Source of the DNA: Marinifilum flexuosum
Lineage (GTDB): Bacteria > Bacteroidota > Bacteroidia > Bacteroidales > Marinifilaceae
Reading direction: 5' to 3'
Assembly: GCF_003610555.1 (NCBI RefSeq)
Contig: NZ_RAPQ01000008.1
Span: 248,001 to 312,000, forward strand
Length of the DNA: 64,000 nucleotides
Below, piece after piece: positions 1 through 64,000 of the stretch. The first letter of the stretch is position 1. Each line of letters starts with the position of its first letter. A program made the translations under genes and the position numbers. A model generated the notes under the pieces. The model saw nothing but the letters and a program-made list of their open reading frames with translations. It ran no database searches and was not told where the DNA came from.

Positions 1-2032
1 AGTTTTTGTTCTTGTCGTAATCGAAAATGGCAATGCCACGAGTAGCTTCCGCTTTTAGTCGCACCGGATAATTTTTCACGTAGTTTCCGTTTCTGTCGAT
101 TAAGTGCAAATGATTTTTGGTTGCAAAAAGGTATTGTAGCTTGTTATTTTTAAATAGATCAATCTGTTCCACCTTACCAATTATCTGAGAATCCAAAGGC
201 TTTGTCCATAGAATTCTTCCTGCTGGATTTACCAGGTAAATTTGGTTCTGAATATCTTGTACAAAGATTTCATTCTCTTTGGTATAATGATTTTTAACCA
301 GGTAAGGCTTGTGGCGGAAACAAGTGTCAATTCTCGATTCCCAATCGGTTTGCGGTGCCGATTCCAGAACCGGATCGTATTCAATAAACAGGTTGTTGTA
401 AATTAGGTTTCTGTTAGAGCTCAACTGTAAGCCAACTGCCTGAAACTTATTTACACTTTCCTTATGGTTTTGTATTTCAGATTGAAGTTCCTCGTTTAGA
501 AAACTGGTGATAAAACGGTTCGCCTTCGGCGTTGAAGTATAAAAGAAGAAATTTGCTTTATTCGATAGATACTCTTTGTTTTCCTGGTAGTTTTGGTTGC
601 TATCCAAAGTTTTACCCAGAACAGATTCCTGGATAAATTCTGATAGGGCGCTAATGCTTGGCCCCATTACCAAATAGTTATCGATAAAGGTAAAGTAAGC
701 CGATGAGGCATCACTAAAGAAACTACCAAATAACTTTTCTGGTAGTCGATCTTCTGGTAATCGGTAAATGTCAAAAGAAGTTTCAGAATCGAGCTTGTAA
801 GTTCTTTTGTAGTAGGATAGGGTTCGTTCTTGTTTTTTAGCAAAACCAAGAATTGGTTTTAACATCTTCTCTTTTGCAATACTGGCACTCTTTGTGCGGA
901 TTACAGTAAACTTTTTATCCGCATTTCCTTCTGCAAAGGCCAATCCTATTTCTTTATAGATGATCGAGAAAATGATCTCTTCAAAATCTTCACCCGTTTT
1001 CTTTTTCAGATCATTAATGGCTTTCTGGTAATCGGAAAGTTTTCCCATTTGATCTAAAAACTTGCGATATTTTCCTTTGTGAAGCAGTGGATCATCAATG
1101 CCCAACACAGCCAAAACACCAGTTGTAGCTGGCAGAATGGATTCCATTTCCATCTTTACAGGTTCTTGCTGTAAAAACAAGTTCATTAGGTTTCCTTGAC
1201 TTGGATCGCTATAGGTAAATCCATTCAACAGGATGATTCTGTTTCTGAAACTTAAATCCAGCTCGGTCCAGTTTCCGATGTTGGTATAATTGCGAATAAA
1301 CTTGCTGTGTTCCTTGTTCAACGAGAAGGAAATTTGTTTTGGAAAAGTCTTTAAATTCAGGAAGATATTCGCATCAACATTTTTGCCAATGGTTCTTCTG
1401 ATTTGTTCAAATCCTTTGGTTTTAGATATGGAATTATCAGTGCTTAATTGTCGAACCGAGTTTTCCAATAGTAGCATCGATCTGCTGGCCAGGAACAAAC
1501 CTTTTGAGAAGGTAAAGTGCAATTCTTTTTCCTTTTTACTTGTTGCAGGAATACTGTATATGCTTGTGTTTTGATAATTTCTTTCACGCAAAACCAAGTC
1601 TGGTCCAATCCAATTCGAAACAGCAGTTTGTAGTTTCTTTTCCTCCAGATAATCCAGTATTGGCAGAATGTAAAGGTATTCAATGTCATTTTTTCCTTGC
1701 AGATGACTGGCTATGGTAAACGATCGGTCGAGTGTAAATTGATGATCCGAATCAATCTTACTAGCCAAACTATCTATGAACTGAAGGTTTTCATTGATTT
1801 TTGCAATCTTATCGAAATTTCCTAACTCTTTCCATGCACCGGTATTGTTCTCCAATTTTGTGATTAGATGCTCTAAACTTTCAAACTGAACGATTAATTC
1901 GGAGTTCACCGGAATTGCTGAAAAAGGGTCGACGCCTTTGTATTCCTTTTGTTTTTGAAGATATAGGTAGCCTAAAACGATGATTGCCAAAAGCAAAACA
2001 ATAAAGAAAGAGGTAAGAATTTTTCTCAGCAT
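1..2032 (-). CDS. DUF3352-type membrane-anchored protein, C-terminus cut by window edge
   Basis: The frame is open from an ATG at 2032 down to base 1, giving about 677 codons without a stop, so the C-terminus lies outside the window. The first 30 residues are a short basic start followed by one strong hydrophobic segment (LLLAIIVLGYLYL), which fits a signal anchor with the rest outside the cytoplasm. The body is a long alpha/beta protein with repeated motifs such as FTLDRSFTIASH and SYYKRTYKLDSET. It resembles large Bacteroidota proteins annotated DUF3352, whose function is unknown. The family call is from memory of overall pattern and is moderate; the gene itself is clear. The last part seen contains beta-propeller-like phrases (LFATKNHLHLIDRNG), as in PQQ-like repeats. 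Confidence 0.7.
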   Translation of the reverse strand, partial: MLRKILTSFFIVLLLAIIVLGYLYLQKQKEYKGVDPFSAIPVNSELIVQFESLEHLITKLENNTGAWKELGNFDKIAKINENLQFIDSLASKIDSDHQFTLDRSFTIASHLQGKNDIEYLYILPILDYLEEKKLQTAVSNWIGPDLVLRERNYQNTSIYSIPATSKKEKELHFTFSKGLFLASRSMLLLENSVRQLSTDNSISKTKGFEQIRRTIGKNVDANIFLNLKTFPKQISFSLNKEHSKFIRNYTNIGNWTELDLSFRNRIILLNGFTYSDPSQGNLMNLFLQQEPVKMEMESILPATTGVLAVLGIDDPLLHKGKYRKFLDQMGKLSDYQKAINDLKKKTGEDFEEIIFSIIYKEIGLAFAEGNADKKFTVIRTKSASIAKEKMLKPILGFAKKQERTLSYYKRTYKLDSETSFDIYRLPEDRLPEKLFGSFFSDASSAYFTFIDNYLVMGPSISALSEFIQESVLGKTLDSNQNYQENKEYLSNKANFFFYTSTPKANRFITSFLNEELQSEIQNHKESVNKFQAVGLQLSSNRNLIYNNLFIEYDPVLESAPQTDWESRIDTCFRHKPYLVKNHYTKENEIFVQDIQNQIYLVNPAGRILWTKPLDSQIIGKVEQIDLFKNNKLQYLFATKNHLHLIDRNGNYVKNYPVRLKAEATRGIAIFDYDKNKN

Positions 2033-2175
2033 AGTAAACAGATTGCAAGGTATAGTGTTGCTTCAAAAATAAGAATTTATGCAGTGTTTAAAAAATTATG
2101 TGAAAGGCTTTTGTGTCAATGTCTGCTTATTTCGTGAATTAAGAGTTTTGCTAGGTGAAAGCGTGAGTTTTTGAT

Positions 2176-2204
2176 GCAAAAAAGCCCCGACATAGGTCGA
2201 GGCT
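2176..2204 (-). terminator. Rho-independent terminator of the aldehyde dehydrogenase gene
   Basis: A nine-pair stem (agccccgac with gtcgaggct, one mismatch) at 2183-2204 is followed on the minus strand by a run of six T (2177-2182). It lies 29 bases past the stop of the gene ending at 2233. Confidence 0.75.
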
Positions 2205-2232
2205 AAATGTTGAAAATTTAGTCTTGGTTGAA

Positions 2233-3792
2233 TTATAAATCAAATTTGATTCCCTGAGCCAATGGCAAGTCAGTTCCAAAGTTTAGGGTATTGGTTTGTC
2301 TTCTCATGTAGGTCTTCCAAGAATCGGATCCCGACTCACGACCACCACCAGTTTCTTTCTCACCACCAAAGGCACCACCAATTTCGGCACCCGATGTTCC
2401 GATGTTTACATTGGCAATGCCACAATCGCTACCTACAGCAGAAATAAAGGTTTGTGCTTCTCTCATGTTCAGGGTAAATATCGATGAGGATAAACCTTGT
2501 GGAACGTTATTGTGCAGCTCAATAGCCTCATCAAGTGTACTGTATTTCATGATGTACAGAACAGGAACAAAAGATTCGTCCTGAACAATTTGCCAATGGT
2601 TTTCTACCTCGCAGAATGTTGGTAATACATAGTTTCCTTCCAGTACTTTGTCGCCAAATACAATAGTACCACCCGCTTTCTTCACCTCTGCAATGGCATT
2701 TTGGTAAACCTCAACTGCTCCTTCATCAATTACTGGCCCTACCAAAGTGTTTTCGTCAAGCGGATTTCCAATTTTGCTTTTGACTTGCTTGTAGGCACTC
2801 AATAAACGGTTCTTCACATCATCATAAATACTTTCATGAATAATCAAACGGCGGGTTGAAGTACAGCGCTGACCTGCTGTTCCAACCGATCCAAACACAA
2901 TACCCGGAATGGCAATATCCAAATCGGCAGTAGGAGCAACAATAATGGCATTGTTTCCACCCAACTCGGCAATGGTTCTTCCCAAACGAGCACCTACTTT
3001 TTCGGCAACTCTCTTACCTATGGCAGTCGATCCGGTAACCGAAATCAACGGCACACGCTTGTCTTCTATAAAATTATCTCCCATTACCGATGATTTTGCA
3101 ACTACCAGGCTGAAAACACCTTCGGGAACGTTATTTTCTTTTAATACGTTTTGAATGATTTTATGACAGGCAATGGCACAAAGTGGCACTTTCGAACTAG
3201 GCTTCCAAATTACAACATCACCACAAACTGCCGCAATCATGGCATTCCAAGCCCAAACGGCAACGGGGAAATTAAATGCAGAAATTACACCAACCAATCC
3301 CAATGGGTGATACTGATCCATCATTTTGTGATCTGGTCTTTCCGAATGCATGGTAAATCCGTATAGCATTCTTGACTGACCCACTGCAAAGTCGCAAATG
3401 TCAATCATTTCCTGAACTTCGCCCAAACCTTCCTGGTAAATTTTACCCATTTCGAGGGTAACCAGTTTGCCCAAATCCTCTTTGGCATCGCGTAGTGCAT
3501 TTCCAATTTGTCTAACGATTTCGCCACGTTTTGGTGCTGGCATTTTTCTCCAAACCTTAAATGCTTCCTGAGCTTTTACCAGAACTTTTTCATAATCATC
3601 CTTATCGGCATTTTTAACTTTTGCAATAAGCGATCCGTCAATAGGAGAGTAGGATTCAGTGATATCTCCCTTGCAATCGAACCATTCAGTTCCAGTTGAT
3701 ACTCCGGCATTTACATCTGAAATACCTAGTCGATTTAGTGTTTCTTGTACTCCAAAATTCTTTTTGAGCTCTTGTGAAGTTGTAATTTCCAT
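2233..3792 (-). CDS. Aldehyde dehydrogenase, ALDH7 (aminoadipate semialdehyde/antiquitin) type
   Basis: This 519-residue protein is an NAD(P)-dependent aldehyde dehydrogenase. Visible motifs are the cofactor-binding segment ISVTGSTAIGK (about 250-260), the general base Glu276 in ELGGN, and the catalytic Cys310 in GQRCTS. The segment HPLGLVGVISAFNFPVAVW (about 162-180) is typical of the ALDH7 branch (antiquitin, bacterial AmaB), which oxidises alpha-aminoadipic semialdehyde from lysine breakdown. That substrate is family knowledge, not shown here, and no other lysine-degradation gene is nearby. It is a single-gene unit with its own terminator. Length and motifs look intact. Confidence 0.88.
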   Translation of the reverse strand: MEITTSQELKKNFGVQETLNRLGISDVNAGVSTGTEWFDCKGDITESYSPIDGSLIAKVKNADKDDYEKVLVKAQEAFKVWRKMPAPKRGEIVRQIGNALRDAKEDLGKLVTLEMGKIYQEGLGEVQEMIDICDFAVGQSRMLYGFTMHSERPDHKMMDQYHPLGLVGVISAFNFPVAVWAWNAMIAAVCGDVVIWKPSSKVPLCAIACHKIIQNVLKENNVPEGVFSLVVAKSSVMGDNFIEDKRVPLISVTGSTAIGKRVAEKVGARLGRTIAELGGNNAIIVAPTADLDIAIPGIVFGSVGTAGQRCTSTRRLIIHESIYDDVKNRLLSAYKQVKSKIGNPLDENTLVGPVIDEGAVEVYQNAIAEVKKAGGTIVFGDKVLEGNYVLPTFCEVENHWQIVQDESFVPVLYIMKYSTLDEAIELHNNVPQGLSSSIFTLNMREAQTFISAVGSDCGIANVNIGTSGAEIGGAFGGEKETGGGRESGSDSWKTYMRRQTNTLNFGTDLPLAQGIKFDL

Positions 3793-4018
3793 CTGATTAT
3801 GAATTTATTGTGGTATTAAGGGTTAAACTTGAGAAGAATACAATTTAATAAAACTAAATCTAAATAGTAATGATTTTTATCAGTTTATTTCAAAGACTTT
3901 GATTCTAAGTTCGCGAATTTCAAATGGTGTGTCTTTTGCAATCACTGAAAAGCGAAAAAGCTACAGGTTTTAATCCTTAATGCAGGAAATTGATAAGGTT
4001 TTTAGGAATATAATTCAC

Positions 4019-4051
4019 TAAAAAAGCCCGAACCAATAAATTGATTCGGGC
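4019..4051 (-). terminator. Terminator of the dihydroorotate-dehydrogenase-like gene
   Basis: The stem gcccgaa/ttcgggc (4026-4032 with 4045-4051) continues after one mismatch into a short inner stem. On the minus strand it runs into six T (4020-4025). It lies about 30 bases after the stop at 4083. Confidence 0.8.
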
Positions 4052-4082
4052 ATGCTGTATTTTAAAATGAAAATAAAAGATT

Positions 4083-5078
4083 CTAGTGCATAATGAAGTT
4101 TCTAAAATGCTTCATGAACTGTACTCTTTGGTAGGCTGCAGGATCATTAGCATTCGACTGACACATCTTTCCTTTAAAGTCACGAATGTTTTCAAATCCC
4201 TGATCTTCCATCCAAGAGTAAACTTCTTTCAATAAAATATCAATGTATTCTGGTCCGTTTTTGTAAATAACAGAAGCCAACTGAACGGCATCTGCACCAA
4301 CCAAAATGTGCTTGATAATGCTTTCTGAAGTATGAATACCAGTAGTTCCTGCCAATGAACACTTCACTCTATCCGACATGATTCCAATCCATCTTAATGA
4401 ATTTTTGTAATCATCAGAATGAGAAAGAACCTGTCCGTTGGTAATACCCAGGTTATGAATATCGATATCAGGACTGTAAAAACGGTTGAACATTACAATT
4501 CCATCAGCATCCATATCATCCAGTTTTTTCACCATATTGGCCAGGTTCGAATGGTAAGGACTAATTTTTAATGAAACAGGAATGGCAACCTGATCTTTAA
4601 CGGTTTTCAAAACATCGAAATAAATTTTCTCGTTTTCTTCGCCTGATCTGTTCATATCAGTTGGCAAAACAAACAAGTTGATCTCCATTGCATCGGCACC
4701 TGCTTTTTCAATTTCTCTCGAGAAATAGGTCCACTTTTCAGCACTAACACAGTTGATACTTGCAATTACAGGAATCGATAAGGCAGCTTTGGCCTCTTCA
4801 ATCAATCTTAAGTACTTGCGAAGAATATCCTCATGTGGCTCTTCCTGCATGTAGTCAAAAGTCTCCGGATAAATGTAAGGACGACTTGTCATGGCATGCA
4901 TTTGTTCTTCCATTTCCATGATGATTTCTTCTTCGAAAAGAGATTTTAGAACAACGGCACCTGCACCATTTTCTTCTAATTCCACTAATTTTTCTACCGA
5001 ATCAGTTAAACCAGAGCTGGCAACAATAATTGGATTTTTTAAATCTAGTCCTAGGTAGTTTGTAGTTAAGTTAGGCAT
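4083..5078 (-). CDS. Dihydroorotate dehydrogenase-like TIM-barrel flavoprotein
   Basis: The 331-residue protein begins MPNLTTNYLGLDLKNPIIV and follows the class 1 dihydroorotate dehydrogenase fold: an early NPI motif, SINCVSAEKW, EINLFV, PVSLKISPY and LAGTTGIHT near the C-terminus, which would bind FMN and its phosphate. Related proteins in Bacteroidota are a side family usually called dihydroorotate dehydrogenase-like, and their substrate is not established, so I do not name it pyrD. The frame extends upstream to 5147, but the conserved domain begins at the ATG at 5078, so I prefer that start. It is divergent from the AbgT gene with about 300 bases between. Confidence 0.8.
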   Translation of the reverse strand: MPNLTTNYLGLDLKNPIIVASSGLTDSVEKLVELEENGAGAVVLKSLFEEEIIMEMEEQMHAMTSRPYIYPETFDYMQEEPHEDILRKYLRLIEEAKAALSIPVIASINCVSAEKWTYFSREIEKAGADAMEINLFVLPTDMNRSGEENEKIYFDVLKTVKDQVAIPVSLKISPYHSNLANMVKKLDDMDADGIVMFNRFYSPDIDIHNLGITNGQVLSHSDDYKNSLRWIGIMSDRVKCSLAGTTGIHTSESIIKHILVGADAVQLASVIYKNGPEYIDILLKEVYSWMEDQGFENIRDFKGKMCQSNANDPAAYQRVQFMKHFRNFIMH

Positions 5079-5378
5079 ATCAGTTAAAGTTTTGTTTGTG
5101 TGATTTTCTATCAAATTTAATTGGGGAAACAGTTTATTACAAATCAATAATCTTTATACTAAGATAGAAAATCCTGATGTCAATGTTCTGCCTGTGGCTG
5201 TTTAAATTAAGTTTTGCACTAAAAATCAGAAGATAAGGCCAAAATCAACAATAAAGGAAATAGATATAGGAATGGAAATGTTAAGCTTACAATTCTTCTT
5301 GCAGTATAATTCTTTTTTCACTTTTTTTGTGGCTTCACATGAATTGACAACAAATAAAACCAACCTTAACTGATTAAA

Positions 5379-6917
5379 ATGGAGAAGAGTGTAGAGAAAA
5401 AGAGAAGTTGGACCGATAGGTTTCTGAATGTAACGGAGAAATTCGGAAATGCCTTACCGCATCCGGCTACCTTATTTGCAATTTTTGCTGTAATGGCAAT
5501 TTTATTATCGGGATTGGCATCCCTATTCGGATGGCAGGCAGTTCATCCAGGTACAAAAGAAACCATCGAGGTGGTAAATCTATTGTCCATTGAAGGATTG
5601 CATCGCATTCTGGTAGAAATGGTAGATAACTTTACCGGATTTGCTCCATTAGGAATTGTAATGGTTGCTATGTTGGGGATTGGTATTGCTGAGAGTAGCG
5701 GTTTAATAGGAACGCTAATTCGCAAACTGGTACTGTCGGCTCCTAAAAAGATGCTAACTTTTGTATTGGTATTAGCTGGTATCTTATCGAATACAGCTTC
5801 GGATGTAGGATATGTACTTTTAATTCCTTTGGCAGGGATCATTTTCGTAGCGGTTGATCGACATCCAATTGCTGGTATGGCAGCTGCTTTTGCTGGTGTG
5901 TCTGGTGGATTCTCGGCCAACTTAATCCTGGGAACCATCGATCCTTTGATTGCGGGTCTTTCGCAAGAGGCTGCTCGCATTGTTGATCCTACGGTTACGG
6001 TAAATCCAACCGCCAACTATTACTTTATGGTGGCTTCTACCTTTGTAATTGCCATTGTGGGTACTTTGGTTACCGATAAATTAATTGAACCTCGATTGGG
6101 TGTATATAAAGATGCAGATTTACACAAGGAAGAAATTCATGACATTACCGATTTAGAGCGCAGAGGCTTACGTTGGGCTTTATATGTAGTGATTTTCCTG
6201 ACTGCCATTACCCTTTGGGGATTGATTCCGGAAGACGGATTCTTTAGAGGTGCAGATGGTGGATTCTTAACTTCTCCTTTAATTAAAGGGGTAGTAGCCT
6301 TGCTATTTTTAGGAGCAGGAGGATGTGGTATTGCTTACGGATTTGGAGCCAAAGTTTTCAAAAACGATGCAGATATCATGAAGGGAATGGCAAAATCGAT
6401 GCAATCCCTTGCCGGATACTATGTACTTGTATTTTTTGCAGCGCAATTTGTTGCCTATTTCAAATGGTCGAATTTAGGGGTAATTATGGCCATTAAAGGG
6501 GCAGGAGCGCTTATGGCTGCCGAAATCGGTATGATTCCATTAATGATTCTTTTCGTGCTTCTATCGGCACTTATTAATATGCTTATGGGATCGGCATCGG
6601 CAAAATGGGCCATCATGGCACCAATTTTCATCCCGATGTTTATGCTGATGGGTTATTCTCCGGAATTGTCGCAAGTAGTATACCGAATAGGGGATAGTGT
6701 TACCAATGTAATTTCTCCGATGATGAGTTTCTTCGCTCTAATCATTGCTTATTTCCAGAAATACGAAAAGAATGCAGGTATCGGAACCATTATTGCCACC
6801 ATGTTGCCATATTCGGTTGCATTTTTCGTGGTTTGGGTGATTGTTTTGATGGTTTGGATTCTTCTAGGATTGCCATTGGGACCAGGAGCAGGCCTTGAAT
6901 ACAGTATGCCGCAATAA
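5379..6917 (+). CDS. AbgT family transporter
   Basis: This 512-residue integral membrane protein has about a dozen hydrophobic segments. It carries the family pattern [14 protein letters not shown] at the N-terminus, [15 protein letters not shown] in the first third, and [20 protein letters not shown] and [15 protein letters not shown] in the C-terminal half. AbgT proteins act in the inner membrane. E. coli AbgT imports p-aminobenzoyl-glutamate, and other members (MtrF, YdaH) export sulfonamides. The direction and substrate here are unknown. No aminobenzoyl-glutamate hydrolase lies beside it. A terminator follows at 6974. Confidence 0.9.
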
Positions 6918-6973
6918 AATTTCAAAAAAAAATGCTGCTCAAATGAAAGATTTATTTTGAGTGTAAAAATATG

Positions 6974-7022
6974 AATCTCAGTACTTGTGGGGCTTTCCGC
7001 CTCATGTGCTGGGATTTTTTTA
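6974..7022 (+). terminator. Terminator of the AbgT gene
   Basis: A long imperfect stem runs from aatctcag (6974) through a gggc/gcct inner stem to ctgggatt, and is followed by seven T at about 7015-7022. Confidence 0.7.
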
Positions 7023-7054
7023 TCACTTTTTTTTCAAAAAAATGCAGTTTTTGT

Positions 7055-7085
7055 TTTGCGAGAATCAAACAAAGGTCTATATTTG
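7055..7085 (+). promoter_or_regulatory. Bacteroidota-type promoter of tRNA-Leu
   Basis: TTTG at 7055-7058, then exactly 19 bases, then TATATTTG at 7078-7085 matches the -33/-7 consensus of Bacteroidota. The expected start of transcription is about 7092, some 13 bases before the tRNA. Confidence 0.8.
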
Positions 7086-7104
7086 CATCGCATTCAAAAG
7101 CAAT

Positions 7105-7186
7105 GCCCAGGTGGCGGAATTGGTAGACGCGCTGGTCTCAAACACCAGTGGGGCAACCCGTGCCGGTTCGATCCCGGCCCTGGGTA
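7105..7186 (+). tRNA. tRNA-Leu (anticodon CAA)
   Basis: This is an 82-nt class II tRNA. The acceptor stem gcccagg pairs with cctgggt. The D arm contains attggtagac. The anticodon stem ctggt/accag encloses the loop ctcaaac, so the anticodon is CAA (reads UUG). A long variable arm follows, then the T arm gccggttcgatcccggc. The discriminator base is A and CCA is not encoded. Confidence 0.95.
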
Positions 7187-7190
7187 CTAA

Positions 7191-7228
7191 AAAAATCCTT
7201 TCGATGATATTCGGAAGGATTTTTTTTA
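7191..7228 (+). terminator. Terminator after tRNA-Leu
   Basis: An 11-pair stem (aatcctttcga with tcggaaggatt, one G-T pair) at 7194-7221 is followed by eight T. Confidence 0.85.
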
Positions 7229-7315
7229 TGCCATTTTCAATGTAAATGATCTTGGTCTAAAAATATGCGAATGGCAACCGCTTGTATATTTAAATTGGCT
7301 TGTAAGACGAAACTA

Positions 7316-8029
7316 TTATTCCCCGGTACTTGTTTCCTCCACTACACTTTCTGTTTCTTCTTCTTCGTTATGCGATGTTGATTTGCTTGAACCAAACAAA
7401 ACATAGTCATTATAGAATGCTTCGTTCTTGTGTTCCCATATTCTTTTTCCTACATCACAAAGTTCCGAAATCATCTTATAAAGTTCGCTACCCTTATTTA
7501 GGCGTTCTACGCTTTTTTGTTCGCGAATCGCTATGGCATCGGCCTGAGCATCTATGGCATCATCCAGTGCCTTGGTAGCGGTTTCGGCAGCGGTAAAATC
7601 CTCAATGGTTAAATTCCGCTTCGCCAATTCATCAGGCATTAACCTGGCGGTTTTAATTACATGCGATGCATAAGGAATTAACTCTTTATCGTTAAGTTTC
7701 TTTAAGCCAGTAAATCGAAACATTTTGTATTCTTTCGTATGCTCACCCAAAGCCAATTTCGATTTAAATGCAAACTCACCAAGAATTTCTACCAATTTGC
7801 CTTTGCAATTCTCTTTTTTGTTGGTGGCCAATACCTTTTGTCCTTCCCAAAACATATCCGATTCTACCTCTTTAAAGGCAAGACATTTTGCGGCAACCTC
7901 TTCGTGAACATTTTCGGCATAGCCATACTTTTGAAATTCTGTGATATCGCGCTGTACAACCATAGCAACTCTATCGGCACGTTGTATTAATTCAGGATAG
8001 CTTAAATTAATTGACTTATTTTCTTTCAT
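7316..8029 (-). CDS. Unrecognised helical cytoplasmic protein, acidic tail
   Basis: This 237-residue protein starts at the ATG at 8029 (MKENKSINLSYPELIQ). An upstream TTG at 8044 adds only five residues and is less likely. No signal peptide or membrane segment is visible. The sequence is mostly amphipathic helix, with Ala/Glu/Asp-rich stretches (TAAETATKALDDAIDAQADA) and a Ser/Thr/Glu tail (HNEEEETESVVEE). I recognise no domain. It stands alone between tRNA-Leu and the 21-bp repeat array. Codon use looks ordinary for the window. Confidence 0.7.
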   Translation of the reverse strand: MKENKSINLSYPELIQRADRVAMVVQRDITEFQKYGYAENVHEEVAAKCLAFKEVESDMFWEGQKVLATNKKENCKGKLVEILGEFAFKSKLALGEHTKEYKMFRFTGLKKLNDKELIPYASHVIKTARLMPDELAKRNLTIEDFTAAETATKALDDAIDAQADAIAIREQKSVERLNKGSELYKMISELCDVGKRIWEHKNEAFYNDYVLFGSSKSTSHNEEEETESVVEETSTGE

Positions 8030-8347
8030 AGTTTTAATTTTCAATTGTAATAGTATTGATTTTTTGAAAGTATTAAGTTATTAATAAAAACCAAATTAAA
8101 CAATTATGTAACGATTGTATGATTGATTAAGTTTTTGTGTCATTAAAACTTTGTGAAAATATTATAAAACTTAAAAGTGAAAAACTATCCTTTTGTAATG
8201 GTTTAATATGCTAGGGTTTAGTTTGAGTAAGAGTTTTGGTGTATTGAGTGGTTTTAATTGTTTGAATGTAGTTTTTAATGCGTTTTTGGTACATGCTAAG
8301 GCATAATTTAGTAGTTGTTTTGTATGTAATTATGAATATCAAATAAA

Positions 8348-8611
8348 ACCCCTTAGAAGTTGCCAATCCCGCCTTACGACCTGCCAACCCCGCCTTAGAA
8401 GTTGCCAATCCCGCCTTACGATCTGCCAACCCCGCCATAGAAGTTGCCAATCCCACCTTACGATCTGCCAACCCCGCCTTAGAAGTTGCCAATCCCACCT
8501 TACGATCTGCCAACCCCGCCTTAGGAGTTACCAAACTCGCCTTACGACCTGCCAACCTCGCCATAGATGTTGTTAAACCCGCCATACGAACTGCCAATCC
8601 CGCCATAGAAG
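8348..8611 (-). repeat. Left arm of the 21-bp array: twelve tandem units
   Basis: Twelve consecutive 21-bp units run from 8360 to 8611, preceded by a partial unit. Two variants alternate: one begins ttgccaatcccgcc and the next ctgccaaccccgcc, so there is a 42-bp higher-order period. The first eight units are nearly identical and the last four more worn. On the minus strand the frame stays open and reads a seven-residue repeat of the form GLADRKV/GLATSKA. There are no spacers, so it is not CRISPR-like. Whether the heptads are translated is unknown; the surrounding sequence does not look like a normal gene. Confidence 0.9.
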
Positions 8612-8624
8612 TTAATAAACCCGA

Positions 8625-8855
8625 CGGGAATGGCAACAAATAATACGGGATTGACAGAAAATAGGGCGGGGCCAGAAGTAAGTAAGTTGGCATTGGCAGT
8701 ATCTAAGCCAAAAGTGTAAGAAAATAACCCAAGAAGAGCAGAAAATACATAGGCGAGTTTAATTGGTAGGCCAAAAAGAACAATACCTAAGCCAAGGCTA
8801 GCAAAAAATAGTGCGGGAATATCAAGAAATAGGCTTGCAATGGCAGACAATAATG
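8625..8855 (+). repeat. Right arm of the 21-bp array: eleven decayed units in inverse orientation
   Basis: Cutting the sequence every 21 bases from 8625 gives eleven units (cgggaatggcaac..., cgggattgacag..., tggcattggcag...) that end exactly at 8855. Their consensus is the reverse complement of the left-arm unit, so the two arms face each other across the short palindrome cccgacggg at 8621-8629. Read on the plus strand, the arm gives a degenerate form of the same heptads (GLTENRA, ALAVSKP, RLAKNSA, AMADNNG) with several stops. It therefore looks like an older, decaying copy. Confidence 0.75.
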
Positions 8856-8877
8856 GAAAATTACTGAATGCAATATA

Positions 8878-8906
8878 ACCTGTCAGTTTTTTTTAACCTG
8901 ACAGGT
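8878..8906. repeat. Perfect 9-bp inverted repeat
   Basis: acctgtcag (8878-8886) and ctgacaggt (8898-8906) flank a T-rich loop. It sits just after the 21-bp array and before the TIM-barrel gene. It could be a terminator-like hairpin or an operator; no T run follows it on the plus strand. Confidence 0.6.
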
Positions 8907-8943
8907 ATTGTAAATTTATGAATTCTTCCTTCCATATAAATTC

Positions 8944-8972
8944 TTTGGAAATGAATGGATCAAGTATATTTG
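8944..8972 (+). promoter_or_regulatory. Promoter of the TIM-barrel gene
   Basis: TTTG at 8944-8947, 17 bases, then TATATTTG at 8965-8972. Its place inside the upstream extension of the frame shows that the ATG at 8918 is not used. Confidence 0.6.
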
Positions 8973-9016
8973 CACTCATTAAAACACACAACACTAATAC
9001 TAACAATAAACAATTG

Positions 9017-9703
9017 ATGAGAGAGATGAGCATAGATCTTATATTCATGCTAACCAGGGATGATAAAACAGTACAAGATGCCAGACAGTATGTGAAGGAA
9101 ATTGTGGCAGAGGGCGTAAAACATATCGGTTTTAAGGATGTGGGTTTGCCTTTTGAAGATCTGAAAGAATTAACACAGGATTTGAGGCAGGCAGGAGTAA
9201 CGGTTTATTTGGAAGTGGTAAGTTTAGATTCGGAGAGCGAAATTAACTCAGCAAAGGTGGCAATGGATTTAAATGTAGATTACCTGTTGGGAGGCACAAG
9301 ACCAGAGTTAATTGCACCTTTGGTGAAAGATCATTCATTAAAATATTATCCTTTTGTAGGTCGCGTTGAAGATCACCCAAGTATTTTGAAGGGAAGTATT
9401 ACTGAAATAGCTACACAAGCCGAAGAAATAACCAGTCTTGATGGTGTAGATGGTTTGGATTTATTGGCTTACCGCCACGTAGAGGAAGATATTCCAAGCT
9501 TAATTAAAGAAGTATGTAAACTATCAAAAAAGCCGATAATTGTAGCTGGCAGTATTGATAGTGTATCGAGGATAGAAGCAGTTAAAGCTACCAAGGCTGC
9601 TGCCTTTACAGTTGGAACGGCAGCCTTTGAACGATCATTCCCTGCCAACAGATCAGGGGTTGGAGGACAGGTTGAATGTATTCTAAAAACTTGTGCAAGT
9701 TAA
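9017..9703 (+). CDS. Putative TIM-barrel enzyme (HisA/phosphate-binding barrel type)
   Basis: The frame reaches back to 8918, but a promoter at 8944-8972 places the start at the ATG at 9017 or the one at 9026, giving about 228 residues. The order of strands (IDLIFMLTR, VKHIGFKD, VTVYLEVV, DYLLGG, KYYPFVGR, GLDLLAYR, KPIIVAGSI, AAFTVGTA) fits a (beta/alpha)8 barrel. The late GSI and GTA segments lie where barrels of the HisA/HisF kind bind phosphate. No catalytic motif is clear enough to name a substrate. There is no signal peptide and no linked pathway gene. The two small-RNA genes lie just downstream. Confidence 0.65.
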   Translation: MREMSIDLIFMLTRDDKTVQDARQYVKEIVAEGVKHIGFKDVGLPFEDLKELTQDLRQAGVTVYLEVVSLDSESEINSAKVAMDLNVDYLLGGTRPELIAPLVKDHSLKYYPFVGRVEDHPSILKGSITEIATQAEEITSLDGVDGLDLLAYRHVEEDIPSLIKEVCKLSKKPIIVAGSIDSVSRIEAVKATKAAAFTVGTAAFERSFPANRSGVGGQVECILKTCAS

Positions 9704-9758
9704 ACTCGAAAAAATCCAACAATCAGTAAAGTTTTCACATTCTTTAACACTTCTTCTC

Positions 9759-9788
9759 ATTTGTTAACGCAAATGTTAAATACATTTG
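9759..9788 (+). promoter_or_regulatory. Promoter region of small-RNA copy A
   Basis: TTTG (9760-9763), 17 bases, TACATTTG (9781-9788). The region also contains alternating half-sites CATTTG (9759), CAAATG (9771) and CATTTG (9783), which form two overlapping inverted repeats across the promoter, a possible operator. Confidence 0.6.
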
Positions 9789-9793
9789 TTACA

Positions 9794-9880
9794 GACAAAA
9801 GAGATAGATTAGGTTTTTTCATAGAATAATAGATTAGGAGTTTAAATAGATTACCCGGCTTACCAGCCGGGTTTTTTATT
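9794..9880 (+). ncRNA. Small RNA, family copy A
   Basis: The predicted transcript of about 87 nt starts a few bases after the TACATTTG box at 9781-9788. It ends in an eight-pair hairpin (acccggct/agccgggt, 9853-9872) followed by six T. Its middle (agattaggttttttcatag and agattaggagtttaaatag) aligns with the other four copies, but it is the most diverged. No open frame of meaningful length is present. The call rests on the promoter-core-terminator layout and the presence of copies B to E. Confidence 0.65.
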
Positions 9881-9966
9881 TTGTATACATTTCTAGAAAA
9901 CGGAGCTTAAGTTTCTTTAACTTCCTTTGAGACCATTTAACGATTAAATGAGATACTTTTACAATA

Positions 9967-10053
9967 GAGAAAACAAACAAGTAGTTTCTCTTAGATTTAG
10001 GTTAGTAAATAGTGGTTAGTAAAGAAAGCTTAGGGTGGTGCCTAAGCTTTTTT
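9967..10053 (+). ncRNA. Small RNA, family copy B
   Basis: The transcript is about 87 nt. The -7 box is poorer (TACTTTTA at 9954-9961). The 29-nt core at 9991-10019 is identical, base for base, to copies C, D and E on the other strand 43 kb away, although the flanks differ. The core contains GGTTAG twice and should be largely unpaired. The terminator is a nine-pair stem aagcttagg/cctaagctt (10026-10049) with a T run. Confidence 0.7.
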
Positions 10054-10206
10054 CGTTTGTAGCAAGTACTTGTATACTGCACCATGTGCAAGGAATTTTG
10101 GCTGGGACGAAATTTAATTTAAACAAAATATAGAATTAAGTGAACATATTTTGTAGATTTGTATATCAATTAACAGTTTAATCTTTATTAATATAAAATC
10201 CCAACC

Positions 10207-10653
10207 ATGAAAAAATCAATAGTTATATTATTTGTGCTGATTGGATTTTCATTAAGTGCACAGAATACGAAACTTGAAGTATTGAAAGAATTTGTTGCAG
10301 GTTCAATAAGTTTTAATGATGAATTTGCAGATTTAGGACAGCCGATTGTTACCATCAATAAATTAGCAGAAAAGCAAGCTGATAAAACAATTGACTTGAC
10401 TAAAGACAATATCAAAGAAACATTGGAGCTTGCTAAAACCTACAAAACATGTATTATTACTGTTGGTGTACATACCATTGTAAAAATTACCGATTTTGAG
10501 AATTGCAGTCCAAGTGGTGCTTGGGGAGCAAGTATGCCAATGGCAAAAGGATATGTTCAGAAAGCTGGAGTTTTGAACGAGAAGAATGACTATATCAAAA
10601 ACATTATTGGTCGTCCAGGATCTCAGGAAAGAAAAGTTTTTCTTTTTAAATAA
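10207..10653 (+). CDS. Small exported protein of unknown function
   Basis: This 148-residue protein begins with a clear signal peptide (MKKSIVILFVLIGFSLSAQ, cleavage likely after SAQ). The mature part has no membrane segment. It contains two cysteines (Cys in TYKTCIITV and in FENCSPSG) that could form a disulphide. A Gly/Ala/Ser-rich stretch (SPSGAWGASMPMAKGYV) follows the second. I recognise no family. The gene is monocistronic: a TAGATTTG box lies at 10154-10161 and a strong palindromic terminator follows the stop. Confidence 0.75.
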   Translation: MKKSIVILFVLIGFSLSAQNTKLEVLKEFVAGSISFNDEFADLGQPIVTINKLAEKQADKTIDLTKDNIKETLELAKTYKTCIITVGVHTIVKITDFENCSPSGAWGASMPMAKGYVQKAGVLNEKNDYIKNIIGRPGSQERKVFLFK

Positions 10654-10669
10654 AGAAATCAAAATAATT

Positions 10670-10703
10670 AAAAAGCCCGATATGAATTCATATCGGGCTT
10701 TTT
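10670..10703. terminator. Bidirectional terminator, perfect 34-bp palindrome
   Basis: The palindrome is centred on gaattc, with gcccgatat/atatcgggc stems and A/T runs at both ends. It serves the plus-strand gene ending at 10653 and the minus-strand gene ending at 10708. Confidence 0.9.
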
Positions 10704-10707
10704 GTTC

Positions 10708-12294
10708 TTATTGGTAGTCGTAAATTTCGAAAGTAACACGTCTGTTGTTGGCCCTGCTTTGATTGTCGGTATTAGCTACAACCGGATTGCTTTCTCCGTG
10801 CGGAATAATGATAATTCGATTGTCTGGAACACCATTTAAAATTAAATAGTTTTTAACCGTTGTAAGGCGTTTATAGGCCAATTCGATATTCGAATCATCG
10901 GAGCCAATATCATCAGTATGACCATGCATTTTAAGAATGTAAGAATTGTTTTCTACCATCATTTTGATAACGGTAACCAGTTTCCTGCGAGAATATTCGG
11001 TTAATTCATATTTACCGAAGGCAAAATAGATATTTTCCAATCGCTCTTCCATTTCGATTCTTTCCTCCTTTTGTTCAGGACAGCCATTGTTTGCTGCAAT
11101 ACCAGGAATCTCAGGACAGTAATCTTCACTATCTACCACGCCATCCTGATCAGAATCAACAGGACAACCATTTTCATCAACAATATAGAAAGGTGGAGTT
11201 CCGGGACAATCGTCTTTTTCATCAGGTACACCATCCCGATCTTCATCGCTCATTTTCTCTTCTTTCTCCATTTGTTCCAGTTCGTGGCGCAAGCGGTCAA
11301 TCTTTTTGTATTTCTCAGCCAATAACGATTTTAATGTGCTTACATCATTGTCTAGAATCCTTTCCGGTTCTCTTTTCTTTTTTGATTTTAATCGATATCC
11401 GATGAGGAATTCATGATTATTGGATGAATACCTTCCTGTTTTTTGGATGCCAATATCGTATGAATATCCAATTACAAAGTTTTTTAATACATTCACACCG
11501 ACATTTAATCCAACCGAAAAATCGTCTCTGTAATTCACTGCGAACCAACCTTTGTCTGCAAGCTTGGCAATTACATTTACATCGAACTGAACAGGAGAGC
11601 TATCTGCATATCTCATCATAAGGTATGGAGTAACACTCAAATCTCTAATGCGCGGAATTTTAAACTCGTAACCTCCGCTTAGCATGGCATGACGAACCAG
11701 GTTGTATGATGATTCAGATCCATCCCTGCTTTCACTTACCGAATTGTTTAAAAGTTGTGGAATGGTTAAACCCACCACCACATTTTTATAGGTGTAATAC
11801 AAACCCATATTTGCCATGAGTTCGGTATTTTTAAAATCTGTATTAATCAGGTAAGGATCGTCAGGGTTTGCTCTTAAATCGTTCATGTTTACCCTAAAAT
11901 CGGATATTCCGGCAGATAGACCAAACCTTAAAAAGTGATCGGTAGCAATTTCAAGCCTGTAAGAATAGCTTGCCAGGGCTTGTGTATTGTCAAAAATTCC
12001 AACATTGTCGTTTACCAAACTAAAACCAAGTCCGTATTTTGCTTCTTTCAAAGCTGCATCGGCAGTAAAAACATGTGTAACCTGACCGCCATCAAAATCA
12101 GCAAATTTCTGATTCCTTAACAGGTATGCATTAAACAAGTTGTTCGCTCCTGCAGCAGCAGGATTGTACACTGTTGGATTGATATAGTATTGGTCGAGCA
12201 AGGGAACCTGCTGCGCCTTTAGCTTATTTTCGCAGAAACAAACCAGAATAAAAATGAATATCGGAATATATTTAGTAACGTAAAATTGTTTCAT
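10708..12294 (-). CDS. PorP/SprF family protein fused to TSP3 repeats and an OmpA domain
   Basis: This 528-residue outer-membrane protein starts with a signal peptide. It continues with the PorP/SprF barrel (about 28-315; typical QVPLLDQYYINPTVYNPA start), a short charged coiled coil (LRHELEQMEKEEK), thrombospondin type 3 calcium-binding repeats (DRDGVPDEKDDCPGT, DSDQDGVVDSEDYCP), and a C-terminal OmpA peptidoglycan-binding domain (HGHTDDIGSD ... ANNRRV). PorP/SprF proteins belong to T9SS and gliding machinery. The OmpA fusion would tie the barrel to the cell wall. It lies 12 bases after a CHU_C-tailed protein and is surely co-transcribed with it; such pairs usually hold a T9SS type B cargo at the surface (family knowledge). 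Confidence 0.9.
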   Translation of the reverse strand: MKQFYVTKYIPIFIFILVCFCENKLKAQQVPLLDQYYINPTVYNPAAAGANNLFNAYLLRNQKFADFDGGQVTHVFTADAALKEAKYGLGFSLVNDNVGIFDNTQALASYSYRLEIATDHFLRFGLSAGISDFRVNMNDLRANPDDPYLINTDFKNTELMANMGLYYTYKNVVVGLTIPQLLNNSVSESRDGSESSYNLVRHAMLSGGYEFKIPRIRDLSVTPYLMMRYADSSPVQFDVNVIAKLADKGWFAVNYRDDFSVGLNVGVNVLKNFVIGYSYDIGIQKTGRYSSNNHEFLIGYRLKSKKKREPERILDNDVSTLKSLLAEKYKKIDRLRHELEQMEKEEKMSDEDRDGVPDEKDDCPGTPPFYIVDENGCPVDSDQDGVVDSEDYCPEIPGIAANNGCPEQKEERIEMEERLENIYFAFGKYELTEYSRRKLVTVIKMMVENNSYILKMHGHTDDIGSDDSNIELAYKRLTTVKNYLILNGVPDNRIIIIPHGESNPVVANTDNQSRANNRRVTFEIYDYQ

Positions 12295-12306
12295 TGTTGA
12301 GTGGTT

Positions 12307-15300
12307 TTAATTTCCCAGAATTGATAAGCTTCCTTTTACAGGTTTAATTTCTCCTGATTCAAATTCAATTAGATAATAGTATGCACCATTAGGCAGAATT
12401 GAACCATTAAAGCTTCCTTTCCAATCGTTTTGATATGATTTGGAGTGGTAAACTTCCTGACCGTAGATATTAAAAACATATACTTCCGGGTTTCCCAGAC
12501 TCGGGTCGTAATGAATTTTCCAGGTATCATTTATTCCATCTCCATTAGGAGTTAAAGCGTTGTTAACAATGATTTTCTGATCTTCATCCAGTTTTATTTC
12601 AACCAATTGTCCGGCATCAGAAGAGCGACAGGCATTTCCATCAACTACCAAAACCTGGTAGGTGCCAGATTCAAGATTGGTAAGTTCATAAACCGGATTA
12701 TCGCTTGTTGTAGTTTCTCCCGGATTAATGATGTAAGTATAAGGAGCAACTCCATCCGAAACCGAAATTACCAGGTTACCATCGTATCCCGTGTGCACAT
12801 CGGTGCTAACAATCTGCAATTTTGGATTGCTTTGTAATGTGTAGTTAGGTTTTGCTGCAATTAGCTTATCACTACAATTTCCAATGCTTACAAACAAGTT
12901 AGAGTTGATGTTTGGAACAATATCTTCAAATACTATTGGACCTCCATCTCCAATAATTTCCGAGAGGATGTTATCACCATCCTGAAGAATGTATTCAATG
13001 CCAGAAATTGTATTGGTTAATTCAATATCAATGGCTTCCCCTTCGCAAAACTCTTCAGGAGTAGCAAAGTTTTCAACGGAATTGGTACTGATATCAGGAA
13101 CTGTAATCAATTTGGTATTGTCAAGAGCAAGCGGATTAGTACAAACCATTTCGTGAGCGTACACCGTGTATGTACTGCTAGTGCTCGGATATTGTTCTGG
13201 AAATTGAATGGTGCCACCATTTCCAACTACATTGGGTTCGATTAACTTGCTGCCATCATGCAATTGATAAAAAATATCAGCTTGACTGTTTTCTACCGAA
13301 ATAACTACCTCTTCGCCAGCACAAATGGTATCGCGATTGCTTAAAATGGTTTTGCTGATTTCAGGAGAATGGTGAACATCAACATCAACCGTATATCGAA
13401 TGTCAACCGGAGCCAAACATCTTTCTCCTAATGCTTCAATTCTATAGGTGGTTGAATTGGCAGGAGCTGTTGGTTCAAAGTTGACTGTTTCGTTGTTACC
13501 TGTTATAGGAGATCCAATGGCTGTGTTTCCTTCCCAAAGCTGATATTGAACTCTTGTGTCGGTTGGAGTTAGTGAAACAACAACTTGCTCGCCTTCACAA
13601 ATGGTATGTTTGTCGATTGTAGGATGCAGGTGAATTTCAGGTTGTAAACCCACATTAACTCTTATGCTTTCATCTAGGTATTGCTGAGTTCCACAGGCTT
13701 CGTTTGTAGCAATTACCTGGTAGGTTACCGAACGGAAAGGTGAGAACTCGGGAAATGATAAGGCTGATCCTGTTCCATCAACAGGATCTCCTTCCAAATA
13801 GGTACCATCAAAAAGTTGATATTTTACGCCTACCTCACTTGAATCAATGGAGATAATGGTGTTTTCTCCAACACAAATTTCAGGTTCTGAAATGCTAACA
13901 TCCATTGTTGTAACTGGCAATGGAACCACAGTTAAATCATATGTGTTTTGTAAGTCAAGTCTGTCATTACATCCAGTCATGGTAGTTTCCACAATGTAGC
14001 TTGTGCTTGTTGTTGGCGAAACCGAGGTGAAGTTAAGTGTTCCACTATTTCCGGTTGCCATGTCCAAAACAGATCCAGTTTGATCCTTTAACCAATAAGA
14101 TAATCCTGATTCAGAATTTTCAACTGAAATTACCACAGGAGTATTTAAACTTTCACAAATCTGATTGTGATCTGCTGTAACTGCTAAGTCGAGTTTTGGT
14201 CCTGTGTTTACAGTAATGTTACTGGTGTTTGGATAAACAACAGGAGAGGTGCACAGTAAGTTTTGTGCTTGAATACTTAGTGTTTGAGATTGCTTAGGCT
14301 TAATAAAGATACTTATGTCAGTGCCATTGCCTTCAACTTCTCCTAACTTGCCTTCAATACTACCAATCACTTCATACTTGATTGTATTTTCGCTTCCGGT
14401 AATGGTGACTGCAATAATTTCACCTTCGCAAATTTCAGCAGGATCAACAGCATAACTAATTGTTCCTGCTGGTTGTGGATATACGGTAACTGTGACTTGA
14501 TTGGTGAATTCGTATACGGTTGAACAGGTAGATTTTATGGCATCTACCAGGTAATTGGTAGTGCTAAGCGGACTAACTGCTGGAAAATCGATTTGACTGC
14601 CATTGCCAGCAATAGGAGTGCCAATGTTTCCAGATGCATCCTTCAACTGATATTGTACATCGTTTTCAGTGTTTTCAATACTGAAAATTGTTGATTCACC
14701 TTCACAAATTTCAGCAGGAATCGCCTTTACAACAAGATCCAAATCAGGTTTAGGATTTACAGTAATCGTTGATTTCTGATTTAAAGTATTTACAGTGCTA
14801 CAATTGTTTTTGATTGCTTGAACTTCGTAAGTTTTCGAAGAATTTGGCGAAAGATTAAACTCAATACTTCCTCCGTTTCCAGTTATGCTTGGTCCTATTG
14901 TTGAGATTCCATCAAACAATTGATAATTTACATCATTTTCACTTCCATCAACGAATATTGAAATGTTCTCACCTTCACAAATGTCAGCAAAATTTGGAGT
15001 TACATTAAGCGTGATATCGGCTTGGGGATTTACTTTAATCTCAATGGTGTTATCCAGGTTTTTAGTTTCAGAACACTCTGTTGAGTTAATTTCAACATGA
15101 TATGTGGTAGTTGCATTAGGGCTTACTTCTGCAAAAGAAATAGAATTTCCATCGCCTGTTACTGGAGTTCCTACCGGGTTTGTTCCATCAGTAAGTTGAT
15201 ATTCGACTCCATTTTCCGATTCCTCTAAACGAATCACAGCAGTTTCGCCAAGACAAAGCTCGGTATCATCAGCATTTAAATTGATATCTGTTCTTGGGGT

Positions 15301-16212
15301 TGTTCCGACTGTTACCAATATTTTTTGATCCAGGTTGTAATAGTTCAGACAACTAGGGCCAAAAGCTCTAAGGGTATATAGCTCTGTACTGGTTGGCGTT
15401 AATGTAAATACCAGGTTGCTGCCATTCCCCGTTAATGGTCCCGCAATATATGTACTACCATCAAATATTTGGTAGTCAATTCCAATCTCTGAATTTTCTA
15501 TGGTAATGTTTACCGATTCTCTTATACAGATTTGATTGTTATCTGCGTAGGCAACCAAGTCAATTTTTGGAGCAGCTGCCACATTAATTGAGGTAGTATT
15601 GTTTAGCATGATTTGATCGTAACAAGAACCACCAGCTACAAATATCTGGTAAGTCGTGTTGCTGGCCGGAAAAACTTGTGGAAATTGGATTGTTCCTCCA
15701 TTCCCAGCTATTGCTGGAGGAAAGTCATCAGGTCCATTATTTAAAAGGTAAGTGTAGCCAGATTCAGTGTTGTCAACCGAAATGATTACGCCTTCGCCTT
15801 TACAGATCTGTGTTTCCGATGCTGACACTAACAAATTTAAATTAGGTCCAGAGCTAACAGTTACAGTAATGGTTTCTGTCAGATTAACGCTTTCGCTGGT
15901 ATTTGTATTGGTAGCCGTAATGCTATATGTTGTTGTTACACTTGGTTTTGAGTTAAACGATATTTGAGAGCCTGTCCCGTTAATTGGAGCACCCTCATTT
16001 ACACCATCGGCTTTAAGTTGGTATTCAACACCAACTTCGCTACTTGCTAAAAAAATACTTATTACTTCTCCTTCGCAAATTGCTGATTTATCAATGCTTA
16101 TGTCAATCGAATTATCAGGTGGTACCTGAGCTGCAATTGCAATAAATTGGTTGGAAAATAGCAAGTAAACAAATAAAAGAGTAGTATGTAGATAGGGGTA
16201 GAAATGCTTCAT
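12307..16212 (-). CDS. Large T9SS type B (CHU_C) surface protein with twelve Ig-like repeats
   Basis: The protein has 1301 residues: a signal peptide, then about twelve repeats of roughly 95 residues. Each contains a motif of the type ICEGE..I (for example SAICEGEVISI, PAEICEGESTIF, DTICAGEEVVI) and a later VxYQL and GNGxxIxF pair. A short carbohydrate-binding-like segment (SGTYQVLVVDGNACRSSD) precedes the C-terminal gliding-motility domain (TPNGDGINDTWKI ... NGAYYYLIEF), the sorting signal for T9SS type B export. The role is inferred as adhesin or surface-layer fibre. It is first in a two-gene operon with the PorP-OmpA gene. Confidence 0.9.
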   Translation of the reverse strand: MKHFYPYLHTTLLFVYLLFSNQFIAIAAQVPPDNSIDISIDKSAICEGEVISIFLASSEVGVEYQLKADGVNEGAPINGTGSQISFNSKPSVTTTYSITATNTNTSESVNLTETITVTVSSGPNLNLLVSASETQICKGEGVIISVDNTESGYTYLLNNGPDDFPPAIAGNGGTIQFPQVFPASNTTYQIFVAGGSCYDQIMLNNTTSINVAAAPKIDLVAYADNNQICIRESVNITIENSEIGIDYQIFDGSTYIAGPLTGNGSNLVFTLTPTSTELYTLRAFGPSCLNYYNLDQKILVTVGTTPRTDINLNADDTELCLGETAVIRLEESENGVEYQLTDGTNPVGTPVTGDGNSISFAEVSPNATTTYHVEINSTECSETKNLDNTIEIKVNPQADITLNVTPNFADICEGENISIFVDGSENDVNYQLFDGISTIGPSITGNGGSIEFNLSPNSSKTYEVQAIKNNCSTVNTLNQKSTITVNPKPDLDLVVKAIPAEICEGESTIFSIENTENDVQYQLKDASGNIGTPIAGNGSQIDFPAVSPLSTTNYLVDAIKSTCSTVYEFTNQVTVTVYPQPAGTISYAVDPAEICEGEIIAVTITGSENTIKYEVIGSIEGKLGEVEGNGTDISIFIKPKQSQTLSIQAQNLLCTSPVVYPNTSNITVNTGPKLDLAVTADHNQICESLNTPVVISVENSESGLSYWLKDQTGSVLDMATGNSGTLNFTSVSPTTSTSYIVETTMTGCNDRLDLQNTYDLTVVPLPVTTMDVSISEPEICVGENTIISIDSSEVGVKYQLFDGTYLEGDPVDGTGSALSFPEFSPFRSVTYQVIATNEACGTQQYLDESIRVNVGLQPEIHLHPTIDKHTICEGEQVVVSLTPTDTRVQYQLWEGNTAIGSPITGNNETVNFEPTAPANSTTYRIEALGERCLAPVDIRYTVDVDVHHSPEISKTILSNRDTICAGEEVVISVENSQADIFYQLHDGSKLIEPNVVGNGGTIQFPEQYPSTSSTYTVYAHEMVCTNPLALDNTKLITVPDISTNSVENFATPEEFCEGEAIDIELTNTISGIEYILQDGDNILSEIIGDGGPIVFEDIVPNINSNLFVSIGNCSDKLIAAKPNYTLQSNPKLQIVSTDVHTGYDGNLVISVSDGVAPYTYIINPGETTTSDNPVYELTNLESGTYQVLVVDGNACRSSDAGQLVEIKLDEDQKIIVNNALTPNGDGINDTWKIHYDPSLGNPEVYVFNIYGQEVYHSKSYQNDWKGSFNGSILPNGAYYYLIEFESGEIKPVKGSLSILGN

Positions 16213-16643
16213 TCAATAGATTTAGGTTATAGTGGATTTATTAAGCTTATAATTAATTGTTTTCTGAAAAAATAGTTGAATGAGAAATGAATTCAATATA
16301 TCTTCTTTAATATTTTGATTTTTTTAAGATTTTAAACAATTTATTAATACGATTAATAAGTAGATTTGTTTGTTTAATCTTTCTGGTATTTAGTTTGTTA
16401 GGGATTTGAAGGGTAAATACACAAATTAAAAGCTAAAACATGCAACTCTACCTATCCAGTTGTGATTGACACATTGCACTAAAAATAGATAAAAAATTGA
16501 CAAATAGACAATAATTGAAGACAAATGTATTTTATTTTGCTGTCAATCAATTATGGTAAGTTGCAAGGATTCCTAAAATATCAGAATGAACTACCAATAT
16601 ATTTTTATACATTTGTTAGAATTACATAATATGGATTGAAAAT
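16213..16643. other. Divergent intergenic region, AT-rich
   Basis: No open frame of note lies between the CHU_C gene and the dCMP deaminase gene. A TACATTTG box at 16608-16615 fits the deaminase promoter. A reverse TACATTTG at 16522-16529 could start the CHU_C transcript with a leader of about 300 nt; this second site is weak. Confidence 0.45.
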
Positions 16644-17093
16644 ATGATGAATAAAGAATCGGTGAGTGTACGAAGTAAGCAAGATAAGTTAGACAGAAGA
16701 TATTTGAGAATGGCTTTGGTGTGGGCTGAAAATTCATATTGTAAAAGAAGACAGGTGGGAGCTTTAATCGTAAAAGATAAGATGATCATCTCTGACGGTT
16801 ACAATGGAACACCTTCTGGCTTTGAAAATGTATGTGAGGATGACAACTTTAAGACCAAACCTTACGTACTACATGCAGAAGCCAATGCTATTACCAAAGT
16901 TGCAAAATCAGGTAACAGTAGTGAAAATGCTACTTTATATGTTACCGCTTCCCCTTGTATTGAGTGTGCAAAGTTGATTATTCAAGCCGGAATTGTTCGA
17001 GTTATCTATTCTGAAGAGTATCATAGTACTGACGGAATTGATTTATTAATGAGAGCTGGTATTGAAACAAAGTATATCAATCTGAACGAATAG
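16644..17093 (+). CDS. dCMP deaminase (ComEB type)
   Basis: This 149-residue zinc deaminase converts dCMP to dUMP to feed dTMP synthesis. The zinc site is visible as HAEANAI (His and catalytic Glu) and PCIECAKL (two Cys). The N-terminal pattern YLRMALVWAENSYCKRRQVGA is the deoxycytidylate deaminase version of the fold. Its length matches the family. It is followed after 16 bases by the CtpA-type protease gene, probably in one transcript. The promoter box is at 16608. Confidence 0.9.
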   Translation: MMNKESVSVRSKQDKLDRRYLRMALVWAENSYCKRRQVGALIVKDKMIISDGYNGTPSGFENVCEDDNFKTKPYVLHAEANAITKVAKSGNSSENATLYVTASPCIECAKLIIQAGIVRVIYSEEYHSTDGIDLLMRAGIETKYINLNE

Positions 17094-17109
17094 AATTAAA
17101 ACAAAATAC

Positions 17110-18711
17110 ATGAGTTACAACAATAAAAGAAGTGCAATATTCCTACCAATTCTAATCACCTTAGCCATTGTAGTTGGTATGTTTATTAACTCCCTGTTTC
17201 AAGGAAACAGTAAAGGAGAATCAACAATTTTCCAGTTGCCTAAGGCAGGAAGTAAGTTGGAGGTGGTGTTGGATATGGTTGAATCGGATTATGTAGATAC
17301 AATTAGTTCGGCAGATTTGGTAGAGCAGGCAATTCCTGCACTACTGAAAGATCTCGATCCACATACCGTATACATTCCAGCTAAGGATTTACAACGGGTG
17401 AATGAAGATTTAAAAGGAAATTTTGGTGGAATTGGTGTTCAGTTTATTCGTTACCAGGATACTGTAGCAATTGTACGAGTTATACCAGGCGGACCATCAG
17501 AATTGGCAGGCATTAAGGCTGGTGACAGATTGGTTACCGTTAATGATACTTCCATTGTTGGTAAAGAACTTAAAGATAATGACATCATAAGTAGGTTAAA
17601 AGGACCAAAAGGTACTCCGGTAAAAGTTGGTGTTTATCGCAGAAGTAGCAATGAAACTTTAGAAATGGAATTGTTGAGAGGATCAATACCAGTTCCAAGT
17701 GTTGATGTTGCCTACATGATTAATGATGAAGTTGGATACATTAAAGTGAGCCGTTTTGCAGCAACAACTTATTTCGAGTTTTCTGAAGGATTAGAGAGGT
17801 TAAAGTCTGAAGGAGTGAAGAAGCTGATTGTGGATCTTCGAGGAAATACTGGAGGTTATTTGTCTGAGGCTACCAACATGATTAACGAATTCCTTTCCGA
17901 AAATAAAATGATGGTTTATACCGAAGGTAAATCACAACCAAGAACCGATTACAAATCAAATGGAAATGGTAGATTTCAGGACTTGCCGGTTATCGTGTTG
18001 ATTGATGAGGTTTCGGCTTCGGCAAGTGAAATTTTTGCAGGTGCAATACAGGATAACGACAGGGGTAAAATTGTAGGACGCCGTTCGTTTGGTAAAGGTT
18101 TGGTACAAGAGCAAAGACGATTGCCTGATGGTTCGGCATTGCGTTTAACAGTTGCTCGTTACTACACGCCAACAGGCCGATGTATTCAGAAACCATACAA
18201 CAATGGCAAAGAAGAGTATTACAATGATTTGAACCTTAGATTTATTCATGGAGAGTTTGAGAAAAAAGATTCCATCCATTTTAATGATTCATTAAAATTT
18301 ACAACTCCAGGCGGAAATACCGTTTACGGAGGTGGTGGTATCATGCCAGATGTTTTCATTCCTGTTGATACTTCGGGCTACTCAAATTATTTCCGTGATT
18401 TGAGAAGAAAAGGCATCATCTACCAATACGCATTCTCTTTTGTAGATCAGTACAGAGAGCAAATGCAAGGTTTAAAAACTCACAAGGATGTATTAAATTT
18501 TGTGAAGGACAAAGCCATTATTAAGAACTTGGTAGCTTACGCTGATAAAAAGGGAGTAAAACCAGATTCGAAAGGATTAAGACAATCACGTAAAGTGATA
18601 GAAACGCAATTGAAAGCTTATATTGCTCGCGATTTAATTGATGATATTGGATTTTATCCAATCATTAGGGAACTGGATAAAACCTTAATAGAAGCCGAAA
18701 CTCAATTTTAG
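17110..18711 (+). CDS. S41 family C-terminal processing peptidase (CtpA/Prc type)
   Basis: The protein has 533 residues. An N-terminal membrane anchor (IFLPILITLAIVVGMFI) is followed by a short helical segment with the conserved DLDPHTVYIP, a PDZ domain (about 105-185; GPSELAGIKAGDR), and the tail-specific protease core. In the core, SASASEIFAG holds the catalytic Ser (about 304) and SFGKGLVQ the catalytic Lys (about 329). The substrate-binding segment DLRGNTGGYL is intact. The enzyme acts in the periplasm on misfolded or lipoprotein substrates (family knowledge). It is downstream of dCMP deaminase and ends at a terminator. Confidence 0.92.
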   Translation: MSYNNKRSAIFLPILITLAIVVGMFINSLFQGNSKGESTIFQLPKAGSKLEVVLDMVESDYVDTISSADLVEQAIPALLKDLDPHTVYIPAKDLQRVNEDLKGNFGGIGVQFIRYQDTVAIVRVIPGGPSELAGIKAGDRLVTVNDTSIVGKELKDNDIISRLKGPKGTPVKVGVYRRSSNETLEMELLRGSIPVPSVDVAYMINDEVGYIKVSRFAATTYFEFSEGLERLKSEGVKKLIVDLRGNTGGYLSEATNMINEFLSENKMMVYTEGKSQPRTDYKSNGNGRFQDLPVIVLIDEVSASASEIFAGAIQDNDRGKIVGRRSFGKGLVQEQRRLPDGSALRLTVARYYTPTGRCIQKPYNNGKEEYYNDLNLRFIHGEFEKKDSIHFNDSLKFTTPGGNTVYGGGGIMPDVFIPVDTSGYSNYFRDLRRKGIIYQYAFSFVDQYREQMQGLKTHKDVLNFVKDKAIIKNLVAYADKKGVKPDSKGLRQSRKVIETQLKAYIARDLIDDIGFYPIIRELDKTLIEAETQF

Positions 18712-18738
18712 AATAAGGTTTTCATACAAAATAGAAGA

Positions 18739-18770
18739 AGAGACTTGCTGCATGGTGAGTCTCTTTTTTT
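18739..18770 (+). terminator. Terminator of the dCMP deaminase-CtpA operon
   Basis: A ten-pair stem agagacttgc/gtgagtctct with a tgcatg loop (18739-18764) is followed by seven T. Confidence 0.85.
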
Positions 18771-18796
18771 GTTGTCATTAAAGTATTTCTAAAACA

Positions 18797-18970
18797 GATA
18801 ACGGTACGCTGTACCTTTGTTTTTTATATTGAAATTACCTATAAATATTATGGTGCTCCGCACCTTAGTGATGATCTACTTTTATTTGTGAGAAAAGCAG
18901 CAGAGCTGCGTAAGATTTATAGGCTTATCATTTGAGTTTCTTTAGTAGGTGCAGCGCACCGTAACCTTTA
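18797..18970 (-). repeat. Four-hairpin repeat element, solitary copy
   Basis: Four hairpins, each a 5-bp stem with a 3-nt loop, lie at 18803-18815 (ggtac-gct-gtacc), 18852-18864 (ggtgc-tcc-gcacc), 18897-18909 (gcagc-aga-gctgc) and 18948-18960 (ggtgc-agc-gcacc). Read on the minus strand the order and loops match the three copies at 52.7-53.8 kb, and some linker sequence (ctataaat next to the second hairpin, atatttatag next to the third) is shared. The 500-base gap around it, 18712-19214, holds no gene. Confidence 0.8.
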
Positions 18971-19214
18971 TTACAGGTGGTATTTTCATATGCTTAAATT
19001 TTCATATTTAAGCCACATGATAATTTTAATCATCTCCCTGTGTGAGAATTTAGACGATTAAATTTACATGCTCGTTTCATCTAATCAAGAAATTTTCCAT
19101 TTCAAAAAAAATTAAAGCCAATTAAACCTTCCAACTTTTCAAAAGTCAAAGAACCGAATTCGATTTTAAAAAGCGCTGAAATTTAGTAAATGAGAACATT
19201 AAAATTTTAGATAT

Positions 19215-20075
19215 ATGAAACGATCAGTTATAGTTGGAATGATTTGCATGTTTGTGGTGGCTGGAATGTCGAACCTATATGCACAACAAAATAGAGGAGA
19301 ACGCGGACAAAGAAACGTACAATGCCAAAAAGGTGAGCGTTGTAATCTTAGCGATGCACAAAAAGAACAAATGAAAGAGGCGCGTACCAAGTACGCAAAG
19401 CAAACTCTTGATATCAAGAATGAATTAAACGAGTTACAGGCAAAGCAGCAAACTTTGGTTTCGGCTGAAAAACCAAATCAATCGCAAGTTTATGCCAATA
19501 TCGATAAAATGACTGCATTAAAGAAGGAGTTGCACCTTCAGAAATTAGATATGCGAATGGAAATGCGTTCGTTTTTAACTGAGGAGCAATTGTTGCGTGC
19601 CGATGCCCGACCAAATCACCGAAAGGGAATGAAACAAGGCCGTGGAGGAAAGAAAGGAATGGCACAGGGCAGAATGCATGGGAAACGTGGACATGGACAA
19701 ATGCAAGGCAAAAGAGGCATGGGAGCACAAAAAGGCATGCAAGCTGGCAAAGGAAAACGAAACATGTTGGACTTGAGCGATGATCAGCAGGCAAAAATGA
19801 AAGAATTGCGTTTGGCTCAAATGAAGGATACCAAATCTTTACGCGATGAGGCCGAAGAGCTAAGATTGAAGCAAAGAAACTTAATGACGGATGAAAATCC
19901 GGATAAAAAAGTATTGGTTGCCAATGTAAATCGCTTGGCGGATATTCAAAACACTTTGGCAAAAAAGAAATTCGACCATAAAATGGAAGTTCGCCAAATT
20001 CTTGATGAAGATCAGTTGGTAATATTTATGAGTAGAGCAGGCAAAGGTTTTCATAGAGGCCACGGCAGGTGGTAA
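19215..20075 (+). CDS. Periplasmic Spy/CpxP-like protein with two domain copies and a cationic Gly/Met/His linker
   Basis: The protein has 286 residues with a signal peptide (ending SNLYAQ). Two similar helical segments are present. The first (about 43-125) begins LSDAQKEQMKEAR and ends LTEEQLLR. The second (about 188-270) begins LSDDQQAKMKELR and ends LDEDQLVIF, matching the paired LTxxQ-type motifs of Spy/CpxP chaperones. They are joined by about 55 residues rich in Gly, Lys, Arg, Met, His and Gln (GKKGMAQGRMHGKRGHG). The tail ends GFHRGHGRW. Spy-like proteins bind unfolded periplasmic proteins; the linker could bind metal or RNA-like polyanions, which is inference only. Monocistronic with its own terminator. 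Confidence 0.75.
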   Translation: MKRSVIVGMICMFVVAGMSNLYAQQNRGERGQRNVQCQKGERCNLSDAQKEQMKEARTKYAKQTLDIKNELNELQAKQQTLVSAEKPNQSQVYANIDKMTALKKELHLQKLDMRMEMRSFLTEEQLLRADARPNHRKGMKQGRGGKKGMAQGRMHGKRGHGQMQGKRGMGAQKGMQAGKGKRNMLDLSDDQQAKMKELRLAQMKDTKSLRDEAEELRLKQRNLMTDENPDKKVLVANVNRLADIQNTLAKKKFDHKMEVRQILDEDQLVIFMSRAGKGFHRGHGRW

Positions 20076-20097
20076 CACTGGATATAATTAGGTTAGG

Positions 20098-20127
20098 AGA
20101 GGTTCTAAAAAAGAACCTCTTTTTTTA
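20098..20127 (+). terminator. Terminator of the Spy-like gene
   Basis: A nine-pair stem agaggttct/agaacctct with an A5 loop (20098-20120) is followed by seven T. Confidence 0.9.
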
Positions 20128-20149
20128 TGAAAGCCTTGAAATTAGGTTA

Positions 20150-20183
20150 TAAAAAAGTCCAACTACATAGATGTAATTGGACT
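20150..20183 (-). terminator. Terminator of hemN
   Basis: The stem agtccaa-tacat/atgta-ttggact (20156-20183, one mismatch) is followed on the minus strand by a T run (20151-20156). Confidence 0.8.
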
Positions 20184-20217
20184 GATTAATTATTTTGTAT
20201 CTGTGAGAGTTAACCCT

Positions 20218-21582
20218 TTAAATCGCTTTCGAAAACATTTTATCGCCACCTTTTTGCGAGTAGCGCAGTTTGTTGTCGAATGGTTTGGCAATGTTTCTCA
20301 GGAAAATCATGCCTAAATCGGTAACGATTAGTTTTTCTTCGTCCAGTTCAATAATTCCTTCTTCTTTCATTACTTTTAGTTCTTCGGTAATGTTTTCAGG
20401 TAGGTATTTTTTTAATTCATCGGTAAAGAACAACTCACGACGACAAGTAATGTCTAAAATGGCACGTTTTACGGTCAAATCTTCATCCGTAAGGAAATAA
20501 CCTTTCACCAAATCCAATTCTCCTTTTTCGCAGGCTGCTTGGTACAAATGAATTTCTTTTGGGTTTTGCGCATAAGCATACTTGGCATCAGAAATAGATG
20601 ATGCACCCAAACCAATCAGTAATTCGGTGTGGGAAGTATTGTATCCCATAAAGTTTCGGTGCAGGCGCTTTTCTTCCCTGGCCACAAACAATTCGTCGTG
20701 CGGCAATGAGAAGTGATCCATACCTATATCGCTGTAGTTGAGTTCAGCCAATTTTTCTTTTCCCAAATCGTATAAAGCACGCTTGGCTGCACTATCGGGA
20801 ATATCGGCATCGGTAAACATGCGCTGGCCTTTGGTTTTCCATGGTACATGAGCATACGAATAGTAGGCAATTCTATCTGGTTTCAGTTCCGAAACTTTCT
20901 CAAAAGTATCGCGAACCGATGAAATTTGTTGTTTTGGCAATCCGTAAATCAAATCGAAATTCACCGATTGGTAGCCAATTTCTCTGGCAGCTTCGGTAAC
21001 TTCTTTTACAATTTCGAAACTTTGTTTGCGGTTAATGACACGCTGTACTTCAGGGTCGAAATCTTGAACTCCAAAGCTTACTCTTCTGAAACCAACATCA
21101 TACAAAGCTTTCAAATGCTCTCTTGTAGTATTGTTTGGATGCCCTTCGAAACTGAATTCATAATTCTCATGCAAAATGGCATTTTCCTTAATGCCGTTGA
21201 TCAGTTTCTTAAGGTTTTCCGGACTGAAGAAAGTGGGGGTACCACCACCCAGGTGCAATTCCCGAAGAATTGGCTTTTCGCCAAAAGTATTAAGGTATAT
21301 TTTCCACTCCTGAAGCAGAGCATCAATATATTTGTCTTCAACTCCATGATCTCGAGTAATCACTTTTGTGCAAGCACAATAAGTACACAAGCGTTCGCAA
21401 TAGGGCAAATGCACATAAATACTAATTCCTTTTGTTGAATTCGATTCATCAAAAGTGCGTTTAACTACTTTTAACCAGTCTTTTGTGTCTGGTTTATCAT
21501 CACCCCAAAATGGTACTGTTGGATAACTGGTGTATCGTGGTACGGGAACGTTGTACTTTTCGATTAAGAGCTCTTTGTTCAT
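20218..21582 (-). CDS. hemN: Oxygen-independent coproporphyrinogen III oxidase
   Basis: This radical-SAM enzyme converts coproporphyrinogen III to protoporphyrinogen IX in heme synthesis without oxygen. It has 454 residues from the ATG at 21582 (MNKELLIEKYNV). With that start, the [4Fe-4S] cysteines in CERLCTYCAC fall at 62, 66 and 69, with Cys71 next, the same numbers as in E. coli HemN. The frame has an earlier ATG at 21606, but a TATCTTTG box at plus 21608-21615 would put the transcript start at or past it, so the later ATG is favoured. Other motifs are HLGGGTPTF, YGLPKQ and the HemN C-terminal winged part. Single gene. Confidence 0.93.
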   Translation of the reverse strand: MNKELLIEKYNVPVPRYTSYPTVPFWGDDKPDTKDWLKVVKRTFDESNSTKGISIYVHLPYCERLCTYCACTKVITRDHGVEDKYIDALLQEWKIYLNTFGEKPILRELHLGGGTPTFFSPENLKKLINGIKENAILHENYEFSFEGHPNNTTREHLKALYDVGFRRVSFGVQDFDPEVQRVINRKQSFEIVKEVTEAAREIGYQSVNFDLIYGLPKQQISSVRDTFEKVSELKPDRIAYYSYAHVPWKTKGQRMFTDADIPDSAAKRALYDLGKEKLAELNYSDIGMDHFSLPHDELFVAREEKRLHRNFMGYNTSHTELLIGLGASSISDAKYAYAQNPKEIHLYQAACEKGELDLVKGYFLTDEDLTVKRAILDITCRRELFFTDELKKYLPENITEELKVMKEEGIIELDEEKLIVTDLGMIFLRNIAKPFDNKLRYSQKGGDKMFSKAI

Positions 21583-21607
21583 GAAAAATTCTTTTGCCTT
21601 ATTCATA

Positions 21608-21615
21608 CAAAGATA
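21608..21615 (-). promoter_or_regulatory. -7 box of hemN
   Basis: On the minus strand the bases read TATCTTTG, a match to TAnnTTTG, with no good -33 box. It decides the hemN start in favour of 21582. Confidence 0.5.
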
Positions 21616-21713
21616 TCTTTTTTTACCAATTTATTTTATTGGAATTAATTGTTCTTGCGTGATGAACTTGAGATCAAAATTGATATTTTTATAAGAGCCT
21701 AAAATCAACTGCA

Positions 21714-22442
21714 ATGAATATCAATGTAAAAGAAAGTTTTATTGAAAAGTTTGGGAAGTATTTTGGGGAAGAAACCGATCTTCCCATTGCCTTTTGGTAT
21801 GGTAATGATCTCTTGCAGGAGGAAGAGATACGACCGAAAAACTGGATGTGTATTATTGGGCAGTTAAACAGGATAAGAAAAGGGGAGAGTTTAAGCTTCT
21901 CTGCTGATTCGGTAAGCTGTGGGGGAGGTAAAACCTATTGTGGTTTTTCAGAATTTATGCCAGGTTTGGCTGATTTTCTCTCTATCGGAAAGGAAAGATA
22001 TCTTCAGAATCCTGAAATTGCCCAAAAAGTGATCAATCAGTTTCCTGTGTATAATGCTCCTGCCAAATACATCAGTTTTAAAAGGTGGGATCAATTATTG
22101 GAAGAGGATGAGCCCGAAGTGATAATCTTTTTTGCCAAACCGGATGTTTTGTCGGGTTTGTTTACTTTATCGAACTATGATCAAAGTGAATTGCAGAGTA
22201 CAATTGTACCTTTTTCTTCAGGTTGTGGCTCAATTATTACTTTCCCGTACCAAGAGAGCCAAAAAGAAAATCCAAAAGCCATCCTTGGAATGTTTGATGT
22301 TTCTGCACGTCCTTATGTGCCTGCCAATACTTTGAGTTTGGCGATTCCAATGAAAAAAATGCTTGATATGATTGCCAATATGGACGAGAGTTTTTTGGCA
22401 ACTGATGAGTGGACCAAAGTGAAAAACAGAATAAGCAGATAA
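21714..22442 (+). CDS. DUF169 family protein
   Basis: The 242-residue cytoplasmic protein matches DUF169 (COG2043) in its typical points: LPIAFWYG near the N-terminus, a Cys-containing SVSCGGGKTYCGF, YISFKRWDQL, IIFFAKPDVLSG and FSSGCGSIITFPY. The function of the family is not known. The conserved cysteines (SCGGG, YCGF, SGCGS) suggest a metal or redox site. It is the first gene of an operon with butyrate kinase (10-base gap) and a small hydrolase. Confidence 0.85.
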   Translation: MNINVKESFIEKFGKYFGEETDLPIAFWYGNDLLQEEEIRPKNWMCIIGQLNRIRKGESLSFSADSVSCGGGKTYCGFSEFMPGLADFLSIGKERYLQNPEIAQKVINQFPVYNAPAKYISFKRWDQLLEEDEPEVIIFFAKPDVLSGLFTLSNYDQSELQSTIVPFSSGCGSIITFPYQESQKENPKAILGMFDVSARPYVPANTLSLAIPMKKMLDMIANMDESFLATDEWTKVKNRISR

Positions 22443-22452
22443 TTATAGAATT

Positions 22453-23526
22453 ATGAATTCAAATGAAATAGTGGTTGTGATTAACCCGGGATCAACTTCA
22501 ACCAAAATAGCACTTTACAACCGGGTAGGATTGGTAGAAGATTTTGTAGCGAGACATTTACAAAAAGATCTGGATCGGTATAATCGTGTCACCGATCAGT
22601 TCGAATACCGATTTGAAATGTTAAAAGACTGTTTGAATGGTATGCTGAATGGCAAGGGCTATTCGGTTGTTGGTATTGTTGGTAGAGGTGGAATTGTAAA
22701 GCCATTGGAAGGGGGAACTTATCGAATTAGTAATGAGTTTTTAGAAGATGCACGAACTGGAAAATATGGAGATCATGCATCGAATTTGGGAAGTTTGTTG
22801 GCAAATAAATTGGCCAAACATCATGGATTAGATGAAAGTTATACGGTTGATCCGGTTTCGGCTGGAAATATTATTGATAAGGCGCAAATTTCGGGTGTTC
22901 CAGGCATTGAAAGAAATCGTAGAGGACATCCCTTAAATATGAAAATGACCGCCAGAAAAATTGCCGATCGGCAAGGCATTGCCTACGAAGATGCCAAGTA
23001 TGTAATTGCACACCTTGGAGGAGGAATATCCATAGCTTCGGTTGAAGGAGGAAAAATTACCGACGTAAATGATGCTTTGATGGGAATGGGGCCATTTTCT
23101 CCGAACCGTGCAGGTGCAATTCCTACACGTGGTATTATGGATTTGTGCTACTCAAAACCACGAAAAGAAGTGGAAACACTATTAAGTAAAAACAGTGGAT
23201 TAAAAGCATATTTGGGTGTTGATGATTTGCGTGATGTTTTTAAATTGATTGAAGCAGGAAATGAAAAAGCTCGCTTGGTTTATGATGCTTTTGTGTACCA
23301 GATTGCCAAGGAAATTGGGGCTTACCATACTGCTATGAAATGTAAAGCCAATGGAATTATTATTACTGGCGGAATTGCCTATTCCGACCGTTTTATTGCA
23401 GATTTAAAGGATTATGTTGGTTGTTTAACGGAATTCTTTGTATATCCTGGTGAAAATGAAATGGAAGCACTGGCTGAAGGGGCATTCCGTGTAATTGATG
23501 GCAAAGAACTGGCATTGGAATATTAG
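22453..23526 (+). CDS. buk: Butyrate kinase
   Basis: This 357-residue ASKHA-fold acyl kinase interconverts butyrate (or a branched short-chain acid) plus ATP with the acyl phosphate. The family start VVINPGSTSTKIALYN, the GRGG and HASNLG segments, AHLGGGISIASVEGGK, and the late NGIIITGGIAYSD are all present. The usual partner, phosphate butyryltransferase, is not within the window. The gene sits between the DUF169 gene (10 bases upstream) and an alpha/beta hydrolase (24 bases downstream). It may act on branched acyl phosphates in amino-acid fermentation; that is inference. Confidence 0.92.
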   Translation: MNSNEIVVVINPGSTSTKIALYNRVGLVEDFVARHLQKDLDRYNRVTDQFEYRFEMLKDCLNGMLNGKGYSVVGIVGRGGIVKPLEGGTYRISNEFLEDARTGKYGDHASNLGSLLANKLAKHHGLDESYTVDPVSAGNIIDKAQISGVPGIERNRRGHPLNMKMTARKIADRQGIAYEDAKYVIAHLGGGISIASVEGGKITDVNDALMGMGPFSPNRAGAIPTRGIMDLCYSKPRKEVETLLSKNSGLKAYLGVDDLRDVFKLIEAGNEKARLVYDAFVYQIAKEIGAYHTAMKCKANGIIITGGIAYSDRFIADLKDYVGCLTEFFVYPGENEMEALAEGAFRVIDGKELALEY

Positions 23527-23550
23527 AAAAACTTAAAGTAGAAGCTTAAA

Positions 23551-24048
23551 ATGAAAGTTGTTTTTTCACATGGTAAAGAAAGTGGCCCTTGGGGAACGAA
23601 AATAAAGAGATTAAGCGAAATAGCTAAACGAAAAGGATTCGAGGTGGATAGTTTGGATTATCGTGCCTATTCAAATCCCGATGATCGGGTAAATCAACTC
23701 TTAAACTATTTAAAAGGTGAGGAGAAGGATTTTATATTGGTTGGCTCAAGTATGGGCGGATATGTTTCTTTGGTAGCTTCGGAGAAAATTAATTCGAAAG
23801 CCATATTTCTGATGGCTCCAGCTTTATATTTAGAAGGATATGCAAAACAGGAATACTCACTTAATGGCAAGCATATTCATATTGTTCACGGAAAATCGGA
23901 TGAAATTATACCTTACGAACATTCGGTTCGATATGCCAAAGAGTCGAAATGTACGTTGCATTTAATAGAAGGTGATCATAGACTGAATTCATCTTTGGAG
24001 AAAGTAGAAAGTATTTTTGAAAATTTTCTGGAAAAAGTTTTAGAATAA
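23551..24048 (+). CDS. Small alpha/beta hydrolase (YqiA-like)
   Basis: The protein has 165 residues, short for the fold. It carries the oxyanion start FSHGKESGPWG, the nucleophile elbow GSSMGGYVS (Ser about 68), an acid in HGKSDEIIP and the His in EGDHRL. This fits small esterases of the YqiA/RBBP9 kind. The substrate is unknown, possibly an acyl ester or thioester given the neighbouring acyl kinase (inference). Last gene of the DUF169-buk operon, followed by a shared terminator. Confidence 0.8.
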   Translation: MKVVFSHGKESGPWGTKIKRLSEIAKRKGFEVDSLDYRAYSNPDDRVNQLLNYLKGEEKDFILVGSSMGGYVSLVASEKINSKAIFLMAPALYLEGYAKQEYSLNGKHIHIVHGKSDEIIPYEHSVRYAKESKCTLHLIEGDHRLNSSLEKVESIFENFLEKVLE

Positions 24049-24079
24049 AAAATGCCAGCTTATTGTAAGCTGGCATTTT
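24049..24079. terminator. Bidirectional terminator between the hydrolase gene and trpS
   Basis: A 14-pair perfect stem (24049-24062 with 24066-24079; gccagctta core, ttg loop) is flanked by A and T runs. Confidence 0.92.
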
Positions 24080-24097
24080 CTTTTAAATATATTGAGT

Positions 24098-25090
24098 TTA
24101 GAATTTTCTAAAACCAATTAATCTGCGAACTTCTTCAAGAGTTTTAGATGCACTTTCGCGTGCTTTTTCCGCTCCCAATTTGGTTACTTTGTGCAAGTAT
24201 GCATCGTCTTGCATGATATCCAAAATGCGTTCGCGAATTGGGCTTGTAAAGTTGATAATATCTTCAGCCAACTGCTTTTTCATATCGCCATAGCGAATTT
24301 CACAATTGTTGTACTTGTCGTTAAAGAAATCGTAAGTATCCTTTTCAGAAACGATATCCATTAATGTAAACAAGTTCTGGATTGGTTCAGGTTTTTCCTG
24401 GTTCATTTCTGTTGGACCACTATCTGAAACCGCTTTCATTACTTTTTTACGGATATCTTTTGGATCATCAACCAAGCAGATTGCATTACCTTCCGACTTA
24501 CCCATTTTACCTGATCCATCTAATCCCGGAACTTTAATAAACTCACCTGTGTACGAATAAGCTTGAGGAATTGGGAAGGTTTCTTCACCATAAATGTTGT
24601 TGAATCGGCGTGCAAATTTACGAGCCATCTCCAGGTTTTGCTCCTGATCTTTTCCTACGGGAACCTGATTTGCCTTGTGGATAATAATATCCGTAGCCAT
24701 CAAAACAGGGTAGGTTAGCAAACCAGCATTTACATTTTCTGGTTGCTTACGAGCTTTATCTTTAAAAGAAGTTGTTCTTTCCAACTCTCCCAAGTATGCA
24801 TTCATGTTCATCAACAAATACAATTCAGGAATTTCCGGCACATCACTTTGTACGTAAACCGTTGCTTTTTCAGGATCAATTCCACAAGCCAGGTATTCTG
24901 CCAATACGCGTTTTACGTTGATGTGAAGATCTGCAGGAGTTGGGTGTGTAGTCAGGGAATGCCAATCAGCAATAAAGAAAAAGCAATTGTTATCGTTTTG
25001 CATTTGCACAAAGTTCTTCACTGCTCCGAAGTAATTTCCCAGGTGTAAGTTACCTGTAGATCGAATTCCACTTACTACTGTCTTCATCAT
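24098..25090 (-). CDS. trpS: Tryptophanyl-tRNA synthetase
   Basis: This 330-residue class Ic synthetase charges tRNA-Trp. The HIGH-type motif is in STGNLHLGNYFGA (about 12-24). The KMSKS-type motif is KMGKSEGNA (about 195). FKDKARKQPENVNAGLLTYPVLMATDI is the usual tryptophan-pocket region. Two adjacent ATGs (25090 and 25087) could start it. Single gene on the minus strand. Confidence 0.95.
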   Translation of the reverse strand: MMKTVVSGIRSTGNLHLGNYFGAVKNFVQMQNDNNCFFFIADWHSLTTHPTPADLHINVKRVLAEYLACGIDPEKATVYVQSDVPEIPELYLLMNMNAYLGELERTTSFKDKARKQPENVNAGLLTYPVLMATDIIIHKANQVPVGKDQEQNLEMARKFARRFNNIYGEETFPIPQAYSYTGEFIKVPGLDGSGKMGKSEGNAICLVDDPKDIRKKVMKAVSDSGPTEMNQEKPEPIQNLFTLMDIVSEKDTYDFFNDKYNNCEIRYGDMKKQLAEDIINFTSPIRERILDIMQDDAYLHKVTKLGAEKARESASKTLEEVRRLIGFRKF

Positions 25091-25243
25091 TCAATTCATT
25101 AATCGCTCAAATATGAGCTGTTTATACTTAAAAATTTTAGTTCGACAAAATTATGAAACCTATCCGATAAATAAAATAGTATTAGATAATTCTATTGTTA
25201 TTGAGTATTTAAATTTGATTTCTGAGATTTGATGTTTGGGATT

Positions 25244-25687
25244 TCATGACAAAGCTTGTAATGTTAGCCAAGCCCAAACTACATATCTACAAACTTTTCC
25301 AGCCGCCATAAACAGGGCCATCCAGTACGGATTTGTTCGTAATAATCCCAATCCAATAGGAATTAAATCACCTATAAATGGTAGAAAAGCAAAAAAAGCG
25401 AATGCATTTCCTTTGCTTCTGAGAAACTCTTTGGATTTAATCGCCTTGTCAGGTTTAATTTTCAACCATTTTTCAATTCTCTCCAATTTGCCCAAATATC
25501 CCAGGTAATACCCTGTTAATCCGCCCAACCAATTGCCTAAGCTTGCAATAGCTACAGTCAAGCTGATATCAAAACCAGAATAAACACAAAGACTAAGAAT
25601 TGCCTCTGAGCTAAAGGGGAGAATGGTTGCAGCCAAAAAACTTGCCAGGAACAATCCCCAATATCCATATTCTATCCATTCAGCCAT
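25244..25687 (-). CDS. YqaA/DedA-family (SNARE-associated) membrane protein
   Basis: The 147-residue protein has about four hydrophobic segments, with the pattern ATILPFSSEAILS, LGNWLGGLTGYYLGYLG and FFAFLPFIGDLIPIGLGLLR typical of the short YqaA branch of the DedA superfamily. DedA-like proteins are thought to move or scramble lipids in the inner membrane. The specific role of YqaA is unknown. It is divergent from rbfA; the gap holds the rbfA promoter. Confidence 0.85.
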   Translation of the reverse strand: MAEWIEYGYWGLFLASFLAATILPFSSEAILSLCVYSGFDISLTVAIASLGNWLGGLTGYYLGYLGKLERIEKWLKIKPDKAIKSKEFLRSKGNAFAFFAFLPFIGDLIPIGLGLLRTNPYWMALFMAAGKVCRYVVWAWLTLQALS

Positions 25688-25799
25688 GCTGCAAATGTAT
25701 AAAAAGCAAATGCTTTCCTATCGAACTCAGCTTTTAACTTTTCAATTCTTGGACTTTTGTACTTTTTTAACCTTTCGACTTTTCGACTCTTCAAAACTT

Positions 25800-25822
25800 T
25801 TCAAGACTTTATTATATCTTTG
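25800..25822 (+). promoter_or_regulatory. rbfA promoter, shared with dusB
   Basis: The -7 box TATCTTTG is at 25815-25822. The 23 bases 25800-25822 are identical to the dusB promoter on the other strand (29938-29960). Upstream, TTCGACT occurs at about 25773-25789 in short tandem form (ctttcgacttttcgactc). Confidence 0.7.
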
Positions 25823-25844
25823 TATAAAATTTAGAAAAATACAT

Positions 25845-26180
25845 ATGGAGACCACAAGACAAAGCAAAGTTTCAAGATTATTACAAAAGGATTTAGGATT
25901 GATTTTTCAGCAGGAAGGACGAAATCTATTTGGAGGAAAAATGATATCGGTTACTACTGTAAGAATTAGCCCTGATTTGGGACTTGCAAAGGTGTACCTT
26001 AGTATTTTTCCATCAGACAAGTCGGAAGAAACACTTGAGGTGGTTAGAATGAACACCAAGAACATCCGTAGAATTCTAGGAACTAAAGTTGGTAAACAAT
26101 TAAGAGTAGTTCCTGAATTGGCTTTTTACATTGATGATTCTTTGGATTATATCGAGAATATCGACAACTTATTGTCATAA
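25845..26180 (+). CDS. rbfA: 30S ribosome-binding factor
   Basis: The 111-residue KH-like protein helps mature the 5' end of 16S rRNA and the 30S subunit. It starts METTRQSKVSRLLQ at the ATG at 25845. The frame is open back to 25623, but the promoter at 25800-25822 rules that out. Family marks are VTTVRISPDLGLAKVYLSIF and RVVPELAFYIDDSLDY. It is followed 15 bases later by a LolC/E-type permease gene, probably co-transcribed. Confidence 0.92.
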   Translation: METTRQSKVSRLLQKDLGLIFQQEGRNLFGGKMISVTTVRISPDLGLAKVYLSIFPSDKSEETLEVVRMNTKNIRRILGTKVGKQLRVVPELAFYIDDSLDYIENIDNLLS

Positions 26181-26195
26181 ACTCTTCCGCTGAAT

Positions 26196-27410
26196 TTGAA
26201 TTTACCTTTTCACATAGCCAGGCGATACCTGTTTTCAAAGAAAAAACAGAATGTTATCAATATCATTTCACTAATTTCAGTAGTTGGTGTTATGGTTGGT
26301 ACCATGGCTTTGGTAATTGTGTTGTCGGCCTTTAATGGCTTAAATCAATTTATCGATCAGCAGTTTAGTTGTTTCGATCCCGATTTAAAAATACTTCCTG
26401 CAAAAGGCAAAACATTTGTTCCCGATTCAATTTTTGGAGAAATTAAAAACATGGAGCAGGTAGTATTCTTTTCCGAAGTTTTGGAAGAAAATGCGCTTCT
26501 CAAATATGGCAATCGTCAACGTCCTGCAATTGTAAAAGGAGTTGATGAAAACTTTAGCCTGATGACTGGCATTGATACCATGATGACAGATGGGAACTTT
26601 GTGTTGGATACAAATAAGTATCAGTTTGCCGTGTTGGGATATGGAGTTGCATTTGATTTGGGTGTAGGCTTAACTTTTGTAGATCCCATTAAGTTTTATG
26701 TGCCTAAGCGCAATGCTAAAGTTGGACACAATCCTATGAATGCCTTTAATACTGAGATTATATGGCCATCGGGATTTTTTCAGGTTCAACCCGATTTTGA
26801 CACTCAATATACCTTGGTTCCATTAAGTTTTGCACGTAAACTATTCAGTTATCAAAACGAAGTAAGTGCCATAGAACTAGGAATAAATGATTCTGCAGAT
26901 ATTGATGAGGTGAAATCTGAAATACAGGAAATGCTTGGTGATGATTTCCAGGTAAAGAATCGTTACGAATTGCATGATGTCATTTATAAAATGATGAAGA
27001 CAGAAAAGGCCGCAGTTTTCTTCATTTTAGCATTTATCTTGGTAATTGCCTCCTTTAATATCATCGGTTCATTAACCATGTTGATATTGGATAAAAAAGA
27101 GGATGTTAGCACATTAAGAAGTTTGGGTGCAAATGAGCAGACCATTAGACAATTGTTTCTAATCGAAGGTTGTTTGATTTCTTTCTCAGGTGCGCTATTA
27201 GGTGTAGTTCTGGGCATCATAGTTTGTTATTTGCAAATTAAATTTGGATTCGTAAAGTTGGCTGCCGGAAGTTTCTTTATGAACTCTTATCCGGTAAATG
27301 TGCATCTTTCTGATATTTTTATCATCTTTATAACGGTTGTATTAATTGGGTACTTCGCATCGCGTTTTCCTGTACAATACATTACCAAAAGATACTTGCA
27401 GTTTAACTGA
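26196..27410 (+). CDS. FtsX-like ABC permease (LolC/LolE type)
   Basis: The 404-residue protein has one N-terminal membrane segment after PFHIARRYLFSKKKQN, a large extracytoplasmic (MacB-type) domain, and three C-terminal membrane segments including VSTLRSLGANEQTIRQLF. This is the layout of lipoprotein-releasing permeases. The start is a TTG at 26196 (MNLPFHIARRY); homologs in Bacteroidota begin at the same point, and no ATG lies before the domain. It would work with a separate LolD-like ATPase not in the window. Downstream of rbfA. Confidence 0.87.
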   Translation: MNLPFHIARRYLFSKKKQNVINIISLISVVGVMVGTMALVIVLSAFNGLNQFIDQQFSCFDPDLKILPAKGKTFVPDSIFGEIKNMEQVVFFSEVLEENALLKYGNRQRPAIVKGVDENFSLMTGIDTMMTDGNFVLDTNKYQFAVLGYGVAFDLGVGLTFVDPIKFYVPKRNAKVGHNPMNAFNTEIIWPSGFFQVQPDFDTQYTLVPLSFARKLFSYQNEVSAIELGINDSADIDEVKSEIQEMLGDDFQVKNRYELHDVIYKMMKTEKAAVFFILAFILVIASFNIIGSLTMLILDKKEDVSTLRSLGANEQTIRQLFLIEGCLISFSGALLGVVLGIIVCYLQIKFGFVKLAAGSFFMNSYPVNVHLSDIFIIFITVVLIGYFASRFPVQYITKRYLQFN

Positions 27411-27488
27411 TAAGTATTTCCCACTACCGATTAATGAATAGAAATCAAGTTGATTTCTAATAGCGATAACTTATTAAAAATTACAGAA

Positions 27489-28163
27489 ATGAAGAAGATT
27501 TTCGTATTCTGCATGCTGGCATTTGGAATTTCAATCATAGCAAGTGCGCAGCAAACAGCTTTAACTTCCGATGGAAAAGTGGTTATTCTCTATGACAATG
27601 GAACCTGGACTTATGCTGATGTGAAACTTCCAAATACAAAGGAGGTTCAAAAGAAAGCTGGCGAAGTTAGCGTGCCAACAAATGTACCTGTTGTAGATAA
27701 TTCTCCTGTTAGTTTGAAAGATGGTGTTGTTGAAAAAATGGCATTTATTGAAGGTCCGAGTAAAAAACTTTCGAAATATTTTAAGCATAAAAATATTGTT
27801 CGTTGCAATTTTACCTTAACATCGAAAGATGGAAAAGCCATATTGAAAACAGAATGGAAAGTCATGAATGGTGAAGCCTATTCCTATTTTGGCTTCATTA
27901 ATGATGAAAGTATGATTAGCCTGGAATTAATAGGAGGCAAAAAAATAGATTTGCTTTATACTAAAGATTTCGAGCCTAAAGAATATGAAAAATATGGTTT
28001 TTCTACTTACACTGCAGAATTGGAATTAAGTAAGGAACAAATACGTTTGCTAAGAAACTCTATCGTGTATAAAGCATATATGACCTGGAGCAGAAGAACA
28101 GAAGAATACAAGGTTATTGCGCCTTCATATTTTATAAAATCATTACCTCAAATCATTGAATAA
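27489..28163 (+). CDS. Exported protein of unknown function, tandem paralog 1
   Basis: The start is the ATG at 27489 (MKKIFVFCMLAFG). An upstream frame extension is unlikely because the signal peptide begins here. The protein has 224 residues with a signal peptide ending ASAQ. The mature part opens with a short beta motif, DGKVVILYDNGTWTYAD, then a disordered stretch. A domain of about 130 residues follows (VRCNFTLTSKDGKAILKTEWK ... FEPKEYEKYGFSTYTAELELS). The same order occurs in the next gene. I do not recognise a named family. The stop overlaps the next start by one base, showing translational coupling. Confidence 0.8.
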   Translation: MKKIFVFCMLAFGISIIASAQQTALTSDGKVVILYDNGTWTYADVKLPNTKEVQKKAGEVSVPTNVPVVDNSPVSLKDGVVEKMAFIEGPSKKLSKYFKHKNIVRCNFTLTSKDGKAILKTEWKVMNGEAYSYFGFINDESMISLELIGGKKIDLLYTKDFEPKEYEKYGFSTYTAELELSKEQIRLLRNSIVYKAYMTWSRRTEEYKVIAPSYFIKSLPQIIE

Positions 28164-28816
28164 TGAAGAACTTATTGCTTGTTTTAACACTTCTTTTTTG
28201 TGGTATGAACTTGGTTGAGGCACAAATTAGAATGAAAACTCCTGAAGGGAAGTATGTTCTGCTATTTAATAATGGTACATGGAAATATGAGGAAAAGATA
28301 AAACTGGAAGAGATAAAAGATATTGTGTCACTTCAAGCTGAAGAAATAGTGACAAAAGAAATTAATTTGAAGGATACTCTTCTTGAAGAACATGTTGTAA
28401 TTAAGGGGGAAAGTGTTAAAATCGCCAAGTTTAAAGATGACTTGAATACTGTAAAATGTGATTTTCAAATCCTATCAAAGGACAATAAGGTGGTATTAAA
28501 AACCAGTTGGAAGTTAATGGATGAAGAAGGTTTTCGATTTTTTGGTTTTATTACAAAGAAATCATTTCTCTCTTTTGAATTATCCAACGGTGAGATTGTA
28601 ATTTTACCGTACAATGGCTCTTTTGAACCCAAAGAGTATATCAAATACGGATTCACAACCTATTCTGCAGAATTAGAATTAAATCATGATCAAATTAGAA
28701 AATTACAGAAGGGATATATTCTGAACTCAAGTATGAAGTGGACAAGGAGAACAGAAACGTACAATGTTATAAATCCGGACTACTTTATTAAAGAGCTGCC
28801 TAAAATATTAAAATAA
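28163..28816 (+). CDS. Exported protein of unknown function, tandem paralog 2
   Basis: The 217-residue paralog of the preceding protein has a signal peptide (ending LVEAQ), the motif EGKYVLLFNNGTWKYEE and the same C-terminal domain (VKCDFQILSKDNKVVLKTSWK ... FEPKEYIKYGFTTYSAELELN). The shared tail pattern is WTRRTETYNVINPDYFIKELP. The pair diverged mainly in the linker. Both probably stay in the periplasm or outer membrane. Confidence 0.8.
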   Translation: MKNLLLVLTLLFCGMNLVEAQIRMKTPEGKYVLLFNNGTWKYEEKIKLEEIKDIVSLQAEEIVTKEINLKDTLLEEHVVIKGESVKIAKFKDDLNTVKCDFQILSKDNKVVLKTSWKLMDEEGFRFFGFITKKSFLSFELSNGEIVILPYNGSFEPKEYIKYGFTTYSAELELNHDQIRKLQKGYILNSSMKWTRRTETYNVINPDYFIKELPKILK

Positions 28817-28846
28817 ATGTTTGCTTAAGAGGGCAAAAGAATAACG

Positions 28847-28881
28847 AAAAAACGCAAAGATGAGATGTCTTTGCGTTTTTT
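28847..28881. terminator. Bidirectional terminator
   Basis: A 13-pair stem aaaaacgcaaaga/tctttgcgttttt lies between the exported-protein pair and dusB. Confidence 0.9.
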
Positions 28882-28906
28882 GTATCTATTTCGGATATCA
28901 TATTCT

Positions 28907-29902
28907 TTAATCTTCTTCAATCTGTAATTCTCCCCATTCAGAAGCAATTTTATTCAGAATAAGCATCAAATCATCGTAATGATCCGCACGAAGCATATCG
29001 ATACGAGTTTGCTTAAAATTGTACAAACTTTTAAACATGCCGGCCATATGTCTACGCATGTGTAAGATTCCTCTTCTTTCATCAATCCAGTCAATAGCAG
29101 CATCGATTTGCTCTTTTAGCATATCAACCTGTTGAGCCACGGTTGCAGGAGGAAGCAATTCTCCGGTTTTCAGATAGTGTTTCACATCTCTAAAAATCCA
29201 TGGTTTTCCAACGGCAGCACGTCCAATCATAATGGCATCAACCCCATATTTTTCGAATGCTTCTTTGGCTTTTACAGGATTTGTAATGTCACCATTCCCA
29301 ATAATTGGAATATGCATTCTTGGATTATTTTTTACCTCGCCAATTAAAGTCCAATCGGCTTCACCTTTATACATCTGGCAACGAGTTCTTCCGTGAATGG
29401 TAAGGCCTGCAATTCCAACATCCTGAAGTTGCTCTGCAAGCTCAACAATAATTTTTGAATCAGCATCCCAACCCAACCTGGTTTTAACCGTTACCGGAAT
29501 ATCTACCGCTTTTACAACTTCTTCGGTAATTTTTAAGAGTTGTGGGACGTTTCGAAGCATTCCTGATCCTGCACCTTTACCAGCAACCTTTCTTACCGGA
29601 CAACCAAAGTTCAAGTCAAGAAAATCAGGTTTGGCTTCCTCAACAATTTTGGCAGCTTCAACCATTGGATCAACCTCTTTTCCGTAAATCTGAATGGCTA
29701 CAGGACGCTCTTCTTCCAGTATGGTAAGCTTTTTCATGGTTCTGTTTACCGAGCGAATCAATGCATCGGATGAGATAAACTCCGTATACATTAAATCGGC
29801 ACCATAACGCTTACACAACACTCTAAATGGAGGATTGGTAACATCTTCCATTGGAGCCAATAAAACTGGCTGTTTTCCTAAGTCCAAATTTCCTATCTTC
29901 AC
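28907..29902 (-). CDS. dusB: tRNA-dihydrouridine synthase (DusB type)
   Basis: The 331-residue FMN-dependent TIM-barrel enzyme reduces uridines in the tRNA D loop. Visible are the start QPVLLAPMEDVTNPPFRVLC, the catalytic Cys in NFGCPVRKVAGKGAGSGML, TVKTRLGW, HGRTRCQMYKGEADW and IPIIGNGDI. Its length and motifs match DusB. The promoter is the same as the rbfA promoter over 23 bases. Single gene. Confidence 0.92.
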   Translation of the reverse strand: MKIGNLDLGKQPVLLAPMEDVTNPPFRVLCKRYGADLMYTEFISSDALIRSVNRTMKKLTILEEERPVAIQIYGKEVDPMVEAAKIVEEAKPDFLDLNFGCPVRKVAGKGAGSGMLRNVPQLLKITEEVVKAVDIPVTVKTRLGWDADSKIIVELAEQLQDVGIAGLTIHGRTRCQMYKGEADWTLIGEVKNNPRMHIPIIGNGDITNPVKAKEAFEKYGVDAIMIGRAAVGKPWIFRDVKHYLKTGELLPPATVAQQVDMLKEQIDAAIDWIDERRGILHMRRHMAGMFKSLYNFKQTRIDMLRADHYDDLMLILNKIASEWGELQIEED

Positions 29903-29937
29903 TTCAGCTTCTTTTATATTCGGTAAAAATCAGTGCA

Positions 29938-29960
29938 CAAAGATATAATAAAGTCTTGAA
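29938..29960 (-). promoter_or_regulatory. dusB promoter, identical to rbfA core
   Basis: On the minus strand a TATCTTTG box lies at plus 29938-29945. The 23-base stretch is identical to 25800-25822. Upstream on the same strand the units tttgacta, ttcgacta and ttagactg follow each other, like the tandem TTCGACT of the rbfA promoter. Confidence 0.7.
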
Positions 29961-30036
29961 CAGTCTAATAGTCGAATAGTCAAACAGTATTATGCATGAT
30001 TTGAATTTTATGTACGAACTGATTTTAGATTTTAAA

Positions 30037-30066
30037 TTTGATAATTGCCTTTTGTTGCTATTTTTG
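30037..30066 (+). promoter_or_regulatory. Promoter of the CPBP protease gene
   Basis: TTTG at 30037-30040, 18 bases, TATTTTTG at 30059-30066. It supports the ATG at 30090 as the start. Confidence 0.65.
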
Positions 30067-30089
30067 TGTTTCAACCTAAAAAAAGAATC

Positions 30090-31010
30090 ATGTTAAAAGG
30101 ATCTTTGAGTCATCATAGCCCATTTACCCATTTGATAGTTAGTTTGCTTGCAGTAGTTGTATCATTCCTGTTAGCTATGTTTGTAGGTACTGTATTGGCA
30201 CTGGTGTTTTTCGATATTAACATCTTTACAGATTTACAAGCCATTGATATTAACAGTGATTCGGTAAACCTTTCGGTTTTAAAGTTTTATCAATCGGTTT
30301 ATTCAATTGGGATGTTTATAATTCCTCCTTTTATTGTTGCTTTTTTGGTTAGTAAGAAGGTTCGTGAATACTTGTATTTAGCAGAAGGTACCAATATTTC
30401 AAAAGTACTGTTGGCAACATTTATTATCATTTTTTCATTGCCCATGATTAATCTTTTGGCACAGCTGAATTCCCATTTAAGTTTACCAGAATTCATGTCG
30501 GGTATTGAAACCTGGATGAAAAATAGTGAGGAACAAGCAAAAATTGTAACCGAGAAGTTTTTGGTTATGAATTCGACTTCTGACTTACTTGTAAATCTTG
30601 TGGTTATTGCATTAATTCCTGCAATTGGAGAAGAGCTTTTATTTCGTGGGGTTTTACAGGGAATTTTTGGAAAACTTACCAATAATATTCATTGGGGAAT
30701 TATCATTACAGCATTCTTATTTGCAGCACTCCATATGCAATTTTACGGATTATTACCACGGATGGCAATGGGAATACTTTTTGGATATTTATTAATTTGG
30801 TCAAGAAGTTTATGGGTGCCAATAATCGCACACCTGGTAAACAATGGAATGGCTGTTATTACCAAATATTATATCGGTAAAGGAAATATTCCTGAAGAAA
30901 TTGAGACCATAGGAGCCAACGAAAATTATTGGTTTACAGGTCTAGTTTCTGTGGCAATTGTTCTACTGTTGTTACGAGTTTTCAGAAGCATCTGTAAAAG
31001 GAAGGCTTAG
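30090..31010 (+). CDS. CPBP family intramembrane metalloprotease (ABI)
   Basis: The 306-residue protein has about eight hydrophobic segments. The family motifs are EELLFRGVLQG (Glu-Glu and Arg), FAALHMQFYGLLPRMAMG and the final His in IIAHLVNNGM, which build the metal site of CAAX-protease-like enzymes. Roles range from prenyl-protein processing to bacteriocin immunity; the one here is unknown. The start at 30090 (MLKGSLSHHSP) follows the promoter at 30037-30066; the frame upstream is not used. Its last 39 bases overlap the opposite-strand gene. Confidence 0.88.
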   Translation: MLKGSLSHHSPFTHLIVSLLAVVVSFLLAMFVGTVLALVFFDINIFTDLQAIDINSDSVNLSVLKFYQSVYSIGMFIIPPFIVAFLVSKKVREYLYLAEGTNISKVLLATFIIIFSLPMINLLAQLNSHLSLPEFMSGIETWMKNSEEQAKIVTEKFLVMNSTSDLLVNLVVIALIPAIGEELLFRGVLQGIFGKLTNNIHWGIIITAFLFAALHMQFYGLLPRMAMGILFGYLLIWSRSLWVPIIAHLVNNGMAVITKYYIGKGNIPEEIETIGANENYWFTGLVSVAIVLLLLRVFRSICKRKA

Positions 31011-31736
31011 AGAAGCTTTCTTGGCCTGTTTAACTTGTTCTAACTTTTCACGTTCACCTTTTCGCCAAACATATACAACACCGTATTCTGAACATTTTGC
31101 ACGTTTCTCTTCATCCGTTAGCGATCCAAACTTTTTCTCTACCTGATTCCAAAGATCAAGAATTAATTTATCAGCATCTTCTCTAAATTCGGAAACTTTT
31201 TCGGAGAAGCGATGGGTGTTATTCTGAAGTGTTTTTTGGTAATTGAATGCTTGTTTAAAGTTTTCGCAATTCACACGTACCAAAGCAATGGAAGGACTGT
31301 AAATTGGGTTTCCACCCATTCTTGTTCTTTCCTGCTCACCTTTAACCAATTTTTCTCCCCACTCAATTACTTTCGAATCTTTTAATAGGGATGGAGTGGC
31401 TTTCGAATTTTTGCGAATGCTGTAAAATTCACGTACCTCAGGTTTCATTTCACCTCGAATGATGCAAAAGTTTAAAACTTGTATAAAATGAGATACATAC
31501 AAGCGAGCTTTTCTTAATTTCTCGTTGTACTCTTTGCTTTTACTCGATTGTTGACTTAGTGCTTGTCTGTGATTTCTTATTGCAAGCTCATAATGAGGTA
31601 AAAAGGTTTCAATTCTTTGGTATAATGAGTATGAAAAAGCCAGGTCAAAACGATTGACTCTCATACTAATACTTAAGGCAGCTTTAAGGGCACGTACTCG
31701 TGCCGAGTCGGTATTTGGTAATCGGCGGTAAGGCAT
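30972..31736 (-). CDS. Unrecognised conserved-looking helical protein
   Basis: The 254-residue basic, mostly helical protein has no signal or membrane segment. It begins MPYRRLPNTDSARVRALKA. The middle contains SHFIQVLNFCIIRGEMKPEVREFY, then a block with NPIYSPSIALVRVNCENFKQAFNYQ, and near the end a segment with YGVVYVWRKGEREKLEQ. The sequence has the even composition of a real protein, but I cannot name a family. It converges on the CPBP gene and overlaps it by 39 bases, so the two mRNAs are complementary at their ends. Upstream is the long AT-rich gap. Confidence 0.7.
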   Translation of the reverse strand: MPYRRLPNTDSARVRALKAALSISMRVNRFDLAFSYSLYQRIETFLPHYELAIRNHRQALSQQSSKSKEYNEKLRKARLYVSHFIQVLNFCIIRGEMKPEVREFYSIRKNSKATPSLLKDSKVIEWGEKLVKGEQERTRMGGNPIYSPSIALVRVNCENFKQAFNYQKTLQNNTHRFSEKVSEFREDADKLILDLWNQVEKKFGSLTDEEKRAKCSEYGVVYVWRKGEREKLEQVKQAKKASLSLPFTDASENS

Positions 31737-32888
31737 TAATTAAATTGGTTTAAGCAATATTGGTATTGTGATTTGCGAATATACAAAAAATATATGTTTC
31801 TATTTTACCGTTCGCAGTTCAAATTATAATTCTATGTTAATTTTATCGTAATTAATCCTAAAGAGTGGTAGTCGAAAGATTAAATGTAGAGGTGACATTT
31901 TGGATTTTATAAGTTAGTTTTCACTTTGACTTGTTTTGGCAGCTTCTTTTTACAAAAAATACTTTACTTATTTTAATCACTCTTGGAAGTAACAGTTAGT
32001 AATTGTTGAAAGTAAATATCTAAAAATGCTTCTTCTGTCATCTTGTTGTTAAAATGACATAGGTTTCAGAAATGATCATGTATTGATGACCATTTTGCCT
32101 GCCTTTTGAGCTATATCACTTTAATTCAAAAGTGGTTTTTATAGAATAGTACTCCTTATTTAGATTGTGAATAAATTAATATGAAATTGAATTGACGATT
32201 TGTAAAATAAATTTATGTTATAAGTATAGGATTTTTGATGTTAGTCCAATGTAATGCAAGAAAATATTCTGAAAATTTATCTGAGTTAAATTTCAAAATA
32301 CAAATCGTTAAAGCCTTGTGTAATCTAAGATAAAGCATGTAAAAGTCTTTTAAATCATGATTAATAATTTAAAAATCATGATAAAATGGAAAAACTATTT
32401 TCTGAAAAAAGACGTATAAAAATTTTATTGATTTTAAATGTAACGATATCTTATTATTTCTCATACTATATAAAATGCTACATAAAAAATATACAAGAGA
32501 TGAAATAAAGTATTAAATTGATGTGTAAGAAGGAAAATTAAGTAAGTAAAAATTGATTATATACTAAGGAGTGTTTTTTTTAAACTTAACAGGATAAAGT
32601 ATAGTGAATGAGTTTTAGAACCTAATTGAAGAATCTAATTGAAAGGAAATAAGAAACCAAATTTTTTAAAAATTATACTTGATTTAAATTTAATATTGGA
32701 AGTAATATTTTCATTCTATAAGTATGCCGAATGATTCATCGTGAATTTACACCATATGTTCATTTTATGAGTTTAGCTTATTAAAAGCTAAGTTGACTAT
32801 TCGGAAAAACAGATGAAGTGAGAGAGATTAGACTTATTCGATAGTGAGATAAGAAGAAGAATTTCGATTACTATTAATTTGTATACTG
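31737..32888. other. AT-rich gene-free region, 1.15 kb
   Basis: No open frame above background was found on either strand. The composition is clearly more AT-rich than the surroundings. Small inverted repeats are visible (tgtcat with atgaca at about 32037-32060; an imperfect one at 32070-32094), and aaatcatgat is repeated at about 32355 and 32377. It borders the formyltransferase/collar/cadherin block and may contain its promoter or silenced DNA. Confidence 0.6.
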
Positions 32889-33842
32889 ATGAAAATATTA
32901 GTCTGCTGTAATTCTGATATCTTAGCCATACCCATACTGCAGCAATTAACTCAATGGGAAATTTTAGAGGGTATTTGTATTCCTGAAAGTAGTAAAGACT
33001 ATCTTGTTCCAATTTTTAAACATCTAAAGTTAGATGTAGATATTTTTATTCTACAAAAGAATGATTGGGAAACACAACTAGAACAAATCATCATTGATAG
33101 ACGAATTGAGTCAGTCTGGGTATTAACTTTTCCGTATATTTTTTCGAAAGCAATTATAGATGCTTATCCTAATAAATTTATCAATTTCCATTTTGGACTC
33201 TTACCCCAATACCCAGGTAGTGACCCTATTTTTTGGCAAATTAAAAATAAAGAATCTTATGGGGGCATAACGGTTCATTATATCAATGAACAGATTGATG
33301 GGGGACCTGTAATTCTGCAAAAGAAACTACCTATATTCCCAGGAGAAACCCATGGAATGCATTGCCAACGTATAGGGCAACTCGGTACCAGAATCATTAA
33401 TTGTGTTATTGAAAAGTTAGCTGACAAAGATTTCTGTCCTTTGTCGTTGCAGACATCTGAGATTGTTAATTGTAAAAAACCAGATTCAAAAATACTTGAG
33501 GTCAATTGGGGGCATCATACTTCAGAAGATATTGAATTTTTAGTAAATGCTTCAAACCCCAAGTATGGTGGGGTAAAAACACGGATAAATAATATCGATT
33601 TGTTTCTTCTGGAAGTAAGTCCTGTTGAATTAAATCAAAATCTAGAAGCAACTCCTGGACAAATTATACATGCTGATACTTTGTATGGATTAATTGTTTT
33701 TTGTGCAGATCATAAATGCATACGAATCAACATTGTTAAAACGATTGAAGGATTCCTGTCTGGGATGAAACTTTTTAGCATGGGCATAAAAAATGGACAA
33801 GTATTTGAAAACCCTTTTAGCTTATTACAAACTAGTAACTAA
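32889..33842 (+). CDS. Formyltransferase (Fmt/ArnA-like), accessory
   Basis: The 317-residue protein has a formyltransferase N-terminal domain (about 1-180) and a C-terminal Fmt_C-like domain (about 205-300). The catalytic triad is visible: Asn99 and His101 in NFHFGLLPQYPG, and Asp137 in EQIDGGPVI. These enzymes move a formyl group from N10-formyl-tetrahydrofolate to an amine, on Met-tRNA or on amino sugars. The pattern LLPQYPGSDPIFW differs from the usual LLPKWRGAAPI of housekeeping Fmt, and the gene sits 11 bases upstream of the collar genes, so an amino-sugar or protein target is more likely. That target is inference. Confidence 0.82.
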   Translation: MKILVCCNSDILAIPILQQLTQWEILEGICIPESSKDYLVPIFKHLKLDVDIFILQKNDWETQLEQIIIDRRIESVWVLTFPYIFSKAIIDAYPNKFINFHFGLLPQYPGSDPIFWQIKNKESYGGITVHYINEQIDGGPVILQKKLPIFPGETHGMHCQRIGQLGTRIINCVIEKLADKDFCPLSLQTSEIVNCKKPDSKILEVNWGHHTSEDIEFLVNASNPKYGGVKTRINNIDLFLLEVSPVELNQNLEATPGQIIHADTLYGLIVFCADHKCIRINIVKTIEGFLSGMKLFSMGIKNGQVFENPFSLLQTSN

Positions 33843-33853
33843 AACAATAAATT

Positions 33854-34399
33854 ATGGAAGGAACAATAGGAGAAGTAATTCTTTTTGCAGGAAATTTTGC
33901 GCCAAGAGGCTGGGCATTTTGTAATGGACAACTGTTGCCTGTAAGTACAAATCAGGCTCTGTTTAGTATATTAGGAACAACCTACGGTGGAGATGGCAGA
34001 ACGACTTTTGCTCTTCCCGATTTGAGAGGTAGAGTAGCGATTAGTGAGGGAACAGGTCTCGGATTAACTTCCCGTAGACTCGGAAGTAAAGGGGGGACAG
34101 AAACAGTTACACTAAATCATTTAGAGATACCTTCTCACAATCATGCCGCTCAAGCAACAATAAAAACTCCATGCTATGCAGGAGATGGAAACAAAGATAC
34201 TCCTACAGGGAACTATTTGGCGAATGACGCTGGTAGACCTAAAGAGTTTAATGCTACCGCAGGTTCTTATATGGCACCATTTAACAATGCTGTCAGTATA
34301 GGCAATACTGGAGGAAGTCAACCTCATTACAACATGCCACCATATTTAACTATGAATTATATTATATGCTTACAAGGAGTTTTCCCTTCAAGGAGCTAG
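33854..34399 (+). CDS. Phage tail-collar domain protein (MdpB-like), copy 1
   Basis: The 181-residue protein has the tail-collar domain at its N-terminus (VILFAGNFAPRGWAFCNGQL, LGTTYGGDGRTTFALPDLRG, about 7-60). A glycine-rich C-terminal part follows, ending in YIICLQGVFPSRS. This is the same design as microcystin-dependent protein MdpB, not a phage structural gene in context, since no other phage gene is near. No signal peptide is present. Cysteines at about 21, 107 and 173 are kept in all three copies. The location and role are unknown. The first of three tandem copies, just after the formyltransferase gene. Confidence 0.85.
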   Translation: MEGTIGEVILFAGNFAPRGWAFCNGQLLPVSTNQALFSILGTTYGGDGRTTFALPDLRGRVAISEGTGLGLTSRRLGSKGGTETVTLNHLEIPSHNHAAQATIKTPCYAGDGNKDTPTGNYLANDAGRPKEFNATAGSYMAPFNNAVSIGNTGGSQPHYNMPPYLTMNYIICLQGVFPSRS

Positions 34400-34458
34400 T
34401 TATCAGTTATAAATATTAATGAAACACCTTAATTATTAAATTTAAAAATTATTCAATT

Positions 34459-35004
34459 ATGAATGGCGTAATAGGACAAGTAAAGCTTTTTGCAGGGAAT
34501 TTTGCTCCACGTAGCTGGGCATTTTGCAATGGGCAATTATTAGCAATATCTTCAAACAATGCTCTTTTCAGTATTATAGGTACAGCTTATGGTGGTGATG
34601 GAAGAACAACATTTGCTTTACCGGATTTAAGAGGTAGAGTAGCGATTAGTGAGGGAACAGGTCCCGGATTAACTTCCCGTAGACTTGGAAGTAAAGGGGG
34701 GACAGAAACAGTTACACTAAATCATTTAGAGATTCCTTCGCATAATCATGCCGCAGCAGCAATCATTAAGACTCCCTGTTTTGCAGAAAAAGGTTCTGAA
34801 GATACTCCTGTAGAGAACTATCTGGCGAATGACGCTGGTAGACCCAATGAATTTAACGATACTGCTGACTCATATATGGCTCCATTCAACAACCATGTTT
34901 TACTAGAAAACACAGGTGGTAGTCAAGCGCACTCAAATATGCCTCCCTACCTTACTATGCATTACATTATATGTTTACAGGGAATATACCCTAGCAGATC
35001 GTAA
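34459..35004 (+). CDS. Phage tail-collar domain protein (MdpB-like), copy 2
   Basis: The 181-residue paralog has the same domain layout (VKLFAGNFAPRSWAFCNGQL; YGGDGRTTFALPDLRG; YIICLQGIYPSRS). About 110 bases in the middle (34631-34730) are almost identical to copy 1 although the flanks have diverged, which points to gene conversion. The variable stretch AEKGSEDTPVENYLANDAGRPNEF carries most of the differences. It lies 59 bases after copy 1. Confidence 0.85.
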   Translation: MNGVIGQVKLFAGNFAPRSWAFCNGQLLAISSNNALFSIIGTAYGGDGRTTFALPDLRGRVAISEGTGPGLTSRRLGSKGGTETVTLNHLEIPSHNHAAAAIIKTPCFAEKGSEDTPVENYLANDAGRPNEFNDTADSYMAPFNNHVLLENTGGSQAHSNMPPYLTMHYIICLQGIYPSRS

Positions 35005-35096
35005 AGAAAGGCTAAAAACACATTAAACATGGTCTGTTAATACATAGCAGGCCTATACAAAACCACTCTAATCCAAATAATTTAAACATCAGATAA

Positions 35097-35642
35097 ATGG
35101 AAGGAACAATAGGTGAAGTAATTCTTTTCGCAGGTAATTTTGCTCCGAGAAACTGGGCATTTTGTAACGGACAACTATTAGCAATAGCATCAAACACTGC
35201 TCTTTTCAGTATTATAGGTACAGCTTATGGTGGAGATGGAAGAACAACTTATGCTCTTCCGGATTTAAGAGGAAGAGTTCCGGTAAGCTCAGGTACAGGT
35301 CCTGGGTTATTAACTCATTGGCTAGGGAGCAGAAGCGGAACAGAAACTGTTACCCTTACTCATTTACAAATACCTTCGCATACTCATTCTGCTCAGTCTA
35401 TAATAGAAACTCCATGTTATGCTGGTGATGGAAACGAAGATACTCCTGCAGGTAACTATCTGGCGAATGATGCAGGAAGGCCAAAAGAGTTTAACGCAAC
35501 GGCAGATTCATATATGGCTCCATTCAAAAACTTTGTAACTATAGGTTATACTGGAGGTAGTCAGCCTCATACAAATATGTCACCATATTTAACCTTGAAC
35601 TATATTATATGCTTGCAAGGAGTTTTCCCTTCAAGAAGTTAA
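35097..35642 (+). CDS. Phage tail-collar domain protein (MdpB-like), copy 3
   Basis: The 181-residue paralog keeps the domain start and the end (VILFAGNFAPRNWAFCNGQL; QGVFPSRS). The region after DLRGRV differs (SSGTGPGLLTHWLGSRSG). Its first third is closest to copy 2 and its last third closest to copy 1, as in a conversion mosaic. It lies 92 bases after copy 2 and 124 bases before the giant cadherin gene. Confidence 0.85.
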   Translation: MEGTIGEVILFAGNFAPRNWAFCNGQLLAIASNTALFSIIGTAYGGDGRTTYALPDLRGRVPVSSGTGPGLLTHWLGSRSGTETVTLTHLQIPSHTHSAQSIIETPCYAGDGNEDTPAGNYLANDAGRPKEFNATADSYMAPFKNFVTIGYTGGSQPHTNMSPYLTLNYIICLQGVFPSRS

Positions 35643-35766
35643 TTTCTGAACTACATTGATTTATGATAATATCTATAAATTTATTTGAAATAATATACCC
35701 TTATTGATCTTTTTTTTTGAATAATATATAGTTAAATAAAATTTATAAATGAAAACCTGAATATAT

Positions 35767-38700
35767 ATGAAAAAGGAATTTTACTATAGAGCAAAATATA
35801 AACATCTTAGGAAATTGTTGTTTTTATGCTTGGTAATATTGTTGTGTTTTGGCACTAGCAATACATTCGCACAAATAACAACTATTGATTTTGAGAATAT
35901 GGGACTTAGCGAAGGAGCTAAACCAGCCCATCCATGGACATACGATGGATTTATTTTCGATTTGGGAGCTGGAGATGTAGGTACCTCTGGTTTCACATTT
36001 TATGCAGGAAATGGAGAAGGTGGAACAAACAGTATGACTGTGGAATACGGAAATAAAACAGTAACAGAACTTATAATAACAAAATCAGGAGGAGGAGAGT
36101 TTGCATTTCATGGAATATGGTTAAAGAAATATTTTGGAAGTGATACGGTCAATATACAAGGTTGGCTTGGTGATAGTAGAATTGGAAATCAATTAAATTT
36201 TAACATTGCTACAGGCAATACATTTACAGCAAGTCCGGCTTGGAATGTTGATAAAATTGTAATAAGAGGTAATATTGATTTGGATTTTGATAATTTTCAA
36301 TACGGTGATCCAATATCACCTAATACTACCCCTACAATTTCAATCAATGACAATACGCTGTTTTACACCGAAAACAATGCTGCAACATTAATTGATGCAA
36401 CAGCATCGGTAAATGATTCGGATGGAGATGCCGATTGGGATGGAGGAGGTTTGACTGTTCAGGTAACGGCAAACTCTGAGAGTGCAGACGAAATTAGTAT
36501 TAGTGATACCGATGGAGATGGTACGGCAATTACCATAAGTGGAACCAATTTACTAGCCAATGGAACTGACATAGGTGATTTAACTGCCAGTGGTGGAGTT
36601 GTAACAGGTGGTACAATGTTATCGATTGTCTTTGATTCCGATGCTACCAATGCAAATGTTCAGGAGGTACTTCAATCGCTTCGATACAGAAATACATCTG
36701 ATGACCCCGGAACTGCTAATAAAACCATTACAATAAATGCCACCGATAAAAATGCTGCGAATTCTTCGGATACCAGAACTATAAGCATAATAGCTGTAAA
36801 CGATGAACCTGTTCTAATTAGTACAGGTCTAAATCCAACCTTCACCGAAGGAGAAAGCGCAGTAAGTCTATTCCAAAGTACCTCAGCATCTACAGTTGAG
36901 AGCGGACAAACATTCTCTGATTTAACGATAACCGTAAGCAATGTAAATAATGGATCAAATGAAAGATTAAATGTAGATGGAACTACTATTGTACTTACTA
37001 ATGGCACATCCGGCACAACTGCTGGCAATTCACTTGGTTACAATGTGTCTGTATCAGGAACTATCACAACAGTAAATTTTAGTGGTGGTACATTAAGTAC
37101 TTTATCATTACAAACACTTATAGATGCAATAAGCTATCAAAACAATAGCAATAGTCCAAATACAGCAAATCGTACAGTTATTATTACAAGCATAAAAGAT
37201 AGTGGTGGAACTGCAAACAGTGGAGATGATACTGCTGCACTTTCAGTTAATTCTACTGTTACAGTCGTGGCAGTTAATGATAAGCCAACTGGTGCCAATT
37301 TTACTGCCAACTCTATTTACAAAGGAACATCCTATGTTTTTTCGACTTCAGATTTTGGCTTTACGGACATTGATGGCGATATTATGACCAAGATTGCAGT
37401 AAATCTGGTTCCTCATGAGGGTATTTTGTATGTTGATGCAGACAATGACGATGATTATGACGCTGGAGAAGAGTTAGCGAACGCAGACAATGTTACCAAG
37501 GCTGATTTGGACAACGGGAACCTGCAATATTACAATGATACAGGAATCAATAGTTACTTTGAATTTGCTGTGTACGATGGTACAGCCTACAGCGCTTCCA
37601 CCTACACTGCAACACTAAATATTATAGCTTTTCCAACCGTAACAACCCAGGCCGTTTCTTCCATTACCGCAACAACAGCAACCGGAAATGGAAACATTAA
37701 TGATCTTGGGATTCCTAATCCTACAGCTCATGGTGTATGTTGGAGTACTTCGGAAAATCCTACAACTGCAGACAGTAAGGATGATAAGGGGGCGGCTTCA
37801 GCAACGGGTGCTTATACAGCCTCAATTACAGGCTTAACAGCTGGAACCACCTACTATGCCAGGGCCTTTGCCACAAACAATGCAGGTACGGTATATGGTA
37901 GCCAGGTTAGTTTTACAACCAATACTCCTCCAACCGTTAAAAATCGTACCTTCACTGATATTCACAAGGGTAATATTTATCCTAATATAGGTAATATTGC
38001 CATTGATTATGAGGATGATGGTGGCAATAACTTACAAAACATTCGTATATTATCTTTACCTGGAAATGGAACCTTGTTTTTGGACCCGGATAATAATAAT
38101 AAAATCGATGATGGAGAAGCAGTTGTGGTTAATCAACTGGTTTCCCGGGATCATCTAAATTGGGCGTACCTGAAGTATCTGAATACGGATGGAGTTAGTT
38201 CCAGTTTTACCTATGAAGCGAGTGATGGAACAGATTACAGTAATACTGCTACCGTTACCTTAAATGTAAAGGCTACCCCAAGGGTTACGTTTACAAACAT
38301 TGCCCAAACCATTAGTGAGGCAACCGAAACGATAACAATCACCGTTCAATTGTCAGAGGTAATTAATTATGCAGAGGTAACCGTACCATTCTCTGTGGAT
38401 GGTAGCAGTTCGGCAACTAGTGGTGGTGTGGATTATTCCATTACAGGAAGTCCGATTAAAATTATTGCAGGGAGTACATCCAATACTATCACGATAACAG
38501 TAAGCAATGATGATTTGGATGAACCGGATGAAACGGTGATTGTGAATATGGGAGAGCCTACCAATGCAATTCAAGGTGCAACCTCTACTTTTACAGCAAA
38601 TATAATTGATAATGATCTTGCCCCAACTGTTAGCTTTAACACTGAAAATTCAGAAAGATCAGAATCAATTAGCAGTACCGATCTACAAGTTAATCTTTCT

Positions 38701-41700
38701 GCAGCAAGTGGTTATCCTGTTAGCGTAGATTATGTGGTTCAGGGGACAAGTACAGCTACAGGATCTGGTACTGATTATACTTTAGCCAATGGAACATTAA
38801 GTTTTGCAGAAGGCGAAACCAGTAAAAATATTAGTATCTCAGATATCATTGATGATACATTAGACGAGGAAGATGAAACGATTGAAGTTATCTTAACCAA
38901 TCCAAATAATGCAAGTTTAGGAACAAAACAAACGCATACATACACTATTTTAGATAATGATGATCCCCCAACGGTAAGTTTTACTACTGAATCACAGGTA
39001 AGCTCAAATGAATCAGGAACCATGCAAATTACCGCAGAATTATCCGAAATAAGTGGAAGAGATGTAAGTGTAGATTTTTCAGTAAATGAAACAAGTACAG
39101 CATCTAGAGGAGGGATAGATTATAGCATTGAAAATAGCCCTCTAAATTTTGCAGCAGGAAGCACATCGGCTGATATTACGATTGCAATATCAATGGATAT
39201 GCTGGATGAATCAGATGAAACTGTGATAGTAGATATGGTGAATTTAACGAATGCAACCCAGGGAACAATTCAATCTCACACAGTAAGTATTAAGGACGAT
39301 GATCATACACCGATAATTACCGCAAATCAAACTTTCGATATTGATGAAAATAAAGATAATAATGTAGTTATTGGAACAGTTTTGGCTTCTGATGAAGATG
39401 CTGGAACTTCTTTTTCACAATGGTTAATTGTTGGTGGCAATGATGATGGCATTTTTACGATTAATACGACATCTGGAGTAATTAGTATTGCAGACAACAC
39501 GAATCTTGATTTTGAGCGAACGGAATCATATGCACTTTCTATAACAGTAAGTGATGGCGTAAATACTAGTTTGCCAGAAAATGTTAGGATCGATATCAAT
39601 GATTTGAATGACAATATTCCAGTTGTTACTGCAAGTCAAACTTTCGATGTTGATGAAAACAAAGATAACAATGCAGTTGTTGGAACAGTTTTGGCTTCCG
39701 ATTTAGATGCTGGAACTTCTTTTTCGCAATGGTTAATTGTTAGTGGTAATGATGATGGCATTTTTGCGATTAATACAACATCCGGAGAAATCAGTATTGC
39801 AGACAACACGAATCTTGATTTTGAACAAACGGAATCTTATACTCTTTCTATAACAGTAAGTGATGGTTCGAATACCAGTCTGGCTGAGAATGTCAGGATC
39901 GATATCAATGATTTGAATGACAATATTCCAGTTGTTACTGCAAATCAAACTTTCAATGTAGATGAAAACAAAGCTAATAATACAATTATTGGAACAGTAA
40001 TAGCAACAGATAATGACGCCGGTACAAGTTTCTCTGCATGGAAAATTACAGCTGGAAACACAGATGGTATATTTGAGCTTAATGCTTCTTCCGGAGAAAT
40101 CAGTATTGCTGACAATACGAATCTGGATTATGAAACCACAACCAGTTATACATTAAGCTTAACGGTAAGCGATGGAACAAATATTAGTGCCTCAGAAACC
40201 ATAAATATTGATGTGAATCCAATCAATGATATTACACCAGTAATAACATGTTGTCAAGGCTTTAATTTAGTTGAAAATGTTGATAATGGTACCAAAGTGG
40301 GTACGGTTTCAGTTTCTGATGCCGATACTGGTGATGATGAATTCTATACTGATTGGACTATAGTTTCAGGAAATGAGGATGGTATATTTAAAATTGATGA
40401 GAATTCAGGGGAAATTACGGTTTTTGATAATACCTACCTGGATTATGAACGAGATGGGAGTCATAACCTAATTTTAACAGTAAGTGATGGATTACATACG
40501 AGTGCAGAGGAAAATGTACAGATTCAGATGTATGATGAAAACGATAATGCTCCTGTAATTGCAAATGGACAGTCATTTAATGTGGACGAAAATGCTTCCA
40601 ATTCAACAAGTGTAGGAACAGTAAGTGCAACAGATGCTGATTTGAATACTCATTACACAGACTGGACAATTACCGGAGGGAATACAGATGGCATTTTTGC
40701 GATTAATGCAGCATCCGGAGAAATCAGTATTGCAGACAATACGAATCTTGATTTTGAACAAACGGAATCATATACACTTTCTATAACAGTAAGCGATGGT
40801 TCGAATACCAGTCTGGCTGAGAATGTCAGGATCGATATCAATGATTTGAATGACAATATTCCAGTTATAGTGGCAAATCAAACTTTCAATGTAGATGAAA
40901 ACAAAGCTAATAATACAATTATTGGAACAGTAATGGCAACAGATAATGACGCCGGTACAAGTTTCTCTGCATGGAAAATTACAGCTGGAAACACAGATGG
41001 TATATTTGAGCTTAATGCTTCTTCCGGAGAAATCAGTATTGCTGACAATACGAATTTGGATTTTGAAACTACTACCAGCTATGCATTAAGTATTACAGTT
41101 AGTGATGGCATAAATACCAGTCTTGCTGAAAATATTAGAGTTAAGATCAATGACTTGAATGATAATATTCCTGTTGTTACTGCAGGACAAAATTTTGGTG
41201 TAGATGAAAACTCAGCAAACAATACTGCAGTTGGAATAGTTTTAGCCACAGATGCAGATGCACAAAGCACATTTTCGCAATGGACAATTGTCGATGGTAA
41301 TGAAGATAGTATTTTTACTATTGATGCTGTAACCGGAGAGATCAGTATTGCTGATAATTCCAATTTGGATTTTGAGAAAACAGCATCGTTTACACTTTTA
41401 GTGACTGTTAGTGATGGATTGAATATCAGTACTGCTGAGAGCTTGATAATAAGTTTAAATGATATAAATGACGTTCAGCCAGTAATTACTCCTGCACAAG
41501 TATACCATATTGCAGAAAATTCTGAGCAAGGAGTTGTAGTTGCTACAATAGATGCTACAGATGGAGATGTAAATCCTTCTAATTTTACATTTGCATGGAG
41601 CAGTAATGATGGAAATATTAATTCTGCCTTTGTTTTAGAACCATCAACAGGTAAAATTAAAATCAATAAGGAAGGTGCTATTGATAGGGAACAATTTGAA

Positions 41701-43578
41701 AAGTTTGAATTAATGTTCACAGTTAGCGATGGAGTGAATACAAGTGTTCCCGAGAAAGTGATTGTTGTTTTGGATGATCAGAATGAATTTGCACCAATTA
41801 TTTCAGAGGGACAACGTTTCGATATTAATGAGAACAGCAAGCAAAATACCATTGTTGGTACAGTGAATGCTACGGATGGAGATATCAGTTCCACATTATC
41901 AAACTGGAAAATTACCAGAGGTAATGAAGATGGAATATTCAGTATTGGAGAATCAAACGGTATGATTTCGATTGCTGACAATACCAAACTCGATTATGAA
42001 GCAATAACAAATTATAGCTTGCAACTAACGGTTAGTGATGGAGAAAAAATCAGTACAGCACAAAACATTTCAATTAATGTGATGAATGTAAATGATAATG
42101 TTCCATCTATTACACCAAATCAAAGTTTCACAATTCATGAAAATCTTCATAATGGGAATGGGTTTGCAGTGATCAGTGCAATAGATAAAGATCATGATGC
42201 AGAACTGACAAACTGGAAGATTATTAGTGGAAATGAATTGAATGCATTTAGATTGAATTCCGATGATGGATATTTATACGTCAATAATAGTAGCCTTTTA
42301 GATCGTGAAAAAGTAGAGTTTTTTGAAATTACTGTGAGTACAAGTGATGGCGAACACACTTCGGAACCTGAAGTAATTAAAATTCTCCTGAAGGATTTAA
42401 ATGATAATCGTCCGGTTATTGCTACAAATCAAAGCTTTTCTTTAGATGAAAATCCGGAAGAAAATGAGATCATTGGTAAGATATTGGTAAGCGATGCTGA
42501 TGTAAGTCCAACAACTTACAGGAACTGGATGATCACAAACATGCTTGATTTTGACAATAATGGTAATAATGCAATCAAAATAGACCAGGACAATGGTAAT
42601 TTATTGGTGAATGATCCTGCAGATTTTGACTGTGAAACCAATGCGAGTTTTACAATTAAAGTAAAAGTATCGGATGGTACTGATTTTGGAGCTGAGGAAA
42701 CAATTACTATTAATCTGAAGGATATTAATGAATATGCTCCTGTTGTGACAGAAAATCAAGAGTTTAATATCGAGGAAAATGCCAGTGAAAATACAGCCAT
42801 TGGTGTTTTAAGTGCTACGGATAAAGATATTGAAACAAGTTTGTCACAATGGACAATTACGGATGGAAATGAGGCTAATATTTTCATGATTGATCCGTCA
42901 TCTGGTGAAATCACACTTGCTAACAATGAGAATTTAGATTTTGAAATAAACCAGGCTCATATCTTATCAGTTACAGTAAGTGATGGAATGTATAGCAGCG
43001 AACAACAAAATGTAAGTATTAAGGTTATCGATGTAAATGAAGCACCTGTTGCCAATGTTGGTGATGATCAAATGGTGGCAGGAAATGTATTGGTAACATT
43101 AGATGGGAGTAATTCTACAGATCCGGAAAATGATGAATTAACTTATCATTGGACAGCTCCTGAAGGAATTACCCTTTCGGATGTGAATTCGGCACAACCT
43201 ACTTTTACTTCGCCAATATTGAATCAAAATAAAGACTTTACATTTACTTTAGTTGTAAATGATGGTGAATTTGATTCTGAAGAAGTAACAACAACAATCA
43301 ATGTTGAGTTGACTACCGGAGTGGATGATCTAAATCCAATTGTTGAACAAGTCCTATTATATCCAAATCCAACGAAAGGTGCATTTAACTTATCGTTTGG
43401 TGAAAATCCAACAGGTGGAGTTCTTGTTATTATTAGTAATGTTAATGGACAGGTGTTCCATCAGGAAAGAATTTACGAAAAGGTGAAACAATTTAATAAA
43501 TCACTGGCACCAGGTATGTATCTTGTAAAAATAATGTATCAAAATAATGTATGTACCCGAAAATTACTGATTCAATAA
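35767..43578 (+). CDS. Giant T9SS type A surface protein with Calx-beta and cadherin repeats
   Basis: The protein has 2603 residues. Order: a signal peptide (ending NTFAQ); an N-terminal PEP-CTERM-like beta domain (about 40-185); several repeat domains of cadherin-like and Fn3-like type (about 190-835); three Calx-beta domains (about 840-1180); twelve cadherin repeats of about 103 residues (about 1180-2420), each with a calcium motif such as VDEN, SDGxN and LNDNxP; a PKD/REJ-like domain (AGNVLVTLDGSNSTDPEND); and a Por-type C-terminal sorting tail (LLYPNPTKGAFNLSF ... KLLIQ). The role is inferred as a calcium-dependent adhesin exported by T9SS and anchored or released at the surface. Two stretches within the cadherin array are near-identical copies. 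Confidence 0.92.
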   Translation: MKKEFYYRAKYKHLRKLLFLCLVILLCFGTSNTFAQITTIDFENMGLSEGAKPAHPWTYDGFIFDLGAGDVGTSGFTFYAGNGEGGTNSMTVEYGNKTVTELIITKSGGGEFAFHGIWLKKYFGSDTVNIQGWLGDSRIGNQLNFNIATGNTFTASPAWNVDKIVIRGNIDLDFDNFQYGDPISPNTTPTISINDNTLFYTENNAATLIDATASVNDSDGDADWDGGGLTVQVTANSESADEISISDTDGDGTAITISGTNLLANGTDIGDLTASGGVVTGGTMLSIVFDSDATNANVQEVLQSLRYRNTSDDPGTANKTITINATDKNAANSSDTRTISIIAVNDEPVLISTGLNPTFTEGESAVSLFQSTSASTVESGQTFSDLTITVSNVNNGSNERLNVDGTTIVLTNGTSGTTAGNSLGYNVSVSGTITTVNFSGGTLSTLSLQTLIDAISYQNNSNSPNTANRTVIITSIKDSGGTANSGDDTAALSVNSTVTVVAVNDKPTGANFTANSIYKGTSYVFSTSDFGFTDIDGDIMTKIAVNLVPHEGILYVDADNDDDYDAGEELANADNVTKADLDNGNLQYYNDTGINSYFEFAVYDGTAYSASTYTATLNIIAFPTVTTQAVSSITATTATGNGNINDLGIPNPTAHGVCWSTSENPTTADSKDDKGAASATGAYTASITGLTAGTTYYARAFATNNAGTVYGSQVSFTTNTPPTVKNRTFTDIHKGNIYPNIGNIAIDYEDDGGNNLQNIRILSLPGNGTLFLDPDNNNKIDDGEAVVVNQLVSRDHLNWAYLKYLNTDGVSSSFTYEASDGTDYSNTATVTLNVKATPRVTFTNIAQTISEATETITITVQLSEVINYAEVTVPFSVDGSSSATSGGVDYSITGSPIKIIAGSTSNTITITVSNDDLDEPDETVIVNMGEPTNAIQGATSTFTANIIDNDLAPTVSFNTENSERSESISSTDLQVNLSAASGYPVSVDYVVQGTSTATGSGTDYTLANGTLSFAEGETSKNISISDIIDDTLDEEDETIEVILTNPNNASLGTKQTHTYTILDNDDPPTVSFTTESQVSSNESGTMQITAELSEISGRDVSVDFSVNETSTASRGGIDYSIENSPLNFAAGSTSADITIAISMDMLDESDETVIVDMVNLTNATQGTIQSHTVSIKDDDHTPIITANQTFDIDENKDNNVVIGTVLASDEDAGTSFSQWLIVGGNDDGIFTINTTSGVISIADNTNLDFERTESYALSITVSDGVNTSLPENVRIDINDLNDNIPVVTASQTFDVDENKDNNAVVGTVLASDLDAGTSFSQWLIVSGNDDGIFAINTTSGEISIADNTNLDFEQTESYTLSITVSDGSNTSLAENVRIDINDLNDNIPVVTANQTFNVDENKANNTIIGTVIATDNDAGTSFSAWKITAGNTDGIFELNASSGEISIADNTNLDYETTTSYTLSLTVSDGTNISASETINIDVNPINDITPVITCCQGFNLVENVDNGTKVGTVSVSDADTGDDEFYTDWTIVSGNEDGIFKIDENSGEITVFDNTYLDYERDGSHNLILTVSDGLHTSAEENVQIQMYDENDNAPVIANGQSFNVDENASNSTSVGTVSATDADLNTHYTDWTITGGNTDGIFAINAASGEISIADNTNLDFEQTESYTLSITVSDGSNTSLAENVRIDINDLNDNIPVIVANQTFNVDENKANNTIIGTVMATDNDAGTSFSAWKITAGNTDGIFELNASSGEISIADNTNLDFETTTSYALSITVSDGINTSLAENIRVKINDLNDNIPVVTAGQNFGVDENSANNTAVGIVLATDADAQSTFSQWTIVDGNEDSIFTIDAVTGEISIADNSNLDFEKTASFTLLVTVSDGLNISTAESLIISLNDINDVQPVITPAQVYHIAENSEQGVVVATIDATDGDVNPSNFTFAWSSNDGNINSAFVLEPSTGKIKINKEGAIDREQFEKFELMFTVSDGVNTSVPEKVIVVLDDQNEFAPIISEGQRFDINENSKQNTIVGTVNATDGDISSTLSNWKITRGNEDGIFSIGESNGMISIADNTKLDYEAITNYSLQLTVSDGEKISTAQNISINVMNVNDNVPSITPNQSFTIHENLHNGNGFAVISAIDKDHDAELTNWKIISGNELNAFRLNSDDGYLYVNNSSLLDREKVEFFEITVSTSDGEHTSEPEVIKILLKDLNDNRPVIATNQSFSLDENPEENEIIGKILVSDADVSPTTYRNWMITNMLDFDNNGNNAIKIDQDNGNLLVNDPADFDCETNASFTIKVKVSDGTDFGAEETITINLKDINEYAPVVTENQEFNIEENASENTAIGVLSATDKDIETSLSQWTITDGNEANIFMIDPSSGEITLANNENLDFEINQAHILSVTVSDGMYSSEQQNVSIKVIDVNEAPVANVGDDQMVAGNVLVTLDGSNSTDPENDELTYHWTAPEGITLSDVNSAQPTFTSPILNQNKDFTFTLVVNDGEFDSEEVTTTINVELTTGVDDLNPIVEQVLLYPNPTKGAFNLSFGENPTGGVLVIISNVNGQVFHQERIYEKVKQFNKSLAPGMYLVKIMYQNNVCTRKLLIQ

Positions 43579-43618
43579 TTGAATATTATCTAATTTAGAT
43601 ACTTGATTTTAAATAAAT

Positions 43619-43647
43619 AACTACCTCATTTTTGGGGTAGTTTTTTT
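43619..43647 (+). terminator. Terminator of the cadherin gene
   Basis: A nine-pair stem aactacctc/ggggtagtt with one G-T pair (43619-43642) is followed by seven T. Confidence 0.85.
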
Positions 43648-43936
43648 ATTGGTTTCATTACTGTGGAACAATTCCACACAACTTGTCCAATAATTTCTAC
43701 AATTCATAGATTTTTCCGTTTAAAACCATTTTTGGTCTTTTTGTAACAAAAAATATAACTTCTACGTTTACAGGGTGTTAATTGAAATTGCAAATTGGTA
43801 GGGTATACCTATACAATTTCGGTATTTTAATTGTAAAGGTTTTAAGATGAGAAATTAAACAAGATTTTAATCAAGTCCGGATGTAAAGAATATTGGGAAA
43901 TCACATTTGGAGGATTATCAACTAAAATTTAAGAAT
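43648..43936. other. Intergenic region between the cadherin and lipoprotein genes
   Basis: No gene is seen. A GGTATACC palindrome at 43802-43809 lies about 130 bases upstream of the lipoprotein start. I cannot place a good TAnnTTTG box near it. Confidence 0.4.
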
Positions 43937-45106
43937 ATGAAAAGAAACATTGTTGCCGTAGGAATGTTGTTGGCTTTTTCAGCTGCACTTTGGAGTTGTT
44001 CAAGTTCTGATGATAAAACACCAGGACAAGATCAAACATTAGAACAAAACTTGACCAGTGAAACTCAATCATTAGCTACTGCTGTGGAAGAAATTTCTAC
44101 ATCAGAAGGATATAAACTAATTACTTTGAGCGAAAGCACAAAAGAAGGAACTGAAGGTGGATCTGATGATAGATTCTCGTTTACACGAACAATTACTCTT
44201 GAAGATATAAAAGGAGTATATAACTATATACTTCCAACAAACGAATCTGAAGGAAGTAGCACTAAAATGTGGGGAACAGAGTTTGCATTTGAAAAAGCTG
44301 AAGAGAGTGAATTTTTCGTAATTAACCTGCCTCAGGAAAAGGCTAAGAAACCTTGGATGCTATATCAGGAAATGGAAGGTGAAAGCGAAATGGATAATGA
44401 TTTCAATGTTACCGCTTCTCAGTATAATTCTTCAACAGTAATGAATAATGAAGGCTTTGAATTCGATTATTTATTAGATGCAGATATTACAATTGAAGAA
44501 GAAGCTGCAGGAAGTATTTTTGTTGATTGGACAATGAGTATGTCTGCTGGTATGAGTTGGGATTATGAATCGGAGTTTGGATTCCCTAACGGATATTCAG
44601 TTGGTCACGAATTTGAATTTGGAGAAGAAATTGAGTTTGCTTACAATCTTAAGAAAGATGATGAAGTATTATTCATGGAAGAGGTTTCGTTTACTCCAGC
44701 TAATGGTGAAGAAAATGCAGAATATGAATATGCTCTGACAATTGGTAATATCAAGATTGTGAAGAATTCTTCAAGTGAAGAATACATGGTATACCGTGAT
44801 GGTGAATTAGAAGAGGATGCTGTAATTACTGTTCTTCATAATGAAGATACAACTACAGGAGAGGGAGAAGAAGATGAATCAGATCATGCATTCTGTAGAG
44901 GAGGACTTGACATCAAAATTACTTTCACAAATGAAGATGGTACTCAAGAGGAAGTTATCCTATCAGAATTAATCGGTGAGGAAACTCTTGAACAACTTGA
45001 CGAGATTTTTAGCTCGATGCACGATATGTACTTTGTAAACAAATTGGTTGACAGAGTAGCAAAGGAAGCATACGATATTAACATGGGTGAAGGTGCTGGA
45101 GAATAA
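43937..45106 (+). CDS. Acidic lipoprotein of unknown function
   Basis: The 389-residue protein starts at the ATG at 43937 (MKRNIVAVGMLLAF). The upstream TTG at 43907 is rejected because the lipoprotein signal begins here. The lipobox is ALWSC, followed by SSSDDKTPGQ. The mature protein is strongly acidic, with many Glu/Asp runs (EFEFGEEIEFAYN, GEGEEDESDHAFC), and has no recognised domain. Two Trp-rich beta strands (FVDWTMSMSAGMSWDYES) suggest a beta sandwich. It may bind calcium like its cadherin neighbour, which is inference. The terminator at 45131 closes the unit. Confidence 0.75.
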   Translation: MKRNIVAVGMLLAFSAALWSCSSSDDKTPGQDQTLEQNLTSETQSLATAVEEISTSEGYKLITLSESTKEGTEGGSDDRFSFTRTITLEDIKGVYNYILPTNESEGSSTKMWGTEFAFEKAEESEFFVINLPQEKAKKPWMLYQEMEGESEMDNDFNVTASQYNSSTVMNNEGFEFDYLLDADITIEEEAAGSIFVDWTMSMSAGMSWDYESEFGFPNGYSVGHEFEFGEEIEFAYNLKKDDEVLFMEEVSFTPANGEENAEYEYALTIGNIKIVKNSSSEEYMVYRDGELEEDAVITVLHNEDTTTGEGEEDESDHAFCRGGLDIKITFTNEDGTQEEVILSELIGEETLEQLDEIFSSMHDMYFVNKLVDRVAKEAYDINMGEGAGE

Positions 45107-45130
45107 ATTTCAGCAAAAAATATAGATTAA

Positions 45131-45157
45131 AATCCGGCCAAAAGGTCGGATTTTTTT
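45131..45157 (+). terminator. Terminator of the lipoprotein gene
   Basis: The nine-pair stem aatccggcc/ggtcggatt (45131-45152) with an aaaa loop is followed by seven T. It ends right before an in-frame ATG at 45158 that is therefore not a likely start of the next gene. Confidence 0.88.
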
Positions 45158-45193
45158 ATGCATCTTTATTTCACCATCACAATAATAATTTGG

Positions 45194-45631
45194 ATGAAGA
45201 TAATTTGTATAAGCTTACTACTGAATCTCATTTTCTCCTCTGTAAATTCTCAGGAGAAAGAGAATTATTCTGAAGAAGGCAAAGCAAGTTTCTATTCGGA
45301 CTATTTTGAAGGAAGAAAAACCAGTTCTGGTGAGATATTTTACCAATGGAAGTACACCGCAGCTCATAAGAGCCTTCCTTTTGGAACTTTGGTAAAAGTG
45401 GTCAATCTGGAAAATAAACGCTCTGTAATCGTCTTAATTAATGATAGAGGTCCATTTGTAAAAGGGCGGGTTATTGATTTATCCAAAGAAGCCGCAAAAC
45501 AACTGGGAGGTTTATGCGAGGGGATTTTTCGTGTTCGGGTTTCAATTCATATAAAGGATGAGGATTACATTAGAGTTAAATCAGTTTTGAGACCTGTTCC
45601 GAGCCAATCTTTATCTTCATCTTTACATTAG
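45194..45631 (+). CDS. RlpA-like double-psi beta-barrel protein
   Basis: The protein has 145 residues from the ATG at 45194 (MKIICISLLLNL). An earlier ATG at 45158 falls at the edge of the terminator and is rejected. A signal peptide (ending VNSQ) is followed by one double-psi barrel (EGKASFYSDYFEGRKTSSGE, TLVKVVNLENKRSVIV, NDRGPFVKGRVIDLS), the RlpA/expansin-like domain that binds or cuts denuded peptidoglycan glycan strands. The C-terminal SPOR domain found in RlpA itself is absent. The Asp in NDRGP, the catalytic-type residue, is present. Confidence 0.85.
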   Translation: MKIICISLLLNLIFSSVNSQEKENYSEEGKASFYSDYFEGRKTSSGEIFYQWKYTAAHKSLPFGTLVKVVNLENKRSVIVLINDRGPFVKGRVIDLSKEAAKQLGGLCEGIFRVRVSIHIKDEDYIRVKSVLRPVPSQSLSSSLH

Positions 45632-45662
45632 GAAAGTTCGATATAAGAAAGTATAAGTATTT

Positions 45663-45697
45663 ATAAAAAAAGAGCGCTACCCTAAAGGATAGCGCTC
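45663..45697 (-). terminator. Terminator of the sdhCAB operon
   Basis: The stem gagcgcta/tagcgctc (45672-45697) runs into a T run on the minus strand (45665-45671). Confidence 0.85.
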
Positions 45698-45720
45698 ACT
45701 ATATTTGGATTTCAGTCTAA

Positions 45721-46482
45721 TTAATCCTTGATTTTTGCTGCTAAGAACTCACGGTTCAAACGAGCGATGTTTGCAATAGAAATTCCTTTAGGACATTCTA
45801 CCTCACAAGCACCAGTGTTGGTACAGTTACCGAAACCAAGCTCATCCATTTTAGCTACCATGTTCTTCGCACGACGAGAAGCTTCAACACGTCCTTGTGG
45901 CAATTTAGCCAAGTGAGAAACTTTTGCTGAAACGAATAACATAGCTGAAGAGTTCTTACAAGTAGCAACACAAGCACCACATCCGATACAAGCAGCAGCA
46001 TCCATTGCTTCTTCTGCATCATCCTGTGAGATTGGAATTGCATTACCATCAGGTACACCACCAGTATTTACAGAGATGTAACCACCAGCTTGCAATACTT
46101 TTTCAAAAGCAGTACGATCAACGATCAAGTCTTTGATTACAGGGAAAGCACCTGCTCTCCAAGGCTCAATAGTGATAGTTTCGCCTTCTTTGAATTTACG
46201 CATGTGCAACTGACAAGTTGTAATGTCATCATCTGGTCCATGAGCACGTCCGTTGATAAACAAGCTACACATACCGCAGATACCCTCACGACAATCGTGA
46301 TCGAATGCGATAGGCTCTTGTCCATCATTAATCAATTGCTCATTCAAAATGTCCAACATTTCAAGGAAAGAAGTACCTCCTGAAATATCATTGATTTTGT
46401 AAGTTTCAAACTTACCTGCAGTTTTAGCGTTTTTTTGACGCCAAACCTTTATAGTTAATTCTTTAATTACTTTATCTGCCAT
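45721..46482 (-). CDS. sdhB: Succinate dehydrogenase/fumarate reductase iron-sulfur subunit
   Basis: The 253-residue electron-transfer subunit carries a plant-type [2Fe-2S] domain (CREGICGMC ... TCQLHM) and two ferredoxin cysteine sets for the [3Fe-4S] and [4Fe-4S] clusters ([27 protein letters not shown]). It passes electrons between the flavin subunit and the quinone site of SdhC. It lies three bases after sdhA. Fumarate reduction or succinate oxidation cannot be told apart from the sequence. Confidence 0.95.
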
Positions 46483-46485
46483 GGT

Positions 46486-48426
46486 TTACTTGTATGAACG
46501 TTGTGTCAATTCTACAGTTTCAAACACTAAATCTTCCTTATGCAATACAGGCTCTTGGTTTTCTCCTTTGTACTCCCAAGCTGATACATAAGTGAAGTTG
46601 TCATCGTCACGTTTTGCTTCGCCTTCCTCAGTTACTGATTCTTCACGATAGTGACCACCACAAGATTCGTTACGATTCAAAGCATCACGAGCCATCAAAT
46701 CACCCAATTCAAGGAAATCTGCTACACGACCTGCTTTCTCCAATTCGATATTCATTGCATCGAAATCACCAGGAATACGTACGTTTTTGTAGAAATCAGC
46801 TTTGATTTTAGCAATCTCTTCGATAGCATATTTCAAACCTTTCTCGTTACGTGCCATACCTACATAATCCCACATGATGTTTCCTAAACGCTTGTGGAAA
46901 GAATCTACCGACTTATCACCTTTAACATTGTAAAGTCTTTGTAGACGTTCGTTAACAGCTTTCTCTTTTTTATCAAACTCAGGGTGATTTACATCGATAC
47001 GAGGAGTCTGAATTTCGTCAGCTAAGTAATCACCAATAGTATATGGCAATACGAAGTAACCATCAGCCAAACCTTGCATCAAAGCAGAAGCACCAAGACG
47101 GTTACCACCATGATCAGAGAAGTTAGCTTCACCAATTGCATATAAACCAGGAACAGTAGTCATCAAGTTATAATCAACCCATGTTCCACCCATTGAATAG
47201 TGGATTGCAGGATAGATCTGCATTGGCTCTTTGTAAGGATCTACGTCAGTAATCTTTTCGTACATCTGGAATAAGTTTCCATAACGAGCTTCGATTACAT
47301 CCTGTCCTAATCTTTCGATAGAATATTTAAAGTCAAGGTAAACGGCTTTTCCTTCAGCGTTAACACCGAAACCAGCATCACAACGCTCTTTAGCAGCACG
47401 AGAAGCAACGTCACGTGGTACTAAGTTACCGTATGATGGGTATCTTCTCTCCAAATAGAAATCACGATCTTCATCAGCGATATCATTTGGTCCCATTTCA
47501 CCTTTTTGCAATTTAATTGCATCTTCTTTTTTCTTTGGAGTCCAAACACGACCATCGTTACGAAGTGATTCAGACATCAAAGTTAACTTAGATTGTTGCT
47601 CACCGTGAACAGGAATACAAGTTGGGTGAATCTGTACGAAACATGGATTTCCAAAGAATGCACCGTTCTTGTAAGCTTGCCATGCAGCACCTCCGTTACA
47701 ACCCATAGCGTTGGTTGAAAGGAAGAATACGTTACCATAACCACCAGTTGCAATTACAACTGCGTGAGCTCCGTGACGCTCAACCTCACCAGTAACCAGG
47801 TTACGAGTGATGATACCACGAGCTTTTCCATCAACAGTAACAATGTCAAGCATTTCGTTACGTTCGTGCATTTCGATCTTACCTTGTCCGATCATGCGGT
47901 TCATAGAAGCGTAACAACCTAATAATAGCTGCTGTCCGGTTTGACCACGAGCATAGAAAGTACGGCTTACCAATACACCACCGAATGAACGGTTAGATAG
48001 AGTTCCACCATACTCACGTGCAAATGGTACACCTTGAGCAACACATTGGTCGATGATGTCACCACTTACCTCAGCCAAACGATATACGTTTGCCTCACGT
48101 GCACGGTAGTCACCACCTTTAATTGTATCATAGAACAAACGATAAATAGAGTCATTATCGTTCTGATAGTTTTTAGCAGCGTTAATACCACCCTGAGCAG
48201 CAATAGAGTGAGCTCTACGACCTGAATCCTGGTAGCAAAATGCTTTTACGTTGTATCCCATCTCTGCCAAAGAAGCGGCAGCAGATCCCCCGGCCAAACC
48301 GGTACCTACAACGATAATATCTAATTTTCTCTTATTCGCAGGACTAACTACTTTAATAGCAGCTTTGTGTTTCGACCACTTTTCAGCTAATGGTCCGGCT
48401 GGAATTTTTGAATTTAATACTGTCAT
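46486..48426 (-). CDS. sdhA: Succinate dehydrogenase/fumarate reductase flavoprotein subunit
   Basis: The 646-residue catalytic subunit has the FAD dinucleotide site [20 protein letters not shown], the His of the covalent-FAD region in [13 protein letters not shown], the active-site segment [11 protein letters not shown], and the late [18 protein letters not shown]. It is longer than E. coli SdhA, as is usual for the Bacteroidota/epsilon type. It is the middle gene of sdhCAB; 20 bases separate it from sdhC. Confidence 0.95.
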
Positions 48427-48446
48427 AACCGTTTAAATATTAACAA

Positions 48447-49103
48447 TTAAGCAAAAAAGTGTAAATACAAAGGAATAATAATGAATCCGCCAGAGATAAT
48501 AATTGCGTAGATGTAACCCGCTTTTTCCAAACGTGCTCTCCAAATAATATTACTCATTCCGATAGATTGGAATGCTGACCAGAAACCGTGAGCCAAGTGT
48601 AATCCCAATAAGATTGCACCAACTACATAAAGACCAGTGTATACCAGGCCTGTTGATCCATTAGTAAATAGGTTTTTTACCAATTGATAATCGTCATGTA
48701 CATTTCCTTGAATCTGAATTGGCACGAAGAAATGCATCAAGTGCATTGCAATGAAAACCAACACAAGACCACCCAAAACAAACATGTTTCTTGAAGACCA
48801 GGTACTGCTGTTACCCAAGTTCTGCGAAGCATACTTTTGAGGACGAGCCTTCTGGTTTTGCAATGTCAAGATGATTGCATAGATGATGTGCACGATAAAA
48901 CCACCAAATAAAACTGGCTGTAAACCAAAGCGGATTACCGGCATTGCCATAAAGTGTGCTCCTGCATTAAATAACTCTCCTGTGCTATCAAACATCAAGA
49001 AGGAGTTCAAGATCAAGTGCACCAACAAAAATAGCACAAGGAAAAGACCTGACAAACTCATTATCAACTTTTTCCCAATAGATGAACTTAAAAAACTGCT
49101 CAT
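48447..49103 (-). CDS. sdhC: Succinate dehydrogenase/fumarate reductase cytochrome b subunit
   Basis: The 218-residue protein has five membrane segments, the single-subunit diheme b558 type known from Bacteroidota and Wolinella, with no separate SdhD. Candidate heme His residues are in LVHLILNSF, HIIYAIIL, AMHLMHFF and LHLAHGF. It begins MSSFLSSSIGKKLIMSLSGLF and heads the sdhCAB operon. Confidence 0.92.
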   Translation of the reverse strand: MSSFLSSSIGKKLIMSLSGLFLVLFLLVHLILNSFLMFDSTGELFNAGAHFMAMPVIRFGLQPVLFGGFIVHIIYAIILTLQNQKARPQKYASQNLGNSSTWSSRNMFVLGGLVLVFIAMHLMHFFVPIQIQGNVHDDYQLVKNLFTNGSTGLVYTGLYVVGAILLGLHLAHGFWSAFQSIGMSNIIWRARLEKAGYIYAIIISGGFIIIPLYLHFFA

Positions 49104-49157
49104 AAGTTTAAAGATTTAATTAGACTGTTTATTATAAGCTTTTACTATAATTCCTTG

Positions 49158-49189
49158 CAAATGTAGACGCTCCCCATGGCTGAAACAAT
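49158..49189 (-). promoter_or_regulatory. sdhCAB promoter
   Basis: On the minus strand the -7 box reads TACATTTG (plus 49158-49165), with a TTGT at about 19 bases upstream as a partial -33 box. The expected leader is about 50 nt. The rest of the gap 49190-49491 is AT-rich with nothing else seen. Confidence 0.6.
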
Positions 49190-49491
49190 ATTTAGGAACA
49201 TATACAATTTATTTAGATTGATTCTAGGATAATCCTATGATTCAGGTTTTTAGAAAATTAGAATTATAAAACTAGGTATAATTCTAACTATAAACCAATT
49301 AAGGAATATTTTCCGTAATGATTTTTTTCAAAACGATGCAATTTATTAAATATTTGTATGTTATAGAACAAGCTTTTTTGATATTCTACTAATTTAGAAT
49401 GTCATTAAAACTTGTAAAAAATTGTTTTATCCGATAAGAATACAATTTGCTCTTTTGCTGCGTGTTACTTGTTGAAATTTCAAATTTACAT

Positions 49492-50283
49492 ATGGATCAG
49501 TATTTAGAACTGGAAAATTGCCGATTACGATTCAGAGATAATGGGAAGGGAAATACAGTCGTTCTTCTTCATGGATATCTTGAATCTGTAGAGACATTCG
49601 AAACTTTTGCCAATGATCTTTCTCGATTGGCCAGAGTAATTACCGTTGATTTACCAGGGCATGGATCCTCAGAGTTAAAAAGCGATTCTTGTAGTATCGA
49701 TCAGATGGCCGAGGCTGTTAATCAATTAGCTGAACATTTGAATTTGGAGCGAATCAATATCATTGGACACTCCATGGGAGGATACGTGGCATTGGCTTAC
49801 GCAGATTTATTCACCGAAAAACTGGAAAGCTTTTGCTTGTTTCATTCAACGCCAAATCCGGATACCGAAGAGAAAAAAGCCAATAGGCAAAAAGAAATTG
49901 AACTGGTGAAAAAAGGGAAGAAGGAACTGATTTGTAAAACCAGCATTCCTAACACTTTTTCGAATAGTAATCTGAAAAAGTTTGCACACGAAATAGATCG
50001 AATCACTCAAATTGCTTGTAATACTTCAGATGTTGGAATTATTGCTGCCTTAGAGGCTATGATGAATCGCCCCGATAGAAATCATGTAGTAAAAGAACTG
50101 GATATGCCCAAGGTGAGTATCATTGGGAAAATGGATAATTTTATTCCTTTTCAGGTGGCAGGACAAATTGCCAAAGAGAATAATTTAACTCCTTTGGTAT
50201 TGCAAACATCAGGACATATGGGATTTATTGAGCAAAGACAAGAATGTTTGCGTGAGATTTTCAGGATTATTTATGAGTGTTGA
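49492..50283 (+). CDS. Alpha/beta hydrolase
   Basis: The 263-residue protein starts at the ATG at 49492 (MDQYLELENCRLRF). The upstream TTG at 49447 would add an unsuitable hydrophobic tail. Family marks are VVLLHGYLESVETF, DLPGHGSSE, the nucleophile elbow GHSMGGYVALA (Ser about 96), the acid in IGKMDNFIPF, and the His in SGHMGFIEQ. This is the general MenH/esterase-like lid type. The substrate is unknown. Confidence 0.87.
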   Translation: MDQYLELENCRLRFRDNGKGNTVVLLHGYLESVETFETFANDLSRLARVITVDLPGHGSSELKSDSCSIDQMAEAVNQLAEHLNLERINIIGHSMGGYVALAYADLFTEKLESFCLFHSTPNPDTEEKKANRQKEIELVKKGKKELICKTSIPNTFSNSNLKKFAHEIDRITQIACNTSDVGIIAALEAMMNRPDRNHVVKELDMPKVSIIGKMDNFIPFQVAGQIAKENNLTPLVLQTSGHMGFIEQRQECLREIFRIIYEC

Positions 50284-50286
50284 TCC

Positions 50287-50417
50287 TTAACCACTAAGGA
50301 TAAAGAAGTACTTCACAAAGGAACACGAAGTAAAAGGAATAAAAAAAGTCTCACAAAAGAACTATAAATTCCTTTGTAAGACTTCGTGAAAAACCTTAGT
50401 GTGTACTTTGTGGTTAA
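50287..50417. repeat. Imperfect inverted repeat between convergent genes
   Basis: ttaaccac-taagg ... cacaaaggaa on the left (from 50287) pairs with ttcctttgtaag ... ccttagtg ... gtggttaa on the right (to 50417), with some unpaired bases. The RNA of either flanking gene could fold it. It may be a terminator-like hairpin or a small MITE-like insert. Confidence 0.6.
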
Positions 50418-52151
50418 CTACTTTTCTCCATAAAGCAACTCATATTCTTTTTTACTTGCTGTGGCATGCCATTTTGCAGGAAGTACTTTCCAGTTGTTGT
50501 CGCACTCAATATCAACCGTTCCCTTTTCTTCTATCCATTTCATCAGGTAGTAACGAAGATCTTTGGTAGTTGAGTTAATCAATCTACTGGTTAATTCTTC
50601 TTTCGTTAGGCCAGAACCTTCGGTAAGGTGATTACCGCCGCCATTTCCACGATAAGAATTTAAAGCAACTCGGTAGGTTTTGTTTTCATCGAATTTTTCA
50701 CCCGAACTCATTCCCGAGATCTTGATTCGATTGCCATATGATTTTGAAACATCAACGGTGTAATCAATTCCTTCGGCCGAATCGTAATTGAAAAACATGG
50801 TGGTTAGTCGGCTGCCTTTATCCGTAGTTGAAATGTATAGCATCGGATCCTTTGCCGATTTCATTTGCTGAAACCAGTTGTTGTAGCTAAACTCCAGAAA
50901 ATCTTTAATCTCTTTCCCGGTAAGATTCATGGTGTATAACAAATTCTCAAATCGATACAGCTTAAACAGGTCACGTACCTGTAGTTCTCCAGAGTCAATT
51001 GTAGCATTGAAAGATAAAGGTGCAGCAAATGAAATGTCTGCATCAGCCAAATCCATTTGAATGTTCTGAATTAAATCGATGAAAGGAGAATCGCCAAACA
51101 TGGCATCTTTTGTTGAAATGCTTGTTTTAAAACTACCTACTTCTCTGGAAACATATGCTTCTACCTCTTTAAACAGGGGTGTGAAGTGATCAGCATATTC
51201 TTTCGATTTTTGTACATCAGCAATCTTTACCAAATTTGGTTTTAAAGTTTTATCGTAGGAGTTCTTTTCATTGTTCCAGTTTAAATCAACCACAACTTCG
51301 GCCAAAAATTTAGCTTTGCTTTTGGGGTTGATCACCAAAACTTTTTCCTTATCAATGTTTTCGAACCAAGCGATTTGTTCATGATGATCGTGTCCGCAGA
51401 TTACCATATCGATACCTGGAACTTGTTTGGCAACCAGTATAGAAGCATTTTCATGGCTCATTTCATTTTCATGCTCTTCTCCAGCGCCCGAGTGGAATAA
51501 TCCAACTACAAAATCAGGCTGTTCTTTTTCCTGAATGATTTTCATCCACTTTTGTGCCGATTCAAGCATGGGTTCGAAATGCATTCCCGACCAAATTTTC
51601 TCTGGCAACCATTTCGGAATTGCAGGGGTGATTAAACCCAAAACTGCAATTTTCACACCTTGTTTTTCGATTATGGTATAAGGTTGGAAATATGGTTTGC
51701 CATCTGCGTTTTTAACTGCATTGGCTGCCAACCAAGGAAAGGCAAATTCCTTTACCACTTTATCGTATACGGCATGTCCTGGCTCAATGTCATGATTTCC
51801 AACTGTAGCTGCATCGTATCCCATGTAATTCATTACATCGGCACAAATGTGTTTGGTTTCTGTTTTTTCGAAATTCGAATAGTAAACCAAAGGATCGCCT
51901 TGCAGGATATCGCCATTGTCAAGCAAGATTACTTCAGCATCAGCATTTTTTCTTTGCTCGTTTACATACTCATAAACCTGAGCCAACGAGGTAGAAGTTT
52001 CTCGTTCGTTAACCAAATCGTAAGGAAATAGTGCTCCGTGAACATCACTGGTTCCGTATATTTTTAATTGTAATTGTTCTGCTTTTTTTTGTCCACATGC
52101 CGAAATCATCAGCATGATAATTGTGGCATAAAAGATTGATTTTAGTTGCAT
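50418..52151 (-). CDS. Lipoprotein 5'-nucleotidase / cyclic phosphodiesterase family
   Basis: The 577-residue protein starts at the ATG at 52151 (MQLKSIFYATII). The earlier frame start (52211) lacks the lipoprotein signal at its N-terminus. The lipobox is MISAC. The metallophosphatase domain carries GTSDVHGALF, NGDILQGDPL, VGNHDIEPGH and GHDHHEQIA, and the C-terminal 5'-nucleotidase domain carries YRFENLLYTMNL and NSYRGNGGGNHL. These enzymes (UshA/CpdB-like) release phosphate and nucleosides from nucleotides outside the cytoplasm. It precedes the DUF1289 gene by about 80 bases on the same strand. Confidence 0.9.
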   Translation of the reverse strand: MQLKSIFYATIIMLMISACGQKKAEQLQLKIYGTSDVHGALFPYDLVNERETSTSLAQVYEYVNEQRKNADAEVILLDNGDILQGDPLVYYSNFEKTETKHICADVMNYMGYDAATVGNHDIEPGHAVYDKVVKEFAFPWLAANAVKNADGKPYFQPYTIIEKQGVKIAVLGLITPAIPKWLPEKIWSGMHFEPMLESAQKWMKIIQEKEQPDFVVGLFHSGAGEEHENEMSHENASILVAKQVPGIDMVICGHDHHEQIAWFENIDKEKVLVINPKSKAKFLAEVVVDLNWNNEKNSYDKTLKPNLVKIADVQKSKEYADHFTPLFKEVEAYVSREVGSFKTSISTKDAMFGDSPFIDLIQNIQMDLADADISFAAPLSFNATIDSGELQVRDLFKLYRFENLLYTMNLTGKEIKDFLEFSYNNWFQQMKSAKDPMLYISTTDKGSRLTTMFFNYDSAEGIDYTVDVSKSYGNRIKISGMSSGEKFDENKTYRVALNSYRGNGGGNHLTEGSGLTKEELTSRLINSTTKDLRYYLMKWIEEKGTVDIECDNNWKVLPAKWHATASKKEYELLYGEK

Positions 52152-52232
52152 CTTAATTGGCTTGTTTTTTTGTGATTTGAATAAGGTGCGTAAAATAATA
52201 AAAAAGAACAAATACTGAATGGACTGGAATAT

Positions 52233-52427
52233 CTATCGAAAGAATACGCCTGAAGAGGTATCTGGAGCATTGGTTCTTTTTTTGGCTTTTTCTAGTACCT
52301 CTTTCTTTTCATTATCGTTGTAAAGCGACCAGTTTCCAATTTCTTCTGTAGTTCGCTGGCATCCAAAACATACGCCGTTGCTGTCTTGTCGACAAATTTT
52401 AATACATGGTGATTTTATTTCTTCCAT
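52233..52427 (-). CDS. DUF1289 small cysteine protein
   Basis: The 64-residue protein matches DUF1289: SPCIKICRQD (Cys8, Cys12), then VCFGCQRTTEEIGNWS (Cys20, Cys23), a likely small zinc or Fe-S knuckle. It is short, as the family is. The function is unknown; members occur next to many genes. It lies upstream of the nucleotidase gene on the same strand and may be in its transcript. Confidence 0.85.
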   Translation of the reverse strand: MEEIKSPCIKICRQDSNGVCFGCQRTTEEIGNWSLYNDNEKKEVLEKAKKRTNAPDTSSGVFFR

Positions 52428-52505
52428 AGCTTAGTTTGTTTATTTAAATTCATTACAAATAAAGATTAAAAAGTCTTTTTTTCAAAATGGGAGCTTGAAT
52501 TTATC

Positions 52506-52944
52506 CCAAAGAAAAATCCCGAACTTCGTTAAGTCCGGGATTTTCTCTAACCACTATTTACTAACCTAAATCTAATCTATGAAAAAACTTCTCTGTTTTG
52601 TACATTACAAATGTAGGGTAGAAGTGTGCTAAATGGTTTGAATAAAAGTTAATGAAACTTAAAAGAGATGAGAATATTGTGATTCAGACTGCGGTGCTCT
52701 GCACCTAATTAAAAATACAATTGTATAGTTCTATAAATACTGCGCAGCTCTGCTGCTTTACCAGTAAAATGTTTAGGTACGGAGTACCGGAGTATTTGTA
52801 GAAAATTAGAATAAGTGGGAATGAGGTACAGGGTACCGTGGTGTTTAAATTGTATGAATACCTTGGTTTGAAATCCGAGCCAAAGACTAAATACAGCACG
52901 GACTATTTCCATTTGCTCTGCTTTAGATTAGGGCAGAATATATT
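52506..52944. repeat. 438-bp tandem unit 1
   Basis: This first of three tandem units covers 52506-52944; the period to the next is 439 bases. It contains small RNA C (minus strand) and a complete four-hairpin element at 52693-52837 (ggtgc-tct-gcacc, gcagc-tct-gctgc, ggtac-gga-gtacc, ggtac-agg-gtacc). Confidence 0.9.
52508..52602 (-). ncRNA. Small RNA, family copy C
   Basis: The -7 box TACATTTG lies on the minus strand at plus 52608-52615, part of a 15-bp dyad (tacatt-aca-aatgta). The transcript of about 95 nt passes the 29-nt core (plus 52547-52575, identical to copy B). It ends in the stem aatcccg-actt/aagt-cgggatt (52515-52542), followed by a T run. No coding frame is seen. Confidence 0.75.
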
Positions 52945-53382
52945 CCAAAGAAAAATCCCGGACTTGCAAGTCCGGGATTTTCTCTAACCACTATTTACTA
53001 ACCTAAATCTAATTCTATGAAAAAACATCTCTGTTTTGTACATTACAAATGTAGGGTAGAAGTGTGCTAAATGGTTTAAACAAAAGTTAATGAAGCTTAA
53101 AAGAGATGAGAATATTGTGATTCAGACTGCGGTGCTCTGCACCTAATTAAAAATACAATTGTATAGTTCTATAAATACTGCGAAGCTCTGCTGCTTTACC
53201 AGTAAAATGTTTAGGTACGGAGTACCGGAGTATTTGTAGAAAATTAGAATAAGTGGGAATGAGGTACAGGGTACCGTGGTGTTTAAATTGTATGAATACC
53301 TTGGTTTGAAATCCGAGTTGAAGACTAAATACAGCACGGACTATTTCCATTTGCTCTGCTTTAGATTAGGACAGAATATATT
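52945..53382. repeat. 438-bp tandem unit 2
   Basis: Nearly identical to unit 1 along its whole length. The four hairpins are at 53131-53143, 53182-53194 (the first stem is changed to gaagc), 53214-53226 and 53263-53275. It contains small RNA D. Confidence 0.9.
52947..53040 (-). ncRNA. Small RNA, family copy D
   Basis: Same layout as copy C: -7 box at plus 53046-53053, 29-nt core at 52984-53012, and a perfect 12-pair terminator stem at 52954-52979 followed by T on the minus strand. Confidence 0.75.
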
Positions 53383-53384
53383 CC

Positions 53385-53479
53385 AAAGAAAAATCCCGAA
53401 CTTGCAAGTCCGGGATTTTCTCTAACCACTATTTACTAACCTAAATCTAATTCTATGAAAAAAACATCTCTGTTTTGTA
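53385..53479 (-). ncRNA. Small RNA, family copy E
   Basis: Same layout: -7 box at plus 53485-53492, 29-nt core at 53422-53450, and terminator stem at 53392-53417. It differs from D mainly by one added A in the poly-A tract and one change in the terminator. Confidence 0.75.
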
Positions 53480-53673
53480 CATTACAAATGTAGGGTAGAA
53501 GTGTGCTAAATGGTTTAAATAAAAGTTAATGAAGCTTAAAAATGTTGAGATTGATATTACGGTGCGCTGCACCTTGATTAAATTTCTAATGTGTAGTTCT
53601 ATAAATATTTCGCAGCTCTGCTGCTTTATTTTTCCAAAGGAGTTAGGTGCCGTGCATTTTGGAATTTATAGAT

Positions 53674-53717
53674 TGTAAATCCATTTACTTCAGAATCCCT
53701 GATTGCAAATCAGGGAT
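53674..53717. repeat. Second small palindromic repeat, copy 1
   Basis: gattgtaaatcc is followed by a 10-pair hairpin atccctgatt-gca-aatcagggat at 53695-53717, then agctt. The same block recurs at 53856-53913. Confidence 0.75.
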
Positions 53718-53855
53718 AGCTTGAGAATTTTAGGTACGGAGTACCGTAATATTTATAGAAAATTCACATGAAATGAAAGAAGGTACAGCGTACCGTAATC
53801 TTTAGATTGTATGAGTGTCTTGTGTTAAATCCCGAGGCAAAGGATAATTTCAGTA

Positions 53856-53913
53856 TTTAAGGATTATAAATCCTTTTTCTCCACAATCCCTGATTGCAAA
53901 TCAGGGATAGCTT
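53856..53913. repeat. Second small palindromic repeat, copy 2
   Basis: aaggatt-ata-aatcctt followed by a T run, then the same 10-pair hairpin at 53886-53908 and agctt. It lies right after the stop of the helicase gene, so it may also end that transcript. Confidence 0.75.
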
Positions 53914-53922
53914 AAATGTTGA

Positions 53923-56385
53923 TTACTCCTTCGAATTCCTCAAAAAAGACTGCACATATCGTAGTTCCGAATAGCTGTAATCATTTCCCAATGCTTCTTT
54001 TACTGGGTTTAAACTATCGGTACCATGCTTTTTAAATTGCTCTTTAATTTTTTTGATTTTCTTTTTTTCCACAAAGTCTTTTAAATCGAGCATGCCCAGG
54101 CCAACGTAGTGTGCCAGGTGCGATTCTATTGTGGTTTGTGACAAGTTGCGTAGAGCTGCAATTTCCCGAACGTTTTTGCCTTCGGAATACATATCGTAGC
54201 TCACCTCCTTGGTGTTGGGTTTCTTGGGTTTTACTTCAGGCTCTGGTGTAAAATTAAGCATGCCCAAACCTTTTTCTTGCCTGTATTCCATTACCAGCTT
54301 AATTAGCTCGCCACCATATCGTTCAATTTTCTTTTTCCCAAATCCTTTTACCGCTTTTAGCTGGTCGGCCGAACATGGCAACATATTGGCAATATCAACC
54401 AGACTTCGTTGTGAGGCAATCATGTAAGCAGGTGCATTTATATTCTCTGACAGCTCTTTTCGCCAGTTTTTTAATTTGCGAAGCAAAGTAGGATGTTCAA
54501 CATTTTCATCCACCACATCGCGTTTCCGTTTGGCTCTAAAACGAACTTTTTCCAAATGTGCCTTGGCCCTGATGTCCAAATAATGATCAAGCTTAAACCC
54601 ATTGACGCATGATTTTACACAGCTAAGTTTTACGTGCGAAAGCTCGTGTAATTGCTTTAGGTATTCATTAATCACTTTTTCAATGGCTTGATTATCGGTT
54701 TCAAACGAATGATCGTTTATGATGGAAATTAAATGCTGATCGAGTTTATCTGTAAAATACTTGCAGCCATTTTTAATTCTTTCCTGAGCTTCCTTGTTGT
54801 CATCCAATTTTTCATCGCCAAAGCAATACCTTTTTAAACTTGGCATAAACTTATCGGCAACGCTTAAAATTTCGGTCTGGAATGCATCGAAGCCAGCTTT
54901 GATTTTCTCAGGCAGATTGCCCTGGAATGCTTTCAGGTTATCTTGCAGTTGCTTGTTGATGTTTCGATAAACTCGATATAGATCGGAGTAGGTAAACAGT
55001 TCTTCCAATAGCTGAAACTGGAAACTTCTTTTGGCAATTTCCAATTGTTCTTTCCTTGGCGGATTTTTCTCGATGTATTGGGTGAACTGCGATACCGAAC
55101 GATCGCAAATGATACCGCTTTCGCTTAATTTCGATTTTAGTACCAATCCTTCCAAAGTTTTGCACCTACTCAGAGCTACATAAACCTGACCATGAGCAAA
55201 AGCTGCATTGGCATCGATAATGGCCTTGTCGAAAGTCAAGCCCTGGCTTTTGTGAATGGTAATGGCCCAAGCCAATTTCAGTGGATATTGGGTAAACTGA
55301 CCAACCACATCTTCCTGAATCTCTTTCGATTCCTGGTTGATGCTGTATTTAATGCTTTGCCATTCTTCAGGGTGTACCTCAATTTCGGAATGATCATCTT
55401 CACATTTTACCAGAATGGCATCTTCTTCGAATCCGATAACAGTACCAATTTTTCCATTGAAATATAGTTTCTCAGGTGAGCTATCGTTCTTAACGAACAT
55501 TACCTGGGCACCTTTCTTTAATTTCAAATCTTCATCGGTAGGATAGGAGTATTCAGGAAATTGTCCATCAATTCTAGCGCCGAAAGATTCTGTTTTGCTT
55601 TTAAGCTTCTCCAGTTGTTCTTCGTTTATTTTTTGGGCTCGTGCATTGTGCGTAGTCAATGTAATGTAGCCATCCTTATTTTTTGGATTAAAATCAGGCA
55701 AATATCTTTTTTCCAATTCCTTGAATGAGGCTTGGGAAAGGTGGTTGTTCCTGATTTCGTTTAGGATTTGAATAAAATCCTGATCTTTTTGGCGATAAAC
55801 ATGTTTTAACTCGATACTAATGTGTTGCGAGGAACGAAAAGCGCGACTGCTAAAGAAAAATGCGGTATCGTAATGCTGGCTGAGCAAACTCCACTCTTCA
55901 TTTTTTACTACAGGAGGAAGCTGTTGCAAATCTCCAATCATGAGTACCTGCACGCCACCAAAAGGTAGATTTCGATTCTTGAATTTTCTCAACACTTCAT
56001 CAATTCCATCCAGCAAATCGGCACGAACCATACTTATCTCATCAATGATGAGAAGATCCAAAGATTTAATCAGGTTGATCTTTTCCTTTCGGTATTTGCG
56101 CACCGAAGCTTCGCTTGCATTGGGGTTTTCATTCAGGATTTGACCAGGGAGAATGGGGCCAAATGGCAACTGAAAAAAGGAATGTATGGTAACCCCTCCC
56201 GCATTAATGGCTGCCACACCCGTTGGTGCGACCACAACCATTCGCTTAGGCAATTCAGCCTTAAGTTGTTTCAGAAATGTTGTTTTACCTGTACCGGCTT
56301 TTCCTGTCAGAAAAATTGTGGTATTCGTATTTCTAACGAATTTATGCGCAAGCTCGAGTTGTGAATTGGATTCCATTTTGTTCAA
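53923..56385 (-). CDS. PIF1-like helicase with HRDC and C-terminal HTH domains
   Basis: The 820-residue superfamily 1 DNA helicase shows Walker A GKAGTGKTTF (about 28-37), Walker B IIDEISMVR, and the late motifs TIHKSQGLTFDKAIID and VYVALSRCKTLEGL. An HRDC domain follows at about 640-710 (MLPCSADQLKAVKGFGKKKIERYG). A helix-turn-helix (HTH_40-type) segment lies near the end (EVSYDMYSEGKNVREIAAL, QTTIESHLAHY). This layout is common in Bacteroidota. The role in replication restart or repair is inferred. Single gene; the 438-bp repeat array lies downstream. Confidence 0.9.
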   Translation of the reverse strand: MNKMESNSQLELAHKFVRNTNTTIFLTGKAGTGKTTFLKQLKAELPKRMVVVAPTGVAAINAGGVTIHSFFQLPFGPILPGQILNENPNASEASVRKYRKEKINLIKSLDLLIIDEISMVRADLLDGIDEVLRKFKNRNLPFGGVQVLMIGDLQQLPPVVKNEEWSLLSQHYDTAFFFSSRAFRSSQHISIELKHVYRQKDQDFIQILNEIRNNHLSQASFKELEKRYLPDFNPKNKDGYITLTTHNARAQKINEEQLEKLKSKTESFGARIDGQFPEYSYPTDEDLKLKKGAQVMFVKNDSSPEKLYFNGKIGTVIGFEEDAILVKCEDDHSEIEVHPEEWQSIKYSINQESKEIQEDVVGQFTQYPLKLAWAITIHKSQGLTFDKAIIDANAAFAHGQVYVALSRCKTLEGLVLKSKLSESGIICDRSVSQFTQYIEKNPPRKEQLEIAKRSFQFQLLEELFTYSDLYRVYRNINKQLQDNLKAFQGNLPEKIKAGFDAFQTEILSVADKFMPSLKRYCFGDEKLDDNKEAQERIKNGCKYFTDKLDQHLISIINDHSFETDNQAIEKVINEYLKQLHELSHVKLSCVKSCVNGFKLDHYLDIRAKAHLEKVRFRAKRKRDVVDENVEHPTLLRKLKNWRKELSENINAPAYMIASQRSLVDIANMLPCSADQLKAVKGFGKKKIERYGGELIKLVMEYRQEKGLGMLNFTPEPEVKPKKPNTKEVSYDMYSEGKNVREIAALRNLSQTTIESHLAHYVGLGMLDLKDFVEKKKIKKIKEQFKKHGTDSLNPVKEALGNDYSYSELRYVQSFLRNSKE

Positions 56386-56461
56386 ATCAATATAAGATAT
56401 TAAAAGTACAAAATGTTTATGATTAACCCGTTTTTATATGGAATTATTGATTTCTTTTGAC

Positions 56462-56698
56462 TCAGTTGCGGGAGTTGTCAGAGATGGAGTAGTGCACATA
56501 GCAAGTATATCCTAAAAAATTATCTTGCCTTTTGGTTAAGGGAAAGTTTTGAGCTGTTGTGTTCTTCTTTAAGGTTTTAAGTTGAACATGTATGTGAAGT
56601 TCTTTTACTTTCTGATCGGTTTCTTTTAAATTGATATTCGAAATGATCCAGGGATATGAAATATCTAAAGCTTGAGAAAATATTTTGTATTCATTCAT
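56462..56698 (-). pseudogene. Remnant of an ISL3-family transposase (N-terminal part)
   Basis: The 78-residue frame begins MNEYKIFSQALDISYPWIIS and continues INLKETDQKVKELHIHVQ, then NFLGYTCYVHYSI before the stop. This resembles the start of ISL3-type transposases, in which a segment of the kind LGL..PW.V.. ELHIY is followed by a zinc ribbon and LxxxxHTCYLHC.VPRI. The zinc-ribbon cysteines and everything after are missing. It looks like a small leftover of an IS, with no second end seen. The family call rests on memory of the motif and is moderate. Confidence 0.5.
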
Positions 56699-56715
56699 GT
56701 CCGAGATTTTTTAAA

Positions 56716-56745
56716 TCGAACCCTGAATCAATACTCAGGGTTCGA
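56716..56745. repeat. 11-bp perfect inverted repeat
   Basis: tcgaaccctga (56716-56726) and tcagggttcga (56735-56745) form a strong hairpin between the transposase remnant and the porin gene. It may terminate the porin transcript, although no pure T run follows on the minus strand. Confidence 0.6.
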
Positions 56746-56767
56746 ACTTAGGTTAATATGAATAGAT

Positions 56768-58003
56768 CTAAAAAGCGTATTTAAAGTGCAGAAGAAATCT
56801 TGTGCTGTTTACAACATCAGAGTCTCCAACCTTGCCGTCGGCCTGAGTTGTTCCGTAGGCAGCACCCGTGTGAATAATTTCTCCACCAATCTTCATTTTA
56901 CCAGTCAAGAATTCAATTCTTGGCGCTAGCTGGTACAGATAGTCTATGTTTGAGCCGCGGCTGTATAGGCCAACGAACTTATCTCCATTTTTAGCCAAAT
57001 CATCATCAGCTCCCAGGTTGGCGCTGTAGCCCGCGTTGAATCCGTAACGAACATTTCCTGTTGTAGTGAAAATATCAGAAGTCAAATTCCAGGTCTTAAT
57101 ATTTGTGTACTCATAGTCACCATTTGACTTTACATTTTTCACTCCATAGCCACCAATCATGGTGAAGTTGTACATGTTTTGTCCGTAGATACTCTGGATG
57201 TTCCACTTGAACTTTTTGCCTGTGATACCCAACCAATAGTTCATGTAGTAGCTGCCCAGTTTCTCATTGGTTTTAACTCCGGCAGAATTAACCGTTAAAG
57301 GCATAATGGTTCGGTAACCTACAGTTAGTCCTGTAGAAACTGCATTTGATAATTTGGTTTCGAAACGAGAACTGATCTCAGGAATACTTGACTGCTGAAC
57401 GTACTTCACATTTGCACCTTCAGGTCCTGTACTTTTAAAGTCCATCTCGGAAAGCAGTGCAAAGCTTAATTTGCTCTTGTTAAATTTTCTGGTGTATCTC
57501 AACTGAGGTGCACGATTCAACAATCCAAACGGAACACCTGCTCCCCAGTGTAATACTCTTGGGAAAGCCGACTCAATAAACATTGGGTGCCAGTACTTAC
57601 CCGCTAGCAGCTGGTCTTTGTCCCAGTCAAGCTTGATGAAAGCATGACGCAGGCGAAGCAATCCGCTTTTGTCGTTCGAGGTTCCTACAAAGTCACCTTC
57701 AATAACTGCTGTTCCTTTTGCTCCGAAAGCTTCAAATCCACTTACCGTTGCATTCAAACGAGACTGAATGGTCGTCATAAAGAACTCCGATCGATCGTTT
57801 AAATCATTGCCTTCCAAATCTAAAGATTCAGGTGCAGGATAAAGTAGGATTGCTCCCTCTCTGGCATTAACGGTTTTGCGTGTATCGAAGTAGGTTTCAG
57901 CGGCTACAAAGCCTTTAATTTTAACGTTCACTTTTTCCTGTGCCTTTGCAAGAGATCCAAAACAGATCAATAGTGCAGGAAGTAAAAATTTAAGTGTTTT
58001 CAT
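56768..58003 (-). CDS. Outer-membrane porin-like beta-barrel protein
   Basis: The 411-residue protein has a signal peptide (MKTLKFLLPALLICFGSLAKA). The rest is made of alternating strands typical of a barrel (VNVKIKGFVAAETYFDTRK start; FLLHFKYAF end with terminal Phe). It resembles DcaP-like porins of Gram-negative bacteria in pattern, but the match is weak. It starts about 27 bases after cstA and is probably co-transcribed with it, so it may let the CstA substrate through the outer membrane. Confidence 0.78.
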   Translation of the reverse strand: MKTLKFLLPALLICFGSLAKAQEKVNVKIKGFVAAETYFDTRKTVNAREGAILLYPAPESLDLEGNDLNDRSEFFMTTIQSRLNATVSGFEAFGAKGTAVIEGDFVGTSNDKSGLLRLRHAFIKLDWDKDQLLAGKYWHPMFIESAFPRVLHWGAGVPFGLLNRAPQLRYTRKFNKSKLSFALLSEMDFKSTGPEGANVKYVQQSSIPEISSRFETKLSNAVSTGLTVGYRTIMPLTVNSAGVKTNEKLGSYYMNYWLGITGKKFKWNIQSIYGQNMYNFTMIGGYGVKNVKSNGDYEYTNIKTWNLTSDIFTTTGNVRYGFNAGYSANLGADDDLAKNGDKFVGLYSRGSNIDYLYQLAPRIEFLTGKMKIGGEIIHTGAAYGTTQADGKVGDSDVVNSTRFLLHFKYAF

Positions 58004-58030
58004 TTTTGTACAGATTTAGTTTGTTAGGTT

Positions 58031-59473
58031 TTATTGATGTTCTAGTTTCACTTTGGCTTGAGACTTTTTGTAAGCCACGAACAAGAATGCTCCAAGACTT
58101 GCTAGGGCTGTGAAAATTCCCAATGGGTAAGCCATGCTTTGCGAGATTCCAAATCCTTCAGGTGCAATTAAAATATAGGTTGTGATTACTGCTGTCATAA
58201 AAGTGGCAGGTAAAGAGATAAACCAGTGGCTTCTACCTTTGTGTACCATATACATGGCAGCTGTCCATAGTACCACGGTTGCCAAGGTTTGGTTTGCCCA
58301 TCCAAAGTATCTCCAGATAATGGCGAAGTTGACTTGTGTAAGTAGGAAACCTACTGCGAACAATGGCAGGGTAATCAACAGACGTTTACCAAGTGATTTC
58401 TGGGAGAAATTCAAAGAGTCTGCAATGGTCAAACGAGCACTTCTAAAGGCTGTGTCACCAGAAGTAATTGGAGCGGCAACAACGCCGAAAACAGCTAACA
58501 GTCCACCAATTTTACCAAGCAGGCTATTACAGATTTCATTAACAACCCAAGCTGCATTGTGTCCTGGTTGCGACATGGTTTCTCCCAATTCGCGGATACC
58601 ACCGAAGAATGTCATGGCAGCAGCGGCCCAGATCATGGCAACAATACCTTCTGCGATCATGGTTCCGTAAAATATTTTTCTTCCCTGCTTTTCATTGGTC
58701 ATACAACGAGCCATAAGAGGCGATTGTGTTGAGTGGAATCCTGAAATGGCACCACAAGCAATGGTAATGAACAGAAGCGGATAGATTGGATATTTACCTG
58801 GAGAGGCGTGAAAGTTCATGATGTTTGATGGAACCAATTCCGGAATTTGATAACCTCCGAAAATTAAAGCTCCGGCAATTCCGAATGCCATAATTAAAAG
58901 ACACAAACCAAAGATTGGGTAAATCTTACCAATCAGCTTGTCAATAGGAATCATGGTAGCTAACAGGTAGTACAGGAAGATGGCACCCACAAGGATGGAA
59001 ACATTGAATCCTGTTAAGCCATTAAGGATACTGGCAGGCCCTTTGATAAAAACAACGCCAACCAACACCAAAAGCACAACTGAAAATACTCGCATGAAGT
59101 TTTTAAAGGCTGGACCTAAATATTTTCCTACTACTTCTGGAATACTGGCACCTCCATGGCGAACAGAAAGCATTCCTGAAAAATAATCGTGGACAGCTCC
59201 GGCGAAAATACAGCCAATAACGATCCAAATAAAGGCAACAGGCCCCCACAAAGCACCGGCAATTGCTCCAAAAATTGGACCCAGTCCGGCAATATTTAAG
59301 AATTGAATCAGGAAGATCTTCTTCCAGTTCATAGGTACAAAGTCAACGCCATCTTCTTTCGAAATGGCAGGTGTAGTTTTTTCTGAATCAGCTCCAAACT
59401 TGCGTTCTACGAATTTTCCGTAAACCACATATCCAAGAATCAGAGCGGCAATACAAATAAAAAAGGTTACCAT
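58031..59473 (-). CDS. cstA: CstA family carbon-starvation/peptide-pyruvate transporter
   Basis: The 480-residue inner-membrane protein has about a dozen hydrophobic segments. Family marks are NIAGLGPIFGAIAGALWGP, GAVHDYFSGMLSVRHGGASIPEV, SGFHSTQSPLMARCM and FRSARLTIADSL. It is of the short CstA type (E. coli CstA and BtsT are about 700 residues). CstA proteins import peptides or pyruvate under starvation; the substrate here is not shown. The upstream region has nested palindromes, and two kinase/LuxR regulator pairs lie upstream on the same strand. Confidence 0.88.
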   Translation of the reverse strand: MVTFFICIAALILGYVVYGKFVERKFGADSEKTTPAISKEDGVDFVPMNWKKIFLIQFLNIAGLGPIFGAIAGALWGPVAFIWIVIGCIFAGAVHDYFSGMLSVRHGGASIPEVVGKYLGPAFKNFMRVFSVVLLVLVGVVFIKGPASILNGLTGFNVSILVGAIFLYYLLATMIPIDKLIGKIYPIFGLCLLIMAFGIAGALIFGGYQIPELVPSNIMNFHASPGKYPIYPLLFITIACGAISGFHSTQSPLMARCMTNEKQGRKIFYGTMIAEGIVAMIWAAAAMTFFGGIRELGETMSQPGHNAAWVVNEICNSLLGKIGGLLAVFGVVAAPITSGDTAFRSARLTIADSLNFSQKSLGKRLLITLPLFAVGFLLTQVNFAIIWRYFGWANQTLATVVLWTAAMYMVHKGRSHWFISLPATFMTAVITTYILIAPEGFGISQSMAYPLGIFTALASLGAFLFVAYKKSQAKVKLEHQ

Positions 59474-59531
59474 AGTAATTTTGTTTTGTATGAGTACTAA
59501 ATTTTACTTCTACAAAACAAGTGGAAACGAT

Positions 59532-59603
59532 TGCGTAGGGGAAGGGTAGTTTTGCGCAAATTGCGCCAAAATACCCTCACAAGTGTATGAGGGTAAATAC
59601 GCA
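59532..59603. promoter_or_regulatory. Nested palindromes in front of cstA (candidate operators)
   Basis: An outer pair TGCGTA (59532-59537)/TACGCA (59598-59603) encloses an imperfect 33-bp palindrome (59544-59576, gggta ... tacccc-type ends around ttttgcgcaa) and a perfect inverted repeat taccctca-N8-tgagggta (59572-59595). The sites lie 60-130 bases upstream of the cstA ATG on the minus strand. The regulator encoded just upstream is the likely binder (inference). Confidence 0.65.
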
Positions 59604-59693
59604 CAAGGGGGTTGTAAGTGATACAATTACAGGTGCTTGCGATCTTGTTTGGAATGGATTTAATTAAGGGTCTGTAAGTATCAGGTTTTGAGC

Positions 59694-60335
59694 TTAAATC
59701 TCAATAATATTGTTTTTCACAGCATACATTACCATGGCTATGGAGTTGGCACAATTGGTTTTACTTAGCAAATTGGCTCTGTGTCGTTCCACGGTTCTAA
59801 TGCTAATATAAAGGGTGTCTGCAATTTTGTTATTGCTGTATCCTTTACAGATAAGTTGCAGAACTTCCAGTTCGCGATCGGTAAAATGAACCACCTCAGA
59901 AGGGTTCTTTTGTTGTTTTCGTTTGTTTAGAATACCAACCAGTAATTCTTGAGAAAAGTAACTTCCTCCTGCTCCAACCATATTAATAGCCGTGGATAAT
60001 TCATCAACATCGGAGTTTTTAAGCAGAAAACCTTTTACCCCTGCTTCTACCATTTTGTCGTAGTATTGTTCCTCTCCATGCATCGACAGAACAATAATAT
60101 TAAGGTTCGGATTCTCTCTGAGGGCATGTATGGTAGCATCAATACCATTCATCTTTGGCATATTGATGTCCATTAGAACAATATCAGTTGTGGTAAGTTT
60201 TAGCAAATCCAAAAACTCCTGTCCATTTTCGGCTTCCCCAACCACATGAATTCCTTCCATATCATCAAGCAAAAAACGCAATCCTTTACGGAAAATTTTG
60301 TGATCGTCAACAATGATTATTTTTTGTTCGTTCAT
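59694..60335 (-). CDS. LuxR/NarL-type response regulator
   Basis: The 213-residue protein has a receiver domain with IIVDDHKIF and the phospho-acceptor Asp56 in LMDINMPKMNG. Lys of LLKNSDV completes the site. A C-terminal LuxR helix-turn-helix follows (TDRELEVLQLICKGYSNNKIA, RTVERHRANLLSK). It lies 10 bases after the histidine kinase gene and upstream of cstA. It is a close paralog of the regulator at 62905. Confidence 0.92.
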   Translation of the reverse strand: MNEQKIIIVDDHKIFRKGLRFLLDDMEGIHVVGEAENGQEFLDLLKLTTTDIVLMDINMPKMNGIDATIHALRENPNLNIIVLSMHGEEQYYDKMVEAGVKGFLLKNSDVDELSTAINMVGAGGSYFSQELLVGILNKRKQQKNPSEVVHFTDRELEVLQLICKGYSNNKIADTLYISIRTVERHRANLLSKTNCANSIAMVMYAVKNNIIEI

Positions 60336-60345
60336 GTTAGAAATT

Positions 60346-62898
60346 TTAAAGGTTTACATTTACAACAGCCATCATTCCACCTGACTCTGCGCTGCTCTGA
60401 ATGCTGTGCGAGCCATTTAGCGATCGAATTCTACTCAAAATGTTATAGAGTCCCATGCCAGAACTTTCGTAGTTGAGTTCGTCCGGGTCGAATCCTTTTC
60501 CGTCGTCAATATATATTAAATTCAGCAAATTGTGCTCCCGCGAGAGTTTGATCTGAATATGATCGGCATCGGCATGCTTAATGGTGTTATTGATTAGCTC
60601 TGTTACAACCCTGTAAATCACAACCTCCACTTGTTGGTTCATTCTCGACTCCAAATTCTTGGTATCGAAGGAGATGTTGATGCTTTTTGAAAGATTGATT
60701 TTGTTGATGAATGAGTTGATGGCATTCACCAATCCAAAGTCGTTTAAGATATGAGGACTTAAATTGTTTGAGATTTCCTTGATATTTACAAGGGTTTCAC
60801 TCACAATATCTCTTGAAGCAGTAATCATCTGTTCATTTTTTGGACTTAAATCGGCTTTTCCAAGTGCTGAAAGATACAGGTTTATACTGGAAAGAAGTGG
60901 TCCAATGGAATCGTGCAGATCCGTGGCAAATCGTTTTCTTTCGTTCTCCTCGGTTTCAATAACGGCATTTAAAACCTTGCGTTCGGTTTCCTGCCTGATA
61001 CTGATATCGCTAACCACCGCCAGGATGAGTTTGCTATCCGACAGATCTATTAAACTGATATGTACTTCAATGGGGAAAGTCGTATTGTCTTTTCTTTTTT
61101 GAATAGATTCTAATTTTACCGAAGGATTCTCGGTGTTCAGCTTGCTCCACATGGATTTCAGTTGCTTCAGATTGTACTTGTTGTCCAGAAGTGTAACGTT
61201 GGCACCAATGATCTCCTCGCGGCTGTATCCTGATAGCTTGCAAGTAGAGAGGTTTGCATCCAAAATTTTTCCATCAAAATCAAGGATAATAATTTCATCG
61301 GCAGCTTGCTCTATTAAGGAGCGCCAGCGTTTTTCCGAGGCTCGTATTTTCTTTTCATCCTCTTTAATTTTAGCTTCTGCCTCTTTCCTTTGGGAAATAT
61401 CTATGAGTGTTCCTACCAGGTTGATTGCTTTTTTATCCTGTGTAAAGTCAAGATTTTTGGCCTTTGCTTTCAGCCAAATCCATTCGTCTTTTTTCGATAA
61501 TAATCTGAATTCAACATTAAAAAGGTCAATTTCTCCCAGGCTTAGCTTTTCTCTGTTCAAAATAAAATTTTCTAAATCGAAAGGGTGGATAAGATTTTCA
61601 ACAAATTCAGGAGTGTTTTGCACCAAATCAGGATTGTAGCCTAGCTTTTCCCAGATATTTTTACTGATATAAGTGGTTTGCTCTACAAAATTGTGCTCCC
61701 AAACTCCATCAGAATTGGCATCAAGCATTCTTAGCAATCGATCACGACTGCTTTTTAGTCTTTTATTTCTTTCCAGAAGCCTGTTTTCGGTTCTTTTACG
61801 TTTGACCCTCAAATAAACTACAATCAGAACGATAAGTGTAAGAAAGGCAATAATGATATTGATACTGGACCTGTGTTTAGACAAAAAGCTTGGTGGTTGA
61901 TTGATGATGGTACTATTTTTTGGAAGGTCGTTGACCATTATGCCAAAGCGTTTCATTTGCTGAAAGTCAAACATGAAACTGTTGTATCCTTCGGTAACCA
62001 AAGGTATGCTGTTGATGTCGGTACCATTAACAACTTTTACAGCCAGTTCAGCTGCCAATTGTCCTTGTTTCACTCCGCTGGTGAGCATACCCCCAACAAT
62101 ACCCTCGTTAAAATAGAATTCCCAGGAGCTGTAGATGGGAAGATTAGTGGCTTTGCGGATGATCTCAATATTTTCCTGGTAGGAGATGTAGTTGCCCTCC
62201 TGGTCCTTACTGAAATTGATCAGTAAAATGACGTTTGAATCATCCAGCTTTTCTACCTTTCTTACCAAATCTTCTATGGAAAGGTTTTCCAGGAAGATCA
62301 AATTCACATCTGTTTTTAATTCAGGCCAAAAAGAAATGATATGGTTTCGGTTGATGATGGCAGATGTGGTAATGTTATCGTTGATTACCACTAGGTTTTT
62401 GGCTTTTGGATGAAGGCGCAGGGCCTGCTCAACGGTCTGTTTAAAATCGATGAATTCAGTAACTCCGGTAATATTGGTCATTCCCTCGATGAGGTTGTCT
62501 TCAAATTGATCGATGGAACAAAAGACTATGGGAATATCTTTGAAAAACTCATCTTGGTGGTCGCGGGTAAAATAAAGAGCATTGTTATCGGAGGCGATAA
62601 CTGTATTGTAGGGAATTCCCTTGTGTTTGAGTCGGTATAACTTTACAAACTCTTCAAGATACTCTTTGTCATATCTTCTTTTGGTATCCATGTACTCAAA
62701 CTGAATCTCGATGTTTTCATGATGGTTGAGTACGGAAAGAATGCCTTTGGTGATATTATCGGTCCAATTCAATCCCTGATGGTAGGAGTGAAGTACTAGT
62801 ATTTTTTTTCTTCTTGCCGAAGCATCTAGACAGGATATAATCAGGAATACCACCAGAAGAAGTAGGAAATACTTGTATTTACCCAGTAGTTTTCTCAT
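60346..62898 (-). CDS. Hybrid-sensing histidine kinase (ABC-substrate-binding sensor, PAS-PAS-HisKA_3)
   Basis: The 850-residue protein has a signal/anchor (about 10-27; LLLLVVFLIISC). A periplasmic domain of the ABC-substrate-binding type (about 32-335; KILVLHSYHQGLNWTDNI) follows, then one membrane segment (about 352-374), two PAS domains, a HisKA_3 dimerisation domain with the phospho-His in DLHDSIGPLLSSI (about 660), and an HATPase domain (YIDDGKGFDPDE, SSGMGLYNIL). It resembles kinases that sense small organic molecules; the ligand is not known. It lies six bases from the response-regulator gene upstream and ten before the next. Confidence 0.92.
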   Translation of the reverse strand: MRKLLGKYKYFLLLLVVFLIISCLDASARRKKILVLHSYHQGLNWTDNITKGILSVLNHHENIEIQFEYMDTKRRYDKEYLEEFVKLYRLKHKGIPYNTVIASDNNALYFTRDHQDEFFKDIPIVFCSIDQFEDNLIEGMTNITGVTEFIDFKQTVEQALRLHPKAKNLVVINDNITTSAIINRNHIISFWPELKTDVNLIFLENLSIEDLVRKVEKLDDSNVILLINFSKDQEGNYISYQENIEIIRKATNLPIYSSWEFYFNEGIVGGMLTSGVKQGQLAAELAVKVVNGTDINSIPLVTEGYNSFMFDFQQMKRFGIMVNDLPKNSTIINQPPSFLSKHRSSINIIIAFLTLIVLIVVYLRVKRKRTENRLLERNKRLKSSRDRLLRMLDANSDGVWEHNFVEQTTYISKNIWEKLGYNPDLVQNTPEFVENLIHPFDLENFILNREKLSLGEIDLFNVEFRLLSKKDEWIWLKAKAKNLDFTQDKKAINLVGTLIDISQRKEAEAKIKEDEKKIRASEKRWRSLIEQAADEIIILDFDGKILDANLSTCKLSGYSREEIIGANVTLLDNKYNLKQLKSMWSKLNTENPSVKLESIQKRKDNTTFPIEVHISLIDLSDSKLILAVVSDISIRQETERKVLNAVIETEENERKRFATDLHDSIGPLLSSINLYLSALGKADLSPKNEQMITASRDIVSETLVNIKEISNNLSPHILNDFGLVNAINSFINKINLSKSINISFDTKNLESRMNQQVEVVIYRVVTELINNTIKHADADHIQIKLSREHNLLNLIYIDDGKGFDPDELNYESSGMGLYNILSRIRSLNGSHSIQSSAESGGMMAVVNVNL

Positions 62899-62904
62899 CG
62901 TTTA

Positions 62905-63549
62905 TCATTCTATTTCAACAATTTTATTTTTAACTGCATACATAACCAGTGAGGTAGAGTTTTTACATCCTGTTTTACTGAGTAGATTGGCACGATGACG
63001 ATCAACAGTTCTGTGGCTGATGAAAAGTTGTTCGGCAATCTCAGCATTACTAAAACCGTCACAAATCAACTTTAAGACTTCGAGTTCTCTGGTGGATAGT
63101 TTAACTGCATCGGTTCTAAGTTTTTGTAATCTTTTCTGATCCAGAATATCCACAAGCAATTCTTGCGAAAAGTATGATTTTCCTGCGATTACAGCCTCAA
63201 TGGCTGCAATTAATTCATCGGCATCAGAATTTTTTAAAAGGAATCCTTTCACACCTGCGTCCAACATCTGATCGTAATATTCTTCTTCGCCGTGCATCGA
63301 AAGAACAATTACTTTCAAATCCGGATATTTTTCCATTGCAATTCGAGTGGCATCTATACCATTCATCTCTGGCATATTGATATCCATTAAGGCAATATCG
63401 ATTGTTTCATTCTCAGCCATTTCAAGAAACTCCTTTCCGTTTGAGGCTTCTCCAATAACAGTAATGTTTGGAATATTGCTTAATAAGAAACGCAATCCGC
63501 TTCTAAACATCTTGTGATCGTCAACAATTATTACCTTATTTTCTTCCAT
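62905..63549 (-). CDS. LuxR/NarL-type response regulator, paralog
   Basis: The 214-residue protein starts at the ATG at 63549 (MEENKVIIVDDHKMF). The TTG at 63573 would overlap the previous gene. The receiver Asp56 is in LMDINMPEMNG. The HTH (STRELEVLKLICDGFSNAEIA, RTVDRHRANLLSK) is of the same type as the regulator at 59694. It lies between the two kinase genes, the middle of a kinase-regulator-kinase-regulator series. Confidence 0.92.
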   Translation of the reverse strand: MEENKVIIVDDHKMFRSGLRFLLSNIPNITVIGEASNGKEFLEMAENETIDIALMDINMPEMNGIDATRIAMEKYPDLKVIVLSMHGEEEYYDQMLDAGVKGFLLKNSDADELIAAIEAVIAGKSYFSQELLVDILDQKRLQKLRTDAVKLSTRELEVLKLICDGFSNAEIAEQLFISHRTVDRHRANLLSKTGCKNSTSLVMYAVKNKIVEIE

Positions 63550-63556
63550 TTTGCAA

Positions 63557-64000
63557 TTATAATTTAATTTCAATAATAGCCATCATTCCGCCACGTTCGG
63601 GATTACTTTTTATTTTATGAGTTCCATTTAATGATCGGATACGACTTAACACATTGTACAGTCCCATTCCACTCGAAGTTCCGGCATTTATTTTTTTAGA
63701 GTCAAAACCTATTCCATCATCAATGTAAATTAAGGACAAAAGCTTGCCTTCACGCGACAGGTTGATTTCTATATTTGTAGCCTTGGCATGTTTAATGGTG
63801 TTATTGATTAGCTCAGTTACTACTCTAAAAATAACAACTTCTATCTGGTGATTCAACCGTTCCTTCATATTTTCTGCATAAAAGCTGATATTTATGGCCT
63901 GCGAAACATTAATCTTATTGGTGAATGATTGAATTGCTTTTTCTAAGCCAAAATCATTTAAGATGTGTGGACTCAGGTTGTTAGAGATCTCTTTAATGCT
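63557..64000 (-). CDS. Histidine kinase C-terminal part, cut by window edge
   Basis: The frame is open from 64000 to the stop at 63557. It encodes the end of a HisKA_3 kinase (SIKEISNNLSPHILNDFGL, NNTIKHAKATNIEI, YIDDGIGFDS, GMGLYNVLSRIRSL). It is clearly homologous to the end of the kinase at 60346, so the whole kinase-regulator unit has been duplicated. The 5' part lies outside the window. It is seven bases upstream of its regulator gene. Confidence 0.88.
   Translation of the reverse strand, partial: SIKEISNNLSPHILNDFGLEKAIQSFTNKINVSQAINISFYAENMKERLNHQIEVVIFRVVTELINNTIKHAKATNIEINLSREGKLLSLIYIDDGIGFDSKKINAGTSSGMGLYNVLSRIRSLNGTHKIKSNPERGGMMAIIEIKL

Follow-up and report, generated by a model that had tools for sequence, protein, structure and literature searches.

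Layout of the locus

The window, which is the whole 64,000-nucleotide stretch of DNA analysed, belongs to a genome of Marinifilum (Bacteroidia). A tRNA-Leu gene (7105-7186), the only feature of the window to reach the Rfam gathering score, and a gene of 242 aa with no Pfam match lie to the left of the locus, and a further gene occupies 9029-9700 on its right. The element discussed here is an array of short repeats in a gap between divergent genes. It comprises 23 units in an exact 21-bp register, arranged in two arms that both read outward from a short palindrome (Table 1); unit, register and paired arms are all directly observed.

Table 1. Positions and strands of the repeat element and associated features
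Feature	Position	Strand	Remarks
Left arm	8351..8613	- (outward strand)	12 full 21-bp units (8360-8611) in 42-bp dimers
Central palindrome CCCGACGGG	8620..8628	none	Similar centre AAACCCGAAGGGTTT in the second copy of the genome
Right arm	8627..8857	+ (outward strand)	11 degenerate 21-bp units
Frame P0001 (160 aa)	8211..8693	-	Crosses the left arm; considered to result from the repeat rather than to be a gene
Synteny break	8872..8919	none	G039 and M. fragile match the DNA leftward and have other DNA rightward
Second copy	G000:C2:726025-726555		Non-syntenic, layout as in the window; both arms carry the window's outward unit

The outward consensus of the left arm, on the minus strand, is approximately GGRTTGGCAnnTCnTAAGGCG. 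Identity at lag 21 in this arm is 0.697, compared with 0.279 (sd 0.028) in shuffled sequences, and it rises to 0.89 at lag 42; TRF reports 11.6 copies of 21 and 6.3 copies of 42, and the arm is better described as a row of 42-bp dimers. The right arm is more worn, with a lag-21 identity of 0.50 against 0.294 (sd 0.029), a value reached by none of 5000 shuffles. When the left-arm weight matrix is laid outward on the right arm, one register fits (score -8.2), the next best scoring -28.8; shuffle maxima average -30.0 and 0/1000 shuffles attain the observed score. This single-register fit indicates that the arms share one unit in opposite orientation, without insertions or deletions. The inward reading also exceeds shuffles, by far less (-24.8 vs -33.0), as is expected wherever the unit of a 21-bp array is partly self-complementary; here at best 10 of the 21 bases are self-complementary. 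The first-pass annotation had described 12 and 11 units in opposed orientation that meet at a small palindrome and keep an exact 21-base register in both arms. Lag identity, TRF and matrix fit confirm this description, the right arm being fitted at one register, and its coordinates were correct within a few bases.

As a hairpin, the short centre CCCGACGGG is weak (-1.2 kcal/mol), and a 47-nt fold around it leaves the palindrome unused and does not surpass shuffled sequences (-2.8, z -0.74). Folded as RNA, the whole element is more stable than shuffles (z -3.2), and pairing between the two arms scores -100, compared with -69 +- 8 when the right arm is shuffled (60 shuffles). Over 8000-9100, 3 promoter-like sequences were found where 4.0 are expected, and no terminator-like sequence where 0.9 are expected. 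To the left of the left arm, one scan scored a match to the reverse-oriented unit in a G-rich stretch (8208-8312), which may represent another degenerate part of the element or a chance likeness.

Two familiar kinds of array were also considered. CRISPR arrays have unique spacers between their repeats, and this assignment was rejected because the units stand head-to-tail without spacers. Plasmid iterons are direct repeats of ~20 bp next to a replication initiator gene; the contig of the window measures 2.4 Mb, and a Pfam scan of five frames identified none as a replication initiator.

Coding capacity of the arms

Heptads of the form GLA-x-[RNS]-[KR]-[AP] can be read on the outward strand of both arms. 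The annotation of the window had noted this common heptad type, with stops in the worn arm, and had proposed either DNA shape or a peptide as the selected feature. The heptads are indeed present, as are two stops in the right arm of the window. A protein-coding heptad repeat on both outward strands, decaying or active, which would form a coiled or beta-repeat peptide, would agree with the frame that stays open for 160 aa across the left arm, with the left arms of G039 and M. fragile, which have no stop, and with the identical heptad type in both arms and in the second copy. Any 21-bp unit without a stop is, however, open by construction, and codon-position tests, stop tests and Pfam, on which the noncoding verdict is based, all point away from a protein.

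In four of the five arms examined, codon position 3 is the most informative: mean information at positions 1/2/3 is 1.51/1.29/1.63 in the left and 0.84/0.63/1.14 in the right arm of the window, 0.96/0.98/1.15 in the left arm of the second copy and 1.13/1.21/1.43 in the left arm of G039, the exception being the right arm of the second copy (0.66/0.78/0.70). Moreover, all nine distinct sites that changed between the right arm of the window and its two orthologues fall at codon positions 1 or 2 (0.026 by chance), the right arms contain stops, and P0001 has no Pfam match. The most invariant bases are the CA and TA within GGCAnnTCnTAAG, which constitute a DNA pattern. Judged from these sequences, the heptad is not selected as a protein, and a coding origin is highly improbable; of the two features proposed, selection at the level of the DNA may still apply, and a selected peptide is not supported.

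Distribution and change among Marinifilum species

The element is present in three of five Marinifilum genomes, namely that of the window (G000), G036, which is probably M. fragile, and G039. With a strict pattern it was detected in one of 56 genomes of the family and with a DNA search in three, all of one genus, a count made after dropping chance matches. These were in G014, G032 and G052 and were rejected, there being no 21-bp array at those places. The search of related genomes for the unit, as suggested from the sequence of the window, has thus found it in congeners only. A pattern scan of a genome collection returned M. fragile JCM 15579 (L021), which is placed in Marinifilaceae (Bacteroidia), and one match in an unrelated genome; the latter, a Kerfeldbacteria locus (L020), was rejected as a single match only. 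No match was found in the phages and plasmids searched, nor was the centre pattern matched in viral contigs.

On the left, the tRNA-Leu side with the 242-aa gene is syntenic in M. fragile and G039, and relatives of the gene at 9029-9700 are located elsewhere in both. The total length of the element in G039 equals that in the window, and in M. fragile it is 84 bp (4 units) shorter. This amounts to 2 x 42 and, as a comparison between species, agrees with the length steps of 21 or 42 put forward for testing; the homologous loci likewise keep the 21-bp register, the loss of which had been named as the finding that would speak against a wider meaning. The proximal dimer GLADRKP-xLLTSKA, in the outward reading of the left arm, has three copies in G039, one in M. 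fragile and none in the window, where the left arm has instead amplified distal dimers of the GLADRKV-GLATSKA type. The 42-bp dimers amplified hence differ from lineage to lineage, and these differing dimer counts indicate that units of the left arm are gained and lost in pairs, in directly observed steps of 42 bp.

The left arm differs by 15-17% between species. The worn right arm shows no gain or loss of units among the three species, with 7 and 4 changes in 221 bp (3.2 and 1.8%). For comparison, the intergenic stretch left of the arm (8045-8345) differs at 15/301 and 12/300 sites (4-5%), the left gene at 18 and 27 of 729, and the stretch 7190-7315 at 0/126 sites relative to G039, with just 37 bases aligned in M. 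fragile. The right arm may be evolving slightly more slowly than the stretch to its left, a hint of constraint drawn from small numbers.

The second copy and the question of mobility

The genome has two dispersed copies of the element, which are ~65% alike over their matched part. The second is flanked by two genes whose sequences, on inspection by eye, suggest an amylase and a response regulator of the LytTR type. Its centre AAACCCGAAGGGTTT forms a perfect 7-bp stem (-6.1), and its arms pair at -147, compared with -85 +- 7 with a shuffled right arm (60 shuffles). Pairing above chance in both copies implies that each can form a long imperfect hairpin. The site is empty in G036 and G039, where the flanking genes adjoin, and the additional DNA in the genome of the window measures ~680 bp; the ends of the window copy are not definable from an empty site. 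G038 is uninformative at both sites: the left gene is missing there, and its amylase-like gene adjoins different DNA.

The similar centre of the second copy, together with the empty site in two congeners, is what would be seen if a MITE-like or REPIN-like mobile element carried the minisatellite and the two-arm unit had moved as a whole, perhaps by means of a Y1 (IS200/IS605-type) transposase. A minisatellite inside a MITE has been described in Porphyromonas under the name BrickBuilt (PMC4596501, drawn on in part). Six Y1_Tnp loci in the genome exceed the cut-off, and at two of them a strong 21-bp array lies no more than 1.5 kb away; with 5 such arrays in 800 kb, the expected number is 0.12. 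However, this association is post hoc, ordinary genes intervene, one of the five background arrays is the very one near a Y1 gene, and no Y1 gene is near either copy of the element. The copies are, moreover, just ~65% alike. The ends of the ~680-bp insert are not linked by an inverted repeat of at least 10 bases, and the second copy shows no clean target duplication, although its two sides can be aligned over 9-13 A/T-rich bases.

The flanks of the second site also weigh against transposition. Between the genome of the window and G039, the regulator side differs by 8-26% per 130-bp step, mostly by about a quarter, and the amylase side by 1-17%. By contrast, BLAST puts G036 and G039 at 93.7% identity over 3.8 kb at this site; for the regulator side, the comparison with G039 and this BLAST figure are the ones used. 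High divergence of the flank next to the likeness of the two congeners suggests that the second copy may have arrived within a recombined segment rather than by transposition. All in all, a mobile element is an unlikely account of the two copies. The two Y1 loci with a strong 21-bp array at most 1.5 kb downstream are L219 / L122:3163-4890 (G000:C2) and L220:1501-3153 (G000:C3), and the units of those arrays differ from that of the window.

Other arrays in the genome and in other Bacteroidia

Besides the window and L030, arrays of 21 bp with other units occur in the same genome at L122, L111, L220, L105, L103 and L088 (the last with period 42). By eye, the units are TTGGCTAAGGCCGACAAGTGA in L122, ACTTTCGAAGTCGGAATGCCT in L111 and AAATACAAGTCTACTGAATTA in L220. 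The first has GATTGGC and TAAGGC in common with the unit of the window, at a different spacing, and may be distantly related to it.

With regard to the inverted form, 23 arrays (22 loci, two of them Marinifilum) were compared, and opposed arms side by side appear in the two Marinifilum copies only; in the others the reverse match is absent or mostly overlaps the forward array, and in L049 a small one lies at the edge of the array. Among 19 seeds from the samples, four loci (L103, L122, L183 and L208) have reverse matches well past the forward array. For L122 the inverted arm is supported, with the outward reading of the right arm reached by 0/500 shuffles and the inward reading at P 0.40, and the centre CATTCCG...CGGAATG has a 7-bp stem; its arms pair no better than chance (-51 vs -48 +- 7). 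In L183 (G048) the repeat listing gives inverted arms about a spacer of ~130 nt, with the outward direction favoured (16.6 vs -8.9) and both matrix directions above shuffles. Inverted arms are also found by inverted-repeat listing in L208, their direction being ambiguous by matrix (5.4 vs 4.3), and an inverted form of L103 is not supported (P 0.20 and 0.33). The loci cited for a recurring inverted layout are the window with L030 and L122 in the same genome, and L208 and L183 in other genomes. Taken together, these tests suggest that the inverted form seems to be recurrent, yet in the minority. At L208:14330-14610 (G349), the 22-bp arrays, which contain the word TCATTGCGAGG, have their inverted arms about a hairpin of -42.8 kcal/mol.

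A 21-bp period can be observed directly in the sampled intergenic DNA at large. The sample from the genome of the window covered 864 kb, being the window and 40 sampled stretches, of which 100.7 kb remained after masking stop-to-stop frames of at least 100 aa and the two elements. When period 21 was scored with its harmonics 42 and 63 among 25 periods (16-40), it ranked first of the 25 with a z of 7.2 relative to the other periods. It also ranked first of 25 in G034 and G048 (same family; z 3.8 and 4.6), in G250 (same order; z 7.5) and in G349 (same class; z 4.4), and the bootstrap intervals of the five sampled Bacteroidia all lie above zero. In E. coli MG1655 (400 kb sampled), the one control genome outside Bacteroidota, the period ranks 19/25. 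In the two halves of the own sample, lags 21, 42 and 63 rank 1, 2 and 4 and 1, 2 and 3 of 96, respectively. With the strong arrays masked, period 21 is still first in four of the five Bacteroidia samples, the exception being G034, where it drops to sixth place. A scoring of single lags with other detrending is less uniform than the harmonic scoring: lag 21 is first in the genome of the window and in G048, second after lag 5 in G034, third after 42 and 41 in G250, and third after 22 and 11 in G349. In coding DNA the excess of lag 21 over its neighbours is 0.0009 in the genome of the window, 0.0048 in G250, 0.0025 in G349 and 0.0023 in E. coli, a control that is not clean because stop-free arrays count as coding.

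Lag 7 exceeds a z of 2 in intergenic DNA of three of the five Bacteroidia samples (that of the window, G250 and G349). Some 21-bp arrays appear to be made of 7-bp sub-units such as AAAGCTA, GAATTAG and TATCAGT (L183:4444-4770 in G048, L137:5548, L175:8149 and L112:14518). When the translated left arm was used as a query at E 1e-4, matches were obtained in 14 of the 295 genomes searched in the order and in 4 of 198 in the phylum, the genome of the window being counted in each; TRF on 25 of the 29 places in the order (two of them in that genome) returned a period of 21, 42 or another multiple of 21 in all 25, although a heptad query is biased toward multiples of 21 and some of those places lie in long frames. 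Sorted by gap type, arrays occur in 4/147 divergent, 26/362 tandem and 9/101 convergent gaps (Fisher P 0.034, divergent vs the rest), which is a lead only, since genes were taken as crude open frames and the second copy was miscalled.

These data bear on the simplest explanation, that the element is a private minisatellite without wider meaning, which arose by a chance tandem duplication and measures 21 bp by accident. The narrow range of the unit sequence, found in only 3/56 family genomes and all in one genus, agrees with such an origin. Nevertheless, units of this length but different sequence are present elsewhere in the genome, and the length is prominent in the intergenic DNA of four other Bacteroidia; we regard a purely private origin as very unlikely.

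Comparison with known systems

In Bacillus and other groups, repeats of 20-21 nt with constant size and variable sequence, generally noncoding, have been described by Subirana and Messeguer (2021, PMC8161180, drawn on in part). These authors note that the length equals two turns of the helix and suggest a polymerising DNA-binding protein with a possible role in the nucleoid. The present element resembles those repeats in its unit length, in the occurrence of several families per genome, in a sequence bound to the species and in being mostly noncoding; the parts of that paper used here do not refer to a pair of inverted arms flanking a palindrome, or to a 21-bp period of bulk intergenic DNA in Bacteroidia (PMC8161180). 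For its part, the element has a constant unit of 20-22 nt, is noncoding, belongs to one of several families and has a sequence limited to close relatives. Reportedly, Subirana and Messeguer also obtained a 22/44/52-nt result in 2020. A literature search, with subscription journals mostly outside its cover, found no paper devoted to inverted twin arrays or to intergenic arrays of 21 bp from Bacteroidia. The view in the first-pass annotation that no named element is like this one needs amending to that extent: constant-length repeats of 20-21 nt had been described, and for the inverted two-arm form no published description was found, as far as the sources drawn on in part allow (PMC8161180).

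The nearest minisatellite of Bacteroidia found in that search is BrickBuilt of Porphyromonas gingivalis, a minisatellite MITE with a 23-nt unit, a leader and a tail with small inverted-repeat ends, and 19 copies (PMC4596501, in the part consulted). Both are intergenic, imperfect minisatellites with dispersed copies and variable copy number (PMC4596501). Unlike BrickBuilt, the element has a 21-nt unit, two opposed arms and 2 copies, which are dispersed, and inverted-repeat ends were not found on the insert of the second copy. An array elsewhere in the genome, L102:6217-6350 (G000:C3), between two convergent open frames, consists of 23-bp units in 46-bp dimers; its pitch is that of BrickBuilt.

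REPINs and BIMEs, known together with REP-associated tyrosine transposases (PMC3733652, in part), share with the element that they are intergenic inverted repeats able to form a hairpin, and genes of Y1-type transposases exist in this genome. In contrast, REPs are palindromic and high-copy, while the unit here is self-complementary over less than half its length and occurs in two copies (PMC3733652). None of the six Y1_Tnp loci is near either copy of the element, and no Y1 transposase flanked by the repeat was found.

Proposed origin and maintenance of the array

The element is probably a non-coding intergenic satellite, one of a population with a pitch of ~21 bp and varied sequences in its own and four other sampled Bacteroidia genomes. 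The reading that fits best is an inverted form of the satellites reported by Subirana and Messeguer. Its length would change by replication slippage or by unequal recombination between like units, in steps of 42 bp because two unit types alternate. At the small palindrome, a fold-back or a switch of template could have produced the inverted form and with it the long imperfect hairpin, after which one arm alone would have gone on turning over. The least certain step concerns the pitch. It would be kept at 21 bp because two helical turns leave successive copies on one face of the helix, whether this serves a phased DNA-binding or nucleoid protein or follows from a duplication process that itself proceeds in whole turns. 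Near-neutral persistence is compatible with all the data.

A broader proposal, possible if doubtful, is that Bacteroidia keep genome-wide intergenic arrays which share a pitch of two helical turns, a subset of them as twin outward arms about a hairpin-prone centre, and this would point to an unrecognised process that acts on intergenic DNA throughout the class, such as hairpin-initiated, helix-phased growth of repeats or a phased polymer of a DNA-binding protein. If a 21-bp pitch without conservation of sequence is indeed class-wide, the length of the repeat would be selected or made independently of its sequence. The puzzle of bacterial satellites could then be tested in another phylum, by asking whether a DNA-binding protein, helical phasing during replication slippage or a mobile enzyme determines the length, and the arrays would serve as natural strain markers with steps of 21/42 bp.

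Other repeats in the window

An identical 26-base word occurs four times in the window, once on the plus strand (9994-10019) and three times on the minus strand (52547-52572, 52984-53009 and 53422-53447). The last three lie inside a 438-bp tandem repeat of 2.4 copies (52497-53541), and the three tandem copies resemble, below the gathering score (E 0.0006, 0.0008 and 0.13), the Rfam family FopS, a Bacteroidetes family of paralogous sRNAs. The region is possibly a tandemly amplified sRNA family. Tandem repeats of 309 bp in about six copies (39317-41253) are possibly part of a repeat protein gene.
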